Of a DNA stretch of 64,000 nt, positions 1-64,000 are shown piece by piece. Position numbers and translations under genes: made by a program. How positions within the stretch are numbered: position 1 is the stretch's first letter; the number at the start of each line of letters is the position of its first letter. Source of the stretch: Acetobacteraceae bacterium (GTDB lineage Bacteria > Pseudomonadota > Alphaproteobacteria > Acetobacterales > Acetobacteraceae); NCBI GenBank assembly GCA_031291795.1, contig JARLIJ010000272.1, forward strand, positions 1 through 64,000, given 5' to 3'. The notes under the pieces are model-generated. The model did no database searches. It saw nothing but the letters and a program-made list of their open reading frames with translations, and was not told where the DNA came from.

Positions 1-87
1 AAGTCCGGCGCGGCCTACCAGATCCGCATCGGCTTCCAGGTGACCCCCGTTGAACGGGAGGCCAATCGGCGCCGTGTGGCTCACTAA
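1..87 (+). CDS. C-terminal end of an unidentified protein (5' truncated)
   Basis: The first 28 codons are open and end at TAA (85-87). The peptide reads KSGAAYQIRIGFQVTP and ends in a basic tail EREANRRRVAH. The rest of the gene lies outside the window, so no function can be assigned. The hairpin-forming repeat starting four bases after the stop may act as its terminator. Confidence 0.5.
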   Translation, partial: KSGAAYQIRIGFQVTPVEREANRRRVAH

Positions 88-90
88 CGG

Positions 91-198
91 GCGCCAACCA
101 CACACCCCCCCCCCTTGAGGGAGGGGGTTGGGGGGAGGGGGCCAAGGGCACGGACCGCCGCCCCCTCCCTCAAGGGGAGGGGGAGTGTGGTTGGCGCC
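91..198. repeat. Long inverted repeat between convergent genes
   Basis: The outer arms GCGCCAACCACAC and GTGTGGTTGGCGC are perfect complements. The inner arms are C-rich/G-rich tracts around CCTTGAGGGAGGGGG and CCCCCTCCCTCAAGG. The whole 108-bp unit could fold into one hairpin. It sits between a plus-strand gene end (87) and a minus-strand gene end (201), the place for a bidirectional terminator. The CCCTTGAGGGA core recurs at 18971-19000 and near 55000, so this is probably a dispersed repeat family. Confidence 0.75.
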
Positions 199-200
199 AG

Positions 201-1016
201 CTACGCCTCGGGCATCGCCTGCGACAGCCGCCCGCCCAGGCGCAGCGGCGCGACCCGGCGCGCCAGGCCCGTCGCGTCGTCGGTCTCGACGAACACGCCG
301 CATACCGTCGCCTCGCCCTCGGCGGGGCCCAGCCGCTCACCCGACACCTTCTTCCAGAACCGCAGCGTGGCGCCGTCCTTCTGCATCCCGATCACGCTGT
401 CGTAGTCGCCCGACATGCCGGCATCGGACTGGAACGCGGTGCCGCCCGGCAGCACCTGCGCGTCCGCCGAGGGGCAATGCGTGTGGCTGCCCACCACCAG
501 CGAGACCTGCCCGTCGAAGGAATGCGCATAGGCCATCTTCTCGCTGCTGGCCTCGGCGTGGATATCCAGCACGATCGCCTGCACGGTGCCGCCCAACCGG
601 TGCTTCGCCAGCACGTCGGCGGTGCCGCGGAACGGGCAGTCCAGCGGGTCCATGAACAGCCGTCCCATCGCCTGCGCCACCAAGGCGCGTCGCCCGCCGG
701 GGACTTCCACCACCACGGAACCGGCACCCGGCGTGCCGGGCGGGTAGTTCAGCGGCCGGATCAGGCGGGGATGGTCGCCAATATAGGAGACGATCTCCTT
801 GCGGTCCCAGGCATGGTTGCCCAGCGTGATCACGTCCGCCCCGGCCGCGAACAGCGCCGTCGCCATGTCGGGCGCCAGGCCGAAGCCGTGCGAAGCGTTC
901 TCGGCGTTCACCACCGCCAGGTCGAGTCGCAGCGCCGCGCGCAGCCGGGGCAGGGCAGCCGCAACCGCTTCCCGCCCGGTGCGTCCGAGCACGTCGCCGA
1001 TGAAGAGGAGTCGCAT
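201..1016 (-). CDS. YmdB-like metallophosphoesterase (TIGR00282 family)
   Basis: 271 aa, the usual family length. The start MRLLFIGDVLGRTGR carries the first metal-binding GDV motif. GNHAWDRKE near residue 66 is the GNH metallophosphatase motif, and VVGSHTHCPS supplies C-terminal metal-binding His residues. The open frame extends 71 codons further upstream, but that part reads as antisense of the neighbouring gene, and residue 72 begins the conserved fold. Family members are 2',3'-cyclic nucleotide phosphodiesterases (YmdB of Bacillus). The gene lies 13 bp behind the cyclo-ligase gene, so the two are probably cotranscribed. The substrate in this organism cannot be told from sequence. Confidence 0.88.
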   Translation of the reverse strand: MRLLFIGDVLGRTGREAVAAALPRLRAALRLDLAVVNAENASHGFGLAPDMATALFAAGADVITLGNHAWDRKEIVSYIGDHPRLIRPLNYPPGTPGAGSVVVEVPGGRRALVAQAMGRLFMDPLDCPFRGTADVLAKHRLGGTVQAIVLDIHAEASSEKMAYAHSFDGQVSLVVGSHTHCPSADAQVLPGGTAFQSDAGMSGDYDSVIGMQKDGATLRFWKKVSGERLGPAEGEATVCGVFVETDDATGLARRVAPLRLGGRLSQAMPEA

Positions 1017-1029
1017 GAGGGTCCTTTGT

Positions 1030-1659
1030 TCAGCCCCAGGAGGAGATGGACCCGGGGGTGGCGGATCGCCGGCGGCAGTGGACCACGCCGGTTTCGGTTG
1101 CCACCGCATCCAACGCGATGTCGTAGGGCCCGACCGGCACCGCGTCCACCCGCTGTGCGGCGTAGGCACAGCCCAGCGCGAACCGCTCGGGCAGGCCAGC
1201 CAGGGTGCGGTCGTAATAGCCGGCGCCATAGCCCAGCCGGTGGCCGTGATGGTCGAAGGCCAGCATCGGCACCAGCAGGACGTCCGGCACCCGTTCCGGC
1301 CCGATCGGGCGCTGCGTGCCGAACCGCTCCTCGATCAGCTCCGCGTCCGGGGTCCAGAGCCGGAAGCACAGCGGCAGGCCGCGCGCCGGCGTGACCGGCA
1401 GCACGAGGGGGTGGCCGCGGTCATGCAGCGCCTGCAGCAATGGGCGGACGTCGATTTCGTCGCCGATCGGCAGGAACCCGGCGACCACGGCACCCCGCGG
1501 CGGCAGGCAATGGCGCAGCACATGCTCCGCCAGCGCGATGCCGCATGCGAGGGCATCGTGGTTCGCACGCACCGCGAGCGCGTGCAGACGCGCCGCGCGC
1601 TTGGCTTCGTCCAGTGAAAGAGGTGAGTGCGGAGCCACCATGGCCGTTGGCGTTGTCAT
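1030..1659 (-). CDS. fau: 5-formyltetrahydrofolate cyclo-ligase
   Basis: 209 aa. It converts 5-formyl-THF to 5,10-methenyl-THF with ATP. The C-terminal signature RLGYGAGYYDRTL (residues about 140-152) is the diagnostic cyclo-ligase motif, preceded by DVLLVPMLAFD. The N-terminus SLDEAKRAARLHALAVR matches the usual basic ATP-binding helix. The ATG at 1659 lies directly against a GGGAGG, which is too close for a normal ribosome site. The next in-frame ATG (1641, MVAPHSPLSL) is an alternative start. It follows the predicted 6S RNA, the classical proteobacterial arrangement. Confidence 0.92.
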   Translation of the reverse strand: MTTPTAMVAPHSPLSLDEAKRAARLHALAVRANHDALACGIALAEHVLRHCLPPRGAVVAGFLPIGDEIDVRPLLQALHDRGHPLVLPVTPARGLPLCFRLWTPDAELIEERFGTQRPIGPERVPDVLLVPMLAFDHHGHRLGYGAGYYDRTLAGLPERFALGCAYAAQRVDAVPVGPYDIALDAVATETGVVHCRRRSATPGSISSWG

Positions 1660-1660
1660 C

Positions 1661-1790
1661 CTCCCAGAGCCTGCGTGTGCAGGTGGGCGCCAGATACCGA
1701 GACCAAGATCCCGACAGAGCCAGCTCCCGAGGGAGATGCTTACTGGCCCCGGGGATGAGCTGCCTGACGCACCGGGTAGCCCCGCTGTTG
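1661..1790 (-). ncRNA. ssrS: 6S RNA (ssrS), predicted
   Basis: The roughly 130 bases between zapA and the cyclo-ligase gene have no ORF on the coding strand but are rich in self-complementary segments, for example CCTGC..GCAGG near the 3' end and CTCCCTCGGGAG in the middle. zapA - 6S RNA - cyclo-ligase is a conserved order in alpha- and gammaproteobacteria. 6S RNA binds the housekeeping RNA polymerase holoenzyme by mimicking an open promoter. The ends are approximate. The call rests mainly on synteny and structure potential; a covariance model (Rfam RF00013) was not run. Confidence 0.7.
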
Positions 1791-1794
1791 CAAC

Positions 1795-2115
1795 TTAGGG
1801 ATGCTCGAGCCCAGCCGCAATCTCTTCCGCTCGCTTGGCAACACGATTAAGCCGCCGGCCGAGCTTGGCGTGGCCTTCGGCCGGGGGCTGGGTCTGCGCG
1901 GCGGCGAGGCGCTGGCGCAATTCGAACACCTCGTCGGCCATCAGCAGTCCGGCCATCACCAGCATGCGGGCTTCCCCGCTTTGCCCGGCGTTCAGCTTCA
2001 CGCTGTCGATCCGCTGGTCCAGTTCGGCCGCCATCGCCGCAAGGTGCTGCTCCTCGCCGTCCTTGCAGCCAACCGTGTAGGCATAGCCGTTGATGCGGAG
2101 CGTCACCTGCGGCAT
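1795..2115 (-). CDS. zapA: Cell division protein ZapA
   Basis: 106 aa. Starts MPQVTLRINGYAYTVGCKDGEE, the typical beta-hairpin N-terminus of ZapA, followed by HLAAMAAELDQRIDSV and a long C-terminal helix (VFELRQRLAAAQ, LNRVAKRAEEIAAGLE) suited to coiled-coil tetramerisation. ZapA bundles FtsZ filaments at the division ring. The frame is open 12 codons upstream, but MPQ is the family start. Its position immediately 5' of the predicted 6S RNA supports the call. Confidence 0.9.
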   Translation of the reverse strand: MPQVTLRINGYAYTVGCKDGEEQHLAAMAAELDQRIDSVKLNAGQSGEARMLVMAGLLMADEVFELRQRLAAAQTQPPAEGHAKLGRRLNRVAKRAEEIAAGLEHP

Positions 2116-2155
2116 CGCGCGTGTCCTTTGTCTCGTCCGTTCGCCAGCCAAACAA

Positions 2156-2404
2156 TCAGCCGGACTTGCCTGTCAGGGCCGCCCGCAATCTATCGATCAA
2201 ATGATCGAGTCGGGAGGCGATCTCGTCTGCCGGAACGACTGGCGCCGCATCGTGGGGCTCGGTCATGGCGTCGGCGCCCATCGGGTCGGCACCATACTGG
2301 GCGCCGATCAGCGGGTGCGGCTGCCTGGCAAGCCGGGCGATCCGCTCCAGCGCGCTTTCCAGACGCAGCACGGCGTCGTCCGGGTCGTCCGTCTGCTCAT
2401 CCAT
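2156..2404 (-). CDS. Small helical protein upstream of zapA (DUF4164-like)
   Basis: 82 aa starting at MDEQTDDPDDAVLRLESALERI. Two amphipathic helical segments (VLRLESALERIARLAR and IASRLDHLIDRLRAALTG) flank a Gly/Pro/Ala-rich linker. A short coiled-coil protein directly upstream of zapA is common in alphaproteobacteria (DUF4164-type) and may work with ZapA, but no function is established. The open frame extends 14 codons further; MDEQ is preferred because acidic residues and helix propensity begin there. Confidence 0.65.
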   Translation of the reverse strand: MDEQTDDPDDAVLRLESALERIARLARQPHPLIGAQYGADPMGADAMTEPHDAAPVVPADEIASRLDHLIDRLRAALTGKSG

Positions 2405-2476
2405 TGCCGGTCCGTATCCCTCTCGCCCCGCGGGCGACGCTTGCACTGAAAGCGAGGCCCGGCTTCAACGTCAAGC

Positions 2477-2920
2477 ATGAGTGTGCCGCAAATGAACCTG
2501 CCGCAAGCCGTGATCGTCCATGGCCGCGCCGACGCCGACGCCGCCCTGGCGGCCGGCCGGCCGATTACATTGCTGTCGGCGCCGGGGGCTGCGGGCTATG
2601 CCGGGTGCCTTTGGTGGCAGGTCCTGGCGACGCAGGCGCGGGCGGCGCATCCGGAGCTGGCTGTCGTGGACCTGCTGGACTGTGGCCCGCTCTCCGGCTG
2701 CGCGCTGGCGGCCTTGCGGATCGGGCTGCGCGGCCTCGTGCTGACGCCGGAGGCGCCCGGTCGGGACCGGGTCGCCGCGATTGCCGCGGCCGAGGGGGCG
2801 CTGCTGCTGGCCGAGGCGCCGGATGCGCTGGACCTGGCCGCGCCGGGGGCGGCGCGGCGGCTACACGATTGGTTGCAGGCGCGGCCCGTCGTGGGTGACA
2901 CTCGCGGCGGGCTAGGCTAA
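2477..2920 (+). CDS. Hypothetical protein upstream of class I aldolase
   Basis: 147 aa, Ala/Leu-rich, with alternating segments (AVIVHGRADADAALAAGRPITLLSAPGA, LAVVDLLDCGPLSGCALAALRIGLRGLVL) that look like a small alpha/beta domain. No signal peptide or clear membrane helix. It ends 47 bp before the aldolase gene and may share its transcript. I do not recognise a named family. Codon use matches the neighbouring genes, so it is likely a real gene. Confidence 0.6.
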   Translation: MSVPQMNLPQAVIVHGRADADAALAAGRPITLLSAPGAAGYAGCLWWQVLATQARAAHPELAVVDLLDCGPLSGCALAALRIGLRGLVLTPEAPGRDRVAAIAAAEGALLLAEAPDALDLAAPGAARRLHDWLQARPVVGDTRGGLG

Positions 2921-2967
2921 CACCCGGCGGCAGGCCAGGACCATTTCAGACAAGAGGACCCCACCCG

Positions 2968-3882
2968 ATGCGCGTCACCCAGAAGGTCAAGAAGATCCTC
3001 GACTGGTATGAGGGCGATAACCCCGGCGTGAAGGCCAACCTCGCCCGCATCCTGTCCACCGGCAAGCTGGGCGGCACCGGCAAGGTCGTCATCCTGCCGG
3101 TCGACCAGGGCTTCGAGCACGGCCCCGCGCGCAGCTTCGCGCCGAACCCGCCGGCCTACGACCCGCATTACCACTACCAGCTGGCGATCGAGGCCGGGCT
3201 GAACGCCTATGCTGCGCCGCTGGGCAGTCTCGCCGCCGGTGCGGATACGTTTGCCGGGCAGATCCCGCTCATCCTGAAATGCAACAGCTCCAACTCGCTG
3301 GCGACGTCGAAGGACCAGGCGGTCACCGCCGGGGTGAAGGACGCGCTGCGGCTGGGCTGCGCGGCCATCGGCTTCACCATCTATCCCGGCAGCGAATACG
3401 CCTTCCCGCAGATGGAAGAGCTGCGCGAGCTGACGCTGGAAGCCAAGGATTCCGGCCTCGCCGTGGTGGTCTGGAGCTATCCGCGCGGGCCGAACCTGGA
3501 CAAGGCGGCGGAGACCGCGCTGGATATCTGCGCCTATGCCGCCCACATGGCCGCGCTGATGGGCGCCACCATCATCAAGGTGAAGCCGCCGACCGACGTG
3601 ATCAGCCTGGAAGCGGCGAAGAAGAGCTACCAGGGGTTCGACGGCTCCACCATGGCCAAGCGCGTCGCCCACGTGATGCAGGCAAGCTTCGCCGGCAAGC
3701 GCGTGGTGGTGTTCTCGGGCGGCGAGAATCGCGACCTCGACGGTCTGTATGAGGACATTCGCGGCATGCGCGACGGCGGCGCCAACGGGTCGATCATCGG
3801 GCGCAACACGTTCCAGCGGCCGAAGGAGCAGGCGCTGGAAATGCTGAACAAGATCATCGACATCTACCTGGGCAAGGCCTGA
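2968..3882 (+). CDS. fbaB: Fructose-bisphosphate aldolase, class I (DhnA/FbaB type)
   Basis: 304 aa. Reversible cleavage of fructose 1,6-bisphosphate to DHAP and glyceraldehyde 3-phosphate through a Schiff base. [18 protein letters not shown] (about 34-51) is characteristic of archaeal-type class I aldolases, and [11 protein letters not shown] (about 196-206) holds the likely Schiff-base lysine. [16 protein letters not shown] and [14 protein letters not shown] form the C-terminal phosphate-binding strands of the TIM barrel. thiE follows after only 4 bp, so the two are probably one transcript. Confidence 0.92.
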
Positions 3883-3886
3883 TCCC

Positions 3887-4540
3887 ATGGCGGCGATGGA
3901 GGCCGGCGGCCCGCCCGGCTGCCGGGTCTACCTGATCACGCCGCCGACGCTGGAGCCGGTGGCGTTCGCCGACCGCCTCGCCGCCGCGCTGGACGCCGGC
4001 GACGTGGCGGCTGTGCAGCTGCGGCTGAAGGACGTGAGCGACGATGTGTGGCGCCGGGCGATCGACGTGCTGCGCCCGGTCACCCAGGCGCGCGGCGTGG
4101 CTTTCCTGCTGAACGACCGCGCCGACCTGGTGCGCGCCAGCGGGTCGGATGGCGTGCATGTCGGGCAGGAAGACATGCCGGCGCGGGAGGCGCGGCGGCT
4201 GATCGGGCCGGACCTGACGCTGGGCGTGACCTGCAAGGGCAGCCGCGACCTGGCGATGCAGGCCGGTGAGGACGGCGCGGACTACGTGGCGTTCGGGGCG
4301 TTCTTCCCCTCCACCACCAAGGACGTCACCAACCAGGTCGATCCCGAGATCCTGCGTTGGTGGAGTGAGCTGATGGAGCTGCCGTCCTGCGCGATCGGCG
4401 GCATCACGCCGGAGAATTGCGCGCCCCTGGTGCAGGCCGGGACCGATTTCCTCGCGGTGGTGGGGTGCGTCTGGAACCACCCGGACGGACCGGCGGCCGG
4501 GGTGAAGGCGCTGAACGCGGCGATCGCGGCGGCCCGTTAG
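3887..4540 (+). CDS. thiE: Thiamine phosphate synthase
   Basis: 217 aa. Joins HMP-pyrophosphate and the thiazole phosphate to form thiamine monophosphate. CRVYLITPP is the first barrel strand. VQLRLKD holds the conserved pyrophosphate-binding residues, FLLNDRADL the ND motif, [10 protein letters not shown] the G-D loop, and [14 protein letters not shown] the conserved serine/threonine loop. CAIGGIT is the phosphate-binding loop. ATG at 3887 or 3896 (MEAGGPP) are both possible. No other thi gene is visible nearby. Confidence 0.92.
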
Positions 4541-4571
4541 AGCGGTTTCGGGGAGGCTGGAAAACCCATAC

Positions 4572-4650
4572 CGTCCTGGCCGGGCTTGTCGCGGGCATCA
4601 ATCGGGGCTCAATGCTGGTACAGATGGCCGGGACAAGCCCGGCCAGGACG
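4572..4650. repeat. 19-bp perfect inverted repeat (REP-like), possible thiE terminator
   Basis: CGTCCTGGCCGGGCTTGTC (4572-4590) is the exact reverse complement of GACAAGCCCGGCCAGGACG (4632-4650), with a 41-base loop. It begins 32 bp after the thiE stop. The arms encode no protein and resemble dispersed palindromic repeats of high-GC alphaproteobacteria. It may also stop transcription, but no T-run follows. Confidence 0.75.
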
Positions 4651-4723
4651 ATCTCCAACAGGGACGGATTTCCAGTCAGCCTGAACGTGCTCTCGCAGTG
4701 GAGGCGCGCGCGTCATCGCGCCG

Positions 4724-4900
4724 ATGGCCACGCAGCCGGCGCAGGATGCGACGGACACTCTCGGCGGCGTCAGCATGGCGGCCAACGAAACGGGTGTCGC
4801 CGCGGGTGAAGTACTCCGGTCCGCTGCCGACCTCTCGCGCCAGGCCGAACGCCTCACCGCCGAGGTTTCGACATTCGTCGCGGCGGTGCGGGTGGCCTGA
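4724..4900 (+). pseudogene. Remnant of a methyl-accepting chemotaxis protein C-terminus
   Basis: The 58 codons ending at TGA 4898-4900 read MATQPAQDATDTLGGVSM, then AANETGVAAGEVLRSAADLS, then RQAERLTAEVSTFVAAVRVA. This is the typical extreme C-terminus of an alphaproteobacterial chemoreceptor (V..AA.ETG.AA..VL..A..LS.QAE.L..EV..F...VR.A). The upstream signalling domain, membrane helices and sensor are absent: thiE and a repeat occupy that place. It is therefore a decayed 3' fragment. No other chemotaxis gene is visible in the window. Confidence 0.75.
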
Positions 4901-4909
4901 CTGCGACCG

Positions 4910-5845
4910 TCAGGCGAACACGTAGGACGTCCCGACGCTGTTCAGGAAGAACTGGTCCGGCATCGCCGTCGCGAATGCGTTGATGGCGCGCCAGCCCGTG
5001 CAGTGCATGGGCACGATGTAGCTCGGTGCCAGCGCACGCATCTCCTCGATGGTCGCCTGGATGCGCGGCTCGAACCCCGGACCGGTCAGGTGGAAGCCGC
5101 CGATGATCGCGTGGATCTTCGTCACCCCGGTGATGTCCTGGGCATGGCGGACGGTGTTGATGATGCCCGCATGGGCGCATCCGCTGATCACCACGAGCCC
5201 CTGGTCCCGGACCTGCAACACGATCGCCTGGTCGTCGCGAAAGGTGTCGGTCTGCCAGGCCCCATCCAGCTCGATCTGCGCACCGGGGAAACCCGTTTCG
5301 AATGCGGTGCTGCGGGCGATCTCGCCGGAGACGCCGACCAGGTCGGAGCACCAGGCCGAAGGGTCGTTGAGCGCCTGGATGTCCGCACCCGCCTCATGCA
5401 GTGCGGCGGGGTCGACGACGGGGAGGAAACTGTTGTGCTGGCCGGGGAAGCGGCGCGGGCGGAACACATCGGGATGGGCGATCAGCGGGCAGCCGCAGGG
5501 CGCCAGGCCGGCCGCTGCGAGCAGCCCGCCGCAATGGTCGACATGGCCGTGGCTCACGACGATGGCCTCGGTCCGGCTCAGGTCCCGCCCGCAGACCCGC
5601 AGGTTGTTCAGCAGCGTGCCGGGGGTGAGCGCGGCGTCGAGCAGGATGGTATGCGTCGTCGCGCCGCAGTCGACGTCGACCAGCACGGAAAGCCCGTGCT
5701 CCGCCACAGGGGTGAGTGTCCAGTCGGCCGGCAATGGCGCGCGGCGCATCGGCCCGCGGCTTTCGTTCAGGAAAAGGTCCAGGTAATTGTCGACCAGGAC
5801 GGTAACCGTCACACGGTCGGCCTCTCGCAGACTCAATTGCCCCAT
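4910..5845 (-). CDS. MBL-fold metallohydrolase (COG1237-like)
   Basis: 311 aa. IVVSHGHVDHCGGL (about 95-108) is the HxHxDH di-metal motif. VVISGCAHAGIINTVRHAQ (about 218-236) and IGGFHLTG (about 248-255) supply further ligands, typical of the subfamily related to the archaeal dihydropterin-linked phosphate synthase. No signal peptide. The true substrate is unknown. It is transcribed toward the chemoreceptor remnant and is apparently monocistronic. Confidence 0.85.
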   Translation of the reverse strand: MGQLSLREADRVTVTVLVDNYLDLFLNESRGPMRRAPLPADWTLTPVAEHGLSVLVDVDCGATTHTILLDAALTPGTLLNNLRVCGRDLSRTEAIVVSHGHVDHCGGLLAAAGLAPCGCPLIAHPDVFRPRRFPGQHNSFLPVVDPAALHEAGADIQALNDPSAWCSDLVGVSGEIARSTAFETGFPGAQIELDGAWQTDTFRDDQAIVLQVRDQGLVVISGCAHAGIINTVRHAQDITGVTKIHAIIGGFHLTGPGFEPRIQATIEEMRALAPSYIVPMHCTGWRAINAFATAMPDQFFLNSVGTSYVFA

Positions 5846-6095
5846 GCGTGCGCTCCAACTCGTGTCCGCCGCCTGACGTTCGCTGCCGCTTTCCAGCGGA
5901 CATCGGGGATCAGCGGGCCACTGAAAACCAAGACGAATGTCCCGATCCCGGCACTCGCCCGTGACAGCGAGCTGCGGAGTCGGGCCACTGGATGGCCGTC
6001 ACGGGCAATCGCCCGATCCGGTCGATTGATCGGCAGTGGGTATAAGTCCGTTCGCGGTGGAAGTCATCGCGTGCCGTCGGGGTGGCGGGTCTGCG

Positions 6096-6743
6096 CTACT
6101 CGAACTCGGTCGGCAGCCCTGGTTCGCGCCAATGGGCGAACATGCGCGCGATCTGCTCCGGCCGGACGCGTCCGGCGGACAGGTCGGTGGGGATCGCGTC
6201 CTCGGCGAACCAGCCGACTTCGCTGGTCTCCAGGCTGGTGCGCGGCGCGCCGCCCTCCAGCGTGCACACGAAGAACATCCGCACGATCGAGAACGGCATC
6301 GGCGGATGCTTCTGCCGCGCGCGATCCCACACTGCGGCCAGCTTCACCGCGCGTGCGCGATAGCCGGATTCCTCGAAGACCTCCCGCACCACGGATTCCG
6401 CCGGCGTCTGGTTCACGTCGGCCCAGCCGCCCGGCAGGGTCCAGCGGTCGGCATCCACGGTCTCGCGCACCATCAGCACGCGGCCGGCGTCGTCGAACAC
6501 CGCCCCGCGCACGCCGACCTTGGGCGAGGCGTAGCCGGTCTCGCCGGCGAACAGGTCCTCGATCCGGGTCAGGTCGGCGCCGGTGTGTTCGGCCATGATC
6601 CGTGCGGCGAGGCGCGACAGGGCCTGGTAACGCTCCAGGTCGTAGGGATCGCGGCCGTATGTCAGGCCGGTTTGCGCGGTCGCCTGAATCTCGCGCGCCC
6701 AGATCAGCCAGTTCGGCTCGCTGCCGTTCAATTTGTCGTTCAA
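6096..6743 (-). CDS. Nudix hydrolase with N-terminal Nudix_N_2-type helix domain
   Basis: About 215 aa from TTG at 6743 (TTG at 6731 is an alternative). The N-terminal part WLIWAREIQATAQTGLTYGRDPYDLERYQ matches the helical extension of Nudix enzymes acting on nucleotide diphosphate derivatives such as ADP-ribose. The Nudix box is GGWADVNQTPAESVVREVFE plus ESGY. The REVFEESGY core is intact, while the first Glu of the box is Gln, a position that varies in this subfamily. The open frame runs 40 codons further upstream, but that part is a dispersed palindromic repeat and is unlikely to be translated. Confidence 0.85.
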   Translation of the reverse strand: MNDKLNGSEPNWLIWAREIQATAQTGLTYGRDPYDLERYQALSRLAARIMAEHTGADLTRIEDLFAGETGYASPKVGVRGAVFDDAGRVLMVRETVDADRWTLPGGWADVNQTPAESVVREVFEESGYRARAVKLAAVWDRARQKHPPMPFSIVRMFFVCTLEGGAPRTSLETSEVGWFAEDAIPTDLSAGRVRPEQIARMFAHWREPGLPTEFE

Positions 6744-6817
6744 CCTGCCACCCGTTTGCCGTCGCTTAATACCGCCCGCCGCAGAGACCGACTCATGGGC
6801 TGTCTCTGCCAGCTCGT

Positions 6818-6895
6818 CATGGCCGGGCGCGTCCCGGCCATCTGTCGCGGCACCCTGCCTCACGGATGGCCGGCACGGCGGCCGGCCATGACGGC
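6818..6895. repeat. Palindromic REP-like repeat
   Basis: ATGGCCGGGCGCGTCCCGGC and its continuation CAT form a short hairpin (6820-6842), followed by GGATGGCCGG..CCGGCCATGAC. It lies upstream of the Nudix gene, between it and the downstream end of bpt. The segment is self-complementary, and its apparent translation (MAGRVPAIC...) is an artefact of the repeat. Confidence 0.6.
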
Positions 6896-6949
6896 GGGAC
6901 GGTCAGTGCCAACGGCGGTTGGTAGAACCCATCATCAACGTTGGGCGGA

Positions 6950-7729
6950 TCATTGGGCGGATTCCGGCACCAACGCGGCCTCGGAGGTGACGGCGGGATC
7001 GATATCGGCCTCGGTCAGCATGCGCCAGGTGCCGCCGACCAGGATCTCGGACGGGCGGAAGCGCGCCTTGTAGGCCATCTTGCGGCTCTCGGGCACCCAG
7101 TAGCCCAGATACACGTACGGCAACCCCAGGCTGCGCGCGCGCTCGACCAGCCACAGGATGGCGTAGGTGCCCAGCGACCGCTTCTCATAGCCCGGGGCGA
7201 AATAGCTGTAGACGGCGGACAGCCCGTCGCCGAGGCGATCGGTCAGGCAGGCGCTGATCATCCGGTCGTCGGGCTCGCGGAACTCCACGATGAACGTCTC
7301 GATCGGCGTGTCTTCCACCATCGCGCGATAGTCGTAGAAACTCATGGTGGCCATGTCGCCTTCGCCGTGGCGGGCCTGCTGGTAGCGCTGGAACAGCTGG
7401 AACTGTTCGGCGGTGGCGCGCGACGGAACCTCGAAGCCTTCCATGGCGGCGTTGGCGCGGGAGATGCGGCGCAGCGTGCGGTCGAGCTGGAAGCGGTCGA
7501 CCGGGATGCGGATCGGCACGCAGGACTGGCAGGACGGGCAGACCGGGGCGTAGGCGATGTTGTGGCTGCGGCGGAAACCGGCGCGCGACAGCCGGTCGTG
7601 CAGGCCGTCGGCATCCGGTCCGGTGATCTCGGTGACGACCTTGCGTTCCGTCCTTCCCGCCACGTACGGGCAGGGCAGGGGGGCCGTCGTGTAGAAGAAT
7701 TGCGGCCGACGCGGGGGTTTATAGGTCAT
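6950..7729 (-). CDS. bpt: Aspartate/glutamate leucyltransferase (Bpt)
   Basis: 259 aa. Transfers leucine from Leu-tRNA to N-terminal Asp/Glu of proteins, marking them for ClpS/ClpAP degradation. The N-terminal fragment PCPYVAGRTERKVVTEI is the conserved ATE start. Cysteines in YAPVCPSCQSCVPIRIPV form the typical cluster. The C-terminal GNAT-like half includes YSYFAPGYEKRSLGTYAIL and YVYLGYWVPESRKMAYKARF. Its start overlaps the stop of the RDD gene by 4 bp (ATGA), so it is the last gene of a coupled set with the RDD and penicillin acylase genes. Confidence 0.93.
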   Translation of the reverse strand: MTYKPPRRPQFFYTTAPLPCPYVAGRTERKVVTEITGPDADGLHDRLSRAGFRRSHNIAYAPVCPSCQSCVPIRIPVDRFQLDRTLRRISRANAAMEGFEVPSRATAEQFQLFQRYQQARHGEGDMATMSFYDYRAMVEDTPIETFIVEFREPDDRMISACLTDRLGDGLSAVYSYFAPGYEKRSLGTYAILWLVERARSLGLPYVYLGYWVPESRKMAYKARFRPSEILVGGTWRMLTEADIDPAVTSEAALVPESAQ

Positions 7730-8232
7730 CGAGCTGGCGTTCCGAACGGCATGTTCCAGCCTGGGGGCGGTTCGGTCAACGCCTCCATCGCATCGACCCG
7801 CACGACGACCAGCCCGCTCACCAGGTCGTGCAGGGTACGCCGGCGCAGCGTGAACAGCGCGACCAGCAGCAAAAGGCCGGAGGTGGCGAGCGTCAGGTAG
7901 AAGGCCAGGGTCGAAACCAGCGCCTGCAGGCCGGTCGGTGGTCCGAGGTCCTCATCGCGCCGCACGGTCAGCCCCAACAGCTGCTGGCCGGGTGTCGCGC
8001 TGCGGCGGCCGAGCAGGGAGAGCATGTGGTAGGCGAAGGGGACGAAGGGGAGGATGGCGAACACCGCGGCGCCGAGGCCGAGGGTGGCCAGCACGAACAG
8101 CGCCAGCACCCACCACAGCATCCACACCAGCATGCCGATCAGGACGGCATCGACGACCCAGGCCACGCAGCGACGCAGCAGCACGCCGCGCGTGAAAAAA
8201 TCCTCGTTCAGGAAGGGGCCGCTTTCGCTCAT
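7726..8232 (-). CDS. RDD family membrane protein
   Basis: 168 aa from ATG at 8232. LLRRCVAWVVDAVLIGMLVW begins with the Arg and Asp residues that name the family. Membrane segments lie at about 20-42, 44-66 and 105-128. RSATPGQQLLGLTV is the conserved loop, and RRRTLHDLVSGLVVVR the C-terminal motif with the family Asp. RDD proteins are small integral membrane proteins, some linked to ion transport. The open frame extends far upstream, but that part is shadow sequence of the acylase gene. Both ends overlap neighbours by 4 bp, indicating translational coupling. Confidence 0.88.
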   Translation of the reverse strand: MSESGPFLNEDFFTRGVLLRRCVAWVVDAVLIGMLVWMLWWVLALFVLATLGLGAAVFAILPFVPFAYHMLSLLGRRSATPGQQLLGLTVRRDEDLGPPTGLQALVSTLAFYLTLATSGLLLLVALFTLRRRTLHDLVSGLVVVRVDAMEALTEPPPGWNMPFGTPAR

Positions 8233-10541
8233 GGTGCCAGGTGCAGTGTCGCCTCGGTGCGGGCCGCCAGCGGTCCCAGCGACACAGTAGCACCGTCGCG
8301 CCAGCGGACCAGGAAATCTCTGGCATGGCGGCTCAGGATGTTGCCGGACTGGCCGGGGACCATGACGAACAGGCTGTGGTCGAGATCGGCGAGGTCGTAG
8401 ACGCCGCGATAGCCGGGGCCGTGGACGTCGTGCAGGTCGGCGTCGGTGCCGGCGCGATCGACCGTGCTGTCGTCGCCGGGCGCGGCGATCGTCAGGGTGG
8501 TCAGCGGGCCCAGCACCGGCAGCCGGCTGAGGATCGGGTGGCCGAACACCGCCTGGTGGACCGTTCCCCAGCGCCAGGCGGCGGGGTCGGCGCCGTAATC
8601 GTCGCCCAGCGCCTTCACCGTGACGTCGAGCGCGGCTTTCAGCGCCGGCGCGCAGTCGCCGTTGCACCAGTGCGCACCCCCTGGCGTGAGGACGAACGCC
8701 ACGAAGTCCTCGCGCGGGCCGCCCTGGTCGGGGTGGATGCCGTTCTGGATAAGCACCGAACGGTCGAACTGCGCGATCCAGGCGTTGAAGATCAGCGGCT
8801 GCGGCGCATCGGTGGTCATCGCGCCGTCCCAGCCGCGCAGCAACGCCTGGGCGCGGGCGGCCGGCGCGTCCAGGCCGGTGACCGCCAGCAGAGTCGGCAG
8901 GATCTGCTGCGCGAAGGTGCTCTGCACGTCGGCCTGAATATGCGCGAAATCGGCGGCGGTGTGCCGGTCGGAAGCCGCCAGCAGCGTGTGGATCCGCTGC
9001 GCCCGCCAGTCGCCGAACGCGTCGCGGCCGAGGAACGGGTGGTCTTCGGCCGGGGCAATCGGCTCGTTGGTGTTCACCAGCCGGCCGGAGCCGGGGGCCA
9101 CGACATGCGGCAGGTCGGTGCCGGCGACCCAGCCGATCCAGTCATGCGCGCCGTCGGCACCCGGCACCGGTGCGGATCCGTCGCCGGCTTTGCGGATCGG
9201 CACCCGCCCGGTCAGGAACAGCCCGATGCCCTGTCGGTCGGCGACCAGCAGGTTCTGCACCGGCGACGTGATCACCGGTGCGGCGGCGCCGGCCTGCGCC
9301 ACGGTTTCGGCCTGGTTCAGCGCCAGCAGGCCGGCCGCGGCCGTGTCGTCCGGCTGCAGGTTGCCCATCGCAACGGCCAGCAGGGGTTCGTTCGCGCCGA
9401 GCAGGTCGGTGATGACGGGGCCGTGGCGGGTCTCGCGGACGGTGAGGACCTGGTCGGGCTCGCCGCGCACGCGGATGCGTTCCTCGTGGACTGCGAAGGG
9501 GCGCGGGCCGTCCGGGGTCTGGTACTCGCCGGTGCCGACCGGGGTTTCCACGAAGATATCCTGCACGTCGGCGCCGGTGGTGGTGAAGGTCCAGGCGATG
9601 TGGCCGTTATGGCCGATCACCAGGAACGGGATGCCGGGGGCGGTGGCGCCGGCCAGGACGTGGCCGGGCGTTTCGATCCGCGCCAGGTACCAGATGCCGG
9701 GGAAGCCCAAAGCGAGATGCGGGTCGCCGGCCAGCAAGGGCGCGCCGGTCGCGGTGTGGCTGCCGTCGACCGCCCACTCGTTCGATGCGGTCGAGGGCAG
9801 CGTGAACGGCGCCGGGAACGCCGGCAGCATCGCCTGCAGCCGTTCGGCCGCCGCGGCGAAGCGCCACGGCAGCACCAGGGCGGCATCGGGCCGGGGCGGC
9901 GTGCGGCTGGCGGGCCATAATTCGTCGATCATCTGCTGTGGGACATGCCTCTGCAGGCGCAGGCGGGTCAGTTCGGTGCGCCAGTTGGACGACAGCCACA
10001 CGCCCATCGTCTTGCCCCAGAGCAGGCTGTCCACCGGGTCCCAAGGTTCGGGGGCGCCAAGGACCAGGAACTCGGGGGCTGCGAACCGGCCGCGGGCGGC
10101 GATCCAGGCGTTCACGCCCCGCGCATAGGCCTCCAGCATCGCGCGCGCCTCGGGCGGCAGGGTCGCGAGGTCGGCCACCGCGTGCCGGCGCAACCCCAGC
10201 GTGCGCATCATGCGGTCGAGCGGCAGCGTGGCGGGACCGGCGATCTCCGACAGCCGGCCGGAAGCGTTGCGCCGCATCAGCTCCATCTGGAACATGCGGT
10301 CGCGGGCGTGCACGAAGCCGAGCGCGGCGGCGGCGTCGAGGGCGGTGGCGGCATGGATGCGGGGGATGCCGTCCTGGTCGAACCCGATCTCCACCGGGGC
10401 GGACAGGCCGGGGATCTGTGCCGTCTGGTCGTTGCGCGGCAGAGTGAGCCAGAGCGCACCGGCGACCAGGCAGACCATCAGCAGGACGAGGACCCCGACC
10501 CAGGTCAGCACGCGGACAAGCGGTCGCAGGACGGGACGCAT
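8229..10541 (-). CDS. Penicillin acylase family protein (Ntn hydrolase)
   Basis: 770 aa from ATG at 10541 (MRPVLRPLVRVLTW). A hydrophobic segment at about 10-33 (GVLVLLMVCLVAGALWLTL) serves as signal or membrane anchor. GFVHARDRMFQMELMRR is the conserved alpha-chain region. STASNEWAVDGSHTATG contains the Ser-Asn at which these precursors self-cleave, the serine becoming the beta-chain nucleophile. PLLAGDPHLALGFPGIWY follows as usual. Substrates range from beta-lactams to acyl-homoserine lactones; none can be chosen here. It is first in the set with the RDD gene and bpt, overlapping the former by 4 bp. Confidence 0.9.
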   Translation of the reverse strand: MRPVLRPLVRVLTWVGVLVLLMVCLVAGALWLTLPRNDQTAQIPGLSAPVEIGFDQDGIPRIHAATALDAAAALGFVHARDRMFQMELMRRNASGRLSEIAGPATLPLDRMMRTLGLRRHAVADLATLPPEARAMLEAYARGVNAWIAARGRFAAPEFLVLGAPEPWDPVDSLLWGKTMGVWLSSNWRTELTRLRLQRHVPQQMIDELWPASRTPPRPDAALVLPWRFAAAAERLQAMLPAFPAPFTLPSTASNEWAVDGSHTATGAPLLAGDPHLALGFPGIWYLARIETPGHVLAGATAPGIPFLVIGHNGHIAWTFTTTGADVQDIFVETPVGTGEYQTPDGPRPFAVHEERIRVRGEPDQVLTVRETRHGPVITDLLGANEPLLAVAMGNLQPDDTAAAGLLALNQAETVAQAGAAAPVITSPVQNLLVADRQGIGLFLTGRVPIRKAGDGSAPVPGADGAHDWIGWVAGTDLPHVVAPGSGRLVNTNEPIAPAEDHPFLGRDAFGDWRAQRIHTLLAASDRHTAADFAHIQADVQSTFAQQILPTLLAVTGLDAPAARAQALLRGWDGAMTTDAPQPLIFNAWIAQFDRSVLIQNGIHPDQGGPREDFVAFVLTPGGAHWCNGDCAPALKAALDVTVKALGDDYGADPAAWRWGTVHQAVFGHPILSRLPVLGPLTTLTIAAPGDDSTVDRAGTDADLHDVHGPGYRGVYDLADLDHSLFVMVPGQSGNILSRHARDFLVRWRDGATVSLGPLAARTEATLHLAP

Positions 10542-10587
10542 CGGGCCCAAGGTGGCGGCAACCAGGGCGGCCGGCAAGGGCCGCGGC

Positions 10588-10843
10588 GAATTGTCACAGG
10601 GCAATCGCTTGAAGCAAGCAAGGGCGGGGCGCTGCCCCGCACCCCGCCAGGGACCTGGTCCCTGGACCCATTCCATTGGTGTTCACCGGGGGAGAGGGCG
10701 CGACACGGCCCTCGGCATGGTCCGCGTAGCGCCCACTCCCCCGGTGAACACCAATGGATCGGTTCCAAGGGCCGTCGCCCTTGGTGGGGTTTGGGGCAAC
10801 GCCCCAACTTTTGCCTGCTTCGAGCGATCGCCCTGCGAATTGT
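10588..10843. repeat. Large (about 256 bp) nested inverted-repeat element
   Basis: The outer arms (about 10588-10622 and 10809-10843) are imperfect complements around GGGCAATCGCTTGAAGCAAG versus its inverted form. The inner arms are 21-bp perfect complements at 10673-10693 and 10737-10757, built on CCATTGGTGTTCACCGGGGG. GC-rich palindromes (GGGGCGCTGCCCCG) lie between. It fills the spacer between the divergent acylase and cardiolipin synthase genes and has no credible ORF. It resembles a non-autonomous repeat or MITE. Confidence 0.75.
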
Positions 10844-10989
10844 CATGATGGGGGAGACGGTGTGCGGTCCGTCCACAGGGATGGCTTGCCATCCTCAGGG
10901 CGGTCATCTATTGGCGCGACCGGTGCGATCCATTTGCCCTTTGAGACAGGCCTGCCAGGGCCGCCACGGACACGGAGCGCCAGCCCGTC

Positions 10990-12414
10990 GTGACTGATAT
11001 CTGGTTCGACCTGCTGCACGCCCGCGCCGACGTGACCCTGGCGCTCGGCCTCGTGTTTGCGATCTGCGTGACGATCCACAGCCTGTTGCGCAAGCGCGAT
11101 GTGGCGTCCGCCGTCGGCTGGATCGGCCTGGTCTGGTTCGCGCCGATCCTGGGGGCGGCGGTCTACGTGGTGTTCGGCGTCAACCGGGTCCGCCGGCGTG
11201 CCCGCCAGCTCCGGCCGCAGGACGACGATCCCGACGGCCGGTCCGTGCCGACCGTGCCGGGGATGGAAAGCGAACTGGATGCGCTGGGACGCGGCATCAG
11301 CCGGATCACCGCGCGCGCCCTGCTGTCCGGCACTCGGGTGCAGACGTACCATAACGGCGACCAGGCCTATCCGCCGATGCTGGACGCGATCGCGACCGCC
11401 CGGCACAGCATCGGCCTGTCGTCGTATATCTTCCGCGACGACATCTGGGGCGGGCGCTTCATCGCCGCCCTGGCCGAGGCCAGCGGGCGCGGCGTGGCGG
11501 TGCGCGTCCTGATCGACGGGATCGGCGGTGGCTGGCTGCGCTCGCCCGCCTATCGCCGCCTGCGACGCGCCGGCGTCCCGGCCGCCCGTTTCATGCATTC
11601 GCCGCTGCCGTGGCGCATGCCGTTCATCAACCTGCGGTCGCACAAGAAGATCCTTGTGGTGGACGGGACGGTGGGCTTCACCGGCGGCATGAACATCGCG
11701 GACGAGAACGTCATGGCCACCCGGCCGGCGGTGCCGGTGCAGGACCTGCATTTCCGGATCGACGGGCCGGTGGTCCGCCAGTTGGTCGAGGCGTTCGCGC
11801 AGGACTGGCAGTTCGCGGCCGGCGAAGATCTCGCGGGCGACGCCTGGTTCCCGGCGCTGTCCCACGGCACTGGCGCGCTGGCCCGCATCATCGATTCCGG
11901 ACCGGACGAGGACCTGGAGAAGGTGGAGTTCGCCGTCCTGCAGGCCGTCGCCTGCGCGCGGACAAGCATCGCCGTGATGACCCCGTATTTCCTGCCCGAT
12001 GAGCGGCTGATCACCGCGCTGTCGCTCGCTGCCATGCGTGGCGTGGCGGTCCATCTCGTCCTGCCGGAAGCCAGCAACCATGTGCTGGTCGACTGGGCGA
12101 CACGGGCGAATATCGGGCCGCTGCTGGCGGATGGCGTGCGCATCTGGCGCAGCCCGCCGCCATTCCATCACGCCAAGCTGATGGTGGTCGATGGGGAATG
12201 GTGCCTGATCGGCAGTTGCAACTGGGACATCCGTTCGTTCCGGCTGAACTTCGAGCTTTGCATGGAGGTCTACGACAGCGCGCTGGCGGCGGCGCTGACG
12301 GGGCTGATGCAGCAGAGCCGCGGCAAGCCGCTGATGCAGGCGGAGCTGGATGGCCGCGCGTTGCCTGTGCGCCTGCGCGATGCGGCGGCGCGGCTGATGT
12401 TGCCCTATCTGTGA
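10990..12414 (+). CDS. cls: Cardiolipin synthase (phospholipase D family)
   Basis: 474 aa with a GTG start. Two N-terminal membrane helices (about 10-28, and 38-60 with GWIGLVWFAPILGAAVYVVF) are followed by two PLD domains. The HKD motifs are LRSHKKILVVDGTVGFTGG (about 217-235) and FHHAKLMVVDGEWCLIGS (about 396-413). NWDIRSFRLNFELCMEVYD is the usual C-terminal region. Such enzymes condense phosphatidylglycerol (or related lipids) to cardiolipin at the inner membrane. Apparently monocistronic. Confidence 0.92.
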   Translation: MTDIWFDLLHARADVTLALGLVFAICVTIHSLLRKRDVASAVGWIGLVWFAPILGAAVYVVFGVNRVRRRARQLRPQDDDPDGRSVPTVPGMESELDALGRGISRITARALLSGTRVQTYHNGDQAYPPMLDAIATARHSIGLSSYIFRDDIWGGRFIAALAEASGRGVAVRVLIDGIGGGWLRSPAYRRLRRAGVPAARFMHSPLPWRMPFINLRSHKKILVVDGTVGFTGGMNIADENVMATRPAVPVQDLHFRIDGPVVRQLVEAFAQDWQFAAGEDLAGDAWFPALSHGTGALARIIDSGPDEDLEKVEFAVLQAVACARTSIAVMTPYFLPDERLITALSLAAMRGVAVHLVLPEASNHVLVDWATRANIGPLLADGVRIWRSPPPFHHAKLMVVDGEWCLIGSCNWDIRSFRLNFELCMEVYDSALAAALTGLMQQSRGKPLMQAELDGRALPVRLRDAAARLMLPYL

Positions 12415-12571
12415 GCCGGTCGGCCGGCCGCTCCGCGGGGCTGCCTGCTGTCGGTCGCGGGGCCGTCACCGACAGCCACACTCAACATAATTCCCTCTGT
12501 CCAAATGAACGACAGCCATGCATAGAGGATGGTTGCACCGGATCGGCCGTTACACCCATTTGTGATGAGCA

Positions 12572-13207
12572 ATGACCAAACTCGTCAGTTGGAACCTGCT
12601 GCGCCTGACCGGAGCCTCGCTTGCCGACGTTGTCGGGCTGATCGAGCGTGAGCAGCCCGATCTCCTGTTGATGCAGGAAGCCACCCGGGTGATGGACGGG
12701 CTGACCGCACGCGTCGGCGGCGAATATGTGCGCAGCCCGCTGCCGGGTCGCGTCCATGGGCTGGCGGTATGGAGCCCGGTGCCGCTCCAAAGTCCCCCGG
12801 TCGTGCTGCCGCTGCCGGCGGGCGCTATGGTCGAGCGGGTCTGCCAGATCGTCGAGTTCGGCTCGATCGCTGTCGCAAACGTGCATCTCTCACATGGCCA
12901 GGTGCTGAACCGCCGCCAGTTGCGCTGGATCGCGCGGGCGCTGCCGTATCGCGCCGCGGTGGTGGGCGACTACAACCTCATCGGCCCGGCCTTGCTGCCG
13001 GGCTTTCGCGATGTCGGGCCGCGCGAGCCAACCCATGTCGCAGGTGACGTCATGCCGGTGCGGATCGATCGCTGCCTGGTCCGCGGCGTGGCGTGCCTGG
13101 GCGCCAAGGCCCTGCTGCGGGAAGCGTCGGACCATCGGCCGATCGTGATCCGGCTCGATGTCGCCATAGCCCAGCAGGCTCGGCACGTGGAACGCGCGCT
13201 GGCGTAG
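12572..13207 (+). CDS. Endonuclease/exonuclease/phosphatase family protein
   Basis: 211 aa. Motifs of the EEP fold appear in order: LVSWNLLRL (residues 4-12), LLLMQEATR (metal-binding Glu, about 31-39), IAVANVHLSHG, VVGDYNLIG (Asp-Asn) and EASDHRPIVIRLD (terminal SDH, about 185-197). No signal peptide. Members include nucleases and phosphodiesterases; the substrate is not predictable. It begins 157 bp after cls. Confidence 0.83.
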   Translation: MTKLVSWNLLRLTGASLADVVGLIEREQPDLLLMQEATRVMDGLTARVGGEYVRSPLPGRVHGLAVWSPVPLQSPPVVLPLPAGAMVERVCQIVEFGSIAVANVHLSHGQVLNRRQLRWIARALPYRAAVVGDYNLIGPALLPGFRDVGPREPTHVAGDVMPVRIDRCLVRGVACLGAKALLREASDHRPIVIRLDVAIAQQARHVERALA

Positions 13208-13412
13208 CGGCCGACAACAGCGGCCGGGATTGAAGCGCCGCCGGCGTCCGCAGGATGGCGAACCGCATGCACCGCGATGATGCGGCCTGCGAAGCTGCGG
13301 GGCGGCGCCGGCCAGGGTGCACGGCCGGCACATCAAGGGCTGATCGCGCCGCCCGGTCCCGCCCGGCGTATCGCCTGCCGCGGGTCCGCCTGATCTGCTA
13401 GCGTGTGACGGC

Positions 13413-14270
13413 ATGGATGTCCTCCGCACCGCACACCACCTGCCCGCCATTGCACAGACCGTGATCGGGCTGTGCGTGTGGCTGTTGGTCCTGGCGGTCG
13501 TTTTCATTCCGTTGGAGCGGCTGTTCGCGGTGCGCCGGCACGCCGTGGTCCGGGCGGGATTCCTGGCGGATCTGGGGTATTTCTTCCTCAGCGGGCTGGT
13601 GCCCGGTGCCGTGCTGAGCCTGCCGATCGCAGCGCTCGCCTGGGGCGCGCATCGCCTGCTGCCCGATCGCTGGACCGCGATGGTGGCGCATTGGCCGCTG
13701 GGGATGCGGGTCGTTGCAGCGCTGGTGGTGACGGAAATCGGACTCTACTGGGGCCATCGCTGGAGCCATGAGATCCCGCTGCTCTGGCGGTTCCACGTCA
13801 TCCATCACAGTCCAACCCGGCTGGACTGGCTGGTGAACACGCGGGCGCATCCGGTCGATTTCGTGTTCACCCGGTTCTGCGGTCTGGTGCCGCTCTATGC
13901 GCTGGGTTTCGCCAACCCGCTCGGTGCGCAGCCCAGTCTGGTGCCGCTGCTCGTCCTGGTGCCCGGCGTGGCGTGGGGCTTCTTCATCCATGCCAATCTG
14001 CGCTGGCGGTTCGGACCGCTGGAGTGGCTGGTGGCGACCCCGGCCTTCCATCTGTGGCACCACACCAATGACGGGCCGGACTGCATCGACAAGAACTACG
14101 CGCCGATGCTGCCATGGGTCGACTGGCTGTTCGGCACATTCCATTTGCCGAAGGACCGCCATCCGGTGCGCTATGGCACCGACACGCCGGTGCCGGCCGG
14201 CTTTGTCGGGCAATTGCTGGAGCCGTTCGCGGTCGGGCCGCGCGAACCGGCCCCGGCGCCGCCGCGGTAA
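13413..14270 (+). CDS. Sterol desaturase / fatty acid hydroxylase family protein
   Basis: 285 aa integral membrane protein. Histidine clusters that hold the di-iron centre are visible: HRWSHEIPLLWRFHVIHHS (about 115-133), NTRAHPVDF and FHLWHHTND (about 210-218). Hydrophobic segments lie at about 10-30, 50-75, 85-105 and 160-190. These enzymes hydroxylate or desaturate lipids using O2. The lipid substrate is unknown; hopanoid or fatty acid modification is possible. It ends 6 bp from the convergent dehydrogenase gene. Confidence 0.87.
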   Translation: MDVLRTAHHLPAIAQTVIGLCVWLLVLAVVFIPLERLFAVRRHAVVRAGFLADLGYFFLSGLVPGAVLSLPIAALAWGAHRLLPDRWTAMVAHWPLGMRVVAALVVTEIGLYWGHRWSHEIPLLWRFHVIHHSPTRLDWLVNTRAHPVDFVFTRFCGLVPLYALGFANPLGAQPSLVPLLVLVPGVAWGFFIHANLRWRFGPLEWLVATPAFHLWHHTNDGPDCIDKNYAPMLPWVDWLFGTFHLPKDRHPVRYGTDTPVPAGFVGQLLEPFAVGPREPAPAPPR

Positions 14271-14276
14271 GCCGGC

Positions 14277-15176
14277 TCAGCGCGTTTTCGGGATCTCGAA
14301 ACCGGCACTGCGCTCGACGAACTGCACCATCGTGGTCAGGTCGTCGCGCGGCGAGCCGGCGAAGATCGCATGCTTGAACAGCAGCCGCACCGACTGGCAG
14401 ACCCACATCGGCACGCCCAGTTCCTCGCCCTGCTCGATCGCGAGGTCGATGTCCTTCATCAGGATGTGCAGCGCCGCGCCGTAATGGAAGCTGCGGTCCA
14501 GCACGGCCTTCGGGAACATGGTCTGGGTGGCGGTGTTGCTGCCGGTGCCGGCGTTGATCGCGCGCAGCATCACCTCGGGGTCGAGGCCGGCCTTGGCGCC
14601 CATCACGAACGCCTCGGAACTCGCAGCGATCGCCACCGCGCACAGGATGTTGTTGGTGAGCTTCAGCACCTGCGCGGCGCCCGGCCGGTCGCCGGCCACC
14701 GTCAGCGTCGGCCCCCACAGCGACAGCAGCGGCCGCACCGCCTCGATCGCGGCCGGGTCGCCGGAGACCATCACCGACAGCGTGCCGGACGCGGCGCCCG
14801 AGGGGCCGCCGGAAATCGGGCTGTCGACCACGGTGACGCCGCGGGCGGCCATCGCCGTCTCGATCTCGCGCAGGAACCGGGTGCCCACGGTGCAGGTATT
14901 CACCAGGATCTTCAGCGCAGCGCCTTGCAGCAGCCCGTCCGGCCCGAACACCACGGTACGGAACGCGTCCAGGGTGGGCAGCGAGACGATCACGATGTCA
15001 CAGCGCTCCGCCATATCGCGCGGCGACGTGGCGCGGCCGGCCCGGCGGTCGAGCAGCGGACGCATGGCCGTCTCGCTGATGTCGTGGACCAGCAGGCTGT
15101 GCCCGCCATCCAGCAGCTTGCCGGCCATCGGCTGGCCCATCATGCCGACGCCAAGGAAGCCTGCCTGCATCGCCAT
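14277..15176 (-). CDS. NAD(P)-dependent beta-hydroxyacid dehydrogenase (3-hydroxyisobutyrate dehydrogenase family)
   Basis: 299 aa. The Rossmann motif GFLGVGMMGQPMAGKLL sits at residues 6-22. VDSPISGGPSGAASGTLSVM is the substrate-binding DxPVSGG motif. KLTNNILCAVAIAASSEAF contains the catalytic Lys followed by Asn-Asn. KDIDLAIEQGEELGVP is the C-terminal helix signature. Candidates include tartronate semialdehyde reductase and 3-hydroxyisobutyrate dehydrogenase; the neighbours do not decide between them. Confidence 0.88.
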   Translation of the reverse strand: MAMQAGFLGVGMMGQPMAGKLLDGGHSLLVHDISETAMRPLLDRRAGRATSPRDMAERCDIVIVSLPTLDAFRTVVFGPDGLLQGAALKILVNTCTVGTRFLREIETAMAARGVTVVDSPISGGPSGAASGTLSVMVSGDPAAIEAVRPLLSLWGPTLTVAGDRPGAAQVLKLTNNILCAVAIAASSEAFVMGAKAGLDPEVMLRAINAGTGSNTATQTMFPKAVLDRSFHYGAALHILMKDIDLAIEQGEELGVPMWVCQSVRLLFKHAIFAGSPRDDLTTMVQFVERSAGFEIPKTR

Positions 15177-15273
15177 CCCCTCCCGTTTGTTATGGCACCA
15201 GGGTTAGCCGGGCATGGGCGTCGAGGGAAGCGTCCGTCTTGCATGCGGTCCGCGTCAGGCACAGCATCATGCG

Positions 15274-15669
15274 ATGACAATCGACAGCTACGATCCGAAT
15301 ATCGCACCCGATCCCGCGTCCTGGCTCGCCCTGGGCGACGACGAACGCCGCACGTTGGTGGAAGCCTGGCACGCGACGCTCCAGGCCGAAATGCCCAACA
15401 TTCCGGTGCATGCCATGATGCATGTCATCGTCGAGAACCAGGTTGCCGAGGGCGACGCGCTGCCGGTGCAACGCAAGGTGCGGCAGCTCATGGCGCAGGG
15501 GCTCGATCGACATGACGCGATCCACGCCGTCGCCTCGGTCCTGATGCATCACTTCCACGCGCTGATGACCCGCGATGAAACCGGCAAGGCTGCGGGCTCC
15601 GACCAGAACCAGCGCTACTTCTCCGCGCTGGGGCGGCTGAACGCACGAAAGTGGCTGCGCAGCGGTTGA
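15274..15669 (+). CDS. DUF1841-like protein
   Basis: 131 aa from ATG at 15274 (MTIDSYDPNIAPDPASWLAL). HVIVENQVAEGDALPVQRKV, GLDRHDAIHAVASVLMHHFH and RYFSALGRLNARKW match the small alpha-helical DUF1841-type family, in which a conserved His-rich helix precedes a basic C-terminus. No function is known for the family. The open frame continues 20 codons upstream, but those codons lie in the divergent promoter region. Confidence 0.65.
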   Translation: MTIDSYDPNIAPDPASWLALGDDERRTLVEAWHATLQAEMPNIPVHAMMHVIVENQVAEGDALPVQRKVRQLMAQGLDRHDAIHAVASVLMHHFHALMTRDETGKAAGSDQNQRYFSALGRLNARKWLRSG

Positions 15670-15744
15670 CGCGCGTAGCGTCCCTGCGGGTTGCACCGGC
15701 GGCGGCGCCGAATTACAGCACCGGCAACAGGTGGAGACCCAAGG

Positions 15745-16911
15745 ATGGACCAGGCGTTGCTCGTCGAACCGCATACCGAGATCCGGGAGGAGGTGAAGAA
15801 GCTCTGCGCCCGGTTCCCCGGTGAATACTGGCGCAAGCTGGACGAGCAGCGGGCCTACCCCACCGAATTCGTGCGCGCGCTGACCGAAGCGGGCTATCTC
15901 GGCGCACTGATCCCCGAGGAATACGGCGGCGCGGGCCTGACGCTGTCGGCCGCCGCGGCGATCCTGGAGACGGTGCAGGCCGAGGGCTGCAACGGCGCCG
16001 CCTGCCACGCGCAGATGTACATCATGGGCACGATCCTGCGGCACGGCAACGACGCGCAGAAGCAGGCCTACCTGCCGAAGATCGCCACCGGGGAGCTGCG
16101 CCTGCAGGCGTTCGGCGTCACCGAACCGACCAGCGGCACCGACACCACCAGCCTGCGCACCTTCGCGAAGCGCGAGGGCGATCATTACGTGGTTAACGGC
16201 CAGAAAGTGTGGACCAGCCGCGCGGAGCACTCCGACCTGATGCTGCTGCTGGCGCGCACCACGCCAAAGGACCAGGTGGCCAAGCGCACCGACGGGCTGT
16301 CGACCTTCATCGTCGACATGCAGGCGAGCCTCGGCAAGGGCCTGACCATCCGGCCGATTCGCACCATGATGAACCACAACTCGACCGAAGTGTTCTTCGA
16401 TAACATGGTCGTCCCCGCCGAGAACCTGGTCGGCGTCGAAGGCCGCGGGTTCCGCTACATCCTGGACGGCATGAACGCCGAACGGCTGCTGATCGCGGCC
16501 GAATGCATCGGCGACGCGAAATGGTTTCTGGAGAAAGCGACTGCCTACGCGCGCGACCGGGTCGTGTTCGGCCGCCCGATCGGGCAGAACCAGGGCATCC
16601 AGTTCCCGCTCGCCCGCGCCTATGCGCAGATGCGCGCGGCCGAACTGATGGTGCAGGCGGGGCTTGCGAAGTTCGAAGCCGGCCAGACCCCCGGCGAGGA
16701 AGCCAACATGGCAAAGATGCTCGCCGCCGAGGCGTCCTGGGCCGCCGGCGAGGCCTGCATCCAGACCCATGGCGGCTTCGGCTTCGCCGAAGAATACGAC
16801 ATCGAGCGCAAGTTCCGCGAGACGCGGCTGTACCAGGTGGCCCCGATCAGCACCAACCTGATCCTCTCCTACCTCGCCGAACACGTGCTCGGACTGCCGC
16901 GGAGCTACTGA
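15745..16911 (+). CDS. Acyl-CoA dehydrogenase
   Basis: 388 aa from ATG 15745 (MDQALLVEPHTEIREEVKKL). FAD-dependent alpha,beta-dehydrogenation of an acyl-CoA. LQAFGVTEPTSGTDTTSLRT is the flavin/substrate motif, and YVVNGQKVWTSRAEHSDLML the beta-domain signature. VVFGRPIGQNQGIQFPLA and the C-terminal QTHGGFGFAEEYDIERKFRE are typical. The catalytic base aligned to Glu in short-chain enzymes lies in the E-Y-D-I-E segment. The chain-length specificity is not readable. The CaiB-type CoA-transferase about 900 bp downstream may act in the same acyl-CoA pathway. Confidence 0.92.
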   Translation: MDQALLVEPHTEIREEVKKLCARFPGEYWRKLDEQRAYPTEFVRALTEAGYLGALIPEEYGGAGLTLSAAAAILETVQAEGCNGAACHAQMYIMGTILRHGNDAQKQAYLPKIATGELRLQAFGVTEPTSGTDTTSLRTFAKREGDHYVVNGQKVWTSRAEHSDLMLLLARTTPKDQVAKRTDGLSTFIVDMQASLGKGLTIRPIRTMMNHNSTEVFFDNMVVPAENLVGVEGRGFRYILDGMNAERLLIAAECIGDAKWFLEKATAYARDRVVFGRPIGQNQGIQFPLARAYAQMRAAELMVQAGLAKFEAGQTPGEEANMAKMLAAEASWAAGEACIQTHGGFGFAEEYDIERKFRETRLYQVAPISTNLILSYLAEHVLGLPRSY

Positions 16912-17076
16912 CGAGCGCCTGGACCGACCGGACGCACGTTCGGGGCCGGGGAGCGGGTCCCGAGCCGTGCGAACGGTGTGTGTCGCGTGCCCCGGTTGTC
17001 GGAAATCCTTACATCTGTGTTCCAGCGTCCGGCGACGTGGCCGCATAACCTCCTGATTTCCGTAGATGCTATTTTG

Positions 17077-17092
17077 TGGCATCGGAATTGCA
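17077..17092 (+). promoter_or_regulatory. Predicted sigma-54 (RpoN) promoter upstream of PEP-CTERM gene
   Basis: TGGCATCGGAATTGCA matches the -24/-12 consensus TGGCACG-N4-TTGCW with the invariant GG and GC dinucleotides exactly 10 bases apart. It lies 60 bp before the start codon, which would give a leader of roughly 50 nt. PEP-CTERM genes in several proteobacteria are controlled by RpoN with the PrsK/PrsR two-component pair. Neither regulator is in the window. Confidence 0.55.
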
Positions 17093-17152
17093 TTCGTTTC
17101 TGGCAAGTTGGCTGGCTTGTAAATGCCTTCAGGCATCCCGGAGAACACGGAT

Positions 17153-17710
17153 ATGTCCAAAACGCTGTGGATGGGTACGGCAGTCGTTGTGTCGTTGCTG
17201 AGTGTCCAGGCCGCTCAGGCTGATGTGTTCACGTTCGACCCGTTGGCCTCTTACGGTCCGCCCACACTCTATTCGCTGGCCGAAAATGCGGGGTCGAACG
17301 AGACGGCGACGGTCAACATCGTTGGCTACTCCTTCGATGCATCGCGCCTGGGCAATTACGTTGTTCTGGACTCCCCAGGTGTCATCAGCGACTCGGTGTA
17401 TATCAGCAACACCTACACCAGCAGCAATTACGGCCAGATCACTGTCACGTCCTATGAGGGCGAGCGTCCCGCGCTGGCGGATACTGATGTCGTCCTGGGA
17501 ACGGAAGACGGAACGAGTTCCTTCTTGATCGACCTCCTGCTGGCGGATGCCGGTGGTCTCGATCTGGGGTTTTACCTGTCCAGCGATACGGCAGGGCTCC
17601 CGCCGGGCGTCAGTGACCAGATCTCCCTCGAGGTGCCGGAGCCGGCTTCGCTGACGCTGATGGGCGTGGCCCTCGCCGGCCTGGGATTGATCCGCCGCCG
17701 CCATAGCTGA
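17153..17710 (+). CDS. PEP-CTERM sorting domain protein
   Basis: 185 aa from ATG 17153 with GGAGA 7 bases upstream. Signal peptide MSKTLWMGTAVVVSLLSVQA, then AQA cleavage. The middle is rich in Ser, Thr, Asn, Asp and Gly, as in secreted surface proteins. It ends in VPEPASLTLMGVALAGLGLI followed by RRRHS: PEP motif, membrane helix and Arg-rich tail, the three-part signal recognised by exosortase (EpsH/XrtA family). The product is probably exported and cleaved for release or attachment to an extracellular polymer. The exosortase gene is not in this window. The gene lies in a locally AT-richer stretch. Confidence 0.88.
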   Translation: MSKTLWMGTAVVVSLLSVQAAQADVFTFDPLASYGPPTLYSLAENAGSNETATVNIVGYSFDASRLGNYVVLDSPGVISDSVYISNTYTSSNYGQITVTSYEGERPALADTDVVLGTEDGTSSFLIDLLLADAGGLDLGFYLSSDTAGLPPGVSDQISLEVPEPASLTLMGVALAGLGLIRRRHS

Positions 17711-17809
17711 TCGCATCCCACCGTTCCGCGAGACCAGGCGCGCGGCTGGGGCGGCGAAGCAGCCGGGCGATCCATTGAGTTCGGCCAGACTTCGTGCCAC
17801 TCACGTGAC

Positions 17810-18946
17810 ATGACCGCGTCACGTCCCTTATCCGGCCTTCTTGTCGTCTCGCTCGAACAGGCCGTCGCCGCGCCGTATTGCAGTTCCCGCCTCGCGGATG
17901 CCGGCGCACGGGTCATCAAGATCGAGCGGCCGGAGGGCGATTTTGCGCGCGGTTACGATCGCGCCGCCCGCGGCCTGTCGAGCTATTTCGTGTGGCTCAA
18001 CCGCGGCAAGCAGAGCCTGGTCGCGGACATCAAGGCACCGGCCGATGCCGCGCTGCTGCACAGCATCCTCGCCCGCGCCGACGTGTTCATCCAGAACCTC
18101 GCGCCCGGTGCGGCGGTACGGTCCGGCTTCGGGTCGGACGCATTGCGCGCGCGCTATCCCCGGCTGATCACGGTCGATATCTCCGGCTACGGCGATACCG
18201 GCGAATACGCCACGATGAAGGCCTACGACCTGCTGGTGCAGGCGGAATCGGGCCTGGCGATGATCACCGGCCATCCCGCGGGGCCGGGGCGCGTCGGCGT
18301 TTCGGCCTGCGACATTGCCTGCGGCATGGCGGCCCATGCCGGCGTGCTGGAGGCGCTGATCGCCCGCGGCATCACCGGCCAGGGGAAGGGGCTGAAGGTC
18401 AGCCTGTTCGACGGCATGGCCGATTGGATGAACGTGCCGCTGCTGTTCTTCGAAGGCACCGGCAAGGCGCCTGAACGGCTGGGCCTGGCGCATCCGTCGA
18501 TCTGCCCGTACGGCGCGTTCCCGACCGCGGACGGTGCGCTGGTGCTGATCTCCATCCAGAACGAGCGCGAATGGGCTGAGTTCTGCGCCCGCTTCCTGGA
18601 CGAGACAGACCTGCCGCAGCGCGAGGGGTTCCAGACCAACGTCATCCGGGTGGCCAACCGCGCGATGGTGGATGCCCATGTGGGCACGATGTTTGCGCGG
18701 CTGACGCGGGATCAGGCAGCGGCCAAGCTGCGCGCCGCCGGCACTGCGTACGGGTTCGTCAACGACGTGGCGGCATTCTCGCACCATCCGGCGTTGCGCC
18801 GGATCGAGGTTGGCACACCGAACGGCCTGGTGTCGCTGGCCGCACCGCCGGTGATGATCTCCGACGGCCCGCGCGCACTTGGCCCGGTGCCGGCGATCGG
18901 GGAACATTCCGAGGCGATCCGGGCGGAGTTTGCAGGGGCGGCGTAG
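17810..18946 (+). CDS. CaiB/BaiF CoA-transferase family protein (class III)
   Basis: 378 aa. The N-terminus LSGLLVVSLEQAVAAPYCSS, ARVIKIERPEGDFARGYD and LNRGKQSLVADIK are family signatures. The catalytic Asp is expected in KAYDLLVQAESGLAMITG (about 137-154). It transfers CoA between carboxylic acids through a mixed anhydride. The substrate is not known; formyl-, succinyl- and mesaconyl-CoA-type transferases share this fold. It converges on the alpha-hydroxyacid dehydrogenase pair, with a hairpin repeat in between. Confidence 0.9.
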   Translation: MTASRPLSGLLVVSLEQAVAAPYCSSRLADAGARVIKIERPEGDFARGYDRAARGLSSYFVWLNRGKQSLVADIKAPADAALLHSILARADVFIQNLAPGAAVRSGFGSDALRARYPRLITVDISGYGDTGEYATMKAYDLLVQAESGLAMITGHPAGPGRVGVSACDIACGMAAHAGVLEALIARGITGQGKGLKVSLFDGMADWMNVPLLFFEGTGKAPERLGLAHPSICPYGAFPTADGALVLISIQNEREWAEFCARFLDETDLPQREGFQTNVIRVANRAMVDAHVGTMFARLTRDQAAAKLRAAGTAYGFVNDVAAFSHHPALRRIEVGTPNGLVSLAAPPVMISDGPRALGPVPAIGEHSEAIRAEFAGAA

Positions 18947-18970
18947 GGCTAAGTCGTTGCCCACGAAACT

Positions 18971-19000
18971 TCCCCCTCTCCCCTTGAGGGAGAGGGAGCA
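18971..19000. repeat. CCCTTGAGGG hairpin repeat between convergent genes
   Basis: CTCTCCCCTTGAGGGAGAG is a near-perfect palindrome in the 85-bp gap between the CoA-transferase stop and the end of the convergent dehydrogenase gene. It shares its core with the repeats at 91-198 and 54991-55049. All three lie at gene ends, consistent with a terminator role. Confidence 0.6.
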
Positions 19001-19031
19001 GGGTCGCGGTCTGCATTCGTCGCCGGGATCG

Positions 19032-20213
19032 CTACCCCGCCAACCGATTCCGCTCGTAACCACCGAAGAAGATATCCGTGGAGATCTCATCCACCGAACG
19101 GCAGCCCGTATAGGCCATCGTCTTGTCCATCTCCGTCTTCAGGATGCCGATTGCCTGCGCCGCACCAGCCTCCCCGCCGGCTGCCGTCCCATACAGCGTT
19201 GCCCGCCCGGTCAGCACCGCCTTCGCCCCCAGCGCGAGTGCCTTGACGATGTCCGACCCGCGTCGAATGCCGGAATCCAGCAGCACCGTGGCCCGATCCC
19301 CGACCGCCTGGGCGATGTCCGGCAGCACTGCCAGCGTGGCGGCGGCGCTGTCCATGTTGCGCCCGCCATGGTTCGACACGATCAGCCCGTCCACGCCGTA
19401 GTTGACCGCTTTCAGCGCATCGTCCACCCGGTTGACGCCTTTCAGCATCAGCGTCCCCGGCCAGATGTCGCGGAAATGCGCGATGTCGGACCAGTTCAGC
19501 GAGTCGTGGTTCATCTCCTCCCGCCGTCCGGCCAGGCCGCTGACGATGGTGCCCTGGAACTGCGCCGGGTAGTTCTCGTGCTTAGGCATCCCACCGTTCG
19601 CGAGGTAGCGGCCCATCACGCCCAGCGTCCAGGACGGGTGGCGCGCGACGTCCAGCATGAACCGCGGCGAGGGATTGAACGGCAGCGCGAACCCGTTCCG
19701 CGCATTGTATTCCCGGTTGCCCGGCACGGCTGAATCGACCGTGACGATCAGCGCCTCGTAGCCCGCGCGCTTCGCCCGTTCGATCATCTCGTAGGACAGG
19801 TCGCGGCGTTTCCAGACATAGAGCTGGAACCACAATCTTCCGCCGAACTCCGTCAGCGTCTCCATCGCCGTCATCGACGTGGTGGACAGCGTCAGCGGCA
19901 CGCCGGCCTTGGCCGCTGCGCGTGCGAGTTGGACCTCGCCGCGATACCAGCACAGCCCGGCCGCCCCTGTTGGCGCGATCACCAGCGGCAGCGCGGCCGG
20001 CTTGCCGAACAGCGTGGTGGCCGTGGAGCGGCCGGAGACATCGACCAGCGCGCGATGGCGCAGCTTGATATCCTCGAACGCGGAGCGGTTTTCGTGCACC
20101 GCGATGTGGTCCTCGGTGGCGCGATCGACGAACTCGAACACGCCGCGCGGCAGGCGACGCTTCGCCGCCGCCCGCAGGTCGTGGATGTTGTAGCAACGAT
20201 CGAGTGCGGCCAT
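19032..20213 (-). CDS. FMN-dependent alpha-hydroxyacid dehydrogenase, copy 1
   Basis: 393 aa. Member of the lactate/mandelate dehydrogenase and glycolate oxidase family. LPLVIAPTGAAGLCWYRGEV is the FMN-binding N-terminal strand. LIVSNHGGRNMDSAAATLAV (about 278-297) carries the catalytic His and the Arg. VLLDSGIRRGSDIVKALALG and KAVLTGRATLYGTAAGGEAG bind FMN phosphate. It lies 3 bp behind a paralogue with the same N-terminus (MAALDRCYN), so the pair is a tandem duplication and surely cotranscribed. L-lactate dehydrogenase (LldD) is a plausible but unproven role. Confidence 0.9.
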   Translation of the reverse strand: MAALDRCYNIHDLRAAAKRRLPRGVFEFVDRATEDHIAVHENRSAFEDIKLRHRALVDVSGRSTATTLFGKPAALPLVIAPTGAAGLCWYRGEVQLARAAAKAGVPLTLSTTSMTAMETLTEFGGRLWFQLYVWKRRDLSYEMIERAKRAGYEALIVTVDSAVPGNREYNARNGFALPFNPSPRFMLDVARHPSWTLGVMGRYLANGGMPKHENYPAQFQGTIVSGLAGRREEMNHDSLNWSDIAHFRDIWPGTLMLKGVNRVDDALKAVNYGVDGLIVSNHGGRNMDSAAATLAVLPDIAQAVGDRATVLLDSGIRRGSDIVKALALGAKAVLTGRATLYGTAAGGEAGAAQAIGILKTEMDKTMAYTGCRSVDEISTDIFFGGYERNRLAG

Positions 20214-20216
20214 GGC

Positions 20217-21401
20217 TCAGTCCGCCATCATCCGATTGCGTTCGCGGTCGCCGAAGAAGATGTCGGTGGAGATTTCATCGACGCCGTTGCAGCCGGTATA
20301 GGCCATCGTCTTGTCCATCTCGGTCTTGATGATGGAGATGGCGTGCGATGCACCGGCCTCGCCGCCGACCGCGGTGCCGTACAGCGTGGCACGTCCGGTC
20401 AGCACGCATTTGGCCCCGAGCGCTGTGGCTTTGACGATGTCGGAGCCGCGGCGGACGCCGCTGTCGAGCAGCACGGTCGCGCGGTCGCCCACCGCCTCGG
20501 CGATCTCGGGGAGCATGTCGATGGTGGCGGCGGCGCTGTCCATGTTGCGCCCGCCGTGGTTGGACACGATCAGCCCGTCTACCCCGGCGCTGATCGCTTT
20601 CAGCGCGTCATCGACCCGGTTGATGCCCTTCAGCATCAGGATGCCCGGCCATTTGTCGCGGAAGATCTTGATGTCGTCCCAGTTCAGCGAGTCCTGGCGC
20701 ATCACTTCCCTGGTGTGTGCGTCGTTGCCGATCGGGCGGCGGTACGGTTCTGGATAGTTCTCGTTACGCGGCATGCCGATGGTGCGCAGGTATTTCATCA
20801 GCACCGTCGCGGCCCAGGTCGGGTGGCGCATGATGTCGATGGTGAAGCGCGCGGTGGGATGGAACGGCAGCAGGAAGCCGTTCTTGGCGTTGTACTCGCG
20901 GTTCGGCGGCACGATGGTATCCGTTGTGACGATCAGCGCCTCAAACCCGTTGTTCTTCGCCCGCTCGATCAACTGGTAGGACAGCTCGCGCTGTTTCCAG
21001 ACATAGAGCTGAAACCACAGCCGGAAATTCGCCTCCCTCGCGATCTTCTCCATCGCGGTCATGGCACCGGTCGCAAGCGTGAACGGGATCTTTGCCTTCG
21101 CTGCTGCCTTGGCGAGTTCCAACTCGCCTTCATGCCAGCACAGCCCGGCGGCGCCGGTGGGCGCAATGGCCATCGGCAGGGCGATCTCGCGGCCGAACAG
21201 CGTGGTCCGGGTGGAGCGGCCGGAGACATCGACCAGCGCGCGATGACGCAGCTTGATGCGCTCGAACCCGGCGCGGTTGTTGCGCAGCGCGACCTCGTCC
21301 TCGGTGGCGCGGTCGACGAACTCGAACACGCCGCGCGGCAGGCGGCGTTTCGCAGCCTCACGCAGGTCGAACACGTTATAACAACGATCCAATGCCGCCA
21401 T
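20217..21401 (-). CDS. FMN-dependent alpha-hydroxyacid dehydrogenase, copy 2
   Basis: 394 aa and first of the tandem pair. The same landmarks are present: LPMAIAPTGAAGLCWHEGEL, LIVSNHGGRNMDSAAATIDM with the catalytic His, and VLLDSGVRRGSDIVKATALG. The two copies are highly similar at both ends but differ in the middle segment (about residues 170-260), where substrate specificity and membrane association reside. They may therefore have diverged in substrate. It oxidises a 2-hydroxyacid to the 2-oxoacid. Confidence 0.9.
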   Translation of the reverse strand: MAALDRCYNVFDLREAAKRRLPRGVFEFVDRATEDEVALRNNRAGFERIKLRHRALVDVSGRSTRTTLFGREIALPMAIAPTGAAGLCWHEGELELAKAAAKAKIPFTLATGAMTAMEKIAREANFRLWFQLYVWKQRELSYQLIERAKNNGFEALIVTTDTIVPPNREYNAKNGFLLPFHPTARFTIDIMRHPTWAATVLMKYLRTIGMPRNENYPEPYRRPIGNDAHTREVMRQDSLNWDDIKIFRDKWPGILMLKGINRVDDALKAISAGVDGLIVSNHGGRNMDSAAATIDMLPEIAEAVGDRATVLLDSGVRRGSDIVKATALGAKCVLTGRATLYGTAVGGEAGASHAISIIKTEMDKTMAYTGCNGVDEISTDIFFGDRERNRMMAD

Positions 21402-21468
21402 CGAACGCTCCCCGTCCCCGATTTGTCATCAACGGTAGGCCAGATTCCGCCGCGTAGGCAAAACCGCG

Positions 21469-21831
21469 TCAGCCGGCATCGGTCTCCCGCAGGATATCGG
21501 TCTTCAAGGGCAGCATTTCGCCCATCCAGGCCGCATGCAGCGTGTGGTCGTCGCGCGGGCGGCCGGATTCCGGGTGCAGCAGGATCGTCAGCCCTTGCCG
21601 GTTCAGCATCAGGAACGGCGCCAGCGCGGGGAACTGGTCGGGCGCAAAGGCGATCTGGTACATCGCGCAGGGATGCGGGCCGACCGGCACGTCGTGCCAC
21701 CGTCCCATCCGCACCGTGAAGCGGCTTTCCACCCACGCCCGCAGGGCAGCGGCGCGGTCTCGGCTCACGGCGTCGTAGTAGACATGCGCGTGGTACTCGG
21801 TGATCGCACCCGTCTCGGCCGGCTGCGGCAT
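21469..21831 (-). CDS. DOPA 4,5-dioxygenase family protein
   Basis: 120 aa. ITEYHAHVYYD (residues 9-19) and LLHPESGRPRDDHTLHAAWM (about 84-103) carry the conserved histidines of the short ferredoxin-like DOPA 4,5-dioxygenase family, and GPHPCAMYQIAF is the middle strand. Fungal relatives open the catechol ring of DOPA. Bacterial members are mostly uncharacterised, so catecholic substrate use is inferred. It lies 67 bp downstream in the direction away from the dehydrogenase pair and may be transcribed with them. Confidence 0.82.
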   Translation of the reverse strand: MPQPAETGAITEYHAHVYYDAVSRDRAAALRAWVESRFTVRMGRWHDVPVGPHPCAMYQIAFAPDQFPALAPFLMLNRQGLTILLHPESGRPRDDHTLHAAWMGEMLPLKTDILRETDAG

Positions 21832-21942
21832 GGTGTTCTCTCCCGCTATCGTGAATGGAGTTTCGACGCAGCCTTGCCCTGAATCAATGCGGTCCGACGG
21901 CAGAGCTCACCTCAATGGTGCGTTTGCCAAGGGAGCCATGCA

Positions 21943-23016
21943 ATGCCGAGAATGAAAGCGGCGATATTTGTGGAGCGCGGACGCATCGTGCTCGACGAGA
22001 AGCCGATCCCCGATGTCGGGACGCTCGATGCGCTGATGCGGATCACCACGACGACGATCTGCGGCACCGACGTCCATATCCTCAAGGGCGAGTACCCCGT
22101 CCGCTCCGGCCTCACCATCGGCCACGAGCCGGTCGGCGTGATCGAGAAGCTCGGGTCCGCCGTGACCGGCTTCCGGGAGGGCCAGCGGGTGATCGCCGGC
22201 GCCATCACGCCGTCGGGCTATTCGGCGGCCTGCCAGTGCGGCTGTTCCAGCCAGGACGGGGCAGGGACGCGGCATGGGTTCCAGGCGCTCGGCGGCTGGA
22301 AGTTCGGAAACACGATCGATGGCTGCCAGGCCGAGTACGTACTGGTGCCGGACGCGATGGCCAATCTCGCCCCGGTGCCGGACGGGCTGACGGACGAGCA
22401 GGTGCTGATGTGCCCGGACATCATGTCCACCGGCTTCTCGGGCGCGGAGAGCGGCCATGTCCGCATCGGCGACACCGTTGCGGTGTTCGCCCAGGGGCCG
22501 ATCGGGCTGTGCGCCACGGCGGGCGCCCGCCTGGCCGGCGCCACGACGATCATCGCGGTCGACAGCGTGCCGGCACGCATGGACGTCGCCCGCCGCATGG
22601 GCGCGGACCTGGTGGTTGACTTCAAGGCGGTCGATCCGGTGGAGGAGATCATGCGCCTCACCGACGGTCGCGGCGTCGATGTCGCGATCGAGGCGCTCGG
22701 CACCCAGGGGACCTTCCAGAACGCGCTCCGTGTGCTGCGGCCGGGCGGCACGCTGTCCAGCCTGGGCGTGTATTCCTCGGACCTGACGATCCCGTTTGGG
22801 GCGTTCGGCGCCGGGCTGGCCGACCTGAAGATCGTCACGACGCTGTGCCCCGGCGGGTCGGAGCGGATGCGTCGGCTGATGGCCGTGGTGGCCAGCGGGC
22901 GCGTCGACCTGAAGCCGCTGGTGACGCACCGCTTCAAGCTGGACGATATCGAGGCGGCCTACGACCTGTTCAGCCACCAGCGCGATGGCGTGCTGAAAGT
23001 GGCGATTACGCCGTAG
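21943..23016 (+). CDS. Zinc-dependent alcohol dehydrogenase family protein (MDR)
   Basis: 357 aa. TTTICGTDVHILKGEYPVRS has the catalytic zinc Cys (about 40) and Asp, and LTIGHEPVGVIEKLG the zinc His-Glu pair. A Cys-rich loop (AACQCGCSSQDGAG) takes the place of the structural zinc lobe. The cofactor domain reads VAVFAQGPIGLCATAGARLA. Substrate unknown; secondary alcohols (isopropanol-type) and threonine/sorbitol-type substrates are used by relatives. Its 3' end overlaps the convergent acyl-CoA ligase gene by 11 bp. Confidence 0.88.
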   Translation: MPRMKAAIFVERGRIVLDEKPIPDVGTLDALMRITTTTICGTDVHILKGEYPVRSGLTIGHEPVGVIEKLGSAVTGFREGQRVIAGAITPSGYSAACQCGCSSQDGAGTRHGFQALGGWKFGNTIDGCQAEYVLVPDAMANLAPVPDGLTDEQVLMCPDIMSTGFSGAESGHVRIGDTVAVFAQGPIGLCATAGARLAGATTIIAVDSVPARMDVARRMGADLVVDFKAVDPVEEIMRLTDGRGVDVAIEALGTQGTFQNALRVLRPGGTLSSLGVYSSDLTIPFGAFGAGLADLKIVTTLCPGGSERMRRLMAVVASGRVDLKPLVTHRFKLDDIEAAYDLFSHQRDGVLKVAITP

Positions 23017-24556
23017 CTTCGCGTTCCAGCAAGCGGCGCACGTCCCGCTTCGTCACCTTGCCGTAGCCCGAGCGGGGGAGTTCGGGCCAGACGACGAAGC
23101 GGGAGGGGTGCTTGTACTTTGCCAGCCTGCCGTCGAGATGGGCGAGCAGTTCGGCATCGGTGACGTGGGCGCCGTCCGCCAGCACCAGCACGGCGACGCC
23201 GGTCTCGCCCCATTTGTCGTGCGGCAGCCCGACCACGCAGGCCTCGCGCACGGCGGGGTGGAGCAGCAGGGCTTCCTCGATCTCCCGCGGGTACACGTTG
23301 GAGCCGCCGGAGATGTACATGTCCGAGGCGCGGCCGGTGATGTAGACGAAGCCGCGCGAATCCTTGTGGCCGAGGTCGCCGGTGTGGAACCAGCCGAAAC
23401 GCGTCGCGGCTTCGGTCGCGTCCGGATTGCCGTAATAGCCGGCGAAGACCCCCGGTCCGCGCACGCAGATTTCGCCGGTGACGTCGGGCGGGAGCGGTGC
23501 GCCGGCATCGTCCAGGATCGCGACGTCCATGCCGGTGCGGGGGAAGCCGCAACTGCCGACCGGGGTTTGCGCGTCGTCCTCGCTGTGCAGCGCGGGCGGC
23601 AGGACGGTGATGTTGCCGGTGACCTCGCCCAGGCCGAAATACTGCACCAGGACTTTCCCCAACTTGCGCAGCGCATGCACCTGGTCGGCGCGGTACATCG
23701 GTGCGCCGGCATAGATCACGTAGCGCAGCGCGCTGTGGTCGTGGCGGTCCACGGCTTCGTGCCGGGTCAGCATCGTCAGGATGGTCGGCACGGTGAACAT
23801 GTTGGTGACGCGGTGCTGCTCGACCAGGCGCCAGGCTTCCTCGCAGTCCAGCCGTTCTCCGGACAGCAGGATCGTGGCAGCGCCTCGGGCGATCTGCGGC
23901 AAGGCGTGGATGCCGGCGCCGTGCGACAGGGGCGCCACGACCAGGGAGACGTCCTGTTCGGTGGTGGCCGGCATCAGGTCGCACAGATGGTTGCAGACGA
24001 CGTATTCCAGTTGGCCGTGGGTCAGCACGCCCGCCTTGGGCCGGCCGGTGGTGCCGGAGGTGTAGAAGAACCAGGCGGGATGGTCGCGGTCGACATCGGC
24101 CGGGCGGGTGAGCGGGGTGGGGTGGGTCGCCAGGTCTTCCCAGGTCAGCGGAGCGGGACCGATGGCGATTTCCAGCCGGCAGGCCGGGTTTTCGGCTTTT
24201 GCCGCGGCTGCATGGTCGGGGAAGGCGGTATCGAAGATGTGTACTGCCGCGCCGGAGGATTGCGCGAGATAGGCGATCTCCGGCGGGGTCAGGCGGAAAT
24301 TGGTCGGCACCCAGGTAGCGCCGATCATCCAGGAGGCGAACATCGTTTCCAGCACCGCATTGGAATTGCGCGCGTGCAGCAGGATGCGATCGCCATGCTG
24401 CACGCCGCGGGCGGAAAGCGCGGCGGCGGCGGCCTGCACGCGGGTGGCGAAGTCGGCCCAGCGCCAGGTCGTGTCACGCCAGATCAGCGCCGGCCGTTCG
24501 GGGAAGCGGCGGGCGGTCTGCAGCAGCAGATGGGCCAGGTTAGAGGTGGGGATCAT
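23006..24556 (-). CDS. Acyl-CoA ligase (AMP-binding, ANL superfamily)
   Basis: 516 aa. Activates a carboxylic acid to its CoA thioester by way of an acyl-adenylate. [20 protein letters not shown] (about 168-187) is the P-loop motif A3. YFGLGEVTGNITVL is A5, GWFHTGDLGHKDSRGFVYIT (A7) binds the ribose, GRASDMYISGGSNVYPREIE is A8, and SGYGKVTKRDVRRLL holds the catalytic Lys (A10). The thiolase upstream (42 bp) is on the same strand, so both may act in one acyl-CoA route. Substrate not determinable. Confidence 0.9.
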   Translation of the reverse strand: MIPTSNLAHLLLQTARRFPERPALIWRDTTWRWADFATRVQAAAAALSARGVQHGDRILLHARNSNAVLETMFASWMIGATWVPTNFRLTPPEIAYLAQSSGAAVHIFDTAFPDHAAAAKAENPACRLEIAIGPAPLTWEDLATHPTPLTRPADVDRDHPAWFFYTSGTTGRPKAGVLTHGQLEYVVCNHLCDLMPATTEQDVSLVVAPLSHGAGIHALPQIARGAATILLSGERLDCEEAWRLVEQHRVTNMFTVPTILTMLTRHEAVDRHDHSALRYVIYAGAPMYRADQVHALRKLGKVLVQYFGLGEVTGNITVLPPALHSEDDAQTPVGSCGFPRTGMDVAILDDAGAPLPPDVTGEICVRGPGVFAGYYGNPDATEAATRFGWFHTGDLGHKDSRGFVYITGRASDMYISGGSNVYPREIEEALLLHPAVREACVVGLPHDKWGETGVAVLVLADGAHVTDAELLAHLDGRLAKYKHPSRFVVWPELPRSGYGKVTKRDVRRLLEREATA

Positions 24557-24598
24557 CGGATCTCACGTTTCGGTCGGGGGAGTTGACGCCGAGGTTCC

Positions 24599-25771
24599 CT
24601 ACCGCACCGGCTCCAGGATCGACACATAGTTCGCAACTGCCGCGCCGCCCATATTGAACACCGCCCCCAGGTCCGCCTTCGGCAATTGCATGCCGGCAGG
24701 CGCCTGGCCGGTGAGCTGCATCGCGGTGATCACGTGCATCGAAACGCCGGTGGCGCCGATCGGATGGCCCTTGGCCTTCAGGCCGCCCGACGGGTTGACC
24801 GGCAGCCGCCCGTCCTTCGCGGTCCAGCCTTCCAGCACCGCGCGCGCCCCCTGGCCGGGCGCCGTCAGGCCCATCGCCTCGTATTCCAGCAGCTCCGCGA
24901 TCGTGAAGCAGTCATGCGATTCGACGAAGGACAGGTCCTCCAGCTTGCGGTCGGCGGCGGCCAATGCGCGCGACCACGCCGCGGCGGCGCCCTCGAAGCG
25001 GGTGATGTCGCGCTTGCTGATCGGCAGGTAGTCGTTGACCTGCACCGCCGCACGGAAGCGCACCGCCTTGCCCAAGGCGCGCGCTGTCTCCTCGTCGGCC
25101 AGCACCAGGGCGGCAGCGCCATCGGAGACCAGCGAGCAATCGGTCCGCTTCAACGGCGGCGCGACATACGGGTTTTTCTCGGACACGGCGCGGCAGAATT
25201 CGTAGCCCAGATCTTTGCGCATCTGTGCGAACGGGTTGTCGACGCCATTCTTGTGGTTCTTCGCCGCGATCGCCGCCAGCGCATCCGACTGGTCGCCGTA
25301 GCGCTGGAAATACTTCTCGGCAATGCGACCGAACACGCCGGCGAAGCCTGCCGGGATATCGCCTTCTTCTTTCTGGTAGGCCGCCTTCAGCAAGATCTCA
25401 CCCACTTCCTTGCCAGGCGTGGCGGTCATCTTCTCGACCCCGATCACCAGGGCGAACTTGCCGCGGCCGGCGGCCAGGAAATCGCGCGCGCCGTAGACCG
25501 CGGCGGAGCCCGAGGCGCAGGCGTTCTCGAACCGGGTGATCGGTGTGTGGCGCAGCTCGGGCATGTGCTGCAGCACCAGGGAGGCCGGAAAATCCTGCGT
25601 GGAGAAGCCGTTGTTGAACAGGCTGACGAAGGTGCCGTCGATCTCGTGCGGCGCGATGCCGGCATCGGCGATGGCCGCCCCGGCGACGCGGCCGATCAGG
25701 GATTCGATATCCGGGTCGTCCAGCTTGCCGAAGGGCGAGTGCGCCCAGCCGACGATGCAGGCTTCGGTCAT
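24599..25771 (-). CDS. Thiolase family protein (SCP-x / acetyl-CoA acetyltransferase type)
   Basis: 390 aa. FENACASGSAAVYGARDFLA (about 81-100) has the nucleophilic Cys, SHDCFTIAELLEYEAMGL is typical of the SCP-2-type thiolase group, and NPSGGLKAKGHPIGATGVSM (about 326-345) carries the catalytic His. The C-terminus lacks the usual second Cys motif (CxG) and reads GAVFNMGGAAVANYVSIL, as in this subgroup. Probably cleaves or forms 3-ketoacyl-CoA. It forms a likely operon with the acyl-CoA ligase. Confidence 0.88.
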   Translation of the reverse strand: MTEACIVGWAHSPFGKLDDPDIESLIGRVAGAAIADAGIAPHEIDGTFVSLFNNGFSTQDFPASLVLQHMPELRHTPITRFENACASGSAAVYGARDFLAAGRGKFALVIGVEKMTATPGKEVGEILLKAAYQKEEGDIPAGFAGVFGRIAEKYFQRYGDQSDALAAIAAKNHKNGVDNPFAQMRKDLGYEFCRAVSEKNPYVAPPLKRTDCSLVSDGAAALVLADEETARALGKAVRFRAAVQVNDYLPISKRDITRFEGAAAAWSRALAAADRKLEDLSFVESHDCFTIAELLEYEAMGLTAPGQGARAVLEGWTAKDGRLPVNPSGGLKAKGHPIGATGVSMHVITAMQLTGQAPAGMQLPKADLGAVFNMGGAAVANYVSILEPVR

Positions 25772-25915
25772 GATTGGGTCTCCTCATCCGGTTAGGGCGA
25801 TCCTAGCGGATGACGATCGTCATGAGAATGGGGGTGTGGCGGGCGGTGGGACCGTGTGGCTGTTGCCCACCGACCCCAGGCGGACGTCCAGCACCATGGC
25901 GGGCGTGGGTTGCAC

Positions 25916-25929
25916 TTGACTTGGATCAA
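25916..25929. promoter_or_regulatory. Possible FNR/FixK-type operator
   Basis: TTGACTTGGATCAA resembles the Fnr/FixK box TTGAT-N4-ATCAA, with one mismatch in the left half. It sits in the 313-bp divergent gap between the thiolase start (25771) and the lipocalin-like gene (26085) and could serve either. No FNR/FixK gene is in the window. The rest of this gap holds no gene; two copies of GTCGACAAGT lie at 26044-26071, just before the lipocalin ribosome site. Confidence 0.4.
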
Positions 25930-26084
25930 AGACCTGCGGGCGAATGTCAGCTACCTGTCCAATAGGGCTATTGCCGGGCGAACGACCGCACGGACGAAGC
26001 CGAAGCAGCCCGTGTACGCGATTGCCTGGTCCGCCCATAAATCGTCGACAAGTCTCGGTCGACAAGTTTCGAGGGAGACGGGCC

Positions 26085-26573
26085 ATGTTCAAGCTGACCT
26101 CGTTCATCGCCTTAACCGGGGCGTGTCTCGTTGCAGGGGCAGCCTTCGCCGAGGATGGTGCCAAGCTTCTGGGCAATTGGAACCTGGTTGCATACGAAGT
26201 GGAACAGCAGGCGACGGGCACGCGGGAGCCGGTCCTCGGACAGCATCCGACCGGCAACATCATCTTCACGCCGGAGGGGCGTATGATGGTGGTGCTGACC
26301 AGCGAGGGACGGAAGGCGCCGGCGACAGATCAGGATCGCGCTGATCTGTTGAAGTCCGTCGTCGCCTACACAGGCTTGTATCGCATCGAAGGCGACCGAT
26401 GGATCACCAAGGTCGATGTCTCCGCGAACCTTGCATGGGTCGGTGGCGAACAGGCGCGCTCGTTCAAACTCGAAGGCGACCGGCTGCAAGAATCCACAGG
26501 ATGGGTGCAGTGGCCGATCCAGCCCGAAAAGGGGACCGTGCGTTTCATTTTGACCTGGCAGCGCGCGAAATAG
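26085..26573 (+). CDS. Secreted lipocalin-like domain protein
   Basis: 162 aa from ATG 26085, with GAGGGAGA upstream. Signal peptide FKLTSFIALTGACLVAGAAF followed by AED. The mature part begins LLGNWNLVAYEVEQQATGTR, the conserved GxW of lipocalin-like domains (PF13924 type), then PTGNIIFTPEGRMMVVLTSE and GLYRIEGDRWITKVDVS. Probably a periplasmic beta-barrel binding protein with unknown ligand. The open frame extends 47 codons upstream, but the signal peptide and ribosome site fix the start. Confidence 0.82.
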   Translation: MFKLTSFIALTGACLVAGAAFAEDGAKLLGNWNLVAYEVEQQATGTREPVLGQHPTGNIIFTPEGRMMVVLTSEGRKAPATDQDRADLLKSVVAYTGLYRIEGDRWITKVDVSANLAWVGGEQARSFKLEGDRLQESTGWVQWPIQPEKGTVRFILTWQRAK

Positions 26574-26680
26574 GCCGGCCTCCATCCCCAAGGACAAGCA
26601 GACCAGCGGGTCGGGCAGGGTTGCGTCGCGCCGTCGCCTGGCCCGAATATCCACGCTGAACACAAGCGAGGAATGCCAGC

Positions 26681-27526
26681 GTGGCCGGGTTCAAGAGCAC
26701 CGAACGATACATCGCGTCGCGCGACCTGGAAGTGGCGGTCAACGCGGCCGTCACGCTGCAACGCCCGCTGCTGGTGAAAGGCGAGCCCGGCACCGGCAAG
26801 ACCGTCCTCGCCGCCGAGGTTGCCCAGGCGCTTGGACACCCGCTGATCGAGTGGCACATCAAGTCCACCACCAAGGCGCAGCAGGGGCTGTATGAGTACG
26901 ACGCCGTGTCTCGCCTGCGCGACGGCCAGCTGGGCGACGAACGGGTGCATGACATCGGCAACTACATCGTGCGCGGGAAGCTGTGGGAGGCGTTCGACGC
27001 CGACCAGCAAACCGTCGTGCTGATCGACGAGATCGACAAGGCCGACATCGAATTCCCCAACGACCTGCTGCTGGAACTCGACCGGATGCAGTTCTTCGTC
27101 TATGAGACCCGCAAGACGGTCGTTGCCAAAGTGCGCCCGATCGTGCTGATCACGTCGAACAACGAGAAGGAACTGCCGGACGCGTTCCTGCGCCGCTGCT
27201 TCTTCCATTACATCCGCTTCCCCGATCGCGAGACGATGGAAAAGATCGTCCAGACCCACTATCCCGACATCCGCCGCGACCTGGCGCGGGAAGCGCTGAA
27301 CGTGTTCTTCCAGATCCGCGACGTGCCGGGGCTGAAGAAGAAGCCTGCGACCTCGGAACTGCTGGACTGGCTGAAGCTGCTGATGGTGGAGGACCTGCCA
27401 CCCGAGGCGCTGCGCAGCAACGAGAAGCAGGTGGTGATCCCGCCGCTGCACGGCGCGCTGCTGAAGAACGAGCAGGACGTGCATCTGTTCGAGCGCCTGG
27501 CCTTCCTGGCACGCCGCGGCGGCTGA
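26681..27526 (+). CDS. MoxR-type AAA+ ATPase
   Basis: 281 aa with a GTG start. Walker A LLVKGEPGTGKTVLAAEVAQ (about 30-49), Walker B TVVLIDEIDKAD (about 110-121), sensor VLITSNNEKELPDAFLRRC with Arg finger residues. MoxR ATPases act with von Willebrand factor A proteins as chaperones for metal-centre insertion or complex assembly. The next gene encodes exactly such a partner and overlaps the stop by one base. The specific client in this genome is not visible. Confidence 0.92.
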   Translation: MAGFKSTERYIASRDLEVAVNAAVTLQRPLLVKGEPGTGKTVLAAEVAQALGHPLIEWHIKSTTKAQQGLYEYDAVSRLRDGQLGDERVHDIGNYIVRGKLWEAFDADQQTVVLIDEIDKADIEFPNDLLLELDRMQFFVYETRKTVVAKVRPIVLITSNNEKELPDAFLRRCFFHYIRFPDRETMEKIVQTHYPDIRRDLAREALNVFFQIRDVPGLKKKPATSELLDWLKLLMVEDLPPEALRSNEKQVVIPPLHGALLKNEQDVHLFERLAFLARRGG

Positions 27527-28704
27527 TGTTCGCGCATCTCATCCAGGGGCTGCGGGCGGCCGGCCTGCCGACCTCCATCACCGAACACCTCACGCTGATG
27601 GCGGCGATGAAGGCGGGCGTGGCGGAATACAGCGTGGAGGATTTCTACTACCTCGCGCGCGCCACGCTGGTGAAGGATGAGCGGCATCTGGACAAGTTCG
27701 ACCGCGTGTTCGCCGCCTGCTTCAAGGGGCTGGAACCGCCCGAAGGCGTGAAGATCCAGGACCTGCCGGAAGAATGGCTGCGCAAGCTGGCCGAGAAGAT
27801 GCTGACGCCGGAGGAGATGGCGAAGATCGAGGCGCTGGGCGGCCTCGATGCGTTGATGCAGCGGCTACAGGAATTGCTGGAGGCGCAGAAAGGCCGCCAC
27901 CAGGGTGGCTCGAAGTGGATCGGCACGGCGGGGACGTCGCCGTTCGGGGCGTATGGCTACAACCCGGAAGGCGTGCGGATCGGCCAGCCGGACTCGCGCC
28001 ATCGCCGCGCGGTGAAGGTCTGGGACAAGCGCGAATTCAAGGACCTCGACGACACGGTGGAACTCGGCACCCGCGGCATGAAGCTGGCGCTGCGCCGGCT
28101 GCGGCGGTTCGCCCGCCAGGGGGCGGCGACCGAACTGGACCTGCCGGACACCATCAAGTCGACGGCGAACAATGCCGGGACGCTGGACCTGAAGATGGTG
28201 CCGGAGCGGCACAACACGGTGAAGGTGCTGCTGTTCCTCGATATCGGCGGCTCGATGGACGACCATGTGAAGCTGACCGAGGAGTTGTTCTCCGCCTGCC
28301 GCAGCGAGTTCAAGCACCTGGAGCATTATTACTTCCACAACTGCCCGTACGAGCGGGTGTGGAAGAACAACCGACGGCGGCACGAGGAGATCATCCCGAC
28401 CTGGCAGGTGCTGCGCACCTATGGCCCGGACTACAAGCTGATCTTCGTGGGGGACGCCGCCATGAGCCCGTACGAGGTCACCATGGCGGGCGGTTCCGTC
28501 GAGCACTGGAACGAGGAGGCCGGTTCGGTGTGGATGAGCCGGCTGACCGAGCATTATCGGCGCAGCGCGTGGCTCAACCCGACACCGCGTCGGAGTTGGG
28601 GCCATGTGCGGTCGATCACGATGGTGAACGACCTGATGGAAGGCCGGATGTTCCCGCTGACGGTGAACGGGATCGACGAGATGACGAAGGAACTCAGCCG
28701 GTAG
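27526..28704 (+). CDS. VWA domain protein (CoxE-like), MoxR partner
   Basis: 392 aa. The N-terminal half is helical (FAHLIQGLRAAGLPTSITEH). The VWA domain starts at VKVLLFLDIGGSMDDHVKLT (about 226-245), with DxGGS in the MIDAS metal site. KLIFVGDAAMSPYEV and RSITMVNDLMEGRMFPLTVN complete it. Such proteins pair with MoxR ATPases, for instance in carbon monoxide dehydrogenase and nitric oxide reductase maturation. Start and stop overlap with moxR (TGATG) argues for translational coupling. No client enzyme is adjacent. Confidence 0.9.
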   Translation: MFAHLIQGLRAAGLPTSITEHLTLMAAMKAGVAEYSVEDFYYLARATLVKDERHLDKFDRVFAACFKGLEPPEGVKIQDLPEEWLRKLAEKMLTPEEMAKIEALGGLDALMQRLQELLEAQKGRHQGGSKWIGTAGTSPFGAYGYNPEGVRIGQPDSRHRRAVKVWDKREFKDLDDTVELGTRGMKLALRRLRRFARQGAATELDLPDTIKSTANNAGTLDLKMVPERHNTVKVLLFLDIGGSMDDHVKLTEELFSACRSEFKHLEHYYFHNCPYERVWKNNRRRHEEIIPTWQVLRTYGPDYKLIFVGDAAMSPYEVTMAGGSVEHWNEEAGSVWMSRLTEHYRRSAWLNPTPRRSWGHVRSITMVNDLMEGRMFPLTVNGIDEMTKELSR

Positions 28705-28829
28705 CAGGGCGGCGCGGCGGTAGAACTGCAGCGCCGCTCGGGATTGCCTCTCGCAGGATCGGGTGGATAGCGACGTCTATTGGCGAGCCACGCTTCGATG
28801 AAGATGAGCACTATGTCTACGCGGTGGCC

Positions 28830-29387
28830 CTATGAATTTCGGGGCAACGTCAATTTTGCGCGCCCTTCGTGGTGATCGAGACGGTCGAGCGCGAGGATTT
28901 CGGCATGCGCCTGCCGAGCGCAATTATTGAAGTCATTCAGTATTTGAAAAATGGGATCCAAATTACCTTGCCTGTCAGCTACCAGATTGTTAACAAGAGA
29001 AAATGAACCCTTGGCAAGCTTTGAAATCCTGTCTTGATTCTGTGGTGCAAATCCGGCGCATCTTCTGATTCTGAGCTGGAGCTCGTACGCCAGAAAATGG
29101 ACTTCACCCTGATCGCGTTGCATCTTCATCCCGTCTTCGTCGTTCCTGTCTGCTCTATGGGTTAGGAAGGTCAGGATCGCTATCTCGCGTTCAAGAGCGC
29201 GTAGGAACTGCTGGCACGCATCAAAGAACTCATCCGCCCACCTGACATGAAATGCAGAGCGTTTCGTGGCCTCCGCCTTGATGCCCTCGATGCGACGGAC
29301 AATCACGACGCCCAGAACGGTGACTATAATTGGGGTTAAAAGCGTCGCTAGAATCTGCGCAATTTTTAGTAAAAAATCTCTGTCCAT
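28830..29387 (-). CDS. Orphan membrane-anchored helical protein
   Basis: 185 aa from ATG 29387 (MDRDFLLKIAQILATLLTPI). One membrane helix at about 8-30 (ILATLLTPIIVTVLGVVIVR) is followed by a soluble helical domain rich in charged residues (FFDACQQFLRALEREIAILT, FQILNDFNNCARQAHAEILA). Codon use is less GC-rich than in neighbouring genes, which suggests recent acquisition. I do not recognise a family. It is alone on its strand next to the broken toxin gene, so it may be part of the same acquired patch. Confidence 0.65.
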   Translation of the reverse strand: MDRDFLLKIAQILATLLTPIIVTVLGVVIVRRIEGIKAEATKRSAFHVRWADEFFDACQQFLRALEREIAILTFLTHRADRNDEDGMKMQRDQGEVHFLAYELQLRIRRCAGFAPQNQDRISKLAKGSFSLVNNLVADRQGNLDPIFQILNDFNNCARQAHAEILALDRLDHHEGRAKLTLPRNS

Positions 29388-29796
29388 TACGAGACCTCGT
29401 TCGGAGCGTTCGTAGTTTCCGCGCGTGCGATGAGGACGGCAAGATAAAAGCGGCGCCCAATTTGGTCTATTTCTGTGTTCGGTCAGTGGGTTACGGCGTG
29501 CCGTCAAGAAGGTGGCAGGGCCGCTTTTCCAGAAAACCCAATTGAATTAATGCTAATTGCGCCGCCCATCGAGGTTTTGGGGCGGTTTGAGCAACGGAGA
29601 ACTGGGACGGCAAGGGAAAAGCACGGGCTGCGGCATGGCGTATGTGGTTGGGATAATTGGGTTTTTACCAGACAGCCTGACACCCTTTGCCAGCTATTTC
29701 TGTCGGAACACCAATGATATCAACGATCCGAGCGCCATCGCTGCCCAGTCGCCCATTTTCCTCGACGCAGTTGCTTCAATCTAATAACTCCCCGCC
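29388..29796. other. AT-richer gap without a convincing gene
   Basis: About 410 bases between the orphan membrane protein and the toxin remnant. Short open frames exist on the plus strand (for example 29557-29784), but they have no ribosome site, no recognisable domain and unusual composition. Probably the decayed 5' flank of the acquired patch. Confidence 0.5.
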
Positions 29797-30142
29797 GTGA
29801 CAGAGCCACGCGACCCGACCCTCGATGTGCTGCTCGAACTCGACGGCCAGGTGCTCGTCGTGGACCCGGAGGGCGGCCATTGGTCCGCTTCGTGGTCACG
29901 CGGGTGCCGGTGTCGCCGGAGAAGCCGCACGGACTGGATTACTCGCTTGACGCTGCACGGCCCGGACGGCGAGCGACTGGTCGGCTACGACAACGCCCAC
30001 CCGGTGGCGCGGCGGGTCGCAGGACCATCGCCACAGACTGCGGACGATCAAGGCTTACGACTACCGGGATGCGGCGACGCTGATCGGCGATTTCTGGACC
30101 CCCGTGGACGCGGTGTTGCGTGAGAGAGGAGTGATCCCATGA
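29797..30142 (+). pseudogene. TumE-like toxin gene, disrupted by three frameshifts
   Basis: The reading begins at GTG 29797: DVLLELDGQVLVVDPEGGHW. It then continues only in another frame (VRFVVTRVPVSPEKPHGLDY), returns to the first (TLHGPDGERLVGYDNAHPV), and ends in the third (DHRHRLRTIKAYDYRDAATL, then IGDFWTPVDAVLRERGVIP, stop 30140-30142). Together these rebuild a full-length TumE-family toxin of about 114 residues. One base is missing near 29882, one extra lies near 29948, and one shift falls between 30001 and 30022. The stop overlaps the antitoxin start (ATGA). Either a decayed toxin or sequencing errors. Confidence 0.75.
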
Positions 30143-30516
30143 CGACCCTGAAAGTGGGCATCGCCAGCTACGAGGACATGAAGGCCCGCACCATGGCCGT
30201 GGCGTGCGGCGAACGGCGCATCGCGCCCGATGAGTCGAAGGTCTGGTTCACCTCGACCGAGTCCTTCGCCAAGGTGCTGTCGGCCGGCAACCGCGACCTG
30301 CTGCGGGTGATCGTGGAGCAGGCGCCCGGCTCGCTCGACGAGTTGGCGCGGATCACCGGCAAGGCGAAATCGAACCTGTCACGCACGCTGAAGACGATGG
30401 CCGGCTATGGTCTGGTCCGCCTGGAACGGGGCGAGCGGGGCCGGATTACCCCGAAGGTGACGCATGACCGCGTGGAACTCGACCTACCGCTCACCTGGTC
30501 GCGGAAGGCAAGCTGA
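30139..30516 (+). CDS. Helix-turn-helix antitoxin of TumE-type system
   Basis: 125 aa, intact. LDELARITGKAKSNLSRTLK (about 68-87) is a winged-helix DNA-binding element, followed by TMAGYGLVRLERGERGRITP (the wing). Members of this family sit immediately downstream of TumE toxins and are annotated as their antitoxins and autoregulators. The ATG overlaps the toxin stop by 4 bp. Since the toxin is frameshifted, this is now probably a solitary antitoxin. Confidence 0.8.
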   Translation: MTTLKVGIASYEDMKARTMAVACGERRIAPDESKVWFTSTESFAKVLSAGNRDLLRVIVEQAPGSLDELARITGKAKSNLSRTLKTMAGYGLVRLERGERGRITPKVTHDRVELDLPLTWSRKAS

Positions 30517-30537
30517 GTTCGCAGTTCTGTTCTGAGC

Positions 30538-30627
<90 letters not shown>

Positions 30628-30695
30628 ATTGCCCCGAAGGGCACGCCTGCGGCGGGGTCGCCTTATATGCGCAAGCCGGCGCCGACTGCAACCGA

Positions 30696-31268
30696 CTACG
30701 CGGCTCGTCCCGCCAGAAGGGCAGCCGCCGCATCGGCCAGTTGCCCGACCACCACGCTCATCGCCGCCACCAGCCCCGGCGTGCCGGCCGCCGGCGGCAT
30801 TGCGGTCAGCCGCAGCGTTTGCGTCCCCTCCCGCCGCCCGCCGGTCACCGAGATCTGTCCGCTCAGCACCACCGCGCCGTCATGCCCCTGGTCGAGTCGC
30901 TGCACGTTCACCCCCAGCGTCGCATCGGGGGTGGCGGAGACCGCACCGTTCTCCCCGAACACCGTGCTCCCCGGCAGGCGCTGCGTCAGGTTCTGCACCA
31001 GCACCCGGGTCAGCATCGCGTCCAGCGGCTCGCCCCACCAGTCGTTGCCGATCACGTCGAGCCGGTAGTCCTCCGACGAGCGCACGATCTGCGACCGCTC
31101 CAGGTAGCGCGCGATCGCGACGCCGCGGACCTCCACGACGCGCGGCGCACCCGCCACCACCGCGCCCGGTTGGGCGGCCAGCGTGTAGAGCGTGGGGTTG
31201 GGCGAGCTGCAGGCGGCGGGCAGGGCGGCCAGCAACAGCCAGCGGCGGCTTATCGGCATGGGTTTCAT
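30696..31268 (-). CDS. pqiC: ABC-type transport auxiliary lipoprotein (PqiC-like)
   Basis: 190 aa. The N-terminal signal MKPMPISRRWLLLAALPAAC ends at a lipobox-like Cys. LYTLAAQPG, VVEVRGVAIARYLERSQIV and the conserved NDWWGEPLDAMLTRVLVQNL are typical of the DUF330/PqiC family. PqiC is an outer-membrane lipoprotein that docks the PqiB needle-like MCE tube. Its start overlaps the pqiB stop by 4 bp, so pqiA-pqiB-pqiC form one coupled operon. Confidence 0.88.
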   Translation of the reverse strand: MKPMPISRRWLLLAALPAACSSPNPTLYTLAAQPGAVVAGAPRVVEVRGVAIARYLERSQIVRSSEDYRLDVIGNDWWGEPLDAMLTRVLVQNLTQRLPGSTVFGENGAVSATPDATLGVNVQRLDQGHDGAVVLSGQISVTGGRREGTQTLRLTAMPPAAGTPGLVAAMSVVVGQLADAAAALLAGRAA

Positions 31269-33007
31269 GGGCTCCCCTGGTCGGTGCGGCCACGGATCAG
31301 CGCTTCCGGGTGGCGGGCCAGCAGGTCGGCGAGCACCCGGATCGAGCGGGCGGCATCGCTCAACTGGACCAGCAGCCGTTCGGCGTCCCGGTTGAACGGC
31401 GAGTCGCCGCCATAGCCGGTCTGCATGGAGCCGACCAGCTTGTCGGTCCGGTGCACGGCGTCCTCCAACCCGTTCGCGATGGCAGGCAGGCGCTGCATCA
31501 ACGGTGCCGTGCCGTGGTCGAGGTTGGCCACCAGGGTCTGCGCGCTCGCCAGCGTGGCGCGCAGGGAATCGATCGACTGGCGCAAAGCCGGGTCGTTCAC
31601 CACGCCGCTCGCCCCGGCCAGCGTCTGGTTCAGGTTCTGGCCGATCTGCTCGAACGGAATGGCGTTGAGCCGGGCTACCAGGGCGGCGGCCGATCCCACC
31701 AGGTCGCCGCCCCCCTCCTGCGTCGGGATCACGTAGGTATCGCCGTCCTTGACGAATTTCCCCGGCGGCGAACCCGGCGCCACGTCGATGGTCAACTGCA
31801 TGGTGCCGGTGATCAGGCTGGTGCTCTCCATCCGGACCCGCAGGCCGCGATGCATCAGGTCGGCCATCATCCGATCGAGGTCCCCGCCATACGGCAGGTC
31901 GAGCTGCGCCACCCGGTCCGGTTCCACCGTGAAGTGGACGGGGACCACGATGTTGTCGAGTTGCTGGTCGTAGCGCAGGCCGACCGACTGCACCTCCCCC
32001 ACCTTGATGCCGCGCAGGTCGACCGGGGCGCCGGGCGCCAGGCCACTCACCGACCCGGTGAAATTGGCCAGGAAGGGCACGGACCGGGTGTAGGAGGCGG
32101 AATCCGCGGCCTCCTTGCTGGTATAGAGCGGGAACTGGTGTTCCTCGCCGCTGACCGGCGAATCCTTCCCCCCGTTCGGCGTCTCGAACGCGATGCCGCC
32201 GAGGATCAGGGCGCGTAGCGACTCGATCTGCAACTGAACGCCGTTGGCCCCGAGCTGGACGGAGGCGCCGGAGGCATTCCAGAAGCGGGAATCGTCGTGG
32301 ACATAGCGGTCGTACGGCGCGCGGACGAAGGCGTGGACGGTCACGCTCTCGGCCATGTCGGCGACGTCCCAGCCTAGCACCTGGCCCACCGAGAGGTCGC
32401 GGTAGAACACCGGCGAGCCCAGGCTGAGCGAGCCGAGGCGCGGCGCGTGCAGCAGGAAGGTGCGGCCGGGGACGTCGGTCTGCAGGACCGGCGCCTCCTC
32501 CAGGCCGGTGAACTGGCGCTGCGGCTCGCCGCCGCCCGCGACCGGGGCGAACTCGATATAGGCGCCGGACACCAGCGTCTGCAGGCCGGTGATGGAGCCG
32601 GCGAAGAAGCGCGGCTTTACCACCCAGAACGACGCCTTGTCGGTCAGCAGCGACTGCGCCTCGCGGTTCATCCGCACGGTCACCTGGACGTGCTGCAGGT
32701 CGTCGGCGAGCGAGATCTTGGTGACCTGCCCCATCACCACGTCCTTGTGGCGGATCTGGGACTGGCCAGCCGTCAGCCCCTCCGCCGTCTGGAAAGAAAT
32801 CGTGATGAGCGGTCCCCGCTCGGAGAGCGTGCTCCAGGCGAGCCAGGCGCCGACCAGCGCCGTCACGATGGGGATGGCCCAGATCAGCGACAGCCGCCGC
32901 TTGCGGTCGATGCGCGAGCGCACGACCGCGGTGGGCGGCGTGCCCGGGGATGCGGTGCCCGGGGATACGGTGTCTGGGGATACGTTGTCCGGTGGCTGGT
33001 CGCTCAT
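31265..33007 (-). CDS. pqiB: Intermembrane transport protein PqiB (MCE domains)
   Basis: 580 aa from ATG 33007. The cytoplasmic start contains a repeat-coded Ser-Pro-Gly-Thr linker (SPDTVSPGTASPGTPPT), from 15-bp imperfect tandem repeats near 32938-32985. A membrane helix follows (LSLIWAIPIVTALVGAWLAW, about 40-59). Three MCE modules begin near ITISFQTAEGLTAGQSQIRH, GRTFLLHAPRLGSLSLGSPV and LANFTGSVSGLAPGAPVDLR. The C-terminal helical region would form the tube. PqiB spans the periplasm and moves lipids between membranes. Coupled by 4-bp overlaps to pqiA and pqiC. Confidence 0.92.
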   Translation of the reverse strand: MSDQPPDNVSPDTVSPGTASPGTPPTAVVRSRIDRKRRLSLIWAIPIVTALVGAWLAWSTLSERGPLITISFQTAEGLTAGQSQIRHKDVVMGQVTKISLADDLQHVQVTVRMNREAQSLLTDKASFWVVKPRFFAGSITGLQTLVSGAYIEFAPVAGGGEPQRQFTGLEEAPVLQTDVPGRTFLLHAPRLGSLSLGSPVFYRDLSVGQVLGWDVADMAESVTVHAFVRAPYDRYVHDDSRFWNASGASVQLGANGVQLQIESLRALILGGIAFETPNGGKDSPVSGEEHQFPLYTSKEAADSASYTRSVPFLANFTGSVSGLAPGAPVDLRGIKVGEVQSVGLRYDQQLDNIVVPVHFTVEPDRVAQLDLPYGGDLDRMMADLMHRGLRVRMESTSLITGTMQLTIDVAPGSPPGKFVKDGDTYVIPTQEGGGDLVGSAAALVARLNAIPFEQIGQNLNQTLAGASGVVNDPALRQSIDSLRATLASAQTLVANLDHGTAPLMQRLPAIANGLEDAVHRTDKLVGSMQTGYGGDSPFNRDAERLLVQLSDAARSIRVLADLLARHPEALIRGRTDQGSP

Positions 33008-34290
33008 CGTGTGCCGGTATCCCACATCAGGCGAGGATCGAAGCTGCGCGCGGCAAGCATGGTCAGGATCACGACTCCGGCGAAGCAGACGGCACCCAAG
33101 CCGGGCTGGATGGTGGCGACGGCGCCGAACTGCACCAGGGCCACCAGGACGGAGAGCATGAACACATCGATCATCGACCAGCGTCCGATGGCATCGACGA
33201 TGCGATACAGCACGGTGCGGTCGCGCAGTCGCGTCCGATAGCCCGCCTGGGTCGTGATCAGCAGCACCGTCAGGCTCACCAGTTTCAGCACCGGGACTGC
33301 CACCGAGGCAAAGAATACCAGGAGCGCGAGCGGCCATTCGCCGATGTCGAGCAACTCCCTTGCGCCGCCCAGGATCGTGCTTGGCTGGCCGGCGCCGAGC
33401 CGGATGAGGGTGAGCACCGGATAGACATTCGCGGGCACGTAGAGGATCACGGCGGCGATCCCGAGCGCCCAGGTGCGGGCGATGCTGTCGGGCTTGCGGT
33501 CGCGCAGGGCGAAGCCGCAGCGCGGACAGGTCGCCCCGTCATGCGCTCGGCTTACCATGCCGCAGGTGTCGCAGCCCATGCGGTGCAGGTTCGCGCCCAG
33601 CGTGCCGGCGGACCGATCGCGCTTGCGGCGCCCGACATGGTGCCGCTCCATCGCCTCCCACACGGCCTGGCGGTCGAGTGCGAAATCGGCGGCGGCCATG
33701 ACCAGCATCAGCGCCCCCAACGCATAGAGCGCCGGGCCGACCTCGATCCGCGCGATCGCACCCAGCCGGACGCAGGCAACGAACACACCCAACAGGTAGA
33801 CCTCGATCATCGACCAGGGACGCAGCCGCTCCTCCCAGGCGAACAGGCTGCGGATGACAGGGGGAGGCCGCTTCAGCCTGAGGGCCAGCAGCACCGTCAG
33901 CATCGCGAGAATACGGCTGAGGGGGGCGGCGAAGGTGGTGAGCAGGACCACGGCCGACAATATCCACATGCCGCGCCGTTCAAGGCTGTAGGGGCCGGTG
34001 AACAGGTCGGCCAGATGGTATTGGCCGGCGGTGCTGACCGACAGCAGCGTCATGCCGGTGCCAAGGCCCATCAGCAGGAGTGCGGTGAGGTAGAGCGCGA
34101 GCGGCAGGCCGAACGGGTCTCGCGCGGTGTGGCGCAGGACGGCATCGCAGCGCAGGCACATGGCGCGGGTGGAGGGCGGCAGGGCGGGCAGGACCTGGAG
34201 CTGGCCGCAATCGTGGCATTCCCGCAGGCGCGGCGGCGTGACGGCGGCATCGGGGAAGGAAACGCCCACCGTGTCGGTCAGGGTGGCCAT
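33004..34290 (-). CDS. pqiA: Paraquat-inducible protein A (PqiA)
   Basis: 428 aa. Two homologous halves, each with a zinc-ribbon-like Cys pair set (ECHDCGQLQ..CLRCDAVLRH; CDTCGMVSR..CPRCGFALR), followed by about four membrane helices per half. Conserved elements include GMTLLSVSTAGQYHLADLFT and ILYVPANVYPVLTLIRLGAG. PqiA is the inner-membrane partner of the PqiB tube. It is first gene of the operon. Its upstream 180 bp lead to tRNA-Thr. Confidence 0.93.
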   Translation of the reverse strand: MATLTDTVGVSFPDAAVTPPRLRECHDCGQLQVLPALPPSTRAMCLRCDAVLRHTARDPFGLPLALYLTALLLMGLGTGMTLLSVSTAGQYHLADLFTGPYSLERRGMWILSAVVLLTTFAAPLSRILAMLTVLLALRLKRPPPVIRSLFAWEERLRPWSMIEVYLLGVFVACVRLGAIARIEVGPALYALGALMLVMAAADFALDRQAVWEAMERHHVGRRKRDRSAGTLGANLHRMGCDTCGMVSRAHDGATCPRCGFALRDRKPDSIARTWALGIAAVILYVPANVYPVLTLIRLGAGQPSTILGGARELLDIGEWPLALLVFFASVAVPVLKLVSLTVLLITTQAGYRTRLRDRTVLYRIVDAIGRWSMIDVFMLSVLVALVQFGAVATIQPGLGAVCFAGVVILTMLAARSFDPRLMWDTGTR

Positions 34291-34473
34291 CAGCAGCGGC
34301 AGCCGGCACAGGAGAGGCGGGACATCAAACCAGTAGGTGGCGCGTTACGGTGCCATAGTAAGCCCCAGCCGCCATAACGATCGGTCGAGCGCCCATAAGA
34401 CGGCGGGCAGGGGCGAAATCAGCCGGTTGCGGCGGCCGGGTGAGGGCGGTATACCGCCGCACCGTGCCGGAAC

Positions 34474-34549
<76 letters not shown>

Positions 34550-35124
34550 CAAAATCAAGGACATATAGTCGACTGTGGACTGAGACTCAGCTTCCCGGTG
34601 GCTTTGCGGACCCCATGCGGACCCGCCACCTGGCTACGGAATGCGGGCACTCCATAGCGTCTTGCTCGCATGGACGATCGTTGATCCGCTTGGCTGGCGA
34701 TACGCCCCGGCGCGCGAGCGGTCGGCCTTTAGGCTACGCCTGACCAAGAGGGGGGCGACTCGAGGCCCCCACCCCCAAGTTTTCTGGGTTCGCTCTGCCA
34801 ATGGGTCCCCCCGTTCTCGCCGTGGCCCGATATTCTGTAATTTTGGCTGCAACAGCGTCGGGTAGTCCGCCAAGTACCTCGTGCCCATACGGCAAACCAG
34901 CAATCCATTCGGCGGGCGGCGTCGCCGCATTGAGGCGGCATGCTGCGTTTCTGATGTGTGCCGATGCCCCTATGCTCCCGATGACAGGTCTGGTTGCGCC
35001 ACAGCCACGCAACGGCTGGACTGATGCCGCCCGCTTGCCCTGGCGCCGGACGGAGCGGTTGGTTGTGCGGACCCGCCTGAGTGATACTTTGTTGCCACTT
35101 GGTCCCTCAGAACAGAGGCTCTGA
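34550..35124. other. Gene-poor left end of the integrated element
   Basis: 575 bases between attL and the DUF5681 gene. Short open frames are present on both strands (for example 34801-35124, plus), but none has a ribosome site or recognisable domain. No tRNA or strong hairpin is seen. It may hold promoter or accessory recombination sites. Confidence 0.4.
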
Positions 35125-35400
35125 ATGCCGTTCATGCCTGGACAGTCTGGCAATCCCGGTGGCCGCCCGAGGGCGCTCAAAGACGTCGAGGAAGCCGCTC
35201 GGGCGCACACTACGGACGCAATCCGCACGCTGGCGTCGATCTGCAAGAGCCGGAAGGCTCCGGATGCTGCCCGGGTTGCCGCGGCCAATGCTCTGCTCGA
35301 TCGGGCCTGGGGTCGACCGAAACAGCGCAATGAACAGCTCGGTCCGGATGGTGTGCCCATCGGCGCGCGTCCACTGGTGATGCTCAAGATCGAGCGTTAG
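35125..35400 (+). CDS. DUF5681-type small protein
   Basis: 91 aa. The N-terminus MPFMPGQSGNPGGRPRALKD carries the GNPGGRP motif of DUF5681, a short domain frequent in prophages and integrated elements and often next to terminase genes. It is followed by a helical part (RVAAANALLDRAWGRPKQRN). The function is unknown; a DNA-packaging or DNA-binding link is inferred from context in other elements. No terminase gene is present here. Confidence 0.7.
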   Translation: MPFMPGQSGNPGGRPRALKDVEEAARAHTTDAIRTLASICKSRKAPDAARVAAANALLDRAWGRPKQRNEQLGPDGVPIGARPLVMLKIER

Positions 35401-35424
35401 GTTTGCCACGAGAGGTCCCATACG

Positions 35425-35994
35425 ATGATACCGCGTCGGGCAACGATTATTTTTCTCTTATCTCTGGGAACGATTGCGGGAAGCGTATGGCCTCAGGCCG
35501 CCGCCATTCTGTGGGCCTCAACTCCTGCCCAAGCCCAGAGCGGAGCAACTGATAACGAGTTATATGCAGCCTATTGCATAGGTGTAATGGATGAACGAAT
35601 TGGCACTGGCGCTCCTTCTGCAGATCCTCAGAAGGAGCAGTATGAACGGTCAGTGACCGCCCCTTGGGTCCAATTGCGACAGCGGTTTCAAACCTATCTT
35701 CTTTCAACAGGTGCTATCGCTGATCCGCAGCGTGTGGATGCTGCTCTTGGGCTGACGGCAGCGGCGCGGCGTGGCCACACTGATATGCAACAATGTTTGG
35801 CGGCTCTAACGACAAAATGCAATCGAGACGCGTGCGGCTATCATTATTCAACGCCAAGTGACCCTTTAGGCTTGCGCGGTCCCTCTCCCACTCAAAGCAA
35901 ATGCATATTTGAATATCTGAAGACCTGCCAGGCTCAGCAGCCGTCTTGCGTGAGGGAGTCCCGATGTGATGGGCCAGATACCCTACCTTTTTAG
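35425..35994 (+). CDS. Secreted hypothetical protein, element cargo
   Basis: 189 aa. Signal peptide at residues 1-37 (MIPRRATIIFLLSLGTIAGS ... TPAQAQ), then a mature domain with seven cysteines (YCIGVMDE, QCLAALTTKCNRDACGYHY, KCIFEYLKTC, CVRESRC), which suggests disulphides in the periplasm. Codon use is clearly less GC-rich than in the host backbone. No family recognised. It lies 24 bp after the DUF5681 gene in the same direction and is the most likely cargo gene of the element. Confidence 0.7.
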   Translation: MIPRRATIIFLLSLGTIAGSVWPQAAAILWASTPAQAQSGATDNELYAAYCIGVMDERIGTGAPSADPQKEQYERSVTAPWVQLRQRFQTYLLSTGAIADPQRVDAALGLTAAARRGHTDMQQCLAALTTKCNRDACGYHYSTPSDPLGLRGPSPTQSKCIFEYLKTCQAQQPSCVRESRCDGPDTLPF

Positions 35995-36387
35995 ACGACC
36001 CTCACCGCAAAAGCGTCCAACACGGCGCTTCACATCGTAGCTAGCCTTTCGGCGAAGCGGTCGGAGCCACCGGACGGCCGGGCCATCGACTGCCGTTGCC
36101 CGTGGCCACGATCCTCCAGGCCAATGTCCCGAGCCGCGCGCGAGGCGGAAAGTCCCCTTTCCAACGCTCGTCGCCGGACATAGGTTGTTGCGCAGCCACA
36201 AGTTCGAGCAGGAAGAACTGGTCGGAGCACCAGGCTGGCACTGCCGGGCTGACCCGAACGCGTCCAGGTCGCTTCGGACGGCCCATCCATCGGGATCCCG
36301 TGCCCAGTAGCCAACACCACCGCTCCAGCCCAGCGCGGCGTGCTTCGTGTGCGCACGCGCGCAGGGGGTATGGGGGAACACCGACAC

Positions 36388-36521
36388 CAACCACCGCACA
36401 ACCGCCGCGCTCGGAGAAGCAGGGCGCCTGGGCATGCGCCGCCGACTATCGCAGAACCGCCGCAAACAACCACCGCATAAGCAACATCAATGGGTTGCGC
36501 GTAAGAGCCGCAACCGCCGCA
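36388..36521. repeat. Iteron-like cluster of CAACCRCCGC repeats
   Basis: Five near-identical 11-bp units: CAACCACCGCA (36388), CAACCGCCGCG (36399), GAACCGCCGCA (36454), CAACCACCGCA (36467) and CAACCGCCGCA (36511). The first two are head-to-tail with no gap. They lie in the 577-bp stretch (35995-36571) downstream of the RepA-like ATPase, which otherwise has no credible gene. Short direct repeats near a replication ATPase suggest a replication origin, but this is inferred. Confidence 0.5.
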
Positions 36522-36571
36522 GACCGTGTTCAGATGGCTGCCGGAACGTCGTGGGAACTGAAACAATATGC

Positions 36572-37735
36572 CTACAGTGGGCCACTTCCATCGTCGCTGG
36601 CGTTCCGGACGATCTGCTGGCGGGCGTCGCCCGGCCGGCCATAGCTCGCCAGCCTGATGTGCCTGTCGGCGAAGAGGCGCGACATAGCTCCGTCCAATTC
36701 CCTCGAAGTGTAGCCTTGCGCATCGGGCCTCTTGGCAAACACTTTGGGGGCAAAGTTGCCGGCCCGGTTGGAATTCGACACGCGTATCTGCTGCGCCTCG
36801 CATCGTTCGAGCAGGGCCAGGAACACCGTTTCCACTGTATCTCGTTGGATCGCGCCGGCGATGCCGCCTTCCGATGTGACCGGAGCAAATGCGCCATTGA
36901 CCCATCGCAGCCTGATCGTGTCGCCGATGCCAGCATAGTTGGCCTTGCGTCGTGTCAGGACGCGCTCGGCAGCGTCCTGCTGCTCTGCTTTGCCATCGGC
37001 GCCCCGGTGCGCCAGTGACCACCGTGAACGCACGCTGTTGCTCCACCCGGTGCTACCGCCATCCAGATCGCCGGTCTTTAATCCAGTGCGGGACGGATGG
37101 GCGTTCAGCAGCACCGCGCCGTTGATCTCGATCGCCAATTTGTTCAGCAAGCCGATGAATCTCCGAACTTGGTGGCGATCGTTCTCATTGCCCGCAAAAA
37201 GGTCCGCCGCAGTGTCAAGCACGACAAGGCGCGCACCAAATTCCCTTACCGCCCTCGCAATGGCATCGAAGCGCTTCGTGGCCTGCATTCGCCCGTCGCC
37301 GTTGAATGTAGCCAGCGCGTTGTCTTGCCCCAGGCCGCTGATCCATCGCATGTCGCCCAGGGCACTGAGGTGGATGCCTAGATGGGCGCAAATCCGATCC
37401 TGGCGGCGATGCAACTCGCGTTCGTCATCTTCACAGAACAGGCCGAACGATCGACAGGACATCACAGGATAACCACACCAGCGTGTACCGGTGGCGCATG
37501 CCGTCATCAATTGCTGCGACAGCAGCGTCTTTCCGACACCGCCGTCTCCGTAGGCAGCCGTGGTGCAACCGACAGGCAGCCAGTCCCGTACGATCCATTC
37601 GCGCTCTGGCACCGTTCCGGATGCCAGGTCTGCGGGGTTGATGATGCAGAGAGGTTGATCATCGCTTTGGTTCCCGCGTGCGGCATGCTGCACCGCTTCA
37701 CGCGCCACTACTTCAGCATCAAAGGGTGCCGTCAT
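36572..37735 (-). CDS. RepA-like AAA/RecA-fold ATPase of the element
   Basis: 387 aa. Walker A TTAAYGDGGVGKTLLSQQLM (about 58-77), Walker B ARLVVLDTAADLFAGNEND (about 168-186), and a sensor strand INGAVLLNAHPSRTGLKTGD. This is the hexameric RepA/DnaB-like replicative helicase ATPase type (PF13481) found in plasmids and integrative elements. Its ATG overlaps the primase stop by 4 bp. The C-terminal 100 residues are basic and may bind DNA. Confidence 0.82.
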   Translation of the reverse strand: MTAPFDAEVVAREAVQHAARGNQSDDQPLCIINPADLASGTVPEREWIVRDWLPVGCTTAAYGDGGVGKTLLSQQLMTACATGTRWCGYPVMSCRSFGLFCEDDERELHRRQDRICAHLGIHLSALGDMRWISGLGQDNALATFNGDGRMQATKRFDAIARAVREFGARLVVLDTAADLFAGNENDRHQVRRFIGLLNKLAIEINGAVLLNAHPSRTGLKTGDLDGGSTGWSNSVRSRWSLAHRGADGKAEQQDAAERVLTRRKANYAGIGDTIRLRWVNGAFAPVTSEGGIAGAIQRDTVETVFLALLERCEAQQIRVSNSNRAGNFAPKVFAKRPDAQGYTSRELDGAMSRLFADRHIRLASYGRPGDARQQIVRNASDDGSGPL

Positions 37736-38559
37736 CGCCTTGCCCCCGCTGCAAGTGCGCTGCTCAGAGTCCGCACTACCTCACGTCGTTCCAGTCCAGC
37801 AACTTGGCTCGCGTGGGCCAGCGCCTCGGCGATTTCGGGCGGCGTCAACAACCCATCGGCGATGAAACGGGACAGGCTCCACGCGGCTCGGTTTAACGTG
37901 TCGTTGCGTTGACCATCTGGCGCAGTGGCGACCTGTTCGACGGCCCTTCGCAAGGCGCCGATGGCATAGAAACGGCCAGGCTGCCCAGTGTTTGCCACGG
38001 GATGCGGGGCCGGCAGCGGTGACTTCGGCAGTGGCGCGACAAGTTGCAGCAGCCAGTCGGGTGCCGGCGGCGCTGCGATTTCCCAGGGTGGCGTGATCCA
38101 CCGATACCGCATGCGAGTCCGGTGATGGATGGATGGTGGGATTGTTACGGTCAGCCGGCCCCGTCGAGGATCAATGCCAGGACATGGTGTACCTGTGGCG
38201 CCAGCGATCGGCTCGCCGCGATGCAGGAAGAACAGGGCGCACCCTCCGCCGCCGGAGCGTGTGGCAGGCCGCGGCGGGATGGGACCGTGCACCGCTACCA
38301 GGGCGGCGAGTGCCTTGATTCCGTCCGCTCCATGGTGCGGTCCCGGTGCATCGACATCCAGCGCCCAGATACTGGAGCCGGCCATCACGACGCGCCAGTT
38401 GCAGTCGGGAAACTCAGCGCTCCACCGGGCTAGACAATCCAGGTCGCACGTCGCGAGATCAGCCGCCCGCCTGATGCAAGATGCTCGGCTGAAACGTGAT
38501 GCTGGGTGGAGTCGCCAGCCGAGCAATGCAAGTCGTTCGACGTCGGGGTGCAGGGTCAT
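37732..38559 (-). CDS. Prim-pol type DNA primase/polymerase of the element
   Basis: 275 aa from ATG 38559 (a GTG at 38571 is also in frame). ALLGWRLHPASRFSRA starts the domain. SSIWALDVDAPGPHHGADGI (about 63-82) has the D-x-D catalytic pair of bifunctional primase-polymerases (PF09250 type). ATRSGGGGCALFFLHR is the following conserved strand, and GIDPRRGRLTVTIPPSIHHR contains the conserved Pro-Ser-x-His region. The start overlaps the stop of a 27-codon ORF (ATGA) and the stop overlaps the ATPase start, so the set is translationally coupled. Confidence 0.83.
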   Translation of the reverse strand: MTLHPDVERLALLGWRLHPASRFSRASCIRRAADLATCDLDCLARWSAEFPDCNWRVVMAGSSIWALDVDAPGPHHGADGIKALAALVAVHGPIPPRPATRSGGGGCALFFLHRGEPIAGATGTPCPGIDPRRGRLTVTIPPSIHHRTRMRYRWITPPWEIAAPPAPDWLLQLVAPLPKSPLPAPHPVANTGQPGRFYAIGALRRAVEQVATAPDGQRNDTLNRAAWSLSRFIADGLLTPPEIAEALAHASQVAGLERREVVRTLSSALAAGARR

Positions 38560-38639
38560 ATCTGGCCCCACAGCGACAAGCCCGGGCCGGCGAACTCGGC
38601 CAGCGCGGCATCACCCGATCCGTACAACACCATCTTCAT
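38556..38639 (-). CDS. 27-codon small ORF coupled to the primase gene
   Basis: Reads MKMVLYGSGDAALAEFAGPG followed by LSLWGQI. Its start overlaps the stop of the preceding 58-codon ORF (ATGA, 38636-38639), and its stop overlaps the primase start (ATGA, 38556-38559). There is no ribosome site of its own, so translation would depend on re-initiation. The double overlap is the only evidence that it is real. Confidence 0.4.
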   Translation of the reverse strand: MKMVLYGSGDAALAEFAGPGLSLWGQI

Positions 38640-38812
38640 TTCGGCCGCTTGCTGCTGCTGGGATGGGGCACCCTGGCCTTGCACAAGTAACCATCGTGGC
38701 AGAACTCGCGCGTCAGCAGCAAAGCGCGCAATGCTTCCATAGGGTTGGTAGACGCGGCGGCCAACGCCGCCTGCTCGATGACGCAGATCGCGCCATCAAT
38801 GATGCAGATCAT
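38636..38812 (-). CDS. 58-residue small protein of the element replication operon
   Basis: Reads MICIIDGAICVIEQAALAAA, then a helix with STNPMEALRALLLTREF, ending in a basic tail KARVPHPSSSKRPK. A weak ribosome site (AAGG) precedes it. A further 25-codon ORF (38824-38901) ends 12 bases upstream. No family recognised. It is placed first in the chain of overlapping ORFs leading to the primase and ATPase. Confidence 0.45.
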   Translation of the reverse strand: MICIIDGAICVIEQAALAAASTNPMEALRALLLTREFCHDGYLCKARVPHPSSSKRPK

Positions 38813-38952
38813 GTCAGGGCCTTTCAGCCCCGCGCCGCTTGAAGCGTTGCGTCACATCGGCTATATCGCAGTTGCCGACTACGATTGTTCCGAACCGACA
38901 TGCCGCCTCGGTGTGAGCAGCACTGGGGCGCTGTCGTTTTCGAGCGTCGTCG

Positions 38953-39180
38953 TTATGAGTGGCTGTTGCTTGTGCTTGCCCACTCGGCTGCTCGGCTTGT
39001 GTGCGTGCGTGCCGCGGCCCACTGCATCGCCTGCGCCAGTGGGTAAGCCAGACGACGCTCACTCAGTCGAACGAACGCGGGTCCCTCTCCGGTTTCGCGC
39101 CAGCGTTGCAAGGTGCGCCGAGAGATTCTGAATCGCTCGGCGAATTCTTTCTCGGTCAGAAAGTGATCTGATTCGGGCAT
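38953..39180 (-). CDS. AlpA-like helix-turn-helix protein (excisionase/regulator)
   Basis: 75 aa from ATG 39180 with a perfect AGGAGG 8 bases upstream. FLTEKEFAERFRISRRTLQR, WRETGEGPAFVRLSERRLAY and PLAQAMQWAAA form the short winged-helix of AlpA/MerR-like excisionases. In integrative elements such proteins activate excision or replication genes. It lies upstream of the replication operon on the same strand, the normal place for its transcriptional regulator. Confidence 0.75.
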   Translation of the reverse strand: MPESDHFLTEKEFAERFRISRRTLQRWRETGEGPAFVRLSERRLAYPLAQAMQWAAARTHTSRAAEWASTSNSHS

Positions 39181-39524
39181 TTCGTACCTCCTGCAGTGGC
39201 ACGAGCACACACGGCTCAACGCAACAACACGGCTCGCGCGCGCGTCACGGTCGGTCGATGGGATTGGTGGCCACTGCTCGGGCCGAGAAGCGGATCGCGC
39301 TGCTTGGTGTTCCGCTGCGTGCTGCCGGTGGCCGCTGCTGGGGCGAACCGATAGCGCGGCGTAATCGGTATCGCATCGGCCGCTAGCAAGTCAAGGCTCC
39401 TCTACGCCGCCTGTGGCGAAAGCCCTGAGTTCATCTGCCGATCACGAGCAACCGGCGTGGCGCCTGCAAACACGGGCCAGCACGAAGGAGGTCGGCGTCA
39501 AACACCCGCAAGATGGGGGCACCG
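39181..39524. other. Gap between AlpA-like gene and integrase
   Basis: 344 bases. No convincing gene; one 42-codon plus-strand frame (39258-39386) lacks a ribosome site and a recognisable motif. The stretch must contain the promoter of the AlpA-like gene, but no clear -35/-10 pair can be singled out. Confidence 0.4.
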
Positions 39525-40757
39525 TTACGCCCGGCGCAGCGCCACGATGTTGCCGGCCTCCAATCCACCTTCCGCACAGCGCAAGACATGAGTCGCCCAG
39601 GCTTGCAATGCCGATGCCCGCTCCGCCGCGAAATCGTGACGTTGATACACGCGCGCCGCACCCCGGAGCTTGCTCGGCTGATGCGCCAACAGCTTATCTG
39701 CCACGATGGAATCGATGCCCATTGCCGCCAATGCCGAAACACCCGTGCGACGAATGTCATGCAGGCGCCAGTCTGTGACGCTGCTGGCCCGATCGAGCGC
39801 AGCCTTCGCTTTGGTGAAGCCAGAAACGGCGGTGCGGCCTGTGGTCGAGAATAGCAGATCCTGCCCCTCAATACGGGGGATCGCTGCCAACGCCTCTTTC
39901 GCGGCGGCAGGCAGCGCAATGACATGCGGCAGCCCCCGTTTCATTCGGGCACTCGGGATGGTCCAACTCGATAGGTCGGGCGAAAGTTCGGACCACCGCA
40001 TTCCTGCGACCTCCTCGCGGCGTGCCAGGGTCAGCAGCAGCAGGCGGAACAGCGGCCCCCAGGGATAGGACATGCTGGCTGCCGCGCCCCACACTCGGCC
40101 AAGTTCTTCGTCCGTCAGCGCCCGCTCCCGCTCAACCGCACCGGCCGGTATGGGGAGGTTCATGAACGGGTTGCCAGGCACTTTCCCGCGCTTCTCCGCC
40201 CAGTGGAAGCAAGCCCGCGCATAGGCCATGGTACGGCCCGCCATTGCCGCCTTTCCAGCCTTGGCAAGCGCGTCCAGCGTGTTCACCGCCTCTGCGCGAC
40301 TCAGGCGTGCGGCGGGCCGACCCAACAGATGGTCGAAGGCATGATGCAGCGCTCGCTGTGCTTCGCGGGCGTAGCGCGGACGGCGGTGCGTCAGATGCAG
40401 GCCAGCCCATTCGTCGATCAAGGCGCGGAATGTCAGGGCCGTCTCGGCACGGTCGCGCTCGGCGTCCCGGCGGCGCTGCTCGCGCTCAGCACGCGGATCG
40501 ATGCCCTTGGCCACCTGGCCTAAGCGCACGCGTGCTGCCTCGCGGGCTTGGTCGATGGTGAGGCTGCCCCAAACGCCCAACGGCTCGCGCACCTTCCGGC
40601 GGGTCGCTGTGTCCGTCCACTGGGCGATGAACGTGCGGGTCCCTTTGGTGGTCAATCGTACCCCAAGGCCCGGGCATGCCGTGTCGAACAGCAGGCGATC
40701 TTTCTGGCCAGGCTCCAACGCCAACCCGTGCAGTAGCTTGTCGGTCAGCTTCGGCAT
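39525..40757 (-). CDS. Tyrosine recombinase / integrase
   Basis: 410 aa from MPKLTDKLLHGLALEPGQKD. The N-terminal half is the arm-binding domain of P4-type integrases (DTACPGLGVRLTTKGTRTFI). The catalytic domain has Arg in LLTLARREEVAGMRW, HxxR in DWRLHDIRRTGVSALAAMG, His in ADKLLAHQPSKLRG and the nucleophile Tyr in ARVYQRHDF. Its start lies 157 bp from attR. It should catalyse integration into and excision from tRNA-Thr. Confidence 0.93.
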   Translation of the reverse strand: MPKLTDKLLHGLALEPGQKDRLLFDTACPGLGVRLTTKGTRTFIAQWTDTATRRKVREPLGVWGSLTIDQAREAARVRLGQVAKGIDPRAEREQRRRDAERDRAETALTFRALIDEWAGLHLTHRRPRYAREAQRALHHAFDHLLGRPAARLSRAEAVNTLDALAKAGKAAMAGRTMAYARACFHWAEKRGKVPGNPFMNLPIPAGAVERERALTDEELGRVWGAAASMSYPWGPLFRLLLLTLARREEVAGMRWSELSPDLSSWTIPSARMKRGLPHVIALPAAAKEALAAIPRIEGQDLLFSTTGRTAVSGFTKAKAALDRASSVTDWRLHDIRRTGVSALAAMGIDSIVADKLLAHQPSKLRGAARVYQRHDFAAERASALQAWATHVLRCAEGGLEAGNIVALRRA

Positions 40758-40913
40758 TGCTCGCACCCGCCTGTCTGCGGACCTGCTGCGGACCCGAGCC
40801 CTGGGTCCGCGTGGCGATCCATGGCGGCATGCTAATCAGCGGGTCCGGCAGTATGCAAGCAAAATAGCGGTATATTGCGAAGCGTGGCGATTGATGGCGG
40901 GTCCGCATCGCTT

Positions 40914-40960
40914 ATTCGTAATCAGTAGGTCCGGAGTTCGACCCTCCGCGTCGGCACCAG
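40914..40960 (+). repeat. attR: 47-bp direct repeat copy
   Basis: Perfect copy of 34503-34549, here without the 5' half of the tRNA (preceding sequence CGCTT has no tRNA homology). It marks the right end of the element. The metQ gene follows 287 bp later. Confidence 0.93.
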
Positions 40961-41247
40961 TTTCAAGGGGTTGGCAGGGACTGTTCCCTGCGTCCCCGGC
41001 GGTTCCCCCGAGTGTCCATCAGGTGGCGCCGTTTCCGATGGTCCCGGGCGGGACTTCTGCATGGATCGGTCCGGTGACCACGAGAGGGCGTGCCCAGACA
41101 CACCAGGCTTGCAGATCGCCGCCCAGGCAATCGGGGCCGCAAGTGTTGCGGGCCCAGGCGTTGGAGGGCCAATCTCAAGCAGGTCAGGCCGCGTGGCTGA
41201 CCGGAGGTCTACGTGAAGACTGGCTGACCCCTCTGCTCAGGTGCAGC

Positions 41248-42057
41248 TTATGCGCCGGGAATGACGGCGCCCTTGAACGTGTCGGTGACCCATTGTCGCA
41301 CCCCAGGGTCTGCGTAGCCGGCTGCCAGTGCCTTGGCCCACGGTGCATCGGCGTCCGGTTTGCGCACCACGACCAGGCAGCAATACACGCTGTCGCCCTT
41401 TTCCATCGCGAGGCTGCCATGCAGCGGATCAAGGCCGGCGGGCACGGCATAGTTGCCGGTGACGGCGGCCGCATCGACATCGGCCAGCGACCGCGCGATC
41501 TGTGCCGCCTCCAGCTCGACGATGCGCACGCGCTTGGGGTTATCGGTGATGTCGGCGATCGTGGCGCGGAAATCCGCGCCGGGGGTAAGTTTGAATACGC
41601 CAGCTTCGGCCAGCAGCAGCAAGGCGCGACCGCCATTGGTGGGATCGTTGGGAATGGCGATCCGCGCCCCGTTCGGCAGGGCGTCGACGGATTTTGCCTT
41701 CGTGCTGTAGATCGCCATGGCGGTCAGCACGGTACGCCCGACCGCCACGAAGTCGTAGCCCCGGTCTTTGATCTGCTGATCGAGGAAGGGCCTGTGCTGG
41801 TAGACGTTGACGTCGATGTCGCCGGCCGCCAAGGCGACATTCGGCTGTATGAAATCACCGAATTCGACGATCTTCAGCACCAACCCCTGCTTGCCCACGG
41901 CATCGCGAACCTGTTCCAGCACCTGCGCGTGCACGCCGCTGGTCACCCCGACAAGGAGAGGCCGCTCTGCACTGCCGGGCACCGGCTTGCCCTGGGCGCG
42001 CACCGCCATCGGGAACGCCAATGTCGCCGCAAGTGCTGCTCGGCGCGTAAGATTCAT
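41248..42057 (-). CDS. metQ: Methionine ABC transporter substrate-binding protein MetQ
   Basis: 269 aa. Signal peptide MNLTRRAALAATLAFPMAVR ending AQG, with no clear lipobox Cys, so a soluble periplasmic form is likely. LLVGVTSGVHAQVLEQVRDA, IVEFGDFIQPNVALAAGDID, NVYQHRPFLDQQIKDRGYDF and ARIAIPNDPTNGGRALLLLA are NlpA/MetQ signatures. It binds D/L-methionine and delivers it to MetNI. Third gene of metN-metI-metQ, 26 bp after metI. Confidence 0.93.
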   Translation of the reverse strand: MNLTRRAALAATLAFPMAVRAQGKPVPGSAERPLLVGVTSGVHAQVLEQVRDAVGKQGLVLKIVEFGDFIQPNVALAAGDIDVNVYQHRPFLDQQIKDRGYDFVAVGRTVLTAMAIYSTKAKSVDALPNGARIAIPNDPTNGGRALLLLAEAGVFKLTPGADFRATIADITDNPKRVRIVELEAAQIARSLADVDAAAVTGNYAVPAGLDPLHGSLAMEKGDSVYCCLVVVRKPDADAPWAKALAAGYADPGVRQWVTDTFKGAVIPGA

Positions 42058-42083
42058 AGGCAGGAACTCCTTCGTTTCGAGAC

Positions 42084-42752
42084 TTACTGTCGGTGCGAGA
42101 GCCGGCGGACCAGCGCGTCGCCGAGGCTCTGCAGCCCCTGGACGACGAGGATCAGCAGCACGACCACGGCGGCCATGACTTCCGGCATGAAGCGCTGGTA
42201 GCCGAAACGAATGCCCAGGTCGCCCAGGCCGCCACCACCGATGGCACCCGCCATGGCGGAATATCCCACCAGCGAGATCAGCGTGACTGTGATCGCCGCC
42301 ACCAGGCCCGGCGCCGCCTCCGGCACCAGCACCTTGCGGATGATCTGCCCTCGGCTGGCCCCCATCGCCTGCGCCGCCTCGATCAGGCCATGGTCGACGT
42401 CACGCAATGCCGTCTCGAACAGGCGGGCGATGAACGCTGTCGCCGCCAGCGCCAGCGGCACGGTGGCGGCCGCGGTGCCGATCGAGGTGCCGGCGATCAG
42501 GCGAGTGAAGGGAACCACCGCCACCATGAGGATGATGAAGGGGACGGAACGCACGGCATTGACGATGGCCGCGACCGGACGGTTGATCAGCGCGTTGGCG
42601 GCGATATGTCCCGGCGAGGTGACCAGCAGCAGCAATGCGAGCGGCAGGCCTACGGCAATCGCCACCAAGGCTGCGACGCCCACCATCCAGGCGGTCTCGC
42701 CTGCAGACTGAAGCAGCAGGATTTGCATGGTCGGGTTGAGCAGCGTGCTCAT
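42084..42752 (-). CDS. metI: Methionine ABC transporter permease MetI
   Basis: 222 aa with five hydrophobic segments. The N-terminal TAWMVGVAALVAIAVGLPLA, VRSVPFIILMVAVVPFTRLI and the coupling motif EAAQAMGASRGQIIRKVLVP are typical of the MetI family. YSAMAGAIGGGGLGDLGIRF is the conserved C-terminal loop. Its start overlaps the metN stop by 4 bp. Confidence 0.94.
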   Translation of the reverse strand: MSTLLNPTMQILLLQSAGETAWMVGVAALVAIAVGLPLALLLLVTSPGHIAANALINRPVAAIVNAVRSVPFIILMVAVVPFTRLIAGTSIGTAAATVPLALAATAFIARLFETALRDVDHGLIEAAQAMGASRGQIIRKVLVPEAAPGLVAAITVTLISLVGYSAMAGAIGGGGLGDLGIRFGYQRFMPEVMAAVVVLLILVVQGLQSLGDALVRRLSHRQ

Positions 42753-43846
42753 GCCACCTCCGATCCGGCGGTCGCCGCGGCGATATCGTCCACCTCGAGA
42801 TCCAGGCCCCGCATCCTGTCGATCGCCTGCGCCACATGCACGGGATCGCCAAAGGCGGCGACGACCAGGACGCCGAACGGCTCCAGGCCGATCGCATCGA
42901 TCCGGCCCGAGATGATGTTGAGATCGAGGCCGAAGCGGCGGGACGCCTCGCTGATCACGGCGCGCGTCGAGGCATCGCTGGTGAACAGGATGCGCAGGAT
43001 GCGCCGCATTTCGCCGGGACGCGGTTCCGGCAGCCGCGCGACGGTGCCCTTGGGCAGCATCTCGCCGGTCATCTGGGCGGCGAACTGGCGGGCGGTGTCG
43101 CTCTGCGGCCGGGTGAACACGTCAAACACGCGTCCCTGTTCGATGACCCGCCCCTTCTCCAGCACGGCGACCCGGTCGCAGATCGTCTTGACCACCTCCA
43201 TCTCGTGGGTGATCAGCAGCACCGTCAGCCGCAGCCGATCGCGCAGCTCCCGGATCAATGCCAGGATTTCCGCCGTCGTCTCCGGGTCGAGCGCGCTGGT
43301 CGCCTCATCGGACAGCAGCAGGGTCGGGTTGGTGGCCAGCGCGCGGGCGATCCCGACCCGCTGCTTCTGGCCGCCGGACAAGTGTGCCGGATAGGCATCG
43401 GCTCGATCTTCGAGGCCGACCAGGCGCAGCAGCTCCTTCACCCGTTCGCGACGCGTGGACGCGGGTATTCCCGCAATCTCCAGCGGCAGGGCGATATTCC
43501 CGGCCACGGTGCGGCTGGCGAGCAGGTTGAAGTGCTGGAACACCATGCCGATGCCGCGCCGCGCGGCGGCCAGCGCGTCGCGGCCGAGCCGGCCCAGGTC
43601 CTGGCCGGCTAGCAGCACCTGGCCGGTGTCCGGTCGCTCGAGCAGGTTGACGCAGCGGATCAGGCTGGATTTGCCGGCGCCGGAGCGGCCGATGATGCCG
43701 AAGATCTCTCCAGGCCTTACCTCGATCGACACGCCGTCGAGCGCCGCGGCACTGCTGCCACGATAGGTCTTGCGGATATCCAGCAGCCGCAACAGCGGCG
43801 CATCGGACGCCGGCGGAGGTACGGCATCAGCCATCGAGGCACCCAT
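42749..43846 (-). CDS. metN: Methionine ABC transporter ATP-binding protein MetN
   Basis: 365 aa from ATG 43846 (43834 is an alternative). Walker A IIGRSGAGKSSLIRCVNLLE (about 51-70), signature LSGGQKQRVGIARALATNPT, Walker B LLLSDEATSALD, and H-loop LLITHEMEVVKTICD. The C-terminal NIL domain (RILFTSDASTRAVISEASRR, about 270 onward) binds methionine and causes trans-inhibition. First gene of the operon, downstream of a SAM-II riboswitch and a 12-codon ORF. Confidence 0.94.
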   Translation of the reverse strand: MGASMADAVPPPASDAPLLRLLDIRKTYRGSSAAALDGVSIEVRPGEIFGIIGRSGAGKSSLIRCVNLLERPDTGQVLLAGQDLGRLGRDALAAARRGIGMVFQHFNLLASRTVAGNIALPLEIAGIPASTRRERVKELLRLVGLEDRADAYPAHLSGGQKQRVGIARALATNPTLLLSDEATSALDPETTAEILALIRELRDRLRLTVLLITHEMEVVKTICDRVAVLEKGRVIEQGRVFDVFTRPQSDTARQFAAQMTGEMLPKGTVARLPEPRPGEMRRILRILFTSDASTRAVISEASRRFGLDLNIISGRIDAIGLEPFGVLVVAAFGDPVHVAQAIDRMRGLDLEVDDIAAATAGSEVA

Positions 43847-43864
43847 GGTCAGTCCAACCAGGGG

Positions 43865-43903
43865 TCAGCCGGGGAAAAACACGCGTGTCGTCAGGCCAGC
43901 CAT
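43865..43903 (-). CDS. 12-residue leader ORF between riboswitch and metN
   Basis: Reads MAGLTTRVFFPG, stop. It is preceded by GAGAGGGAGA at proper spacing, a better ribosome site than that of metN itself. It ends 18 bases before the metN start. It could be a real leader peptide that feeds ribosomes to metN or adds a translational layer to the riboswitch. It contains no methionine beyond the start codon, so classical attenuation is unlikely. Confidence 0.45.
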   Translation of the reverse strand: MAGLTTRVFFPG

Positions 43904-43975
43904 AGTGGTCTCCCTCTCAAGCCAGGAACCACGATGCCCGCGTGACCGATGTCTGCGCGACAGGAGGTATCGTGG

Positions 43976-44038
43976 CGCTTTAGCGTTTGGTGTCGCGGCG
44001 CAAGCTGCCCAATTGGACTTTGTCTCAAATCCCCGCGG
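43976..44038 (-). promoter_or_regulatory. SAM-II riboswitch upstream of metNIQ
   Basis: On the minus strand, GGGGATTTGAGAC opens the element, followed by a hairpin region, then GCAGCTTGCGCCGCGAC, then ACCAAACGCTAAAGC. These match the compact SAM-II (metA motif) pattern of alphaproteobacteria: GATTTG, TTGC..CGCG, AAA..GCTAAA forming an H-type pseudoknot. It lies about 130 bases upstream of metN. SAM binding is expected to hide a ribosome site and lower methionine uptake. The sequence match is by eye; Rfam RF00521 would test it. Confidence 0.8.
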
Positions 44039-44040
44039 CC

Positions 44041-44555
44041 CCGGCTCACCGCCAGGGCGTGGCGGGAATATGGCCCGACCAGAGCGTTGTCAAGCCGGAT
44101 ACTTTCGGTTGCAACTCTCAACAGGAACGAGACGTGGTCGGGAAAATTCGGACGATCGATGCGCCGATTTCCCGCCCGCGCGCGGCCGGGATATTGCGGC
44201 TCAAGGGAGGGGCAAGAATAGAAAAATTTGGCGGCACGACGACAGTCGGAACCGAATCTATCCAAGCCGCCCCATGGCCCAACCGAGCGGGACCACCTCA
44301 GTGGCGATGCGAGGCTGACCGAGACATGCAGTGCCGCGGTGCCAGGTCTGAAGTTGACTGGCTCCTGTGACGTTGCCGCGGGCCCGGGTGATTGCGGGCG
44401 GGTAGTGCGGCGGTGTCTTGGGCATCTGCCGAGCCTCCTGCGAAAGCCTGGGAAGCTCGCCAGGGCGAGCCAGCTTCAGCGTCACTCAAGTGCTTTCCCT
44501 GCCCACTTTCGTGCGGGCGATTGCTGTGCAGGACGGCGTCGCGCATGATGACGAC
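44041..44555. other. Intergenic region between metN leader and dut
   Basis: About 515 bases. It must hold divergent promoters for metNIQ and dut. Short open frames exist on both strands, but none has a ribosome site or recognisable motif. No repeat stands out. Confidence 0.45.
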
Positions 44556-45005
44556 ATGACCATTCCGATTCCGGTGCAGCGCCTGCCGCATGCCGAGGGC
44601 TTGTCGCTGCCAGTCTATGCGACGGCCGGAGCGGCCGGCATGGACCTGCTGGCTGCGGTGCGGGAGCCGCTGACGATTGCACCGGGCGCGCGGGCGCTGG
44701 TGCCGACCGGCCTGATGATCGCCTTACCGCCCGGCTATGAGTTGCAGGTGCGTCCGCGTTCCGGCCTGGCGTTGCGCCATGGCATCGTGCTGCCGAACAG
44801 CCCGGGCACCATAGATGAGGACTACCGCGGCGAGGTCCAGGTGATCGTGATGAACGCCGGCGACGCGCCGTTCGTGATCGAGCGCGGTGCGCGGATCGCG
44901 CAGGCGGTGCTGTCGCCTGTCGTCCGGGCACGGTGGCAGCCGGTCGAAAGCCTCGATGCGACCGAGCGGAATACCGGCGGGTTCGGTAGCACCGGCGTGG
45001 CCTGA
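44556..45005 (+). CDS. dut: dUTP diphosphatase
   Basis: 149 aa from ATG 44556 ([20 protein letters not shown]). All five trimeric dUTPase motifs are visible: [13 protein letters not shown] (1), [13 protein letters not shown] (2), [20 protein letters not shown] (3), [13 protein letters not shown] (4) and [10 protein letters not shown] (5). It hydrolyses dUTP to dUMP, keeping uracil out of DNA and feeding thymidylate synthesis. The open frame extends 46 codons upstream without a domain; the internal ATG matches the family start. Confidence 0.95.
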
Positions 45006-45194
45006 ACCGGGCGTCGCGTGCGTCCGCGTGGCCGTTGGGTCGCGGTGTGGCGCATCTGCGTCAGCTCGCGAACGATTGATCCGACACGATCGCTCAAGCG
45101 GCGAGCCGTTGCTGTATTGTAAATAGTGCATGTCGAATGTGCCGATAATCGGGGACCGATGACGTATCCGTCTCGGGAGCGGTGAGGAGCGACT

Positions 45195-45380
45195 ATGTCC
45201 GCACAGATTCTTCCACTGGGTCGTGCGTCGCATGATGGCGCCAACGGTGCTGCCGTGGCGGACGACCTGCAGGTGGGCGAGGACCGGCGGATGGCGCCGT
45301 CGCGCGGGATCGTGACGGGCATCCTGATCTCGTTGCCGGTCTGGGCGGTCGCCGGAGTGGTGATCTACCTGGTACTCTGA
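45195..45380 (+). CDS. Small single-pass membrane protein
   Basis: 61 aa, with AGGAG 8 bases before the ATG. The first 35 residues are polar (MSAQILPLGRASHDGANGAA); the last 24 form a membrane helix (GIVTGILISLPVWAVAGVVI). The topology suggests an N-in anchor with almost no periplasmic tail. No family recognised. It converges on the HtrA-like gene, 24 bp away. Confidence 0.6.
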   Translation: MSAQILPLGRASHDGANGAAVADDLQVGEDRRMAPSRGIVTGILISLPVWAVAGVVIYLVL

Positions 45381-45404
45381 CCGGCCGGACCAAGACCCCC
45401 GGAC

Positions 45405-46346
45405 TCAGGCCTCGGGCTGCGCCGCCACGACCAGCGGCATGGTGTGGATGGCGCCGTCGCGCAGCAATCTTACCTCGAGCCGGCGACCGATCCGCTCCGT
45501 GCTGACCACTGCCCGCAAGGCGTGCGAGCCGCTGACCGACTGGCCATCGAGCGCCAGCAGCACATCGCCGAGGCGCAGGCCTGCCTGGTCGGCGGGGCCG
45601 CGCGGGGTGATGCTGACCACCATGCGGCCCGAGGGCTGTCCCGCCAGTTGCCGCAGCATGTCGGGCAGGGTGGTCGGCTGCAGCGCCACGCCAAGCCAAC
45701 CGCGGCGGGCTGAGACCATGGCGACGGACGCCGCGCCGTTCGACGACATGCCAGCCGGTGGGTGCTCGATTGGGCGGGGCGGCTCGACGAAGCGCGCCAG
45801 GGCCTCATAGGGGATCACGACCGCCGCGCCCATGCGGTCGAGGCTGGCCATGCCCAGGAAGCTCCCGCTGGCGTCGATCACCGCACTGCCGGCGGCGAAG
45901 CGATCGCCCGGCAAGTCCAGCAGGATGGAGGTTCCACCGGGATTGCTCTGCGTGGCGCCAACCCGGTGGATGGCGGCAAGCCGGACCGTGGGCGTGGCAT
46001 CGAACGCCACCCCGACCACGATGACCAGGTGGCCTGTCACGGGCGGCGGCCCTGATGCGGGTGCGACGAACGGTTGGTTCGCCGGCACCTGGGGGGCGGT
46101 CAGCCGGAGCGCGGCGACACCGAGGTTGGCGTCGCGGCGGACCGGCGGCGCCTCGGTCAATCCGCCGCCCGGCAGCACCAGCGTGAAGCTGTCGAGGGCA
46201 GGGAGCGCCTGGTCGCAGGTCACCAGCAGATCCGCACGCCACCGTATCGCAGGCGCATGCCGGTTCGGCCCGGTGCGCACTGCGGCAAGCAGGGGCGCGG
46301 CAGCTTCCGTCATCGCTGCAATGGAGTCGGAAAGATGCGTGAACAC
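45405..46346 (-). CDS. HtrA-like protein with degenerate protease triad and PDZ domain
   Basis: 313 aa. The N-terminal 190 residues follow the trypsin-like S1C layout, but the catalytic positions are replaced. The His motif TNAHV reads VTCDQA (H to Q), the Asp motif DLALL reads GVAAL (D to G), and GNSGGP reads FAAGSAVID (S to A). The PDZ domain at about 215-305 is well kept (RGWLGVALQPTT, ITPRGPADQAGLRLGDVLLA, LDGQSVSGSHALR). No signal peptide is evident. Probably a non-proteolytic PDZ scaffold or peptide sensor. The residue alignment was made by eye. Confidence 0.72.
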   Translation of the reverse strand: MFTHLSDSIAAMTEAAAPLLAAVRTGPNRHAPAIRWRADLLVTCDQALPALDSFTLVLPGGGLTEAPPVRRDANLGVAALRLTAPQVPANQPFVAPASGPPPVTGHLVIVVGVAFDATPTVRLAAIHRVGATQSNPGGTSILLDLPGDRFAAGSAVIDASGSFLGMASLDRMGAAVVIPYEALARFVEPPRPIEHPPAGMSSNGAASVAMVSARRGWLGVALQPTTLPDMLRQLAGQPSGRMVVSITPRGPADQAGLRLGDVLLALDGQSVSGSHALRAVVSTERIGRRLEVRLLRDGAIHTMPLVVAAQPEA

Positions 46347-46459
46347 AGGCGCTATTCAGGATTCCGTAACATGCCGGGGGAGCTTACCGGGCCCACCAGG
46401 AATTTGCCATCGTTGCGTCGCCGAAAATGATGGTGCGCGGTCCCGCGAGGCAACGGGGA

Positions 46460-48103
46460 TCAGGTCGTGCGGTTGGCATAGATGTCTCCGTAATGGCTGC
46501 GCAGCGCCGTCTTCAGCAGCTTGCCGGTCGCGGTGTGCGGCAGGTCCGCCACCACCAGCACCAGGTCGGGCAGCCACCATTTCGCGACCTTGCCATCATA
46601 GATACGTAGCACAGACTCGGGATCGACCGTGTGCCCGGGCCGGGGTACGACCAGCAGCAATGGCCGCTCGTCCCATTTCGGGTGGCGCACGGCGATCACC
46701 GCGGCCTCGGCGACGTCGGGGTGGGAGACGGCGATGTTCTCCAGTGTGATGGAGCTGATCCATTCGCCGCCGGACTTGATGACATCCTTCGAGCGGTCGG
46801 TGATCTCCATGAAGCCGTCCGGGTCGATGGTGGCGACGTCGCCGGTGGCGAACCAGCCCTCGGCATCGAGCGCGCTGCCCGGTTCGTCGCCATAATAGGC
46901 GCAGGTGACCCAGGGGCCGCGTACCTTCAGGTCGCCGAACGCGACGCCGTCCCAGGGCAGTTCGCGGCCCGCGCCGTCGACGATCTTCATGTCGAGGCCC
47001 GGCAGGATGCGGCCCTGCTTCAGCATGTGGCGCACGGCCTCGGCCGGGCTCAGGCCCGCCTGGGCCGGCTTGGGCGCATTGTACGTCCCGACCGGCGACA
47101 GTTCGGTCATTCCCCAGCCATGCTCGACGGCCACGTTGTACTCGTCGCGAAACGCCTCGATCAGCAGGGGAGGGGCGGCCGACCCGCCGGTCATGATGCG
47201 CTGCACGCTGTGCAGCCGCTCGCCCGACATCCGCAGATGCTGGAGCAGGCCGAACCAGACGGTGGGGACGCCGCAGGTGAAGGTGACGCGTTCGTCGTTG
47301 AGCAGCTTCGCCATGCTGGCGCCGTCCAGGTGGCGGCCGGGCAGCACCAGTCCGGCCCCGCTCAGCGCCGCGGCATAGGGGATGCCCCAGGCATTGACGT
47401 GGAACATCGGCACCACCGGCAGCACGCGCGTGGTCGCGCGCAGGCACAGCACGTCGGGCATCGCGATGGCGTAGGCGTGCAGCGTGGTGGAGCGGTGGCT
47501 GTACAGCACGCCCTTGGGCCGGCCGGTGGTGCCCGAGGTGTAGCAGAGCGCGCTCGCCGTGCGCTCATCGAAGGTGGGCCAGGCATAGTCGTCGGCGGCG
47601 GCATCGATCAGCGTGTCGTAGCTGTGCAGCGCCATGCCGGGCGCCAGCGTCATCTCCGGCATGGTGGCTGCGTCGCACATCATCACCACCGCCTGCACCG
47701 TGTCGCGGATCTTCGGCGCGATCGCGCAGATCAGCGGCGCGAAGCTCACATCGACGAACAGCACCCGGTCGCCGGCATGGGTGATGATGTACGCGATGTC
47801 GTCGGGATGCAGCCGCGGATTGATGGTGTGGCAGATCGCCTGCATGCCGGGGGCGGCATAGTAGACCTCCAGGTGGCGATAGCCGTTCCAGGCGAGCGTG
47901 CCGACGCGGTCGCCCTCACCCACGCCCAGGCCCTGAAGGACGCGGACCAGCCGGCGGGCGCGCCGCTCGGCGTCGGCCCAGCTGTAGCGGTGGGTGGTGT
48001 TCTCGTGGGTGCGGGACACGATTTCACCCGCGGCGTGATGGCGCGCCGCATGGGTCAGCAGCGACGAGATCATCAGCGCATGCGGCTGCATCAGTCCCAG
48101 CAT
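46460..48103 (-). CDS. Long-chain fatty-acid--CoA ligase family protein
   Basis: 547 aa. [20 protein letters not shown] (about 188-207) is the AMP-binding P-loop. [71 protein letters not shown] and [14 protein letters not shown] (catalytic Lys) follow in order. VNAWG is typical of medium/long-chain acyl-CoA synthetases (DitJ/AlkK-like). Distinct from the ligase at 23-24.5 kb. It is divergent from the SDR pair, with 91 bp between starts. Confidence 0.9.
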
Positions 48104-48194
48104 CGAACGTCACCCCCGGCCGCGCGGCATTGTGCCGCGTCATGTGGGTGCGGATGATACGGCAATGGGGTCAGAACAGAAGAGGGAAGCACGC

Positions 48195-48941
48195 ATGCAG
48201 CCTGTCATGATCGTCACCGGCGGCAGCCAGGGGATCGGTGCCGCGGTCGCACGCCTGGCCGGGATGCGCGGCTATGCGGTTGCGCTGAGCTACCAGAGCA
48301 ACCGGGCGATGGCCGAGGCCGTGGTGGCGGACATCGCCGCAGGGGGCGGGCGGGCCATCGCGGTGCAGGCGGAAATGGCCGACGAGACCGCGATCCTGGC
48401 GCTGTTCCAGCATGTGGACCGCGAGCTCGGGCGGCTGACCGCGCTGGTGAACAACGCCGGCGGCCCGGGTCCCACCGGCAAGATCGACCAGATCACCACC
48501 GCGGTGCTCGATCAGGTGATGGCCGTGAACGTGCGTGCACCGTTCCTGACGATCCGCGAGGCGGTGGCCCGCATGGCGACCGACCGGGGCGGGCAGGGCG
48601 GCGCGATCGTCAATGTCTCGTCCCGCGCGGCAGAGATCGGCGGTGCGGGCGAGTGGATCCACTACGCCGCCTCGAAGGGGGCGCTCGACAGCCTGACGAT
48701 CGGGGCGGCGAAGGAACTCGCGCTGCGCGGCATTCGGGTGAATGCGGTCAGCCCCGGCCTGATCGAGACCGACCTGCACGCGCGGGCCGGCCTGCCGGAG
48801 CGGGTGGAGCGAATGAAGGGCGGCGTGCCGATGGGCCGCTCCGGCAGCGCCGAGGAAGTGGCCCACGCGGTGCTCTGGTTACTTTCCGACGAAGCGTCCT
48901 ACATCACAGGCGGCATCCTGCCAGTCTCCGGGGGACGGTAA
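48195..48941 (+). CDS. SDR family oxidoreductase (classical)
   Basis: 248 aa from ATG 48195. MIVTGGSQGIGAAVARLAGM is the TGxxxGIG cofactor motif; NNAGGPGPTGKI the NNAG motif. The active site is Ser in IVNVSSRAAEIG with WIHYAASKGALDSLTIGAAK (YxxxK). The C-terminus PMGRSGSAEEVAHAVLWLLS and SYITGGILPVSGGR is typical. It overlaps the next SDR gene by one base. Substrate unknown; glucose- or 3-oxoacyl-type reductases share this pattern. Confidence 0.9.
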   Translation: MQPVMIVTGGSQGIGAAVARLAGMRGYAVALSYQSNRAMAEAVVADIAAGGGRAIAVQAEMADETAILALFQHVDRELGRLTALVNNAGGPGPTGKIDQITTAVLDQVMAVNVRAPFLTIREAVARMATDRGGQGGAIVNVSSRAAEIGGAGEWIHYAASKGALDSLTIGAAKELALRGIRVNAVSPGLIETDLHARAGLPERVERMKGGVPMGRSGSAEEVAHAVLWLLSDEASYITGGILPVSGGR

Positions 48942-49633
48942 TGGAATTGAAAACGGCGTTGATCGTCGGCGTGGGCAGCGGCCTGAGCGCCTCGCTGGCG
49001 CGGCTGTTCGCCAAACAGGGGCTGCAGGTGGCGCTCGCCTCGCGCGATCCCGACAAGCTGGCGAAGCTGGCGGAGGAGACCGCCGCCGTCACCTTCGCCT
49101 GCGAGGCCACGGAACCCGAGGAGGTGGCGGCGCTGTTCGAGGTGGTGGTCGCCACCGTCGGCGTGCCGGACATCGTCGTCTACAACGCCAGTGCCCGGGC
49201 GCGCGGCCCGATCGAGACGCTGGATCCGGCGGAGGTCGCCCGCGCGATCGCGGTCAGCGGCTATGGCGGCTTCCTGGTCACCCAGCAGGCGGTGCGACAT
49301 ATGCTGGCGCGTGGGTCGGGGGTGATCCTGCTGACCGGTGCCTCGGCCAGCGTGAAGGGCTATCCGAACTCCTCGGCCTTCGCGATGGGCAAGTTCGCGC
49401 TGCGTGGCCTGGCGCAGAGCGCCGCGCGCGAACTGGCGCCCAAGGGCATCCACGTCGCCCATTTCGTCATCGACGGCGGCATCCGCGCGGCCGGGCGCCC
49501 CGATCCGGCGGACAGTCCGGACAGCACGCTCGATCCGGATGCGATCGCGGAAAGCTATTGGCACGTCGCGACCCAGAAGCCTTCCGCCTGGACCTGGGAG
49601 GTGGAGCTGCGCCCCTGGGTGGAGCGGTTCTGA
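48941..49633 (+). CDS. SDR family protein with Tyr-to-Phe active site
   Basis: 230 aa from ATG 48941. The cofactor motif reads TALIVGVGSGLSASLARLFA and the middle motif VYNASARARGPIE instead of NNAG. The catalytic segment is LTGASASVKGYPNSSAFAMG followed by KFAL: the YxxxK tyrosine is Phe while Ser and Lys remain. GLAQSAARELAPKGIHVAHF and VIDGGI follow as in a recognisable subgroup of SDRs. Either catalysis is altered or it is non-enzymatic. Coupled to the preceding SDR (TAATG). Confidence 0.8.
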   Translation: MELKTALIVGVGSGLSASLARLFAKQGLQVALASRDPDKLAKLAEETAAVTFACEATEPEEVAALFEVVVATVGVPDIVVYNASARARGPIETLDPAEVARAIAVSGYGGFLVTQQAVRHMLARGSGVILLTGASASVKGYPNSSAFAMGKFALRGLAQSAARELAPKGIHVAHFVIDGGIRAAGRPDPADSPDSTLDPDAIAESYWHVATQKPSAWTWEVELRPWVERF

Positions 49634-49696
49634 CCCGCTTGCGACACCCCGTATCCCGCCGCAGACTGGCGGGATCGCTCAAGGAGGAATGTGACG

Positions 49697-50023
49697 ATGC
49701 TGCGTGAACTGCGGATTTACGAGGCTGTTCCTGGCCGGCTGCCCGACCTGCTGAAGCGCTTCGAAACCATCACCCTGAAAATCTGGGAAAAGCACGGCAT
49801 CAAGCAGGCCGGCTTCTGGACGACGGTGATCGGGGAGTCGAACCAGACCCTGTATTACATGGTGGAGTGGAACTCGCTGGCCGAGCGGGAGACGAAGTGG
49901 AACGCGTTCGCCGCCGATCCGGAGTGGCTGGCCGCCCGTGCACAGACCGAGGCGAACGGCGCGATCGTTGCGAACGTAAAGAACTTCATCGTCGCGCCCA
50001 CGTCGTTCTCGGCAGTGAAGTAG
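49697..50023 (+). CDS. NIPSNAP family protein
   Basis: 108 aa from ATG 49697. A strong AAGGAGG lies 10 bases upstream; the in-frame GTG at 49691 is too close to it. MLRELRIYEAVPGRLPDLLK, RFETITLKIWEKHGIKQAGF and YYMVEWNSLAERETKWNAF are the ferredoxin-like NIPSNAP pattern. Bacterial members are small dimeric alpha/beta-barrel proteins of mostly unknown role. It follows the SDR pair by 63 bp and may be cotranscribed. Confidence 0.87.
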   Translation: MLRELRIYEAVPGRLPDLLKRFETITLKIWEKHGIKQAGFWTTVIGESNQTLYYMVEWNSLAERETKWNAFAADPEWLAARAQTEANGAIVANVKNFIVAPTSFSAVK

Positions 50024-50071
50024 CGGCTGGCCGGCGGGGGCGCCGCGGATTGGGCTGCGGCCGCCCCCGTC

Positions 50072-50163
50072 GTGTCATGCCCGCGTTCGGCGCGGGCAGC
50101 CACGGCCTTTGATGCATGCACCGCTGCAAGCCGTGGTCCCCAGGCCAAGCCCGGGGATGACAC
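50072..50163. repeat. Inverted repeat in intergenic gap
   Basis: CGTGTCATGCCCGCG at the left and CCCGGGGATGACACG at the right are complementary at their ends. Inside lie a CCGCG..CGCGG type hairpin and AGCCACGGC..GCCGTGG. It lies between the convergent NIPSNAP and cyclase genes, so it may stop transcription from both. Confidence 0.6.
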
Positions 50164-50214
50164 GGAGGCGGGGCTGGGGCCGCGCGCTCACCCCATCGCC
50201 GGCCGGACCGCGCG

Positions 50215-53200
50215 CTACCGGCAGCCTTCGCGTGCCAGTACCTCATTCGGTTTGCACCGATCCGGAACCAGCGAAGCGGCCTCGATGAAATCGGGCAGGG
50301 AGCGGCCTTCGTTGAACCAGGTGCAGAGCGGCACCAGCAGGGCCGACGCGGCCTCGGTGTCCCCCGCCGCCATCATGCGCTGTGCCAGATCGCGCGCGAT
50401 CCGCAGTTCCCACAGGCGGGCGCCCTGGCTGCGCGCGAGGTCCAGGGCCTGTTCCAGCCGCGCGGTCGCCTCCTCCGATCCGTCCGGCATGAAGCGCGCC
50501 TCCAGCCGCATGATCTCGGCCTCGCACCAGCGCTCGCCAGCCAGCCGCACCAGCTCCGCTGCACGTTCCAGCAGCCGCTGCGCGGTCGCATGGTCCCCCA
50601 GATCCCAGCTCACGTCCGCCGCCGCCGCCATCATGTAAGGCAGCATGGCCCAGGTCTTCGCCGCGTCGAGCTGATCCAGCGCAAGCAGCATCCGCTTGTG
50701 TTCGGCGGCATCGAAACCGGCGTGCAAACGTGCCCAGCTTTCGAACAGCGCGCCCTCCGGGCCGCCCAGGAACGTCTCATACTCGACGGTGACCTCCAGC
50801 AGCCGGCCGGCCAGGCGGCCCACCCGCTCCACGTCGCGTGTCAGCGTGTGCTGGATGCAGGCACGGCGCAGGCTGAACACCACACTGATGGCGTGGTGCA
50901 GCGCCTCGGCGTGGTCCAGGCCGCGCTGCTCGACCACCCGGCCCTCGCCCGGGTACCCCATCACCGTCAGGCAGATGCCAAGGAACGCGCAGCTCGCGAC
51001 CAGCGGATCGCGTGGCGTGTCGGCGGCGGCGCCACCATCCTGGGTCACGTCGTACAGCCGCAGCAGGTTCTCATAGGCCCGGCGTGCCTCGGCGAACCGG
51101 CCCAGCAGCAGGTAGGCGCTGCCGCTGACGCGCTCGCCAAGGACAATGGCGCGTCGGTTCCCGGTGCGCGCACCCAGGTCGAGGATTTCATTGGCGTAGC
51201 CAACGACGATCTCGGGTTCGGCATGGGTGAAATGGTAGACCTGCAGCCCGTACAGGATCGGCATCAGCAGGTCGTTCTCGCCCAGTTCGAGGCATAGCGC
51301 GCGGGCCCGTTCGAACGCGGCATGGCCCTCCTCGGACGAGGAGCCCACGGTGTCGATCAACCCGCGCCCGAGGGCGGTCTGCAGCTGCAACTCGCGCCGC
51401 CGCGTCTGCGGCGTGTCCGGCAACCCCTCCAGCAAGCCAAGGCCGCGGCGCAGGTGGCTCACCATTTCCGCCGCCGCCGAACGGGCCATCGCCTGTTCGG
51501 CGGCGCGCAGGTGATGGTCGACGGCGCGGTCGGCGACCCCGGCGGCGGCGTAGTGATACGCCAGGATTTCCGGCTCCGTGGAGTCCGAGGCCTCGCGCTC
51601 CAGCGCTTCGGCGGCCTGCAGATGCAGGGACCGGCGGCGGTCGCGCAGCAACGACGCATAGGCTGCGTCCTGCACCAAAGCGTGGCGGAAGCTGTAGACG
51701 ACATGCGGTTCGCGCCCGATCTCCACCAGCAGATCGGCGTCGATCAGCGCCCGCAGGCCGGCGCGCAACTGGCCGTCCGGCGTGCCGAACACCGACTGGA
51801 AGGTTTCGAACGAGAAGTCCCGGCCAATCACCGCGCCCATCTGGGCGACTTCCTTGCCGCCGGCGAGCCGGTCGAGCCGCGCGGTCAGCGAGGCGTGCAG
51901 CGAACTGGGCACCACCACCGAACCGGTGCGGTTGCCGCCCGATCCATTATGGTCCTGCGGCCGGTCGGCGCCGCTTTCCAGCATGGTGCGGGCGAGTTCC
52001 TCGACGAACAGCGGCACGCCGTCGGCATGCGCCAGGATCTGGTCCGCCACCGCCTTCGGCAGCCGTCGCAGGCCGGTCACTTCGTCGATCAGAGTCGCGG
52101 CCTGGGTGCGATCCAGCCGGGAGAGCAGTTGCTGGCGAACCGGCGGCTGGTCAACCCAGGCCGGCGGCGGAACCGGGCGGGTGGTCACCACCAGCAGCAC
52201 ACGCATGCTGCCGATCCGCTCCACCAACCGCTCCAGCAGCTCCAGGGTCGTGGCGTCTGCCCAGTGCATGTCTTCGAGCACCACCAGGATGGGCCGCGTG
52301 CGCGCCAGCGTGGTGAGCTGGCCCAGGATCGCCTCGAAGGTGCGCTCCTTGCGCCGTGCGGGGGTCAGCCGTTGCAGCCCGGCCTCGCGCGTGGGCAGCC
52401 CCATCAGGTCGGCAAAGGCGTCCTTTTCCTCGGGCGAGGCGCGGCTGATCGCGAGCATGGCATCCAGCTTGCGCAGCCTGGTGGCGGCATCGTCGTCGCG
52501 CCCGAACCGCGCGGCGCGGGCGATCTGCGCGATCACCGGATGGAGCGCGCTGTCCTGGTAATGCGGCGAGCAGAGGTAGCGCAGCCGCAGATGCGGCTCG
52601 TCGTGCAGCCGCTCTTCGAGGGCTGCGGTCAGGCGCGACTTGCCGATGCCGGCTTCCCCGCTCAGCAGCACGACGCGCCCGTGGCTGCCATCGGCGTCGT
52701 CCCAGGAATGCAGCAGCAGCTCCAGTTCGGCGTCCCGTCCGAGCAGGGCAAGGCCGCGACCGGTACGGAGTGCCTCGAAGCGGCTGTCGATCTGGCTTTC
52801 GCGCAGCACGGTCCAGGTCGGCACTGGCGTCGAATAGCCCTTCAGCAGCGCGGCGCCGCGTTCCACGCAATCGAACAGGCCCCCGATCAGGTTGCGTGTG
52901 CCCGTTCCGATGACGACGGTACCCGGGTCGGCGAGCCCCTGGAGGCGAGCCGCGAGATTGGGCGTGTCGCCGACGATGGTCTGCTCGCGTGACGCCCCGG
53001 CCCCGATCTCGTCGCCCACGACGACGAGGCCGGTTGCGATTCCGACGCGGGTGGCGAGGCGGCCGGCTGGTCCGGCGGGGGTGTCGAGCAGGCTGACGGC
53101 TGCGGTGATGGCCAACCCCGCGCGCACCGCGCGTTCGGCGTCGTCCTCATGCGCGGCGGGGTAGCCGAAATAGACCAACACGCCGTCGCCCATGTAGCGG

Positions 53201-53538
53201 GCGATGTAGCCCCCGAATCGCGCGACGACCTGGGTGACGCACCCGTGATAGGCTGTGATAACCTCACGCAGGTCTTCCGGGTCGAGCCGGGTGCCAAGGA
53301 CGGTGGAGTCGACCATGTCGCAGAACATGACGGTGACCTGGCGGCGTTCGGCGACCGGCTTCGCGGGCGTCTGGCCGGCTTGGCCACGCGCGGCCGACGT
53401 TCCGCAGTCGCTGCAGAACGCGTTGCCGGGCGCGTTTGCGGCACCGCACCCGGCGCATAGCCATGGCAATGCGGCTCCGCACTCGCCGCAGAATCGATTG
53501 CGTCCTGGAGCGGTCGCTCCACAGCGCGGGCAGTCCAT
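50215..53538 (-). CDS. Zinc-ribbon / class III cyclase / AAA ATPase / TPR regulator
   Basis: 1107 aa. Two zinc ribbons at residues 1-46 (CPRCGATAPGRNRFCGECG; CAGCGAANAPGNAFCSDCG). Class III nucleotidyl cyclase domain at about 65-240 (VTVMFCDMVDSTVLG with a metal Asp, IARYMGDGVLVYFGYP with the second Asp, VGIATGLVVVGDEIG). A NACHT/AAA-like ATPase follows from about 270 (VVLLSGEAGIGKSRLTAALE, Walker A; ILVVLEDMHWADATTLELLE, Walker B). The C-terminal 500 residues are helical TPR-like repeats. Members of this architecture are frequent in rhizobia and relatives; signal and output are unknown. Monocistronic. Confidence 0.9.
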   Translation of the reverse strand: MDCPRCGATAPGRNRFCGECGAALPWLCAGCGAANAPGNAFCSDCGTSAARGQAGQTPAKPVAERRQVTVMFCDMVDSTVLGTRLDPEDLREVITAYHGCVTQVVARFGGYIARYMGDGVLVYFGYPAAHEDDAERAVRAGLAITAAVSLLDTPAGPAGRLATRVGIATGLVVVGDEIGAGASREQTIVGDTPNLAARLQGLADPGTVVIGTGTRNLIGGLFDCVERGAALLKGYSTPVPTWTVLRESQIDSRFEALRTGRGLALLGRDAELELLLHSWDDADGSHGRVVLLSGEAGIGKSRLTAALEERLHDEPHLRLRYLCSPHYQDSALHPVIAQIARAARFGRDDDAATRLRKLDAMLAISRASPEEKDAFADLMGLPTREAGLQRLTPARRKERTFEAILGQLTTLARTRPILVVLEDMHWADATTLELLERLVERIGSMRVLLVVTTRPVPPPAWVDQPPVRQQLLSRLDRTQAATLIDEVTGLRRLPKAVADQILAHADGVPLFVEELARTMLESGADRPQDHNGSGGNRTGSVVVPSSLHASLTARLDRLAGGKEVAQMGAVIGRDFSFETFQSVFGTPDGQLRAGLRALIDADLLVEIGREPHVVYSFRHALVQDAAYASLLRDRRRSLHLQAAEALEREASDSTEPEILAYHYAAAGVADRAVDHHLRAAEQAMARSAAAEMVSHLRRGLGLLEGLPDTPQTRRRELQLQTALGRGLIDTVGSSSEEGHAAFERARALCLELGENDLLMPILYGLQVYHFTHAEPEIVVGYANEILDLGARTGNRRAIVLGERVSGSAYLLLGRFAEARRAYENLLRLYDVTQDGGAAADTPRDPLVASCAFLGICLTVMGYPGEGRVVEQRGLDHAEALHHAISVVFSLRRACIQHTLTRDVERVGRLAGRLLEVTVEYETFLGGPEGALFESWARLHAGFDAAEHKRMLLALDQLDAAKTWAMLPYMMAAAADVSWDLGDHATAQRLLERAAELVRLAGERWCEAEIMRLEARFMPDGSEEATARLEQALDLARSQGARLWELRIARDLAQRMMAAGDTEAASALLVPLCTWFNEGRSLPDFIEAASLVPDRCKPNEVLAREGCR

Positions 53539-53742
53539 CTGCTGTCACCTCGCCCCAGCCCGGCAAGCCCCGCTATTGCGCGCAGGCGTCCCCAACCGTT
53601 CGACGCAACCACGAGGGAAACTTCGACGCAAGCAGAGAGATTGTGACGCTCCCCCGCCCGGGATATAATTGTTCGCCGAGTGCAAGGGTTTGTAATCATA
53701 CGTCGCTGCATCGGGCCGGTTACGTAAAAGCAGGAGAACAGG

Positions 53743-53925
53743 ATGAACGCGCGCGTAAAAGTTGTGTCTGGGACTTTCAACATCGTCGGTCAGGTGGACG
53801 ACGACAAGATCGACCAAATCGCCAAGCTGCTCGGGCTGAGCGATGCGGACAAGGCGCTGCTGAAGGACGGCAACGGTCTGTTGGTCGTTGGGCCGCTGGT
53901 TGCCGGCGCGGACGATCAGACCTGA
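53743..53925 (+). CDS. Small hypothetical protein
   Basis: 60 aa with AGGAGAACAGG before the ATG. MNARVKVVSGTFNIVGQVDD is a beta-rich start, then DKIDQIAKLLGLSDADKALL a helix pair, then a hydrophobic GLLVVGPLVAG. No family recognised. It lies 19 bp upstream of the P-loop protein gene and divergent from the cyclase gene. Confidence 0.6.
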   Translation: MNARVKVVSGTFNIVGQVDDDKIDQIAKLLGLSDADKALLKDGNGLLVVGPLVAGADDQT

Positions 53926-53944
53926 CCGGGCGTCGCCGCTCGTG

Positions 53945-55006
53945 ATGGGCGCGACGGAGGCGCCAGTGCCGGCCGTCGCCGCGATGGACCTGCCGGCGGG
54001 GATCAAGCGTGGGTCGGTGACCCGGCGCGTGGTGCCCGCCGGCGGCCTGCGCTGCGTGCCGCAACCAGGCTTCGAAGGCGATGTGGCAGCGTTCCTGCTG
54101 CCGCCCGAGGCCGCCCCGGTCACCATCGAGGCAACGACCGGCCGCGCCATGGTCCTGGCACCCGGCGACCTTTTCCTGGGAGCGCCGGGTTACCGCGAAT
54201 CGACCCGCTGGGTTGTCGGCAGCGTGCCCGATGGCGGCCTGCAGCCCGGCTCTGACTACTGGATCCTGGCCGATTGCGGCATCGTCGGCACCCTGCTCGG
54301 CGACTCGCCCCGCGAGAAGGGGCATCTCGCGCAGGTCCGCTTCCTCGGCACGGTGCAGGATGCGACCGGTGAGACCCTGACGCTGCGCCGATTCGCCCTG
54401 CCGCCGCCCGAGGGGCCGCAGCAGCAGGCACCGGTCTTCCTGGTGGTCGGCACCGCCTCGGAAGTCGGCAAGACCACCGCCGCGCTGAGCGTGCTGCGCG
54501 CGCTGCGTCGCTCCGGTCGGCAACGCGTGCTGGCGTTGAAGGCGACCGGGACTTCGTCGTTGACCGAACTGCACAGCTACCTGGATTACGGCGCGGCGCC
54601 GTGCCTGGATTCGGTCGATTTCGGCCTGCCGACGACCTATCCGTCGGACCGCGCCGCGATCGAGGGCCATTTCGCAACGGTGTTGGCCTGGTGCCTCGCA
54701 CAGCCCGCGGACGCGCTGTTGATCGAATGCGGCGGCGATATCCTGGGGGCCAACGTGCCGGCCTTCCTGCAGGCGCTGGTGGCCGCGCGGCCCGACACGA
54801 AGGTCGTGCTGGTGGCCGCCGACACGCTCGCCGCACTGGGCGCCAAATCGGTCCTGGCCGGGATGGGGCTGGCGCCAATGGTGCTGACCGGGCCCTGCAC
54901 CGACACCCCGACGATCCAGGCGCGCACCCAAAGGCTGTGCGGCATCCCGGCGATCAACATGGCCAAGGGTGCCAGCCTGGAAGCAGCCTTCGCCCCCTCT
55001 CCTTGA
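53945..55006 (+). CDS. P-loop NTPase domain protein (distantly DUF1611-like)
   Basis: 353 aa from ATG 53945 (GTG 53942 also in frame). The N-terminal beta-rich part (residues 1-165) includes IKRGSVTRRVVPAGGLRCVP. The C-terminal P-loop domain begins APVFLVVGTASEVGKTTAAL (Walker A about 174-184), then VLALKATGTSSLTELHSYLD and ADALLIECGGDILGANVPAF (Walker B). This resembles the MobB/BioD fold and, loosely, DUF1611. Function unknown. The last codons run into a dispersed repeat that supplies the stop. Confidence 0.65.
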   Translation: MGATEAPVPAVAAMDLPAGIKRGSVTRRVVPAGGLRCVPQPGFEGDVAAFLLPPEAAPVTIEATTGRAMVLAPGDLFLGAPGYRESTRWVVGSVPDGGLQPGSDYWILADCGIVGTLLGDSPREKGHLAQVRFLGTVQDATGETLTLRRFALPPPEGPQQQAPVFLVVGTASEVGKTTAALSVLRALRRSGRQRVLALKATGTSSLTELHSYLDYGAAPCLDSVDFGLPTTYPSDRAAIEGHFATVLAWCLAQPADALLIECGGDILGANVPAFLQALVAARPDTKVVLVAADTLAALGAKSVLAGMGLAPMVLTGPCTDTPTIQARTQRLCGIPAINMAKGASLEAAFAPSP

Positions 55007-55049
55007 GGGCTTGGGCCAGCGAGCAGACCAAGGTTCGGGGGAGGGGCCA
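54991..55049. repeat. CCCTTGAGGG-type repeat at a gene end
   Basis: CGCCCCCTCTCCTTGAGGGC on the left and GTTCGGGGGAGGGGCC on the right can pair. It overlaps the stop codon of the P-loop gene (55004-55006 lies in CTTGAGG). It is the third member of the repeat type seen at 91-198 and 18971-19000. Confidence 0.55.
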
Positions 55050-55174
55050 TGCGAAACGGACCCGGCAGTTGTTCACGCCAACCCTGGTCCGCTCTGCGGC
55101 ACATAGCCCTCCGGGGAAGCGGGGAATTCTTGCGTTGAGGCGGGCGTGCTTGCGCGTGCCCGCCTCACCGTTCC

Positions 55175-57514
55175 CTACGTCGGACCACCCACCGCCTTGC
55201 TGCGCAACAGCCGCGCGGCCGTCACCAGGTTTGCCAGCGCAGGCCTGACTTCCGCCCAGGTCCGGGTCTTCAGGCCGCAGTCCGGATTGACCCAGATCTG
55301 CCAATCCTCCAGCCGATCCCGGGCCAGCCCGAGCAGTTCGGCCATCTCATGCGCGTCCGGCACCCTTGGGCTGTGGATGTCCCAGATGCCCGGCCCGATC
55401 TCCGCCGGATAGCCGCCGGCCTGTCCCGCCTGCCGGGGCGCGAACGCCTCCAGCAGCTCCATGCGGCTGCGCGTCGTCTCGATGGAGATCGCGTCGGCGT
55501 CCATGTCTGCGATGGCCGGCATGATGTCGTTGAATTCCGAGTAGCACATGTGAGTGTGGATACTCGTCGCGTCGCCGACCTGGCTGACCGCCAGCCGGAA
55601 GCACGCCACCGCCCAGTCGAGATACGCCGCCCAGTCGGCGCGCCGCAGCGGCAGGCCTTCCCGGAATGCCGGCTCGTCCACCTGGATGACCGGGATGCCG
55701 GCCGCTTCCAGGTCCGTGACCTCGTCACGGATCGCCAGGGCGATCTGCCGGCATACCGTCGCGCGTGGCAGATCGTCCCGGACGAACGACCATTGCAGCA
55801 TCGTCACCGGCCCGGTGAGCATGCCTTTCATCGGCCAGCTCGTGCAGGATTGCGCGTAGACCGACCAGCGCACCGTCATCGGCTGCGGCCGCGACACATC
55901 GCCCCAGATGATCGGCGGCGCCACGCAGCGACTGCCGTAGGACTGGACCCAGCCGTGTTGGGTGAAGGCGTAGCCGCTGAGCTGCTCGCCGAAATACTTC
56001 ACCATGTCGTTGCGTTCGAACTCGCCATGCACCAGCACGTCGAGGCCGATTTCCTCCTGCCATCGCACGACGTCTTCGATCCAGCGTTCGACCTGCCGCT
56101 CATAGGCCTCGGGGGCGAGGTCGCGGCGCGCCAAGGCCGCTCGCGCCTGGCGGACCTCGGCGGTCTGCGGGAAGGAGCCGATCGTGGTGGTGGGGAACAG
56201 CGGCAGGTCGAGTCGCGCCTGCTGCGCTGCCCGCCGCGCCGGAAAGGCGCTCGCGCGCCGTTCCATTGTCGCGGTCACGCCGGCGAGGCGGGCCGCGACC
56301 TCCGCCCGATGCACCGTCGTGCTGGCGCGCCGGGACGCCACGGCCGCATCGCTGGCGCGGAGTTGGTCGGCGATGGCGCTCTCGCCCTCATCCAGGCCGC
56401 GGGCGAGGGTGGCCACCTCGGCCAGCTTCTGCACCGCGAAGGCGAGCCAGCCCTTCACGTCGCGGTCGAGCCGGGTCTCCTGCTCCAGGTCGACCGGCAC
56501 GTGCAGCAGGCTGCAGGATGGCGCCACCATCAGGTTGCGGTCGCCCCGCAGCGTCGCGACGCGCTGCAGGGTGCCGAGCGCCGCGCGCAGGTCGGTGCGC
56601 CAGACATTGCGCCCGTCGACCACGCCCAGCGACAGCCAGCGCTCCGCCGGGATGGCCTCCAGCGCGGCGTCCAGCTCCGCCCGCCCGCGCACCAGGTCGA
56701 GATGCAGCCCCGCCACCGGCAATTTGGCCGCGGTGGCCAGGTTGTCCCCGAGCGGGCCGAAATAGCTGGCGAGCAGGATGGGCGGCACCGGTTCGCGGGT
56801 CAGCGTGCCGTAGGCCAGCCCGAGCGCGACCTTGACCTTTTCGGGCAGGTCGAGCGCCAGCACCGGTTCATCCATCTGCACCCAGGCGGCGCCCGCCTCG
56901 GCCAACTCGCGCAGCATTTGGGCGTAGAGCGGCAGCAGGTTGCCCAGCAGGTCCAGCGGATCGGAGCCGTCTTCCGTCTTGGAGAGCATCAGGAAGCTGA
57001 CCGGTCCCAGCAGCACGGGACGGGTGCGGATCGGCAACGCCATGGCCTCGCGGAACTGGGCGAGCGGACGGTTCGATGTCAGCGTGAAGCGCTGGCCCGC
57101 CGACAGCCGGGGGACCAGGTAGTGGTAGTTGGTGTCGAACCACTTGGTCATTTCCAGCGCCGGCAGCCCCGGCGCGATTCCCGCCGCCTGCTCCGCTGCC
57201 GCGCCGCGGGAGCCGCGGGCGAGGGCGAAATAGCTGGCCAGCGAGACCGGTCCGCCGGACCAGCCATAGCCGTCGGGGATCGCGCCGACCATGCAGGCGG
57301 TGTCCAGCACATGGTCGTAGAGCGCGAAATCGCCGGCCGGGACGTGGCTGATGCCCTGGCCGAGCTGAAGCTTCCAGTGGCGCGCGCGCAGGGCGGTGGC
57401 AGCGGTGTCGAGGCCGGCCTCGTCCAGCGTACCGGCCCAGAACTGCTCGAGGGCGGCCTTCAGCTCCCGCCGCGGCCCGATGCGGGGGAAACCCAGGTTG
57501 CTCGCGATGGTCAT
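55175..57514 (-). CDS. metE: Cobalamin-independent methionine synthase
   Basis: 779 aa from ATG 57514 (MTIASNLGFPRIGPRRELKA). Transfers a methyl group from 5-methyl-THF triglutamate to homocysteine. The catalytic C-terminal barrel has FPTTTIGSFPQTAEVR, VLVHGEFERNDMVKYFGEQL, MLTGPVTMLQWSF and the zinc ligands in IHTHMCYSEFNDI (His, Cys) and VNPDCGLKTRTW (Cys). Full length and intact. The upstream cobalamin riboswitch makes sense: with B12 available, MetH can replace this enzyme, and metE is switched off. Confidence 0.96.
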   Translation of the reverse strand: MTIASNLGFPRIGPRRELKAALEQFWAGTLDEAGLDTAATALRARHWKLQLGQGISHVPAGDFALYDHVLDTACMVGAIPDGYGWSGGPVSLASYFALARGSRGAAAEQAAGIAPGLPALEMTKWFDTNYHYLVPRLSAGQRFTLTSNRPLAQFREAMALPIRTRPVLLGPVSFLMLSKTEDGSDPLDLLGNLLPLYAQMLRELAEAGAAWVQMDEPVLALDLPEKVKVALGLAYGTLTREPVPPILLASYFGPLGDNLATAAKLPVAGLHLDLVRGRAELDAALEAIPAERWLSLGVVDGRNVWRTDLRAALGTLQRVATLRGDRNLMVAPSCSLLHVPVDLEQETRLDRDVKGWLAFAVQKLAEVATLARGLDEGESAIADQLRASDAAVASRRASTTVHRAEVAARLAGVTATMERRASAFPARRAAQQARLDLPLFPTTTIGSFPQTAEVRQARAALARRDLAPEAYERQVERWIEDVVRWQEEIGLDVLVHGEFERNDMVKYFGEQLSGYAFTQHGWVQSYGSRCVAPPIIWGDVSRPQPMTVRWSVYAQSCTSWPMKGMLTGPVTMLQWSFVRDDLPRATVCRQIALAIRDEVTDLEAAGIPVIQVDEPAFREGLPLRRADWAAYLDWAVACFRLAVSQVGDATSIHTHMCYSEFNDIMPAIADMDADAISIETTRSRMELLEAFAPRQAGQAGGYPAEIGPGIWDIHSPRVPDAHEMAELLGLARDRLEDWQIWVNPDCGLKTRTWAEVRPALANLVTAARLLRSKAVGGPT

Positions 57515-57655
57515 GCGAGCCTCCGGGGCTGGATTGCGGAACAGCCGGCGACAGGCCGTGACACAGTCGCCCCAAGGCAAACTGCTGGGAACCGATTGGC
57601 CATCATCATCGTCTCCTGCCGCCGGAGCACCCCGCTCGGCGGCGTTGGTCAGGCG

Positions 57656-57895
57656 ACGATGGCAGGTCTCCTGGCTCGCGGGTCAGAGGCGGCCGGCAGG
57701 TGCGGGCCGGCTTCCTCTGGCACTGGCCCGGTCTTCCCGAACCCGCAGGTTCAGTGACCCGCCCCGGAGGGGGCGAACGGGCCAGCGGCGCACCGCTGAC
57801 AGTTGCGGGGGCAGCCGCCGACTGGCTCCCGGACCGGAGGTCCAGCCGGAGCGCACGGCGTTCCCTATTCACCCGCTCGCGCGGGACCATCGACA
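57656..57895 (-). promoter_or_regulatory. Cobalamin riboswitch upstream of metE
   Basis: On the minus strand the landmarks appear in order: GGGTGAATAGGGAACGCCG, then GCGGCTGCCCCCGCAACTGT (the B12 box core), AGCGG..CCGCT pairing, GTCACTGAACCTGCGGG, TCGGGAAGACCGGGC, and finally GAGCCAGGAGACCTGCC. This is the classical AdoCbl/Cbl riboswitch. It ends about 140 bases before the metE start. Ligand binding is expected to lower metE expression. Confidence 0.93.
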
Positions 57896-58044
57896 CATAA
57901 GTATAGGTTTATCTCTTGTGTCGACGCAAGCGTGGTTGAGTGGGCACGGCGGGTGGTCGTTTGGGCGTCATGGCTCGTCCGTGAGCGTGCGGGGGCCAGC
58001 CGGTGCGCCAATCGTGCGGTTGCGCGGGGGCCTGCAAGAAAGCT

Positions 58045-58080
58045 GAACCGCCAAGTCGCCACGACGCCAAGACGCCAAGG
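58045..58080. repeat. CGCCAAG tandem repeat
   Basis: Three to four imperfect units of CGCCAAGA / CGCCACGA in a row (AACCGCCAAGTCGCCACGAC, then GCCAAGACGCCAAGG). It lies between the metE leader and the IS remnant. Short repeats of this kind are dispersed in many proteobacterial genomes. Confidence 0.5.
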
Positions 58081-58093
58081 GGCTGGTGTGGAG

Positions 58094-58437
58094 TGACCCC
58101 GCAAAGTGAGACACACACGCTAAGGCTCCTTGTATCGAAAGGAGAATGAGTGTGGCGAAGCGACGACGCAGATGGAGCCGGGAGTTCAAACTGACGGCGA
58201 TCGGCCGGATGGAGACGGCGCCGACGCTGTGCGGGTTGGCGGCGGAGCTGGGCATCCGGCGAGAGATGCTGCTGAAGTGGCGGCGTCTGTATGAGGCAGG
58301 CGGGGCGGAGGCGTTGAACCTGCCCGGCCAGCGCAGCGGCACGCCGGGGGTCTCTCGCTCTGGCGATGGCACTGCACACGCGTGCGGTCATCCCTGGCGG
58401 GCTGGTGCATCACTCCGACCGCGGTGTGCAGCCCCGC
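58094..58437 (+). pseudogene. IS3-like transposase remnant
   Basis: TGACCCCGCAAAGTGAGACA at 58094 looks like the left terminal inverted repeat. OrfA starts at 58146 (MSVAKRRRRWSREFKLTAIG) with a helix-turn-helix (LCGLAAELGIRREMLLKWRR), then breaks at GQRSGTPGVS. After an internal deletion, a fragment of orfB follows (LAMALHTRAVIPGGLVHHSD, RGVQ), holding the second Asp of the DDE site. It ends a few bases from the SNF2 stop codon. Not functional. Confidence 0.8.
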
Positions 58438-58441
58438 AAAA

Positions 58442-61400
58442 TCACCCGCCGGGGCCGAACAGCGCCGCCACATCCGCCTCGGTCAGCTTCAGCGCGCCGC
58501 CGTGCTCCGCCTCCAGCACGCTGGCGACCAAAGCGCGTTTCTTCTCCTTCAGCGCCTCCATCTTCTCCTCGATGGTGCCCAGCGTGACCAGCCGGTGCAC
58601 GAACACCGCGCGGGTCTGGCCGATGCGGTGGGCGCGGTCGGTTGCCTGGTCCTCCACCGCGGGGTTCCACCAGGGATCGTAATGGATGACCGTGTCGGCG
58701 GCGGTCAGGTTCAGCCCGACGCCGCCGGCCTTCAGGCTGATCAGGAACACCGGGACCTCGCCGGCCTGGAAGCGCTGCACCGGGGTCAGCCGGTCGCGCG
58801 TGTCGCCGGTCAGCGTCACGTATGCGATCTTTTCCTCGTGGAACCGCCGCTCGATCAGCGCCAGCATCTCGGTGAACTGGGAGAACAGCAGCACGCGCCG
58901 CCCCTCGGCCAGCATCACCGCCAGCATCTCCATCAGCCGGTCGAGCTTGGCCGATCCGGCCTTCGCCCGCTCCGCCGCCTTCAGCTTCAGCAGCCGCGGG
59001 TCGCAGCAGGCCTGGCGCATCTTCAGCAGCGCATCGAGGATGATGATGCCCGAGCGCGCCAGCCCCTTCTCGGCGATGGCGGCCTGCACGCGGGAGTGCA
59101 TGGCGAGGCGGATGCTCTCGTAGATCGCACGCTGGGCGGCTTCCATCTCGACCGGTTCGGTGATCTCGGTCTTGGCGGGCAGCTCCTTGACCACCTCGTC
59201 CTTGGTGCGGCGGAGCAGAAAGGGCCGCACGCGGCGCGTCAGACGCTCCTGCGCCGCGACGTCGCCGTGTTTCTCGATCGGCGTGCGATAGCGCGTCCGG
59301 AACGATTTCTGCCCGCCCAGGAACCCCGGGGAGAGGAAGTCGAACAGCGACCACAGCTCTCCCAGGTGGTTCTGCAGCGGCGTCCCGGACAGGCACAGCC
59401 GCTGGCGGGCTTTCAGGCGCAGCGCCTGGCGGGTGGTTTCGGCGTTCGGGTTCTTGATGGTCTGCGCCTCGTCCAGGATCACCGCGTGCCATTCCTGGGT
59501 GGTGAGGACTTCGTGGTCGCGCGCCAGCAGCGGGTAGGTGGACAGCACCAGGTCGTGCGACGCGATCTCCCCGAAGCGGTCCTTGCGGGTCGGGCCGTGC
59601 AGGGGGAGGACTTTCAGGGAGGGCGCAAAGCGGGCGGCTTCCAGCGTCCAGTTCGGGATCAGGCTGGTCGGGCAGACGATCAGCGCGGGGCGGTCGAGGC
59701 GGCCTTCCGCCTGCTCGATCGCCAGGTGGGCGAGGGTCTGCACGGTCTTTCCCAGGCCCATGTCGTCGGCCAGGATGCCGCCCAGTTCGGCCCCGCGCAG
59801 GAATTGCAGCCAGTCGACACCCTCGGCCTGGTAGGGGCGCAGCGACCCCTTGAAGGTGGCCGGCAGCGTGGCGTGCGGGATCGTGCCGCCGGCGTCGCGC
59901 AGCTGGCGGCCGAGCAGGCGGAGGGAGTCGCCGCCTTGCCAGGTGGCGCCCGCGGTGGCCTCGAAGCGGGCCAGTTCCGCGGCATCCAGGCGGGAGAAGC
60001 CGATCTTGCCGGAGCCGGGGTCGATCACGCCGCCGGCGTACAGCTCCAGCAGCGCCTCCAGCATCGGGCGGAAGCGGTCCGCCGGCAGGGTCAGCAGGCG
60101 GCCGTCGGCCAGTTGCAGCACGAAGGGGACGCTGTCCGCGGTTTCCAGCATCCCGGCGACATCGGGGCGGGCGAGCAGGCGGACCAGCGCGGGCACCAGG
60201 TCGATGCGCTGGCCGTCGACCTGCACGCCCAGATGCAGCTCCAGCCAGTCGATGCCGGAGCCTTCCGACAGTTCGGCGTCGAACGTGCTGTCGGGGCTGA
60301 CGACCTGGACGGGGAAATCGTCATCGATCTCGACCGTCCAGCCCTGGCCGCGCAGTTTGGGCACCTCGGCGATGGTGAAGTCGAACCAGTTGGCCCCGGC
60401 ATCGCCTTCCAGCAGCGCGAAATCGTCGGTGTGGGCGTGGCGGTAATAGACCGGCACGAGCTTGCTGACCCGGCCGAAGCCCAGTGTGGCGAGGCGGTCG
60501 GCGGCCTCGGCCTCGGCGAGGGCGTCGCGCTGGGGCTCGTACAGCTTGCCGTCGAGGGCCACGATGCGGGGCGGCCGCTGTTCGGCCCAGGGCAGGGTCA
60601 GCGGGCCGTAGCCGAACGCCAGGCGCGCCAGCGGCACGCCGAACAGGCCGTTGCCGACCGGGCGGGCGGAGCCGCGGCCGTGCGCGGGGTCCATCGGCAG
60701 CGTGCCGTTGATCAGCCGCAGATGCGGCACCGGGGGCCCGGGCACCTTTTCCGGCTGCGGCAGCTCGTCCGGCGCGGGGACCGCCAGCTCCGGCAGCCGC
60801 CTTGCCATTTCGGCGCGCACCTTGGGGGCCATCTCGGCCGGGATCGCGGGTGCGTCCAGCATCCGCTGGACCAGCGGCACCGGCAGATCCAGGGTGACGG
60901 GGCCGATTTCCCCGGTCTCCGGGTTGGCGTACCAGGGGGCGGGCACGCGGATCGGCAGCAGGCCATGGCGCAGCGTCAGGCCGGCATGCTGGCTGCCGTC
61001 CGGATCGAGCTTCCAGGCGAGACGGCCGGGTTCCGCTGGCCCCTCGGTCACGCGCGGACCGCCGAGCTGGGCCCAGAAGACGCGGTCGGTGGCGATGATG
61101 CGGCGGAGGGTGTCGATCGGGTCGTCGTCCCCCTGCCCGGAGGCGGTGCGCGACAGCCGGGTCAGGATCAGCTTGTCGGACGGGCGCAGGTAGCCGGCCG
61201 GCGTCTGCACCTGGTGCAACTGGTAGATCTTGGACGGGCCGAAACTGCCGTCCTTGCGCAGCGGCACCATCATCGGCTGGATGCGCAGCCGCGGCACCCC
61301 GGTCTTCGCCGGTTCCGGCTCCAGGACGTAGATCAGGCGGTTGCGCAGGCTGGGCGGGTAGTCCTCCGACTCGGTGTCGGTGGATTTCTGCAGCTCCTCC

Positions 61401-61828
61401 AGCCAGCCGGCGATGTCGTAAGGCAGGGGCGCATCCGCCGGAACGGGCGCGGCGGCGGGGCGGGGCAGCGGGCGGGGCGCGATCGGCTCGCCGGACAGTT
61501 GCTGGCGGTGGGCCGCGATCAGCACCGCGGCGAGGTGCTTGCAGCCGCGTCCGATCGGGCAGGAGCACTGGCCGGCAATCGACGGCACACCGTATTTCGA
61601 CGGGCGGATCGTGATGCGCTGGGCGTAGGGATTCGGCGCGCTGCCCTGGGTGCGGGCGATGATGGAGGTGCCGTCCTCCGACACCCGCATATCCACCACG
61701 CGGCCGCGCAACTCGTAGATGCGCCCGGCCTCCAGCGCTGCAGGCGAGAACTGCGCGCGGATGAGGCCGTCGGACAGGGTGGTCGGGTTGGGCGATGTTT
61801 GCGCAATCTGCACGATGAACATGCCCAT
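58442..61828 (-). CDS. SWIM zinc finger / SNF2-family DEAD-box-like helicase
   Basis: 1128 aa from ATG 61828 (61822 is an alternative). SWIM finger CSCPIGRGCKHLAAVLIAAH at about 89-108. Helicase core in the last 500 residues: Q-motif GSLRPYQAEGVDWLQFLRGA, Walker A LGGILADDMGLGKTVQTLAH, Walker B VILDEAQTIKNPNAET, LSGTPLQNHLGELWSLFDFL, VLLFSQFTEMLALIERRF and WWNPAVEDQATDRAHRIGQT. These proteins act on DNA or nucleoprotein as ATP-driven translocases. The minus-strand frame is open further upstream into the aminotransferase region, but that extension has no domain. Confidence 0.92.
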   Translation of the reverse strand: MGMFIVQIAQTSPNPTTLSDGLIRAQFSPAALEAGRIYELRGRVVDMRVSEDGTSIIARTQGSAPNPYAQRITIRPSKYGVPSIAGQCSCPIGRGCKHLAAVLIAAHRQQLSGEPIAPRPLPRPAAAPVPADAPLPYDIAGWLEELQKSTDTESEDYPPSLRNRLIYVLEPEPAKTGVPRLRIQPMMVPLRKDGSFGPSKIYQLHQVQTPAGYLRPSDKLILTRLSRTASGQGDDDPIDTLRRIIATDRVFWAQLGGPRVTEGPAEPGRLAWKLDPDGSQHAGLTLRHGLLPIRVPAPWYANPETGEIGPVTLDLPVPLVQRMLDAPAIPAEMAPKVRAEMARRLPELAVPAPDELPQPEKVPGPPVPHLRLINGTLPMDPAHGRGSARPVGNGLFGVPLARLAFGYGPLTLPWAEQRPPRIVALDGKLYEPQRDALAEAEAADRLATLGFGRVSKLVPVYYRHAHTDDFALLEGDAGANWFDFTIAEVPKLRGQGWTVEIDDDFPVQVVSPDSTFDAELSEGSGIDWLELHLGVQVDGQRIDLVPALVRLLARPDVAGMLETADSVPFVLQLADGRLLTLPADRFRPMLEALLELYAGGVIDPGSGKIGFSRLDAAELARFEATAGATWQGGDSLRLLGRQLRDAGGTIPHATLPATFKGSLRPYQAEGVDWLQFLRGAELGGILADDMGLGKTVQTLAHLAIEQAEGRLDRPALIVCPTSLIPNWTLEAARFAPSLKVLPLHGPTRKDRFGEIASHDLVLSTYPLLARDHEVLTTQEWHAVILDEAQTIKNPNAETTRQALRLKARQRLCLSGTPLQNHLGELWSLFDFLSPGFLGGQKSFRTRYRTPIEKHGDVAAQERLTRRVRPFLLRRTKDEVVKELPAKTEITEPVEMEAAQRAIYESIRLAMHSRVQAAIAEKGLARSGIIILDALLKMRQACCDPRLLKLKAAERAKAGSAKLDRLMEMLAVMLAEGRRVLLFSQFTEMLALIERRFHEEKIAYVTLTGDTRDRLTPVQRFQAGEVPVFLISLKAGGVGLNLTAADTVIHYDPWWNPAVEDQATDRAHRIGQTRAVFVHRLVTLGTIEEKMEALKEKKRALVASVLEAEHGGALKLTEADVAALFGPGG

Positions 61829-61918
61829 ACCATGAAGCGGGCCTGCGAGTCGGGGCGAGCTTGCGCGCCATGCACGAGCAGTGCTGCATTGCGAAATCCG
61901 CTCCACAGGAGAATCACG

Positions 61919-63217
61919 ATGGCTGAGCTGCCCCGCAACGACAAGGAACTGGAACTGGTCGCCCTGGCCAGGCGGGTGCTGCCGGGTGGCAGCTTCGGCA
62001 ACCTGACCTCCGACATCGTGATCGCCGAGGGGCGTGGCGGGCGCGTGTGGGACGTCTCGGGCAACGAGTATGTCGATTTCCTGCTGGGATCGGGGCCGTT
62101 GTTCGCCGGCCACTGCCATCCGGACGTGGTGGCCGCGGTGCAGGCGCAGATCCCGCGTGGGGTGACCTTCTTCGCCAACAGCGAGCCGGGCATCCGGCTG
62201 GCCGCCGCGATCGTCGATGCCGTGCCGTGCGCCGAACAGGTGCGGTTCACCTCGACGGGGACGGAGGCCGATGCGTATGCGATGCGGCTGGCGCGCGCCC
62301 ATCGCGGGCGGGACAAGATCCTGAAATTCGAGGGCGGCTTCCACGGCATGGGCGAGTACAGCCTGCAGAGCCTGGCGCCGAAGCGGCCCGGCAACTTCCC
62401 GCAGGCGACGCCGGACAGCCCCGGCATTCCCCGGTCGGTGTCGGGCGACATGCTGGTGGCGCCGTTCAACGATCCCGACCTCGCCGCCAGCCTGATCCGC
62501 GAGCACCGCGACGAGCTGGCCGGCGTGATCGTCGAGCCGTTCCAGCGGCTGATCCCGCCCAGGCCGGGGTTCCTGCAGGCGCTGCGGGCGGTGACCGCGG
62601 AATGCGAGATCCCGCTGATCTTCGACGAGATCGTCACGGGTTTCCGGTTCGCCTATGGCGGCGCGCAGGAATACTACGGCGTGGTCCCGGACATCTGCAC
62701 GCTGGGCAAGATCGTTGCCGGCGGCTTCCCGCTGGCCGGGGTGTGCGGGCGCGCCGATATCATGCGGCACTTCGACCGCGCGGCGATGGGCGATGCGGTG
62801 TTGCCGCAGGTCGGCACGCTGTCGGGCAACCCGCTGGCCTCGGCCGCCGGGCTCGCGACGCTGGAGGTGCTGCGCCGGCCGGGCACCTATGAGGCGGCCT
62901 TCGCCACCGGGCGCAAGCTGATGGAGGGACTGGCCACGCTGGTCCGCGCCGCCGGGCTGCCGGCGCAGGTGATCGGGATGCCGGTGCTGTTCGACCTGAT
63001 CTTCGTCGAGGGCGAGGTGGTGGATTATCGCTCCACCCTGCGCGCCGACGCCGCGGCGCTGGCCCGCTTCAACCGCTCGGTGCGCGAGGCGGGCGTGCTG
63101 AAAGGCGACAGCAAGTGCTACATCTCGATCGCGCATACCGAGGCGGATGTGCAGCACGCGCTGGGTGCCTTTGCCCACGCGGTGGAGCAGGAGGTCGCAT
63201 TCCGCCGGGCGGCCTAG
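61919..63217 (+). CDS. Class III PLP-dependent aminotransferase
   Basis: 432 aa from ATG 61919 with GGAGAA upstream. VRFTSTGTEADAYAMRLARA contains the phosphate-binding turn; GFHGMGEYSLQSLAP follows. LIFDEIVTGFRFAYGG has the PLP-ring Asp. TLGKIVAGGFPLAGVCGRAD has the Schiff-base Lys (about 264). It resembles glutamate-1-semialdehyde 2,1-aminomutase and omega-amino acid transaminases. Because no hem genes are adjacent, a general aminotransferase is more likely. It is divergent from the SNF2 gene, with 90 bp between starts. Confidence 0.88.
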   Translation: MAELPRNDKELELVALARRVLPGGSFGNLTSDIVIAEGRGGRVWDVSGNEYVDFLLGSGPLFAGHCHPDVVAAVQAQIPRGVTFFANSEPGIRLAAAIVDAVPCAEQVRFTSTGTEADAYAMRLARAHRGRDKILKFEGGFHGMGEYSLQSLAPKRPGNFPQATPDSPGIPRSVSGDMLVAPFNDPDLAASLIREHRDELAGVIVEPFQRLIPPRPGFLQALRAVTAECEIPLIFDEIVTGFRFAYGGAQEYYGVVPDICTLGKIVAGGFPLAGVCGRADIMRHFDRAAMGDAVLPQVGTLSGNPLASAAGLATLEVLRRPGTYEAAFATGRKLMEGLATLVRAAGLPAQVIGMPVLFDLIFVEGEVVDYRSTLRADAAALARFNRSVREAGVLKGDSKCYISIAHTEADVQHALGAFAHAVEQEVAFRRAA

Positions 63218-63758
63218 CGGGCGGTTTCGGGGGCGGGGCCTCGGACCGTGTTGTTGCGCCCGGGCCGGTTTGGTCCGGGTGCTTCCCGCGTCTTCGATGT
63301 TCGGCGTGTCGGGAAGAACAGTGAAGAACAGCAGAAGAAGATAAGAAATCGGGCACAGATTAGGCAGCTGATGAAGCGCACAGATTGCGCGGAGCCATCA
63401 GGCCGGTATTATTTCGTAATCATATCGGTTTCAGTGATTGTGTCGGCTCCGAATAATCTGTGCGTGATCGGGCGACTGCGTGCTGCCGGGCAGTAAGCAA
63501 GGCTTTACCACGGAGAACACGAAGGGCCACGGTGGTCCACGGAGGAAACAGGATCGGCCGCTTCGCGCAGCGCTGTACATGCGGCCGGTGCAAACAACAC
63601 CTGCCGTATTCTTCGGTATTCTTCCTCCGTGGACCACCGTGGCTCTTCGTGTTCTCCGTGGTAAAACACTTTCTTTTTCTTCTTCTGCATGCAGGCACCG
63701 CCGTCCGCTATACGGCAAGGCAGCCGCCGGCCGAGCGTGCGCAGGCGGTCCAGGTCCG
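63218..63758. other. Non-coding stretch with repeat, between aminotransferase and RES gene
   Basis: About 540 bases. It holds the 41-bp inverted repeat described separately, and an AT-richer segment (63320-63480). Open frames crossing it on either strand follow the repeat and show no domain. Confidence 0.6.
63507..63662. repeat. 41-bp inverted repeat (ACCACGGAG... type)
   Basis: The left arm starts ACCACGGAGAACACGAAGGG (63507-63547) and the right arm ends CTTCGTGTTCTCCGTGGT (63622-63662). They are reverse complements over 41 bases with one mismatch. The 74-base loop contains GGATCGGCCGCTTCGCGCAG. A known class of dispersed repeats with CACGGAG units; probably a REP-like or hairpin terminator element. 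Confidence 0.8.
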
Positions 63759-64000
63759 TCACGACGCCAGCGCGATATGCGGCGTTTCCGACCCGTCCCA
63801 GGTGAACCGCCACGTCGCGTCCTTGCGCACATTCCCCACCAGCGCCGGCCGGAAGCACGCCAGGCACGTGCCGTCCGCATCCCGCGTGCTGGGGTAGACG
63901 ACCCCGAGCGACCCGGCGTCCAACAGGCGTTCGGCGAGCGACTGGGAGGCGAGGTAGCTGGCCGGCGCCAGGCAATCCGCGAACGCGGGCGCCTGGCGCA
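63759..64000 (-). CDS. RES domain protein, 3' part (truncated by window end)
   Basis: 80 codons read from the window edge to TGA at 63759-63761: RQAPAFADCLAPASYLASQS, LAERLLDAGSLGVVYPSTRD, CLACFRPALVGNVRKDATWR and FTWDGSETPHIALAS. This is the C-terminal half of the RES domain (toxin-type NAD+ phosphorylase fold), with the conserved Ser-Gln/Leu and VYPS elements. RES toxins usually follow an Xre/MbcA-like antitoxin gene, which would lie beyond the window end. Other open frames here are shadows. Confidence 0.75.
   Translation of the reverse strand, partial: RQAPAFADCLAPASYLASQSLAERLLDAGSLGVVYPSTRDADGTCLACFRPALVGNVRKDATWRFTWDGSETPHIALAS

Follow-up and report, generated by a model that had tools for sequence, protein, structure and literature searches.

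Haft, Paulsen, Ward and Selengut (2006; PMC1569441) described a two-part site that precedes 99 out of 167 PEP-CTERM genes from Proteobacteria. Motif 1, 17 nt long with TTTACA at its end, is followed by a spacer (mean 62.8 nt, SD 10.6, range 32-92) and then by a sigma-54 motif 2. The site is reported there to co-occur exactly with PrsR, PrsK and PrsT, and the genome set included the alphaproteobacterium Rhodospirillum rubrum. For pepA of Aquincola tertiaricarbonis RN12, RpoN dependence has been established by experiment and the transcription start mapped (PMC9850573); RpoN control of exosortase substrates is thus known elsewhere, as an earlier note on the DNA studied here had stated. That note also held that an instance here would extend such control to this lineage. 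It does add a member in the Acetobacteraceae, but the 2006 set already contained R. rubrum, which is of the same class.

The DNA analysed (the window, 64,000 nt) comes from a Rhodopila-like member of the Acetobacteraceae, whose draft genome (4.87 Mb, 417 contigs, 68.8% complete) was searched as a whole. A gene on the forward strand (17153-17710) encodes a protein of 185 residues; its ATG, at 17153, stands 9 nt downstream of a Shine-Dalgarno GGAG (17140-17143, forward strand). The product passes the cut-offs of PF07589 (26.9 bits, cut-off 20.7), TIGR02595 (20.9 bits, cut-off 16) and also the VPLPA-CTERM model TIGR03370, which bears out its earlier description as a textbook PEP-CTERM protein. 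The C-terminal sequence, VPEPASLTLMGVALAGLGLIRRRHS, consists of a PEP motif, a transmembrane helix and an Arg-rich end (profile match to residues 161-183, 17633-17701, forward strand), and a signal peptide of about residues 1-23 with an AQA-D end (MSKTLWMGTAVVVSLLSVQAAQA preceding the D) was read by inspection. Apart from these sorting signals the protein has no recognisable domain, and single-sequence structure prediction gave a pLDDT of 31. In a search for orthologues across 300 family genomes, essentially all that matched was the PEP-CTERM tail; leaving the tail aside, the best relatives over the full length reached 28-31% identity and none exceeded 31%. Promoter conservation was therefore assessed on PEP-CTERM genes that are paralogues in this genome or belong to other members of the family.

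Both neighbouring ORFs lie on the forward strand, outside the system, and were named by sequence reading. The 241-nt gap to the acyl-CoA dehydrogenase-like ORF upstream (15691-16911) is in keeping with the large intergenic regions reported for genes of this kind. Downstream, 99 nt separate the stop codon from a family III CoA-transferase-like ORF (17810-18946), a gap that suggests a single-gene transcript; an intrinsic terminator-like site was looked for 3' of the PEP-CTERM gene and none was found. Further along, on the reverse strand, two adjacent and clearly similar alpha-hydroxy-acid dehydrogenase-like ORFs (19032-20213 and 20217-21401, read by eye) are apparently a tandem duplication.

The predicted sigma-54 promoter (-24/-12, motif 2), TGGCATCGGAATTGCA, occupies 17077-17092 on the forward strand. 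It has one mismatch to TGGCAYRNNNNTTGCW, C for R at position 7, and is the sole site with at most one mismatch to that consensus within the 64-kb window. As the earlier note had it, the GG-N10-GC spacing is exact and the site ends 60 nt before the ATG. Transcription from sigma-54 promoters generally starts about 12 nt after the GC, which would place the start near 17103 (forward strand); no sigma-70-like site was seen in the promoter region. Separated from the TGG of the promoter by a 63-nt spacer is a 17-mer, TGTCGGAAATCCTTACA (16997-17013, forward strand), of a family found before other PEP-CTERM genes and corresponding to published motif 1; it ends in CTTACA, one base off the TTTACA of that motif. 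This putative PrsR-type enhancer box, overlooked in the earlier note, is the stronger evidence. Its assignment to PrsR is by correlation, and we found no demonstration in the literature of PrsR binding to motif 1; the form of motif 1 used here to call boxes was derived from the loci analysed.

Across the genome, the strict motif TGGCAYN5TTGCW occurs 19 times, against 8 for the reversed pattern and 4 for a pattern with one extra spacing base. Among the 12 PEP-CTERM matches (11 above cut-off, one below), a strict site lies 49-76 nt upstream of the start in four (contigs C95, which is the window, C298, C304 and C346), so that the motif does precede other PEP-CTERM genes, as the earlier note suggested checking; with uniform placement, about 0.004 strict sites would be expected in the 150 nt ahead of the 12 genes. 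A fifth gene, on C5, has a sigma-54 site with two mismatches. At these same five loci the promoter is accompanied by a box: TGTCGGAAATCCTTACA in the window, AGTCGGAAACCTTTACA with a spacer of 62 on C298, CGTCGGAATTTTTTACA with a spacer of 63 and a weaker -24/-12 on C5, GCTTCGAAGAATTTACA with a spacer of 42 on C346 and a degenerate GTAAAGTCCGATTTACG with a spacer of 63 on C304. The remaining strict sites outside nif-type genes lie before transporter-like and other ORFs, or within ORFs. One of the 12 matches (C159:4591-4668, L018; PF07589 above cut-off) is an ORF of low complexity, rich in Pro and Arg, that has no convincing signal peptide at its start; it is probably a false positive.

The arrangement recurs in relatives. 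Among 27 PEP-CTERM genes of other family members, picked by protein similarity alone, 17 have a sigma-54 site no more than two mismatches from consensus. A TTTAC/TTACA resembling the box accompanies 14 of these 17 sites, and in every one of the 14 a copy lies at a spacing of 50-53 or 62-64 nt. The combined pattern TTACA-N48-78-TGGCAYN5TTGCW gives 95 matches in 33 genus genomes versus 6 for its reversed form, and a PEP-CTERM gene follows the box-promoter pair in 21 of the 31 pairs inspected. Motif enrichment and enhancer box together argue for the earlier proposal that the predicted promoter serves the PEP-CTERM gene.

Some pairs stand before genes of another kind. In three genus genomes (L092, L096, L100) the box TGTCGGAAA(C/T)ATTTACA, 62 nt and a sigma-54 promoter precede a conserved membrane protein of 60-80 residues, located some 100-300 nt downstream of the composite box (..DDQ(S/T)GL.AV..LLGV.V...W..R.LP..V...L.AWIL.S.P.G.L.GH.CALSED); it lacks a PEP-CTERM tail, matches nothing in Pfam, and may belong to the PrsR regulon without being an exosortase substrate. 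At L076 a TGTCGGAGAATTTTACA box (spacer 63) and a sigma-54 site precede a secreted protein (MKPVTLAVAVALLGISVDANAG...NITWLRDANFA...). No PEP tail is obvious in its first reading frame; a frameshift may be present, or this may be a different kind of target.

The distances between box and promoter fall into steps. Of the 95 genus pairs, 62 are at 62-63 nt, 15 at 51-52 and four at 73-75, with hardly any between. A scan of 398 family genomes for spacers of 64-94 nt, set up to test the peaks expected near 73-74 and 84, placed 18 of 36 matches at 73-75 and few at 83-85, these matches being non-independent because a single genus contributes many of them. Once the 42 nt of C346 is added, successive classes differ by about 10.5-11 bp, one turn of DNA. 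The enhancer-promoter spacing thus appears quantised in units of the helical turn (about 42, 51-52, 62-63 and 73-75 nt), and the SD of 10.6 given for the spacer in the 2006 paper fits a mixture of such turn-stepped classes. We found no earlier report of helical-turn spacing at PEP-CTERM sites.

Between box and promoter lies a third element, which in the window is TAACCTCCTGATT (17046-17058, forward strand), 31 nt before the TGG. The core consensus for IHF is WATCAANNNNTTR, and the window element has one mismatch to the reverse-orientation form, YAANNNNTTGATW. A model-free column profile of the 60-63-nt class reads Y A A n n n A T T G A W W, again 31 nt before the TGG; in sequence this is the IHF core read in the reverse orientation, with both half-elements and the 4-nt gap included. 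Most genus promoters contain the element, in the general form YAANNNNTTGAWW, at this fixed position: 36 of 63 nonredundant promoters have it at -31 with no more than one mismatch, compared with at most three at any other offset, and shuffled spacers give far fewer IHF-like matches. Beyond the family, in other families of the Pseudomonadota, the element is present in 10 of 12 phylum matches at 61-63 nt, versus about one expected (at most two mismatches, within one base of the -31 offset). On C346, where the box is two turns closer, a perfect CAAGCCCTTGATT is found at 21 nt. The alpha subunit of IHF (ihfA) is encoded on C204 (131 bits versus 120.25).

We consider 17046-17058 a candidate IHF-binding site. 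The case for IHF is one of consensus matching, made next to A/T-rich flanks and with one core position differing in the window, and the element could instead be an intrinsic bend, a site for HU or for a second regulator, or part of an A/T-rich UP-like stretch. Such an origin seems rather unlikely in view of the fixed offset, the two half-elements with their 4-nt gap in a profile built without a model, and the ihfA gene in the genome; a position for IHF between enhancer and promoter is, moreover, the usual arrangement in sigma-54 systems (PMC7962754). The PEP-motif gene GSU1943 of Geobacter sulfurreducens, which is up about 3-fold rather than down in ihf mutants (PMC7962754), bears on both sides: it favours something other than IHF at -31, and it hints at an involvement of IHF, in a repressive direction, contrary to what a simple helper would do there. 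In the open-licence papers searched we found no description linking PEP-CTERM or exosortase systems with IHF; an earlier description elsewhere is possible. Overall, the PrsR-controlled exosortase-substrate promoters of the Pseudomonadota are probably three-part and helically phased, with the box, an IHF site at about -57 to -45, and the -24/-12 element, at spacings of 42, 52, 63 and 74 nt. If this architecture is true, surface-protein sorting regulons would in general require IHF bending as well, in addition to the two-part site of 2006.

All protein partners of such a promoter are encoded in the genome. PrsR (632 bits, cut-off 502.6), its kinase PrsK (571 bits, cut-off 300) and PrsT (571 bits, cut-off 312) adjoin each other on contig C114, at an XrtA exopolysaccharide locus. 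The same locus encodes an XrtA-type glycosyltransferase, an export protein, a chain-length determinant, a TIGR03016 protein and an ATPase, and a tyrosine autokinase slightly below cut-off (216 versus 230.65); EpsB2 is among the partners encoded in the genome. The exosortase gene is on the same contig as prsR and prsK (C114:20386-21129; PF09721, 210 bits), and RpoN is encoded on C103 (TIGR02395, 386 bits, cut-off 277). The PrsR-like protein whose absence the earlier note had regarded as telling against RpoN control is therefore present, as are the PrsK and exosortase genes it proposed to look for. The closest PrsR relatives found are 84-85% identical and come mostly from Acetobacteraceae/Rhodopila MAGs; one is from a MAG labelled Nitrosovibrio, a record that may be mislabelled. 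The lineage of the window genome follows from these relatives.

The genome also has sigma-54 promoters of another type. Further strict sites precede nifH, nifV and two hesB/iscA-like genes (named from translations; contigs C343 and C54; L035, L036, L037, L023), which is what a working RpoN regulon should show, and the organism is probably a diazotroph. At least two further NtrC-like proteins match TIGR02915 below cut-off. A real sigma-54 promoter in the window could thus answer to NtrC, NifA or another NtrC-type regulator, with nitrogen or something else as the cue in place of PrsK/PrsR. The nifH promoter and both hesB/iscA-like promoters, however, have a NifA-type TGT-N10-ACA 53-58 nt away, with no PrsR box close by; the window promoter lacks TGT-N10-ACA and has, at the published distance, a PrsR-type box in common with other PEP-CTERM genes. 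Control by another activator is for these reasons improbable. For nifV neither TGT-N10-ACA nor a close PrsR box was found, and TGT-N10-ACA is also present at two other sites, one of them inside the C304 spacer, so that the pattern by itself is unspecific. Finally, that the 16-mer is a chance match and the gene is driven by an unrecognised housekeeping promoter is hardly credible: the site is one mismatch from consensus and such sites stand at five of 12 PEP-CTERM matches, not all, but the strict motif is enriched before PEP-CTERM genes, a box is paired with it at 63 nt, the pair recurs genus- and family-wide, and the region offers no sigma-70-like site.

The window gene very probably encodes a substrate of an XrtA-type exosortase, transcribed alone from the sigma-54 promoter at 17077-17092 under a scheme of PrsK, PrsR, IHF and RpoN. 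For its first step we infer a phosphorelay, in which PrsK would sense a surface or exopolysaccharide-related signal and phosphorylate PrsR. PrsR would bind at 16997-17013, as suggested by the box, the presence of the regulator and the published correlation, and IHF would bind at 17046-17058 and bend the DNA. The bend, together with the integral-turn spacing of 63 nt, would bring the AAA+ domain of PrsR to the holoenzyme of RpoN at -24/-12; the holoenzyme would then open the promoter. The signal peptide would export the protein, the C-terminal helix and Arg cluster would hold it, and the exosortase encoded on C114 would, judging from its family, process it so that it is released to the cell surface or the exopolysaccharide.

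An orphan surface protein is in this way assigned to a defined regulon, PrsK-PrsR-RpoN, of Rhodopila-like Acetobacteraceae, for which we found no description in the literature. The phased spacing and the IHF-like site make targets findable in raw sequence, including those without a PEP-CTERM tail, and render the role of IHF and of the helical face directly testable.

Compared with the known systems, the locus is closest to the 2006 site as described in the text available to us: motif 1, a spacer of about 63 nt, the sigma-54 motif 2, a PEP-CTERM gene and a large intergenic region are all present, and the genome, like those of 2006, encodes PrsR, PrsK and PrsT. It differs in the CTTACA end of its box, and that text makes no mention of helical-turn spacing or of an IHF-like site. 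With the pepA promoter of Aquincola (PMC9850573) it shares a PEP-CTERM gene, a TGGCAC/-12 sigma-54 promoter and a predicted upstream enhancer, and both genomes have a PrsK/PrsR/EpsB2 locus. Aquincola, however, is a betaproteobacterium; RpoN dependence and the start are experimental for pepA and predicted for the window gene, whose product misses the PepA family cut-off (37 versus 80 bits, the tail only being matched). Promoters of the nifH type, which combine NifA, IHF and sigma-54, have the same order of enhancer, intervening IHF-like site and -24/-12 promoter, but their enhancer (TGT-N10-ACA) and activator are different. The window promoter is thus a further member of the known 2006 site, and the phased spacing and IHF-like site refine that class as a whole, not this gene alone.
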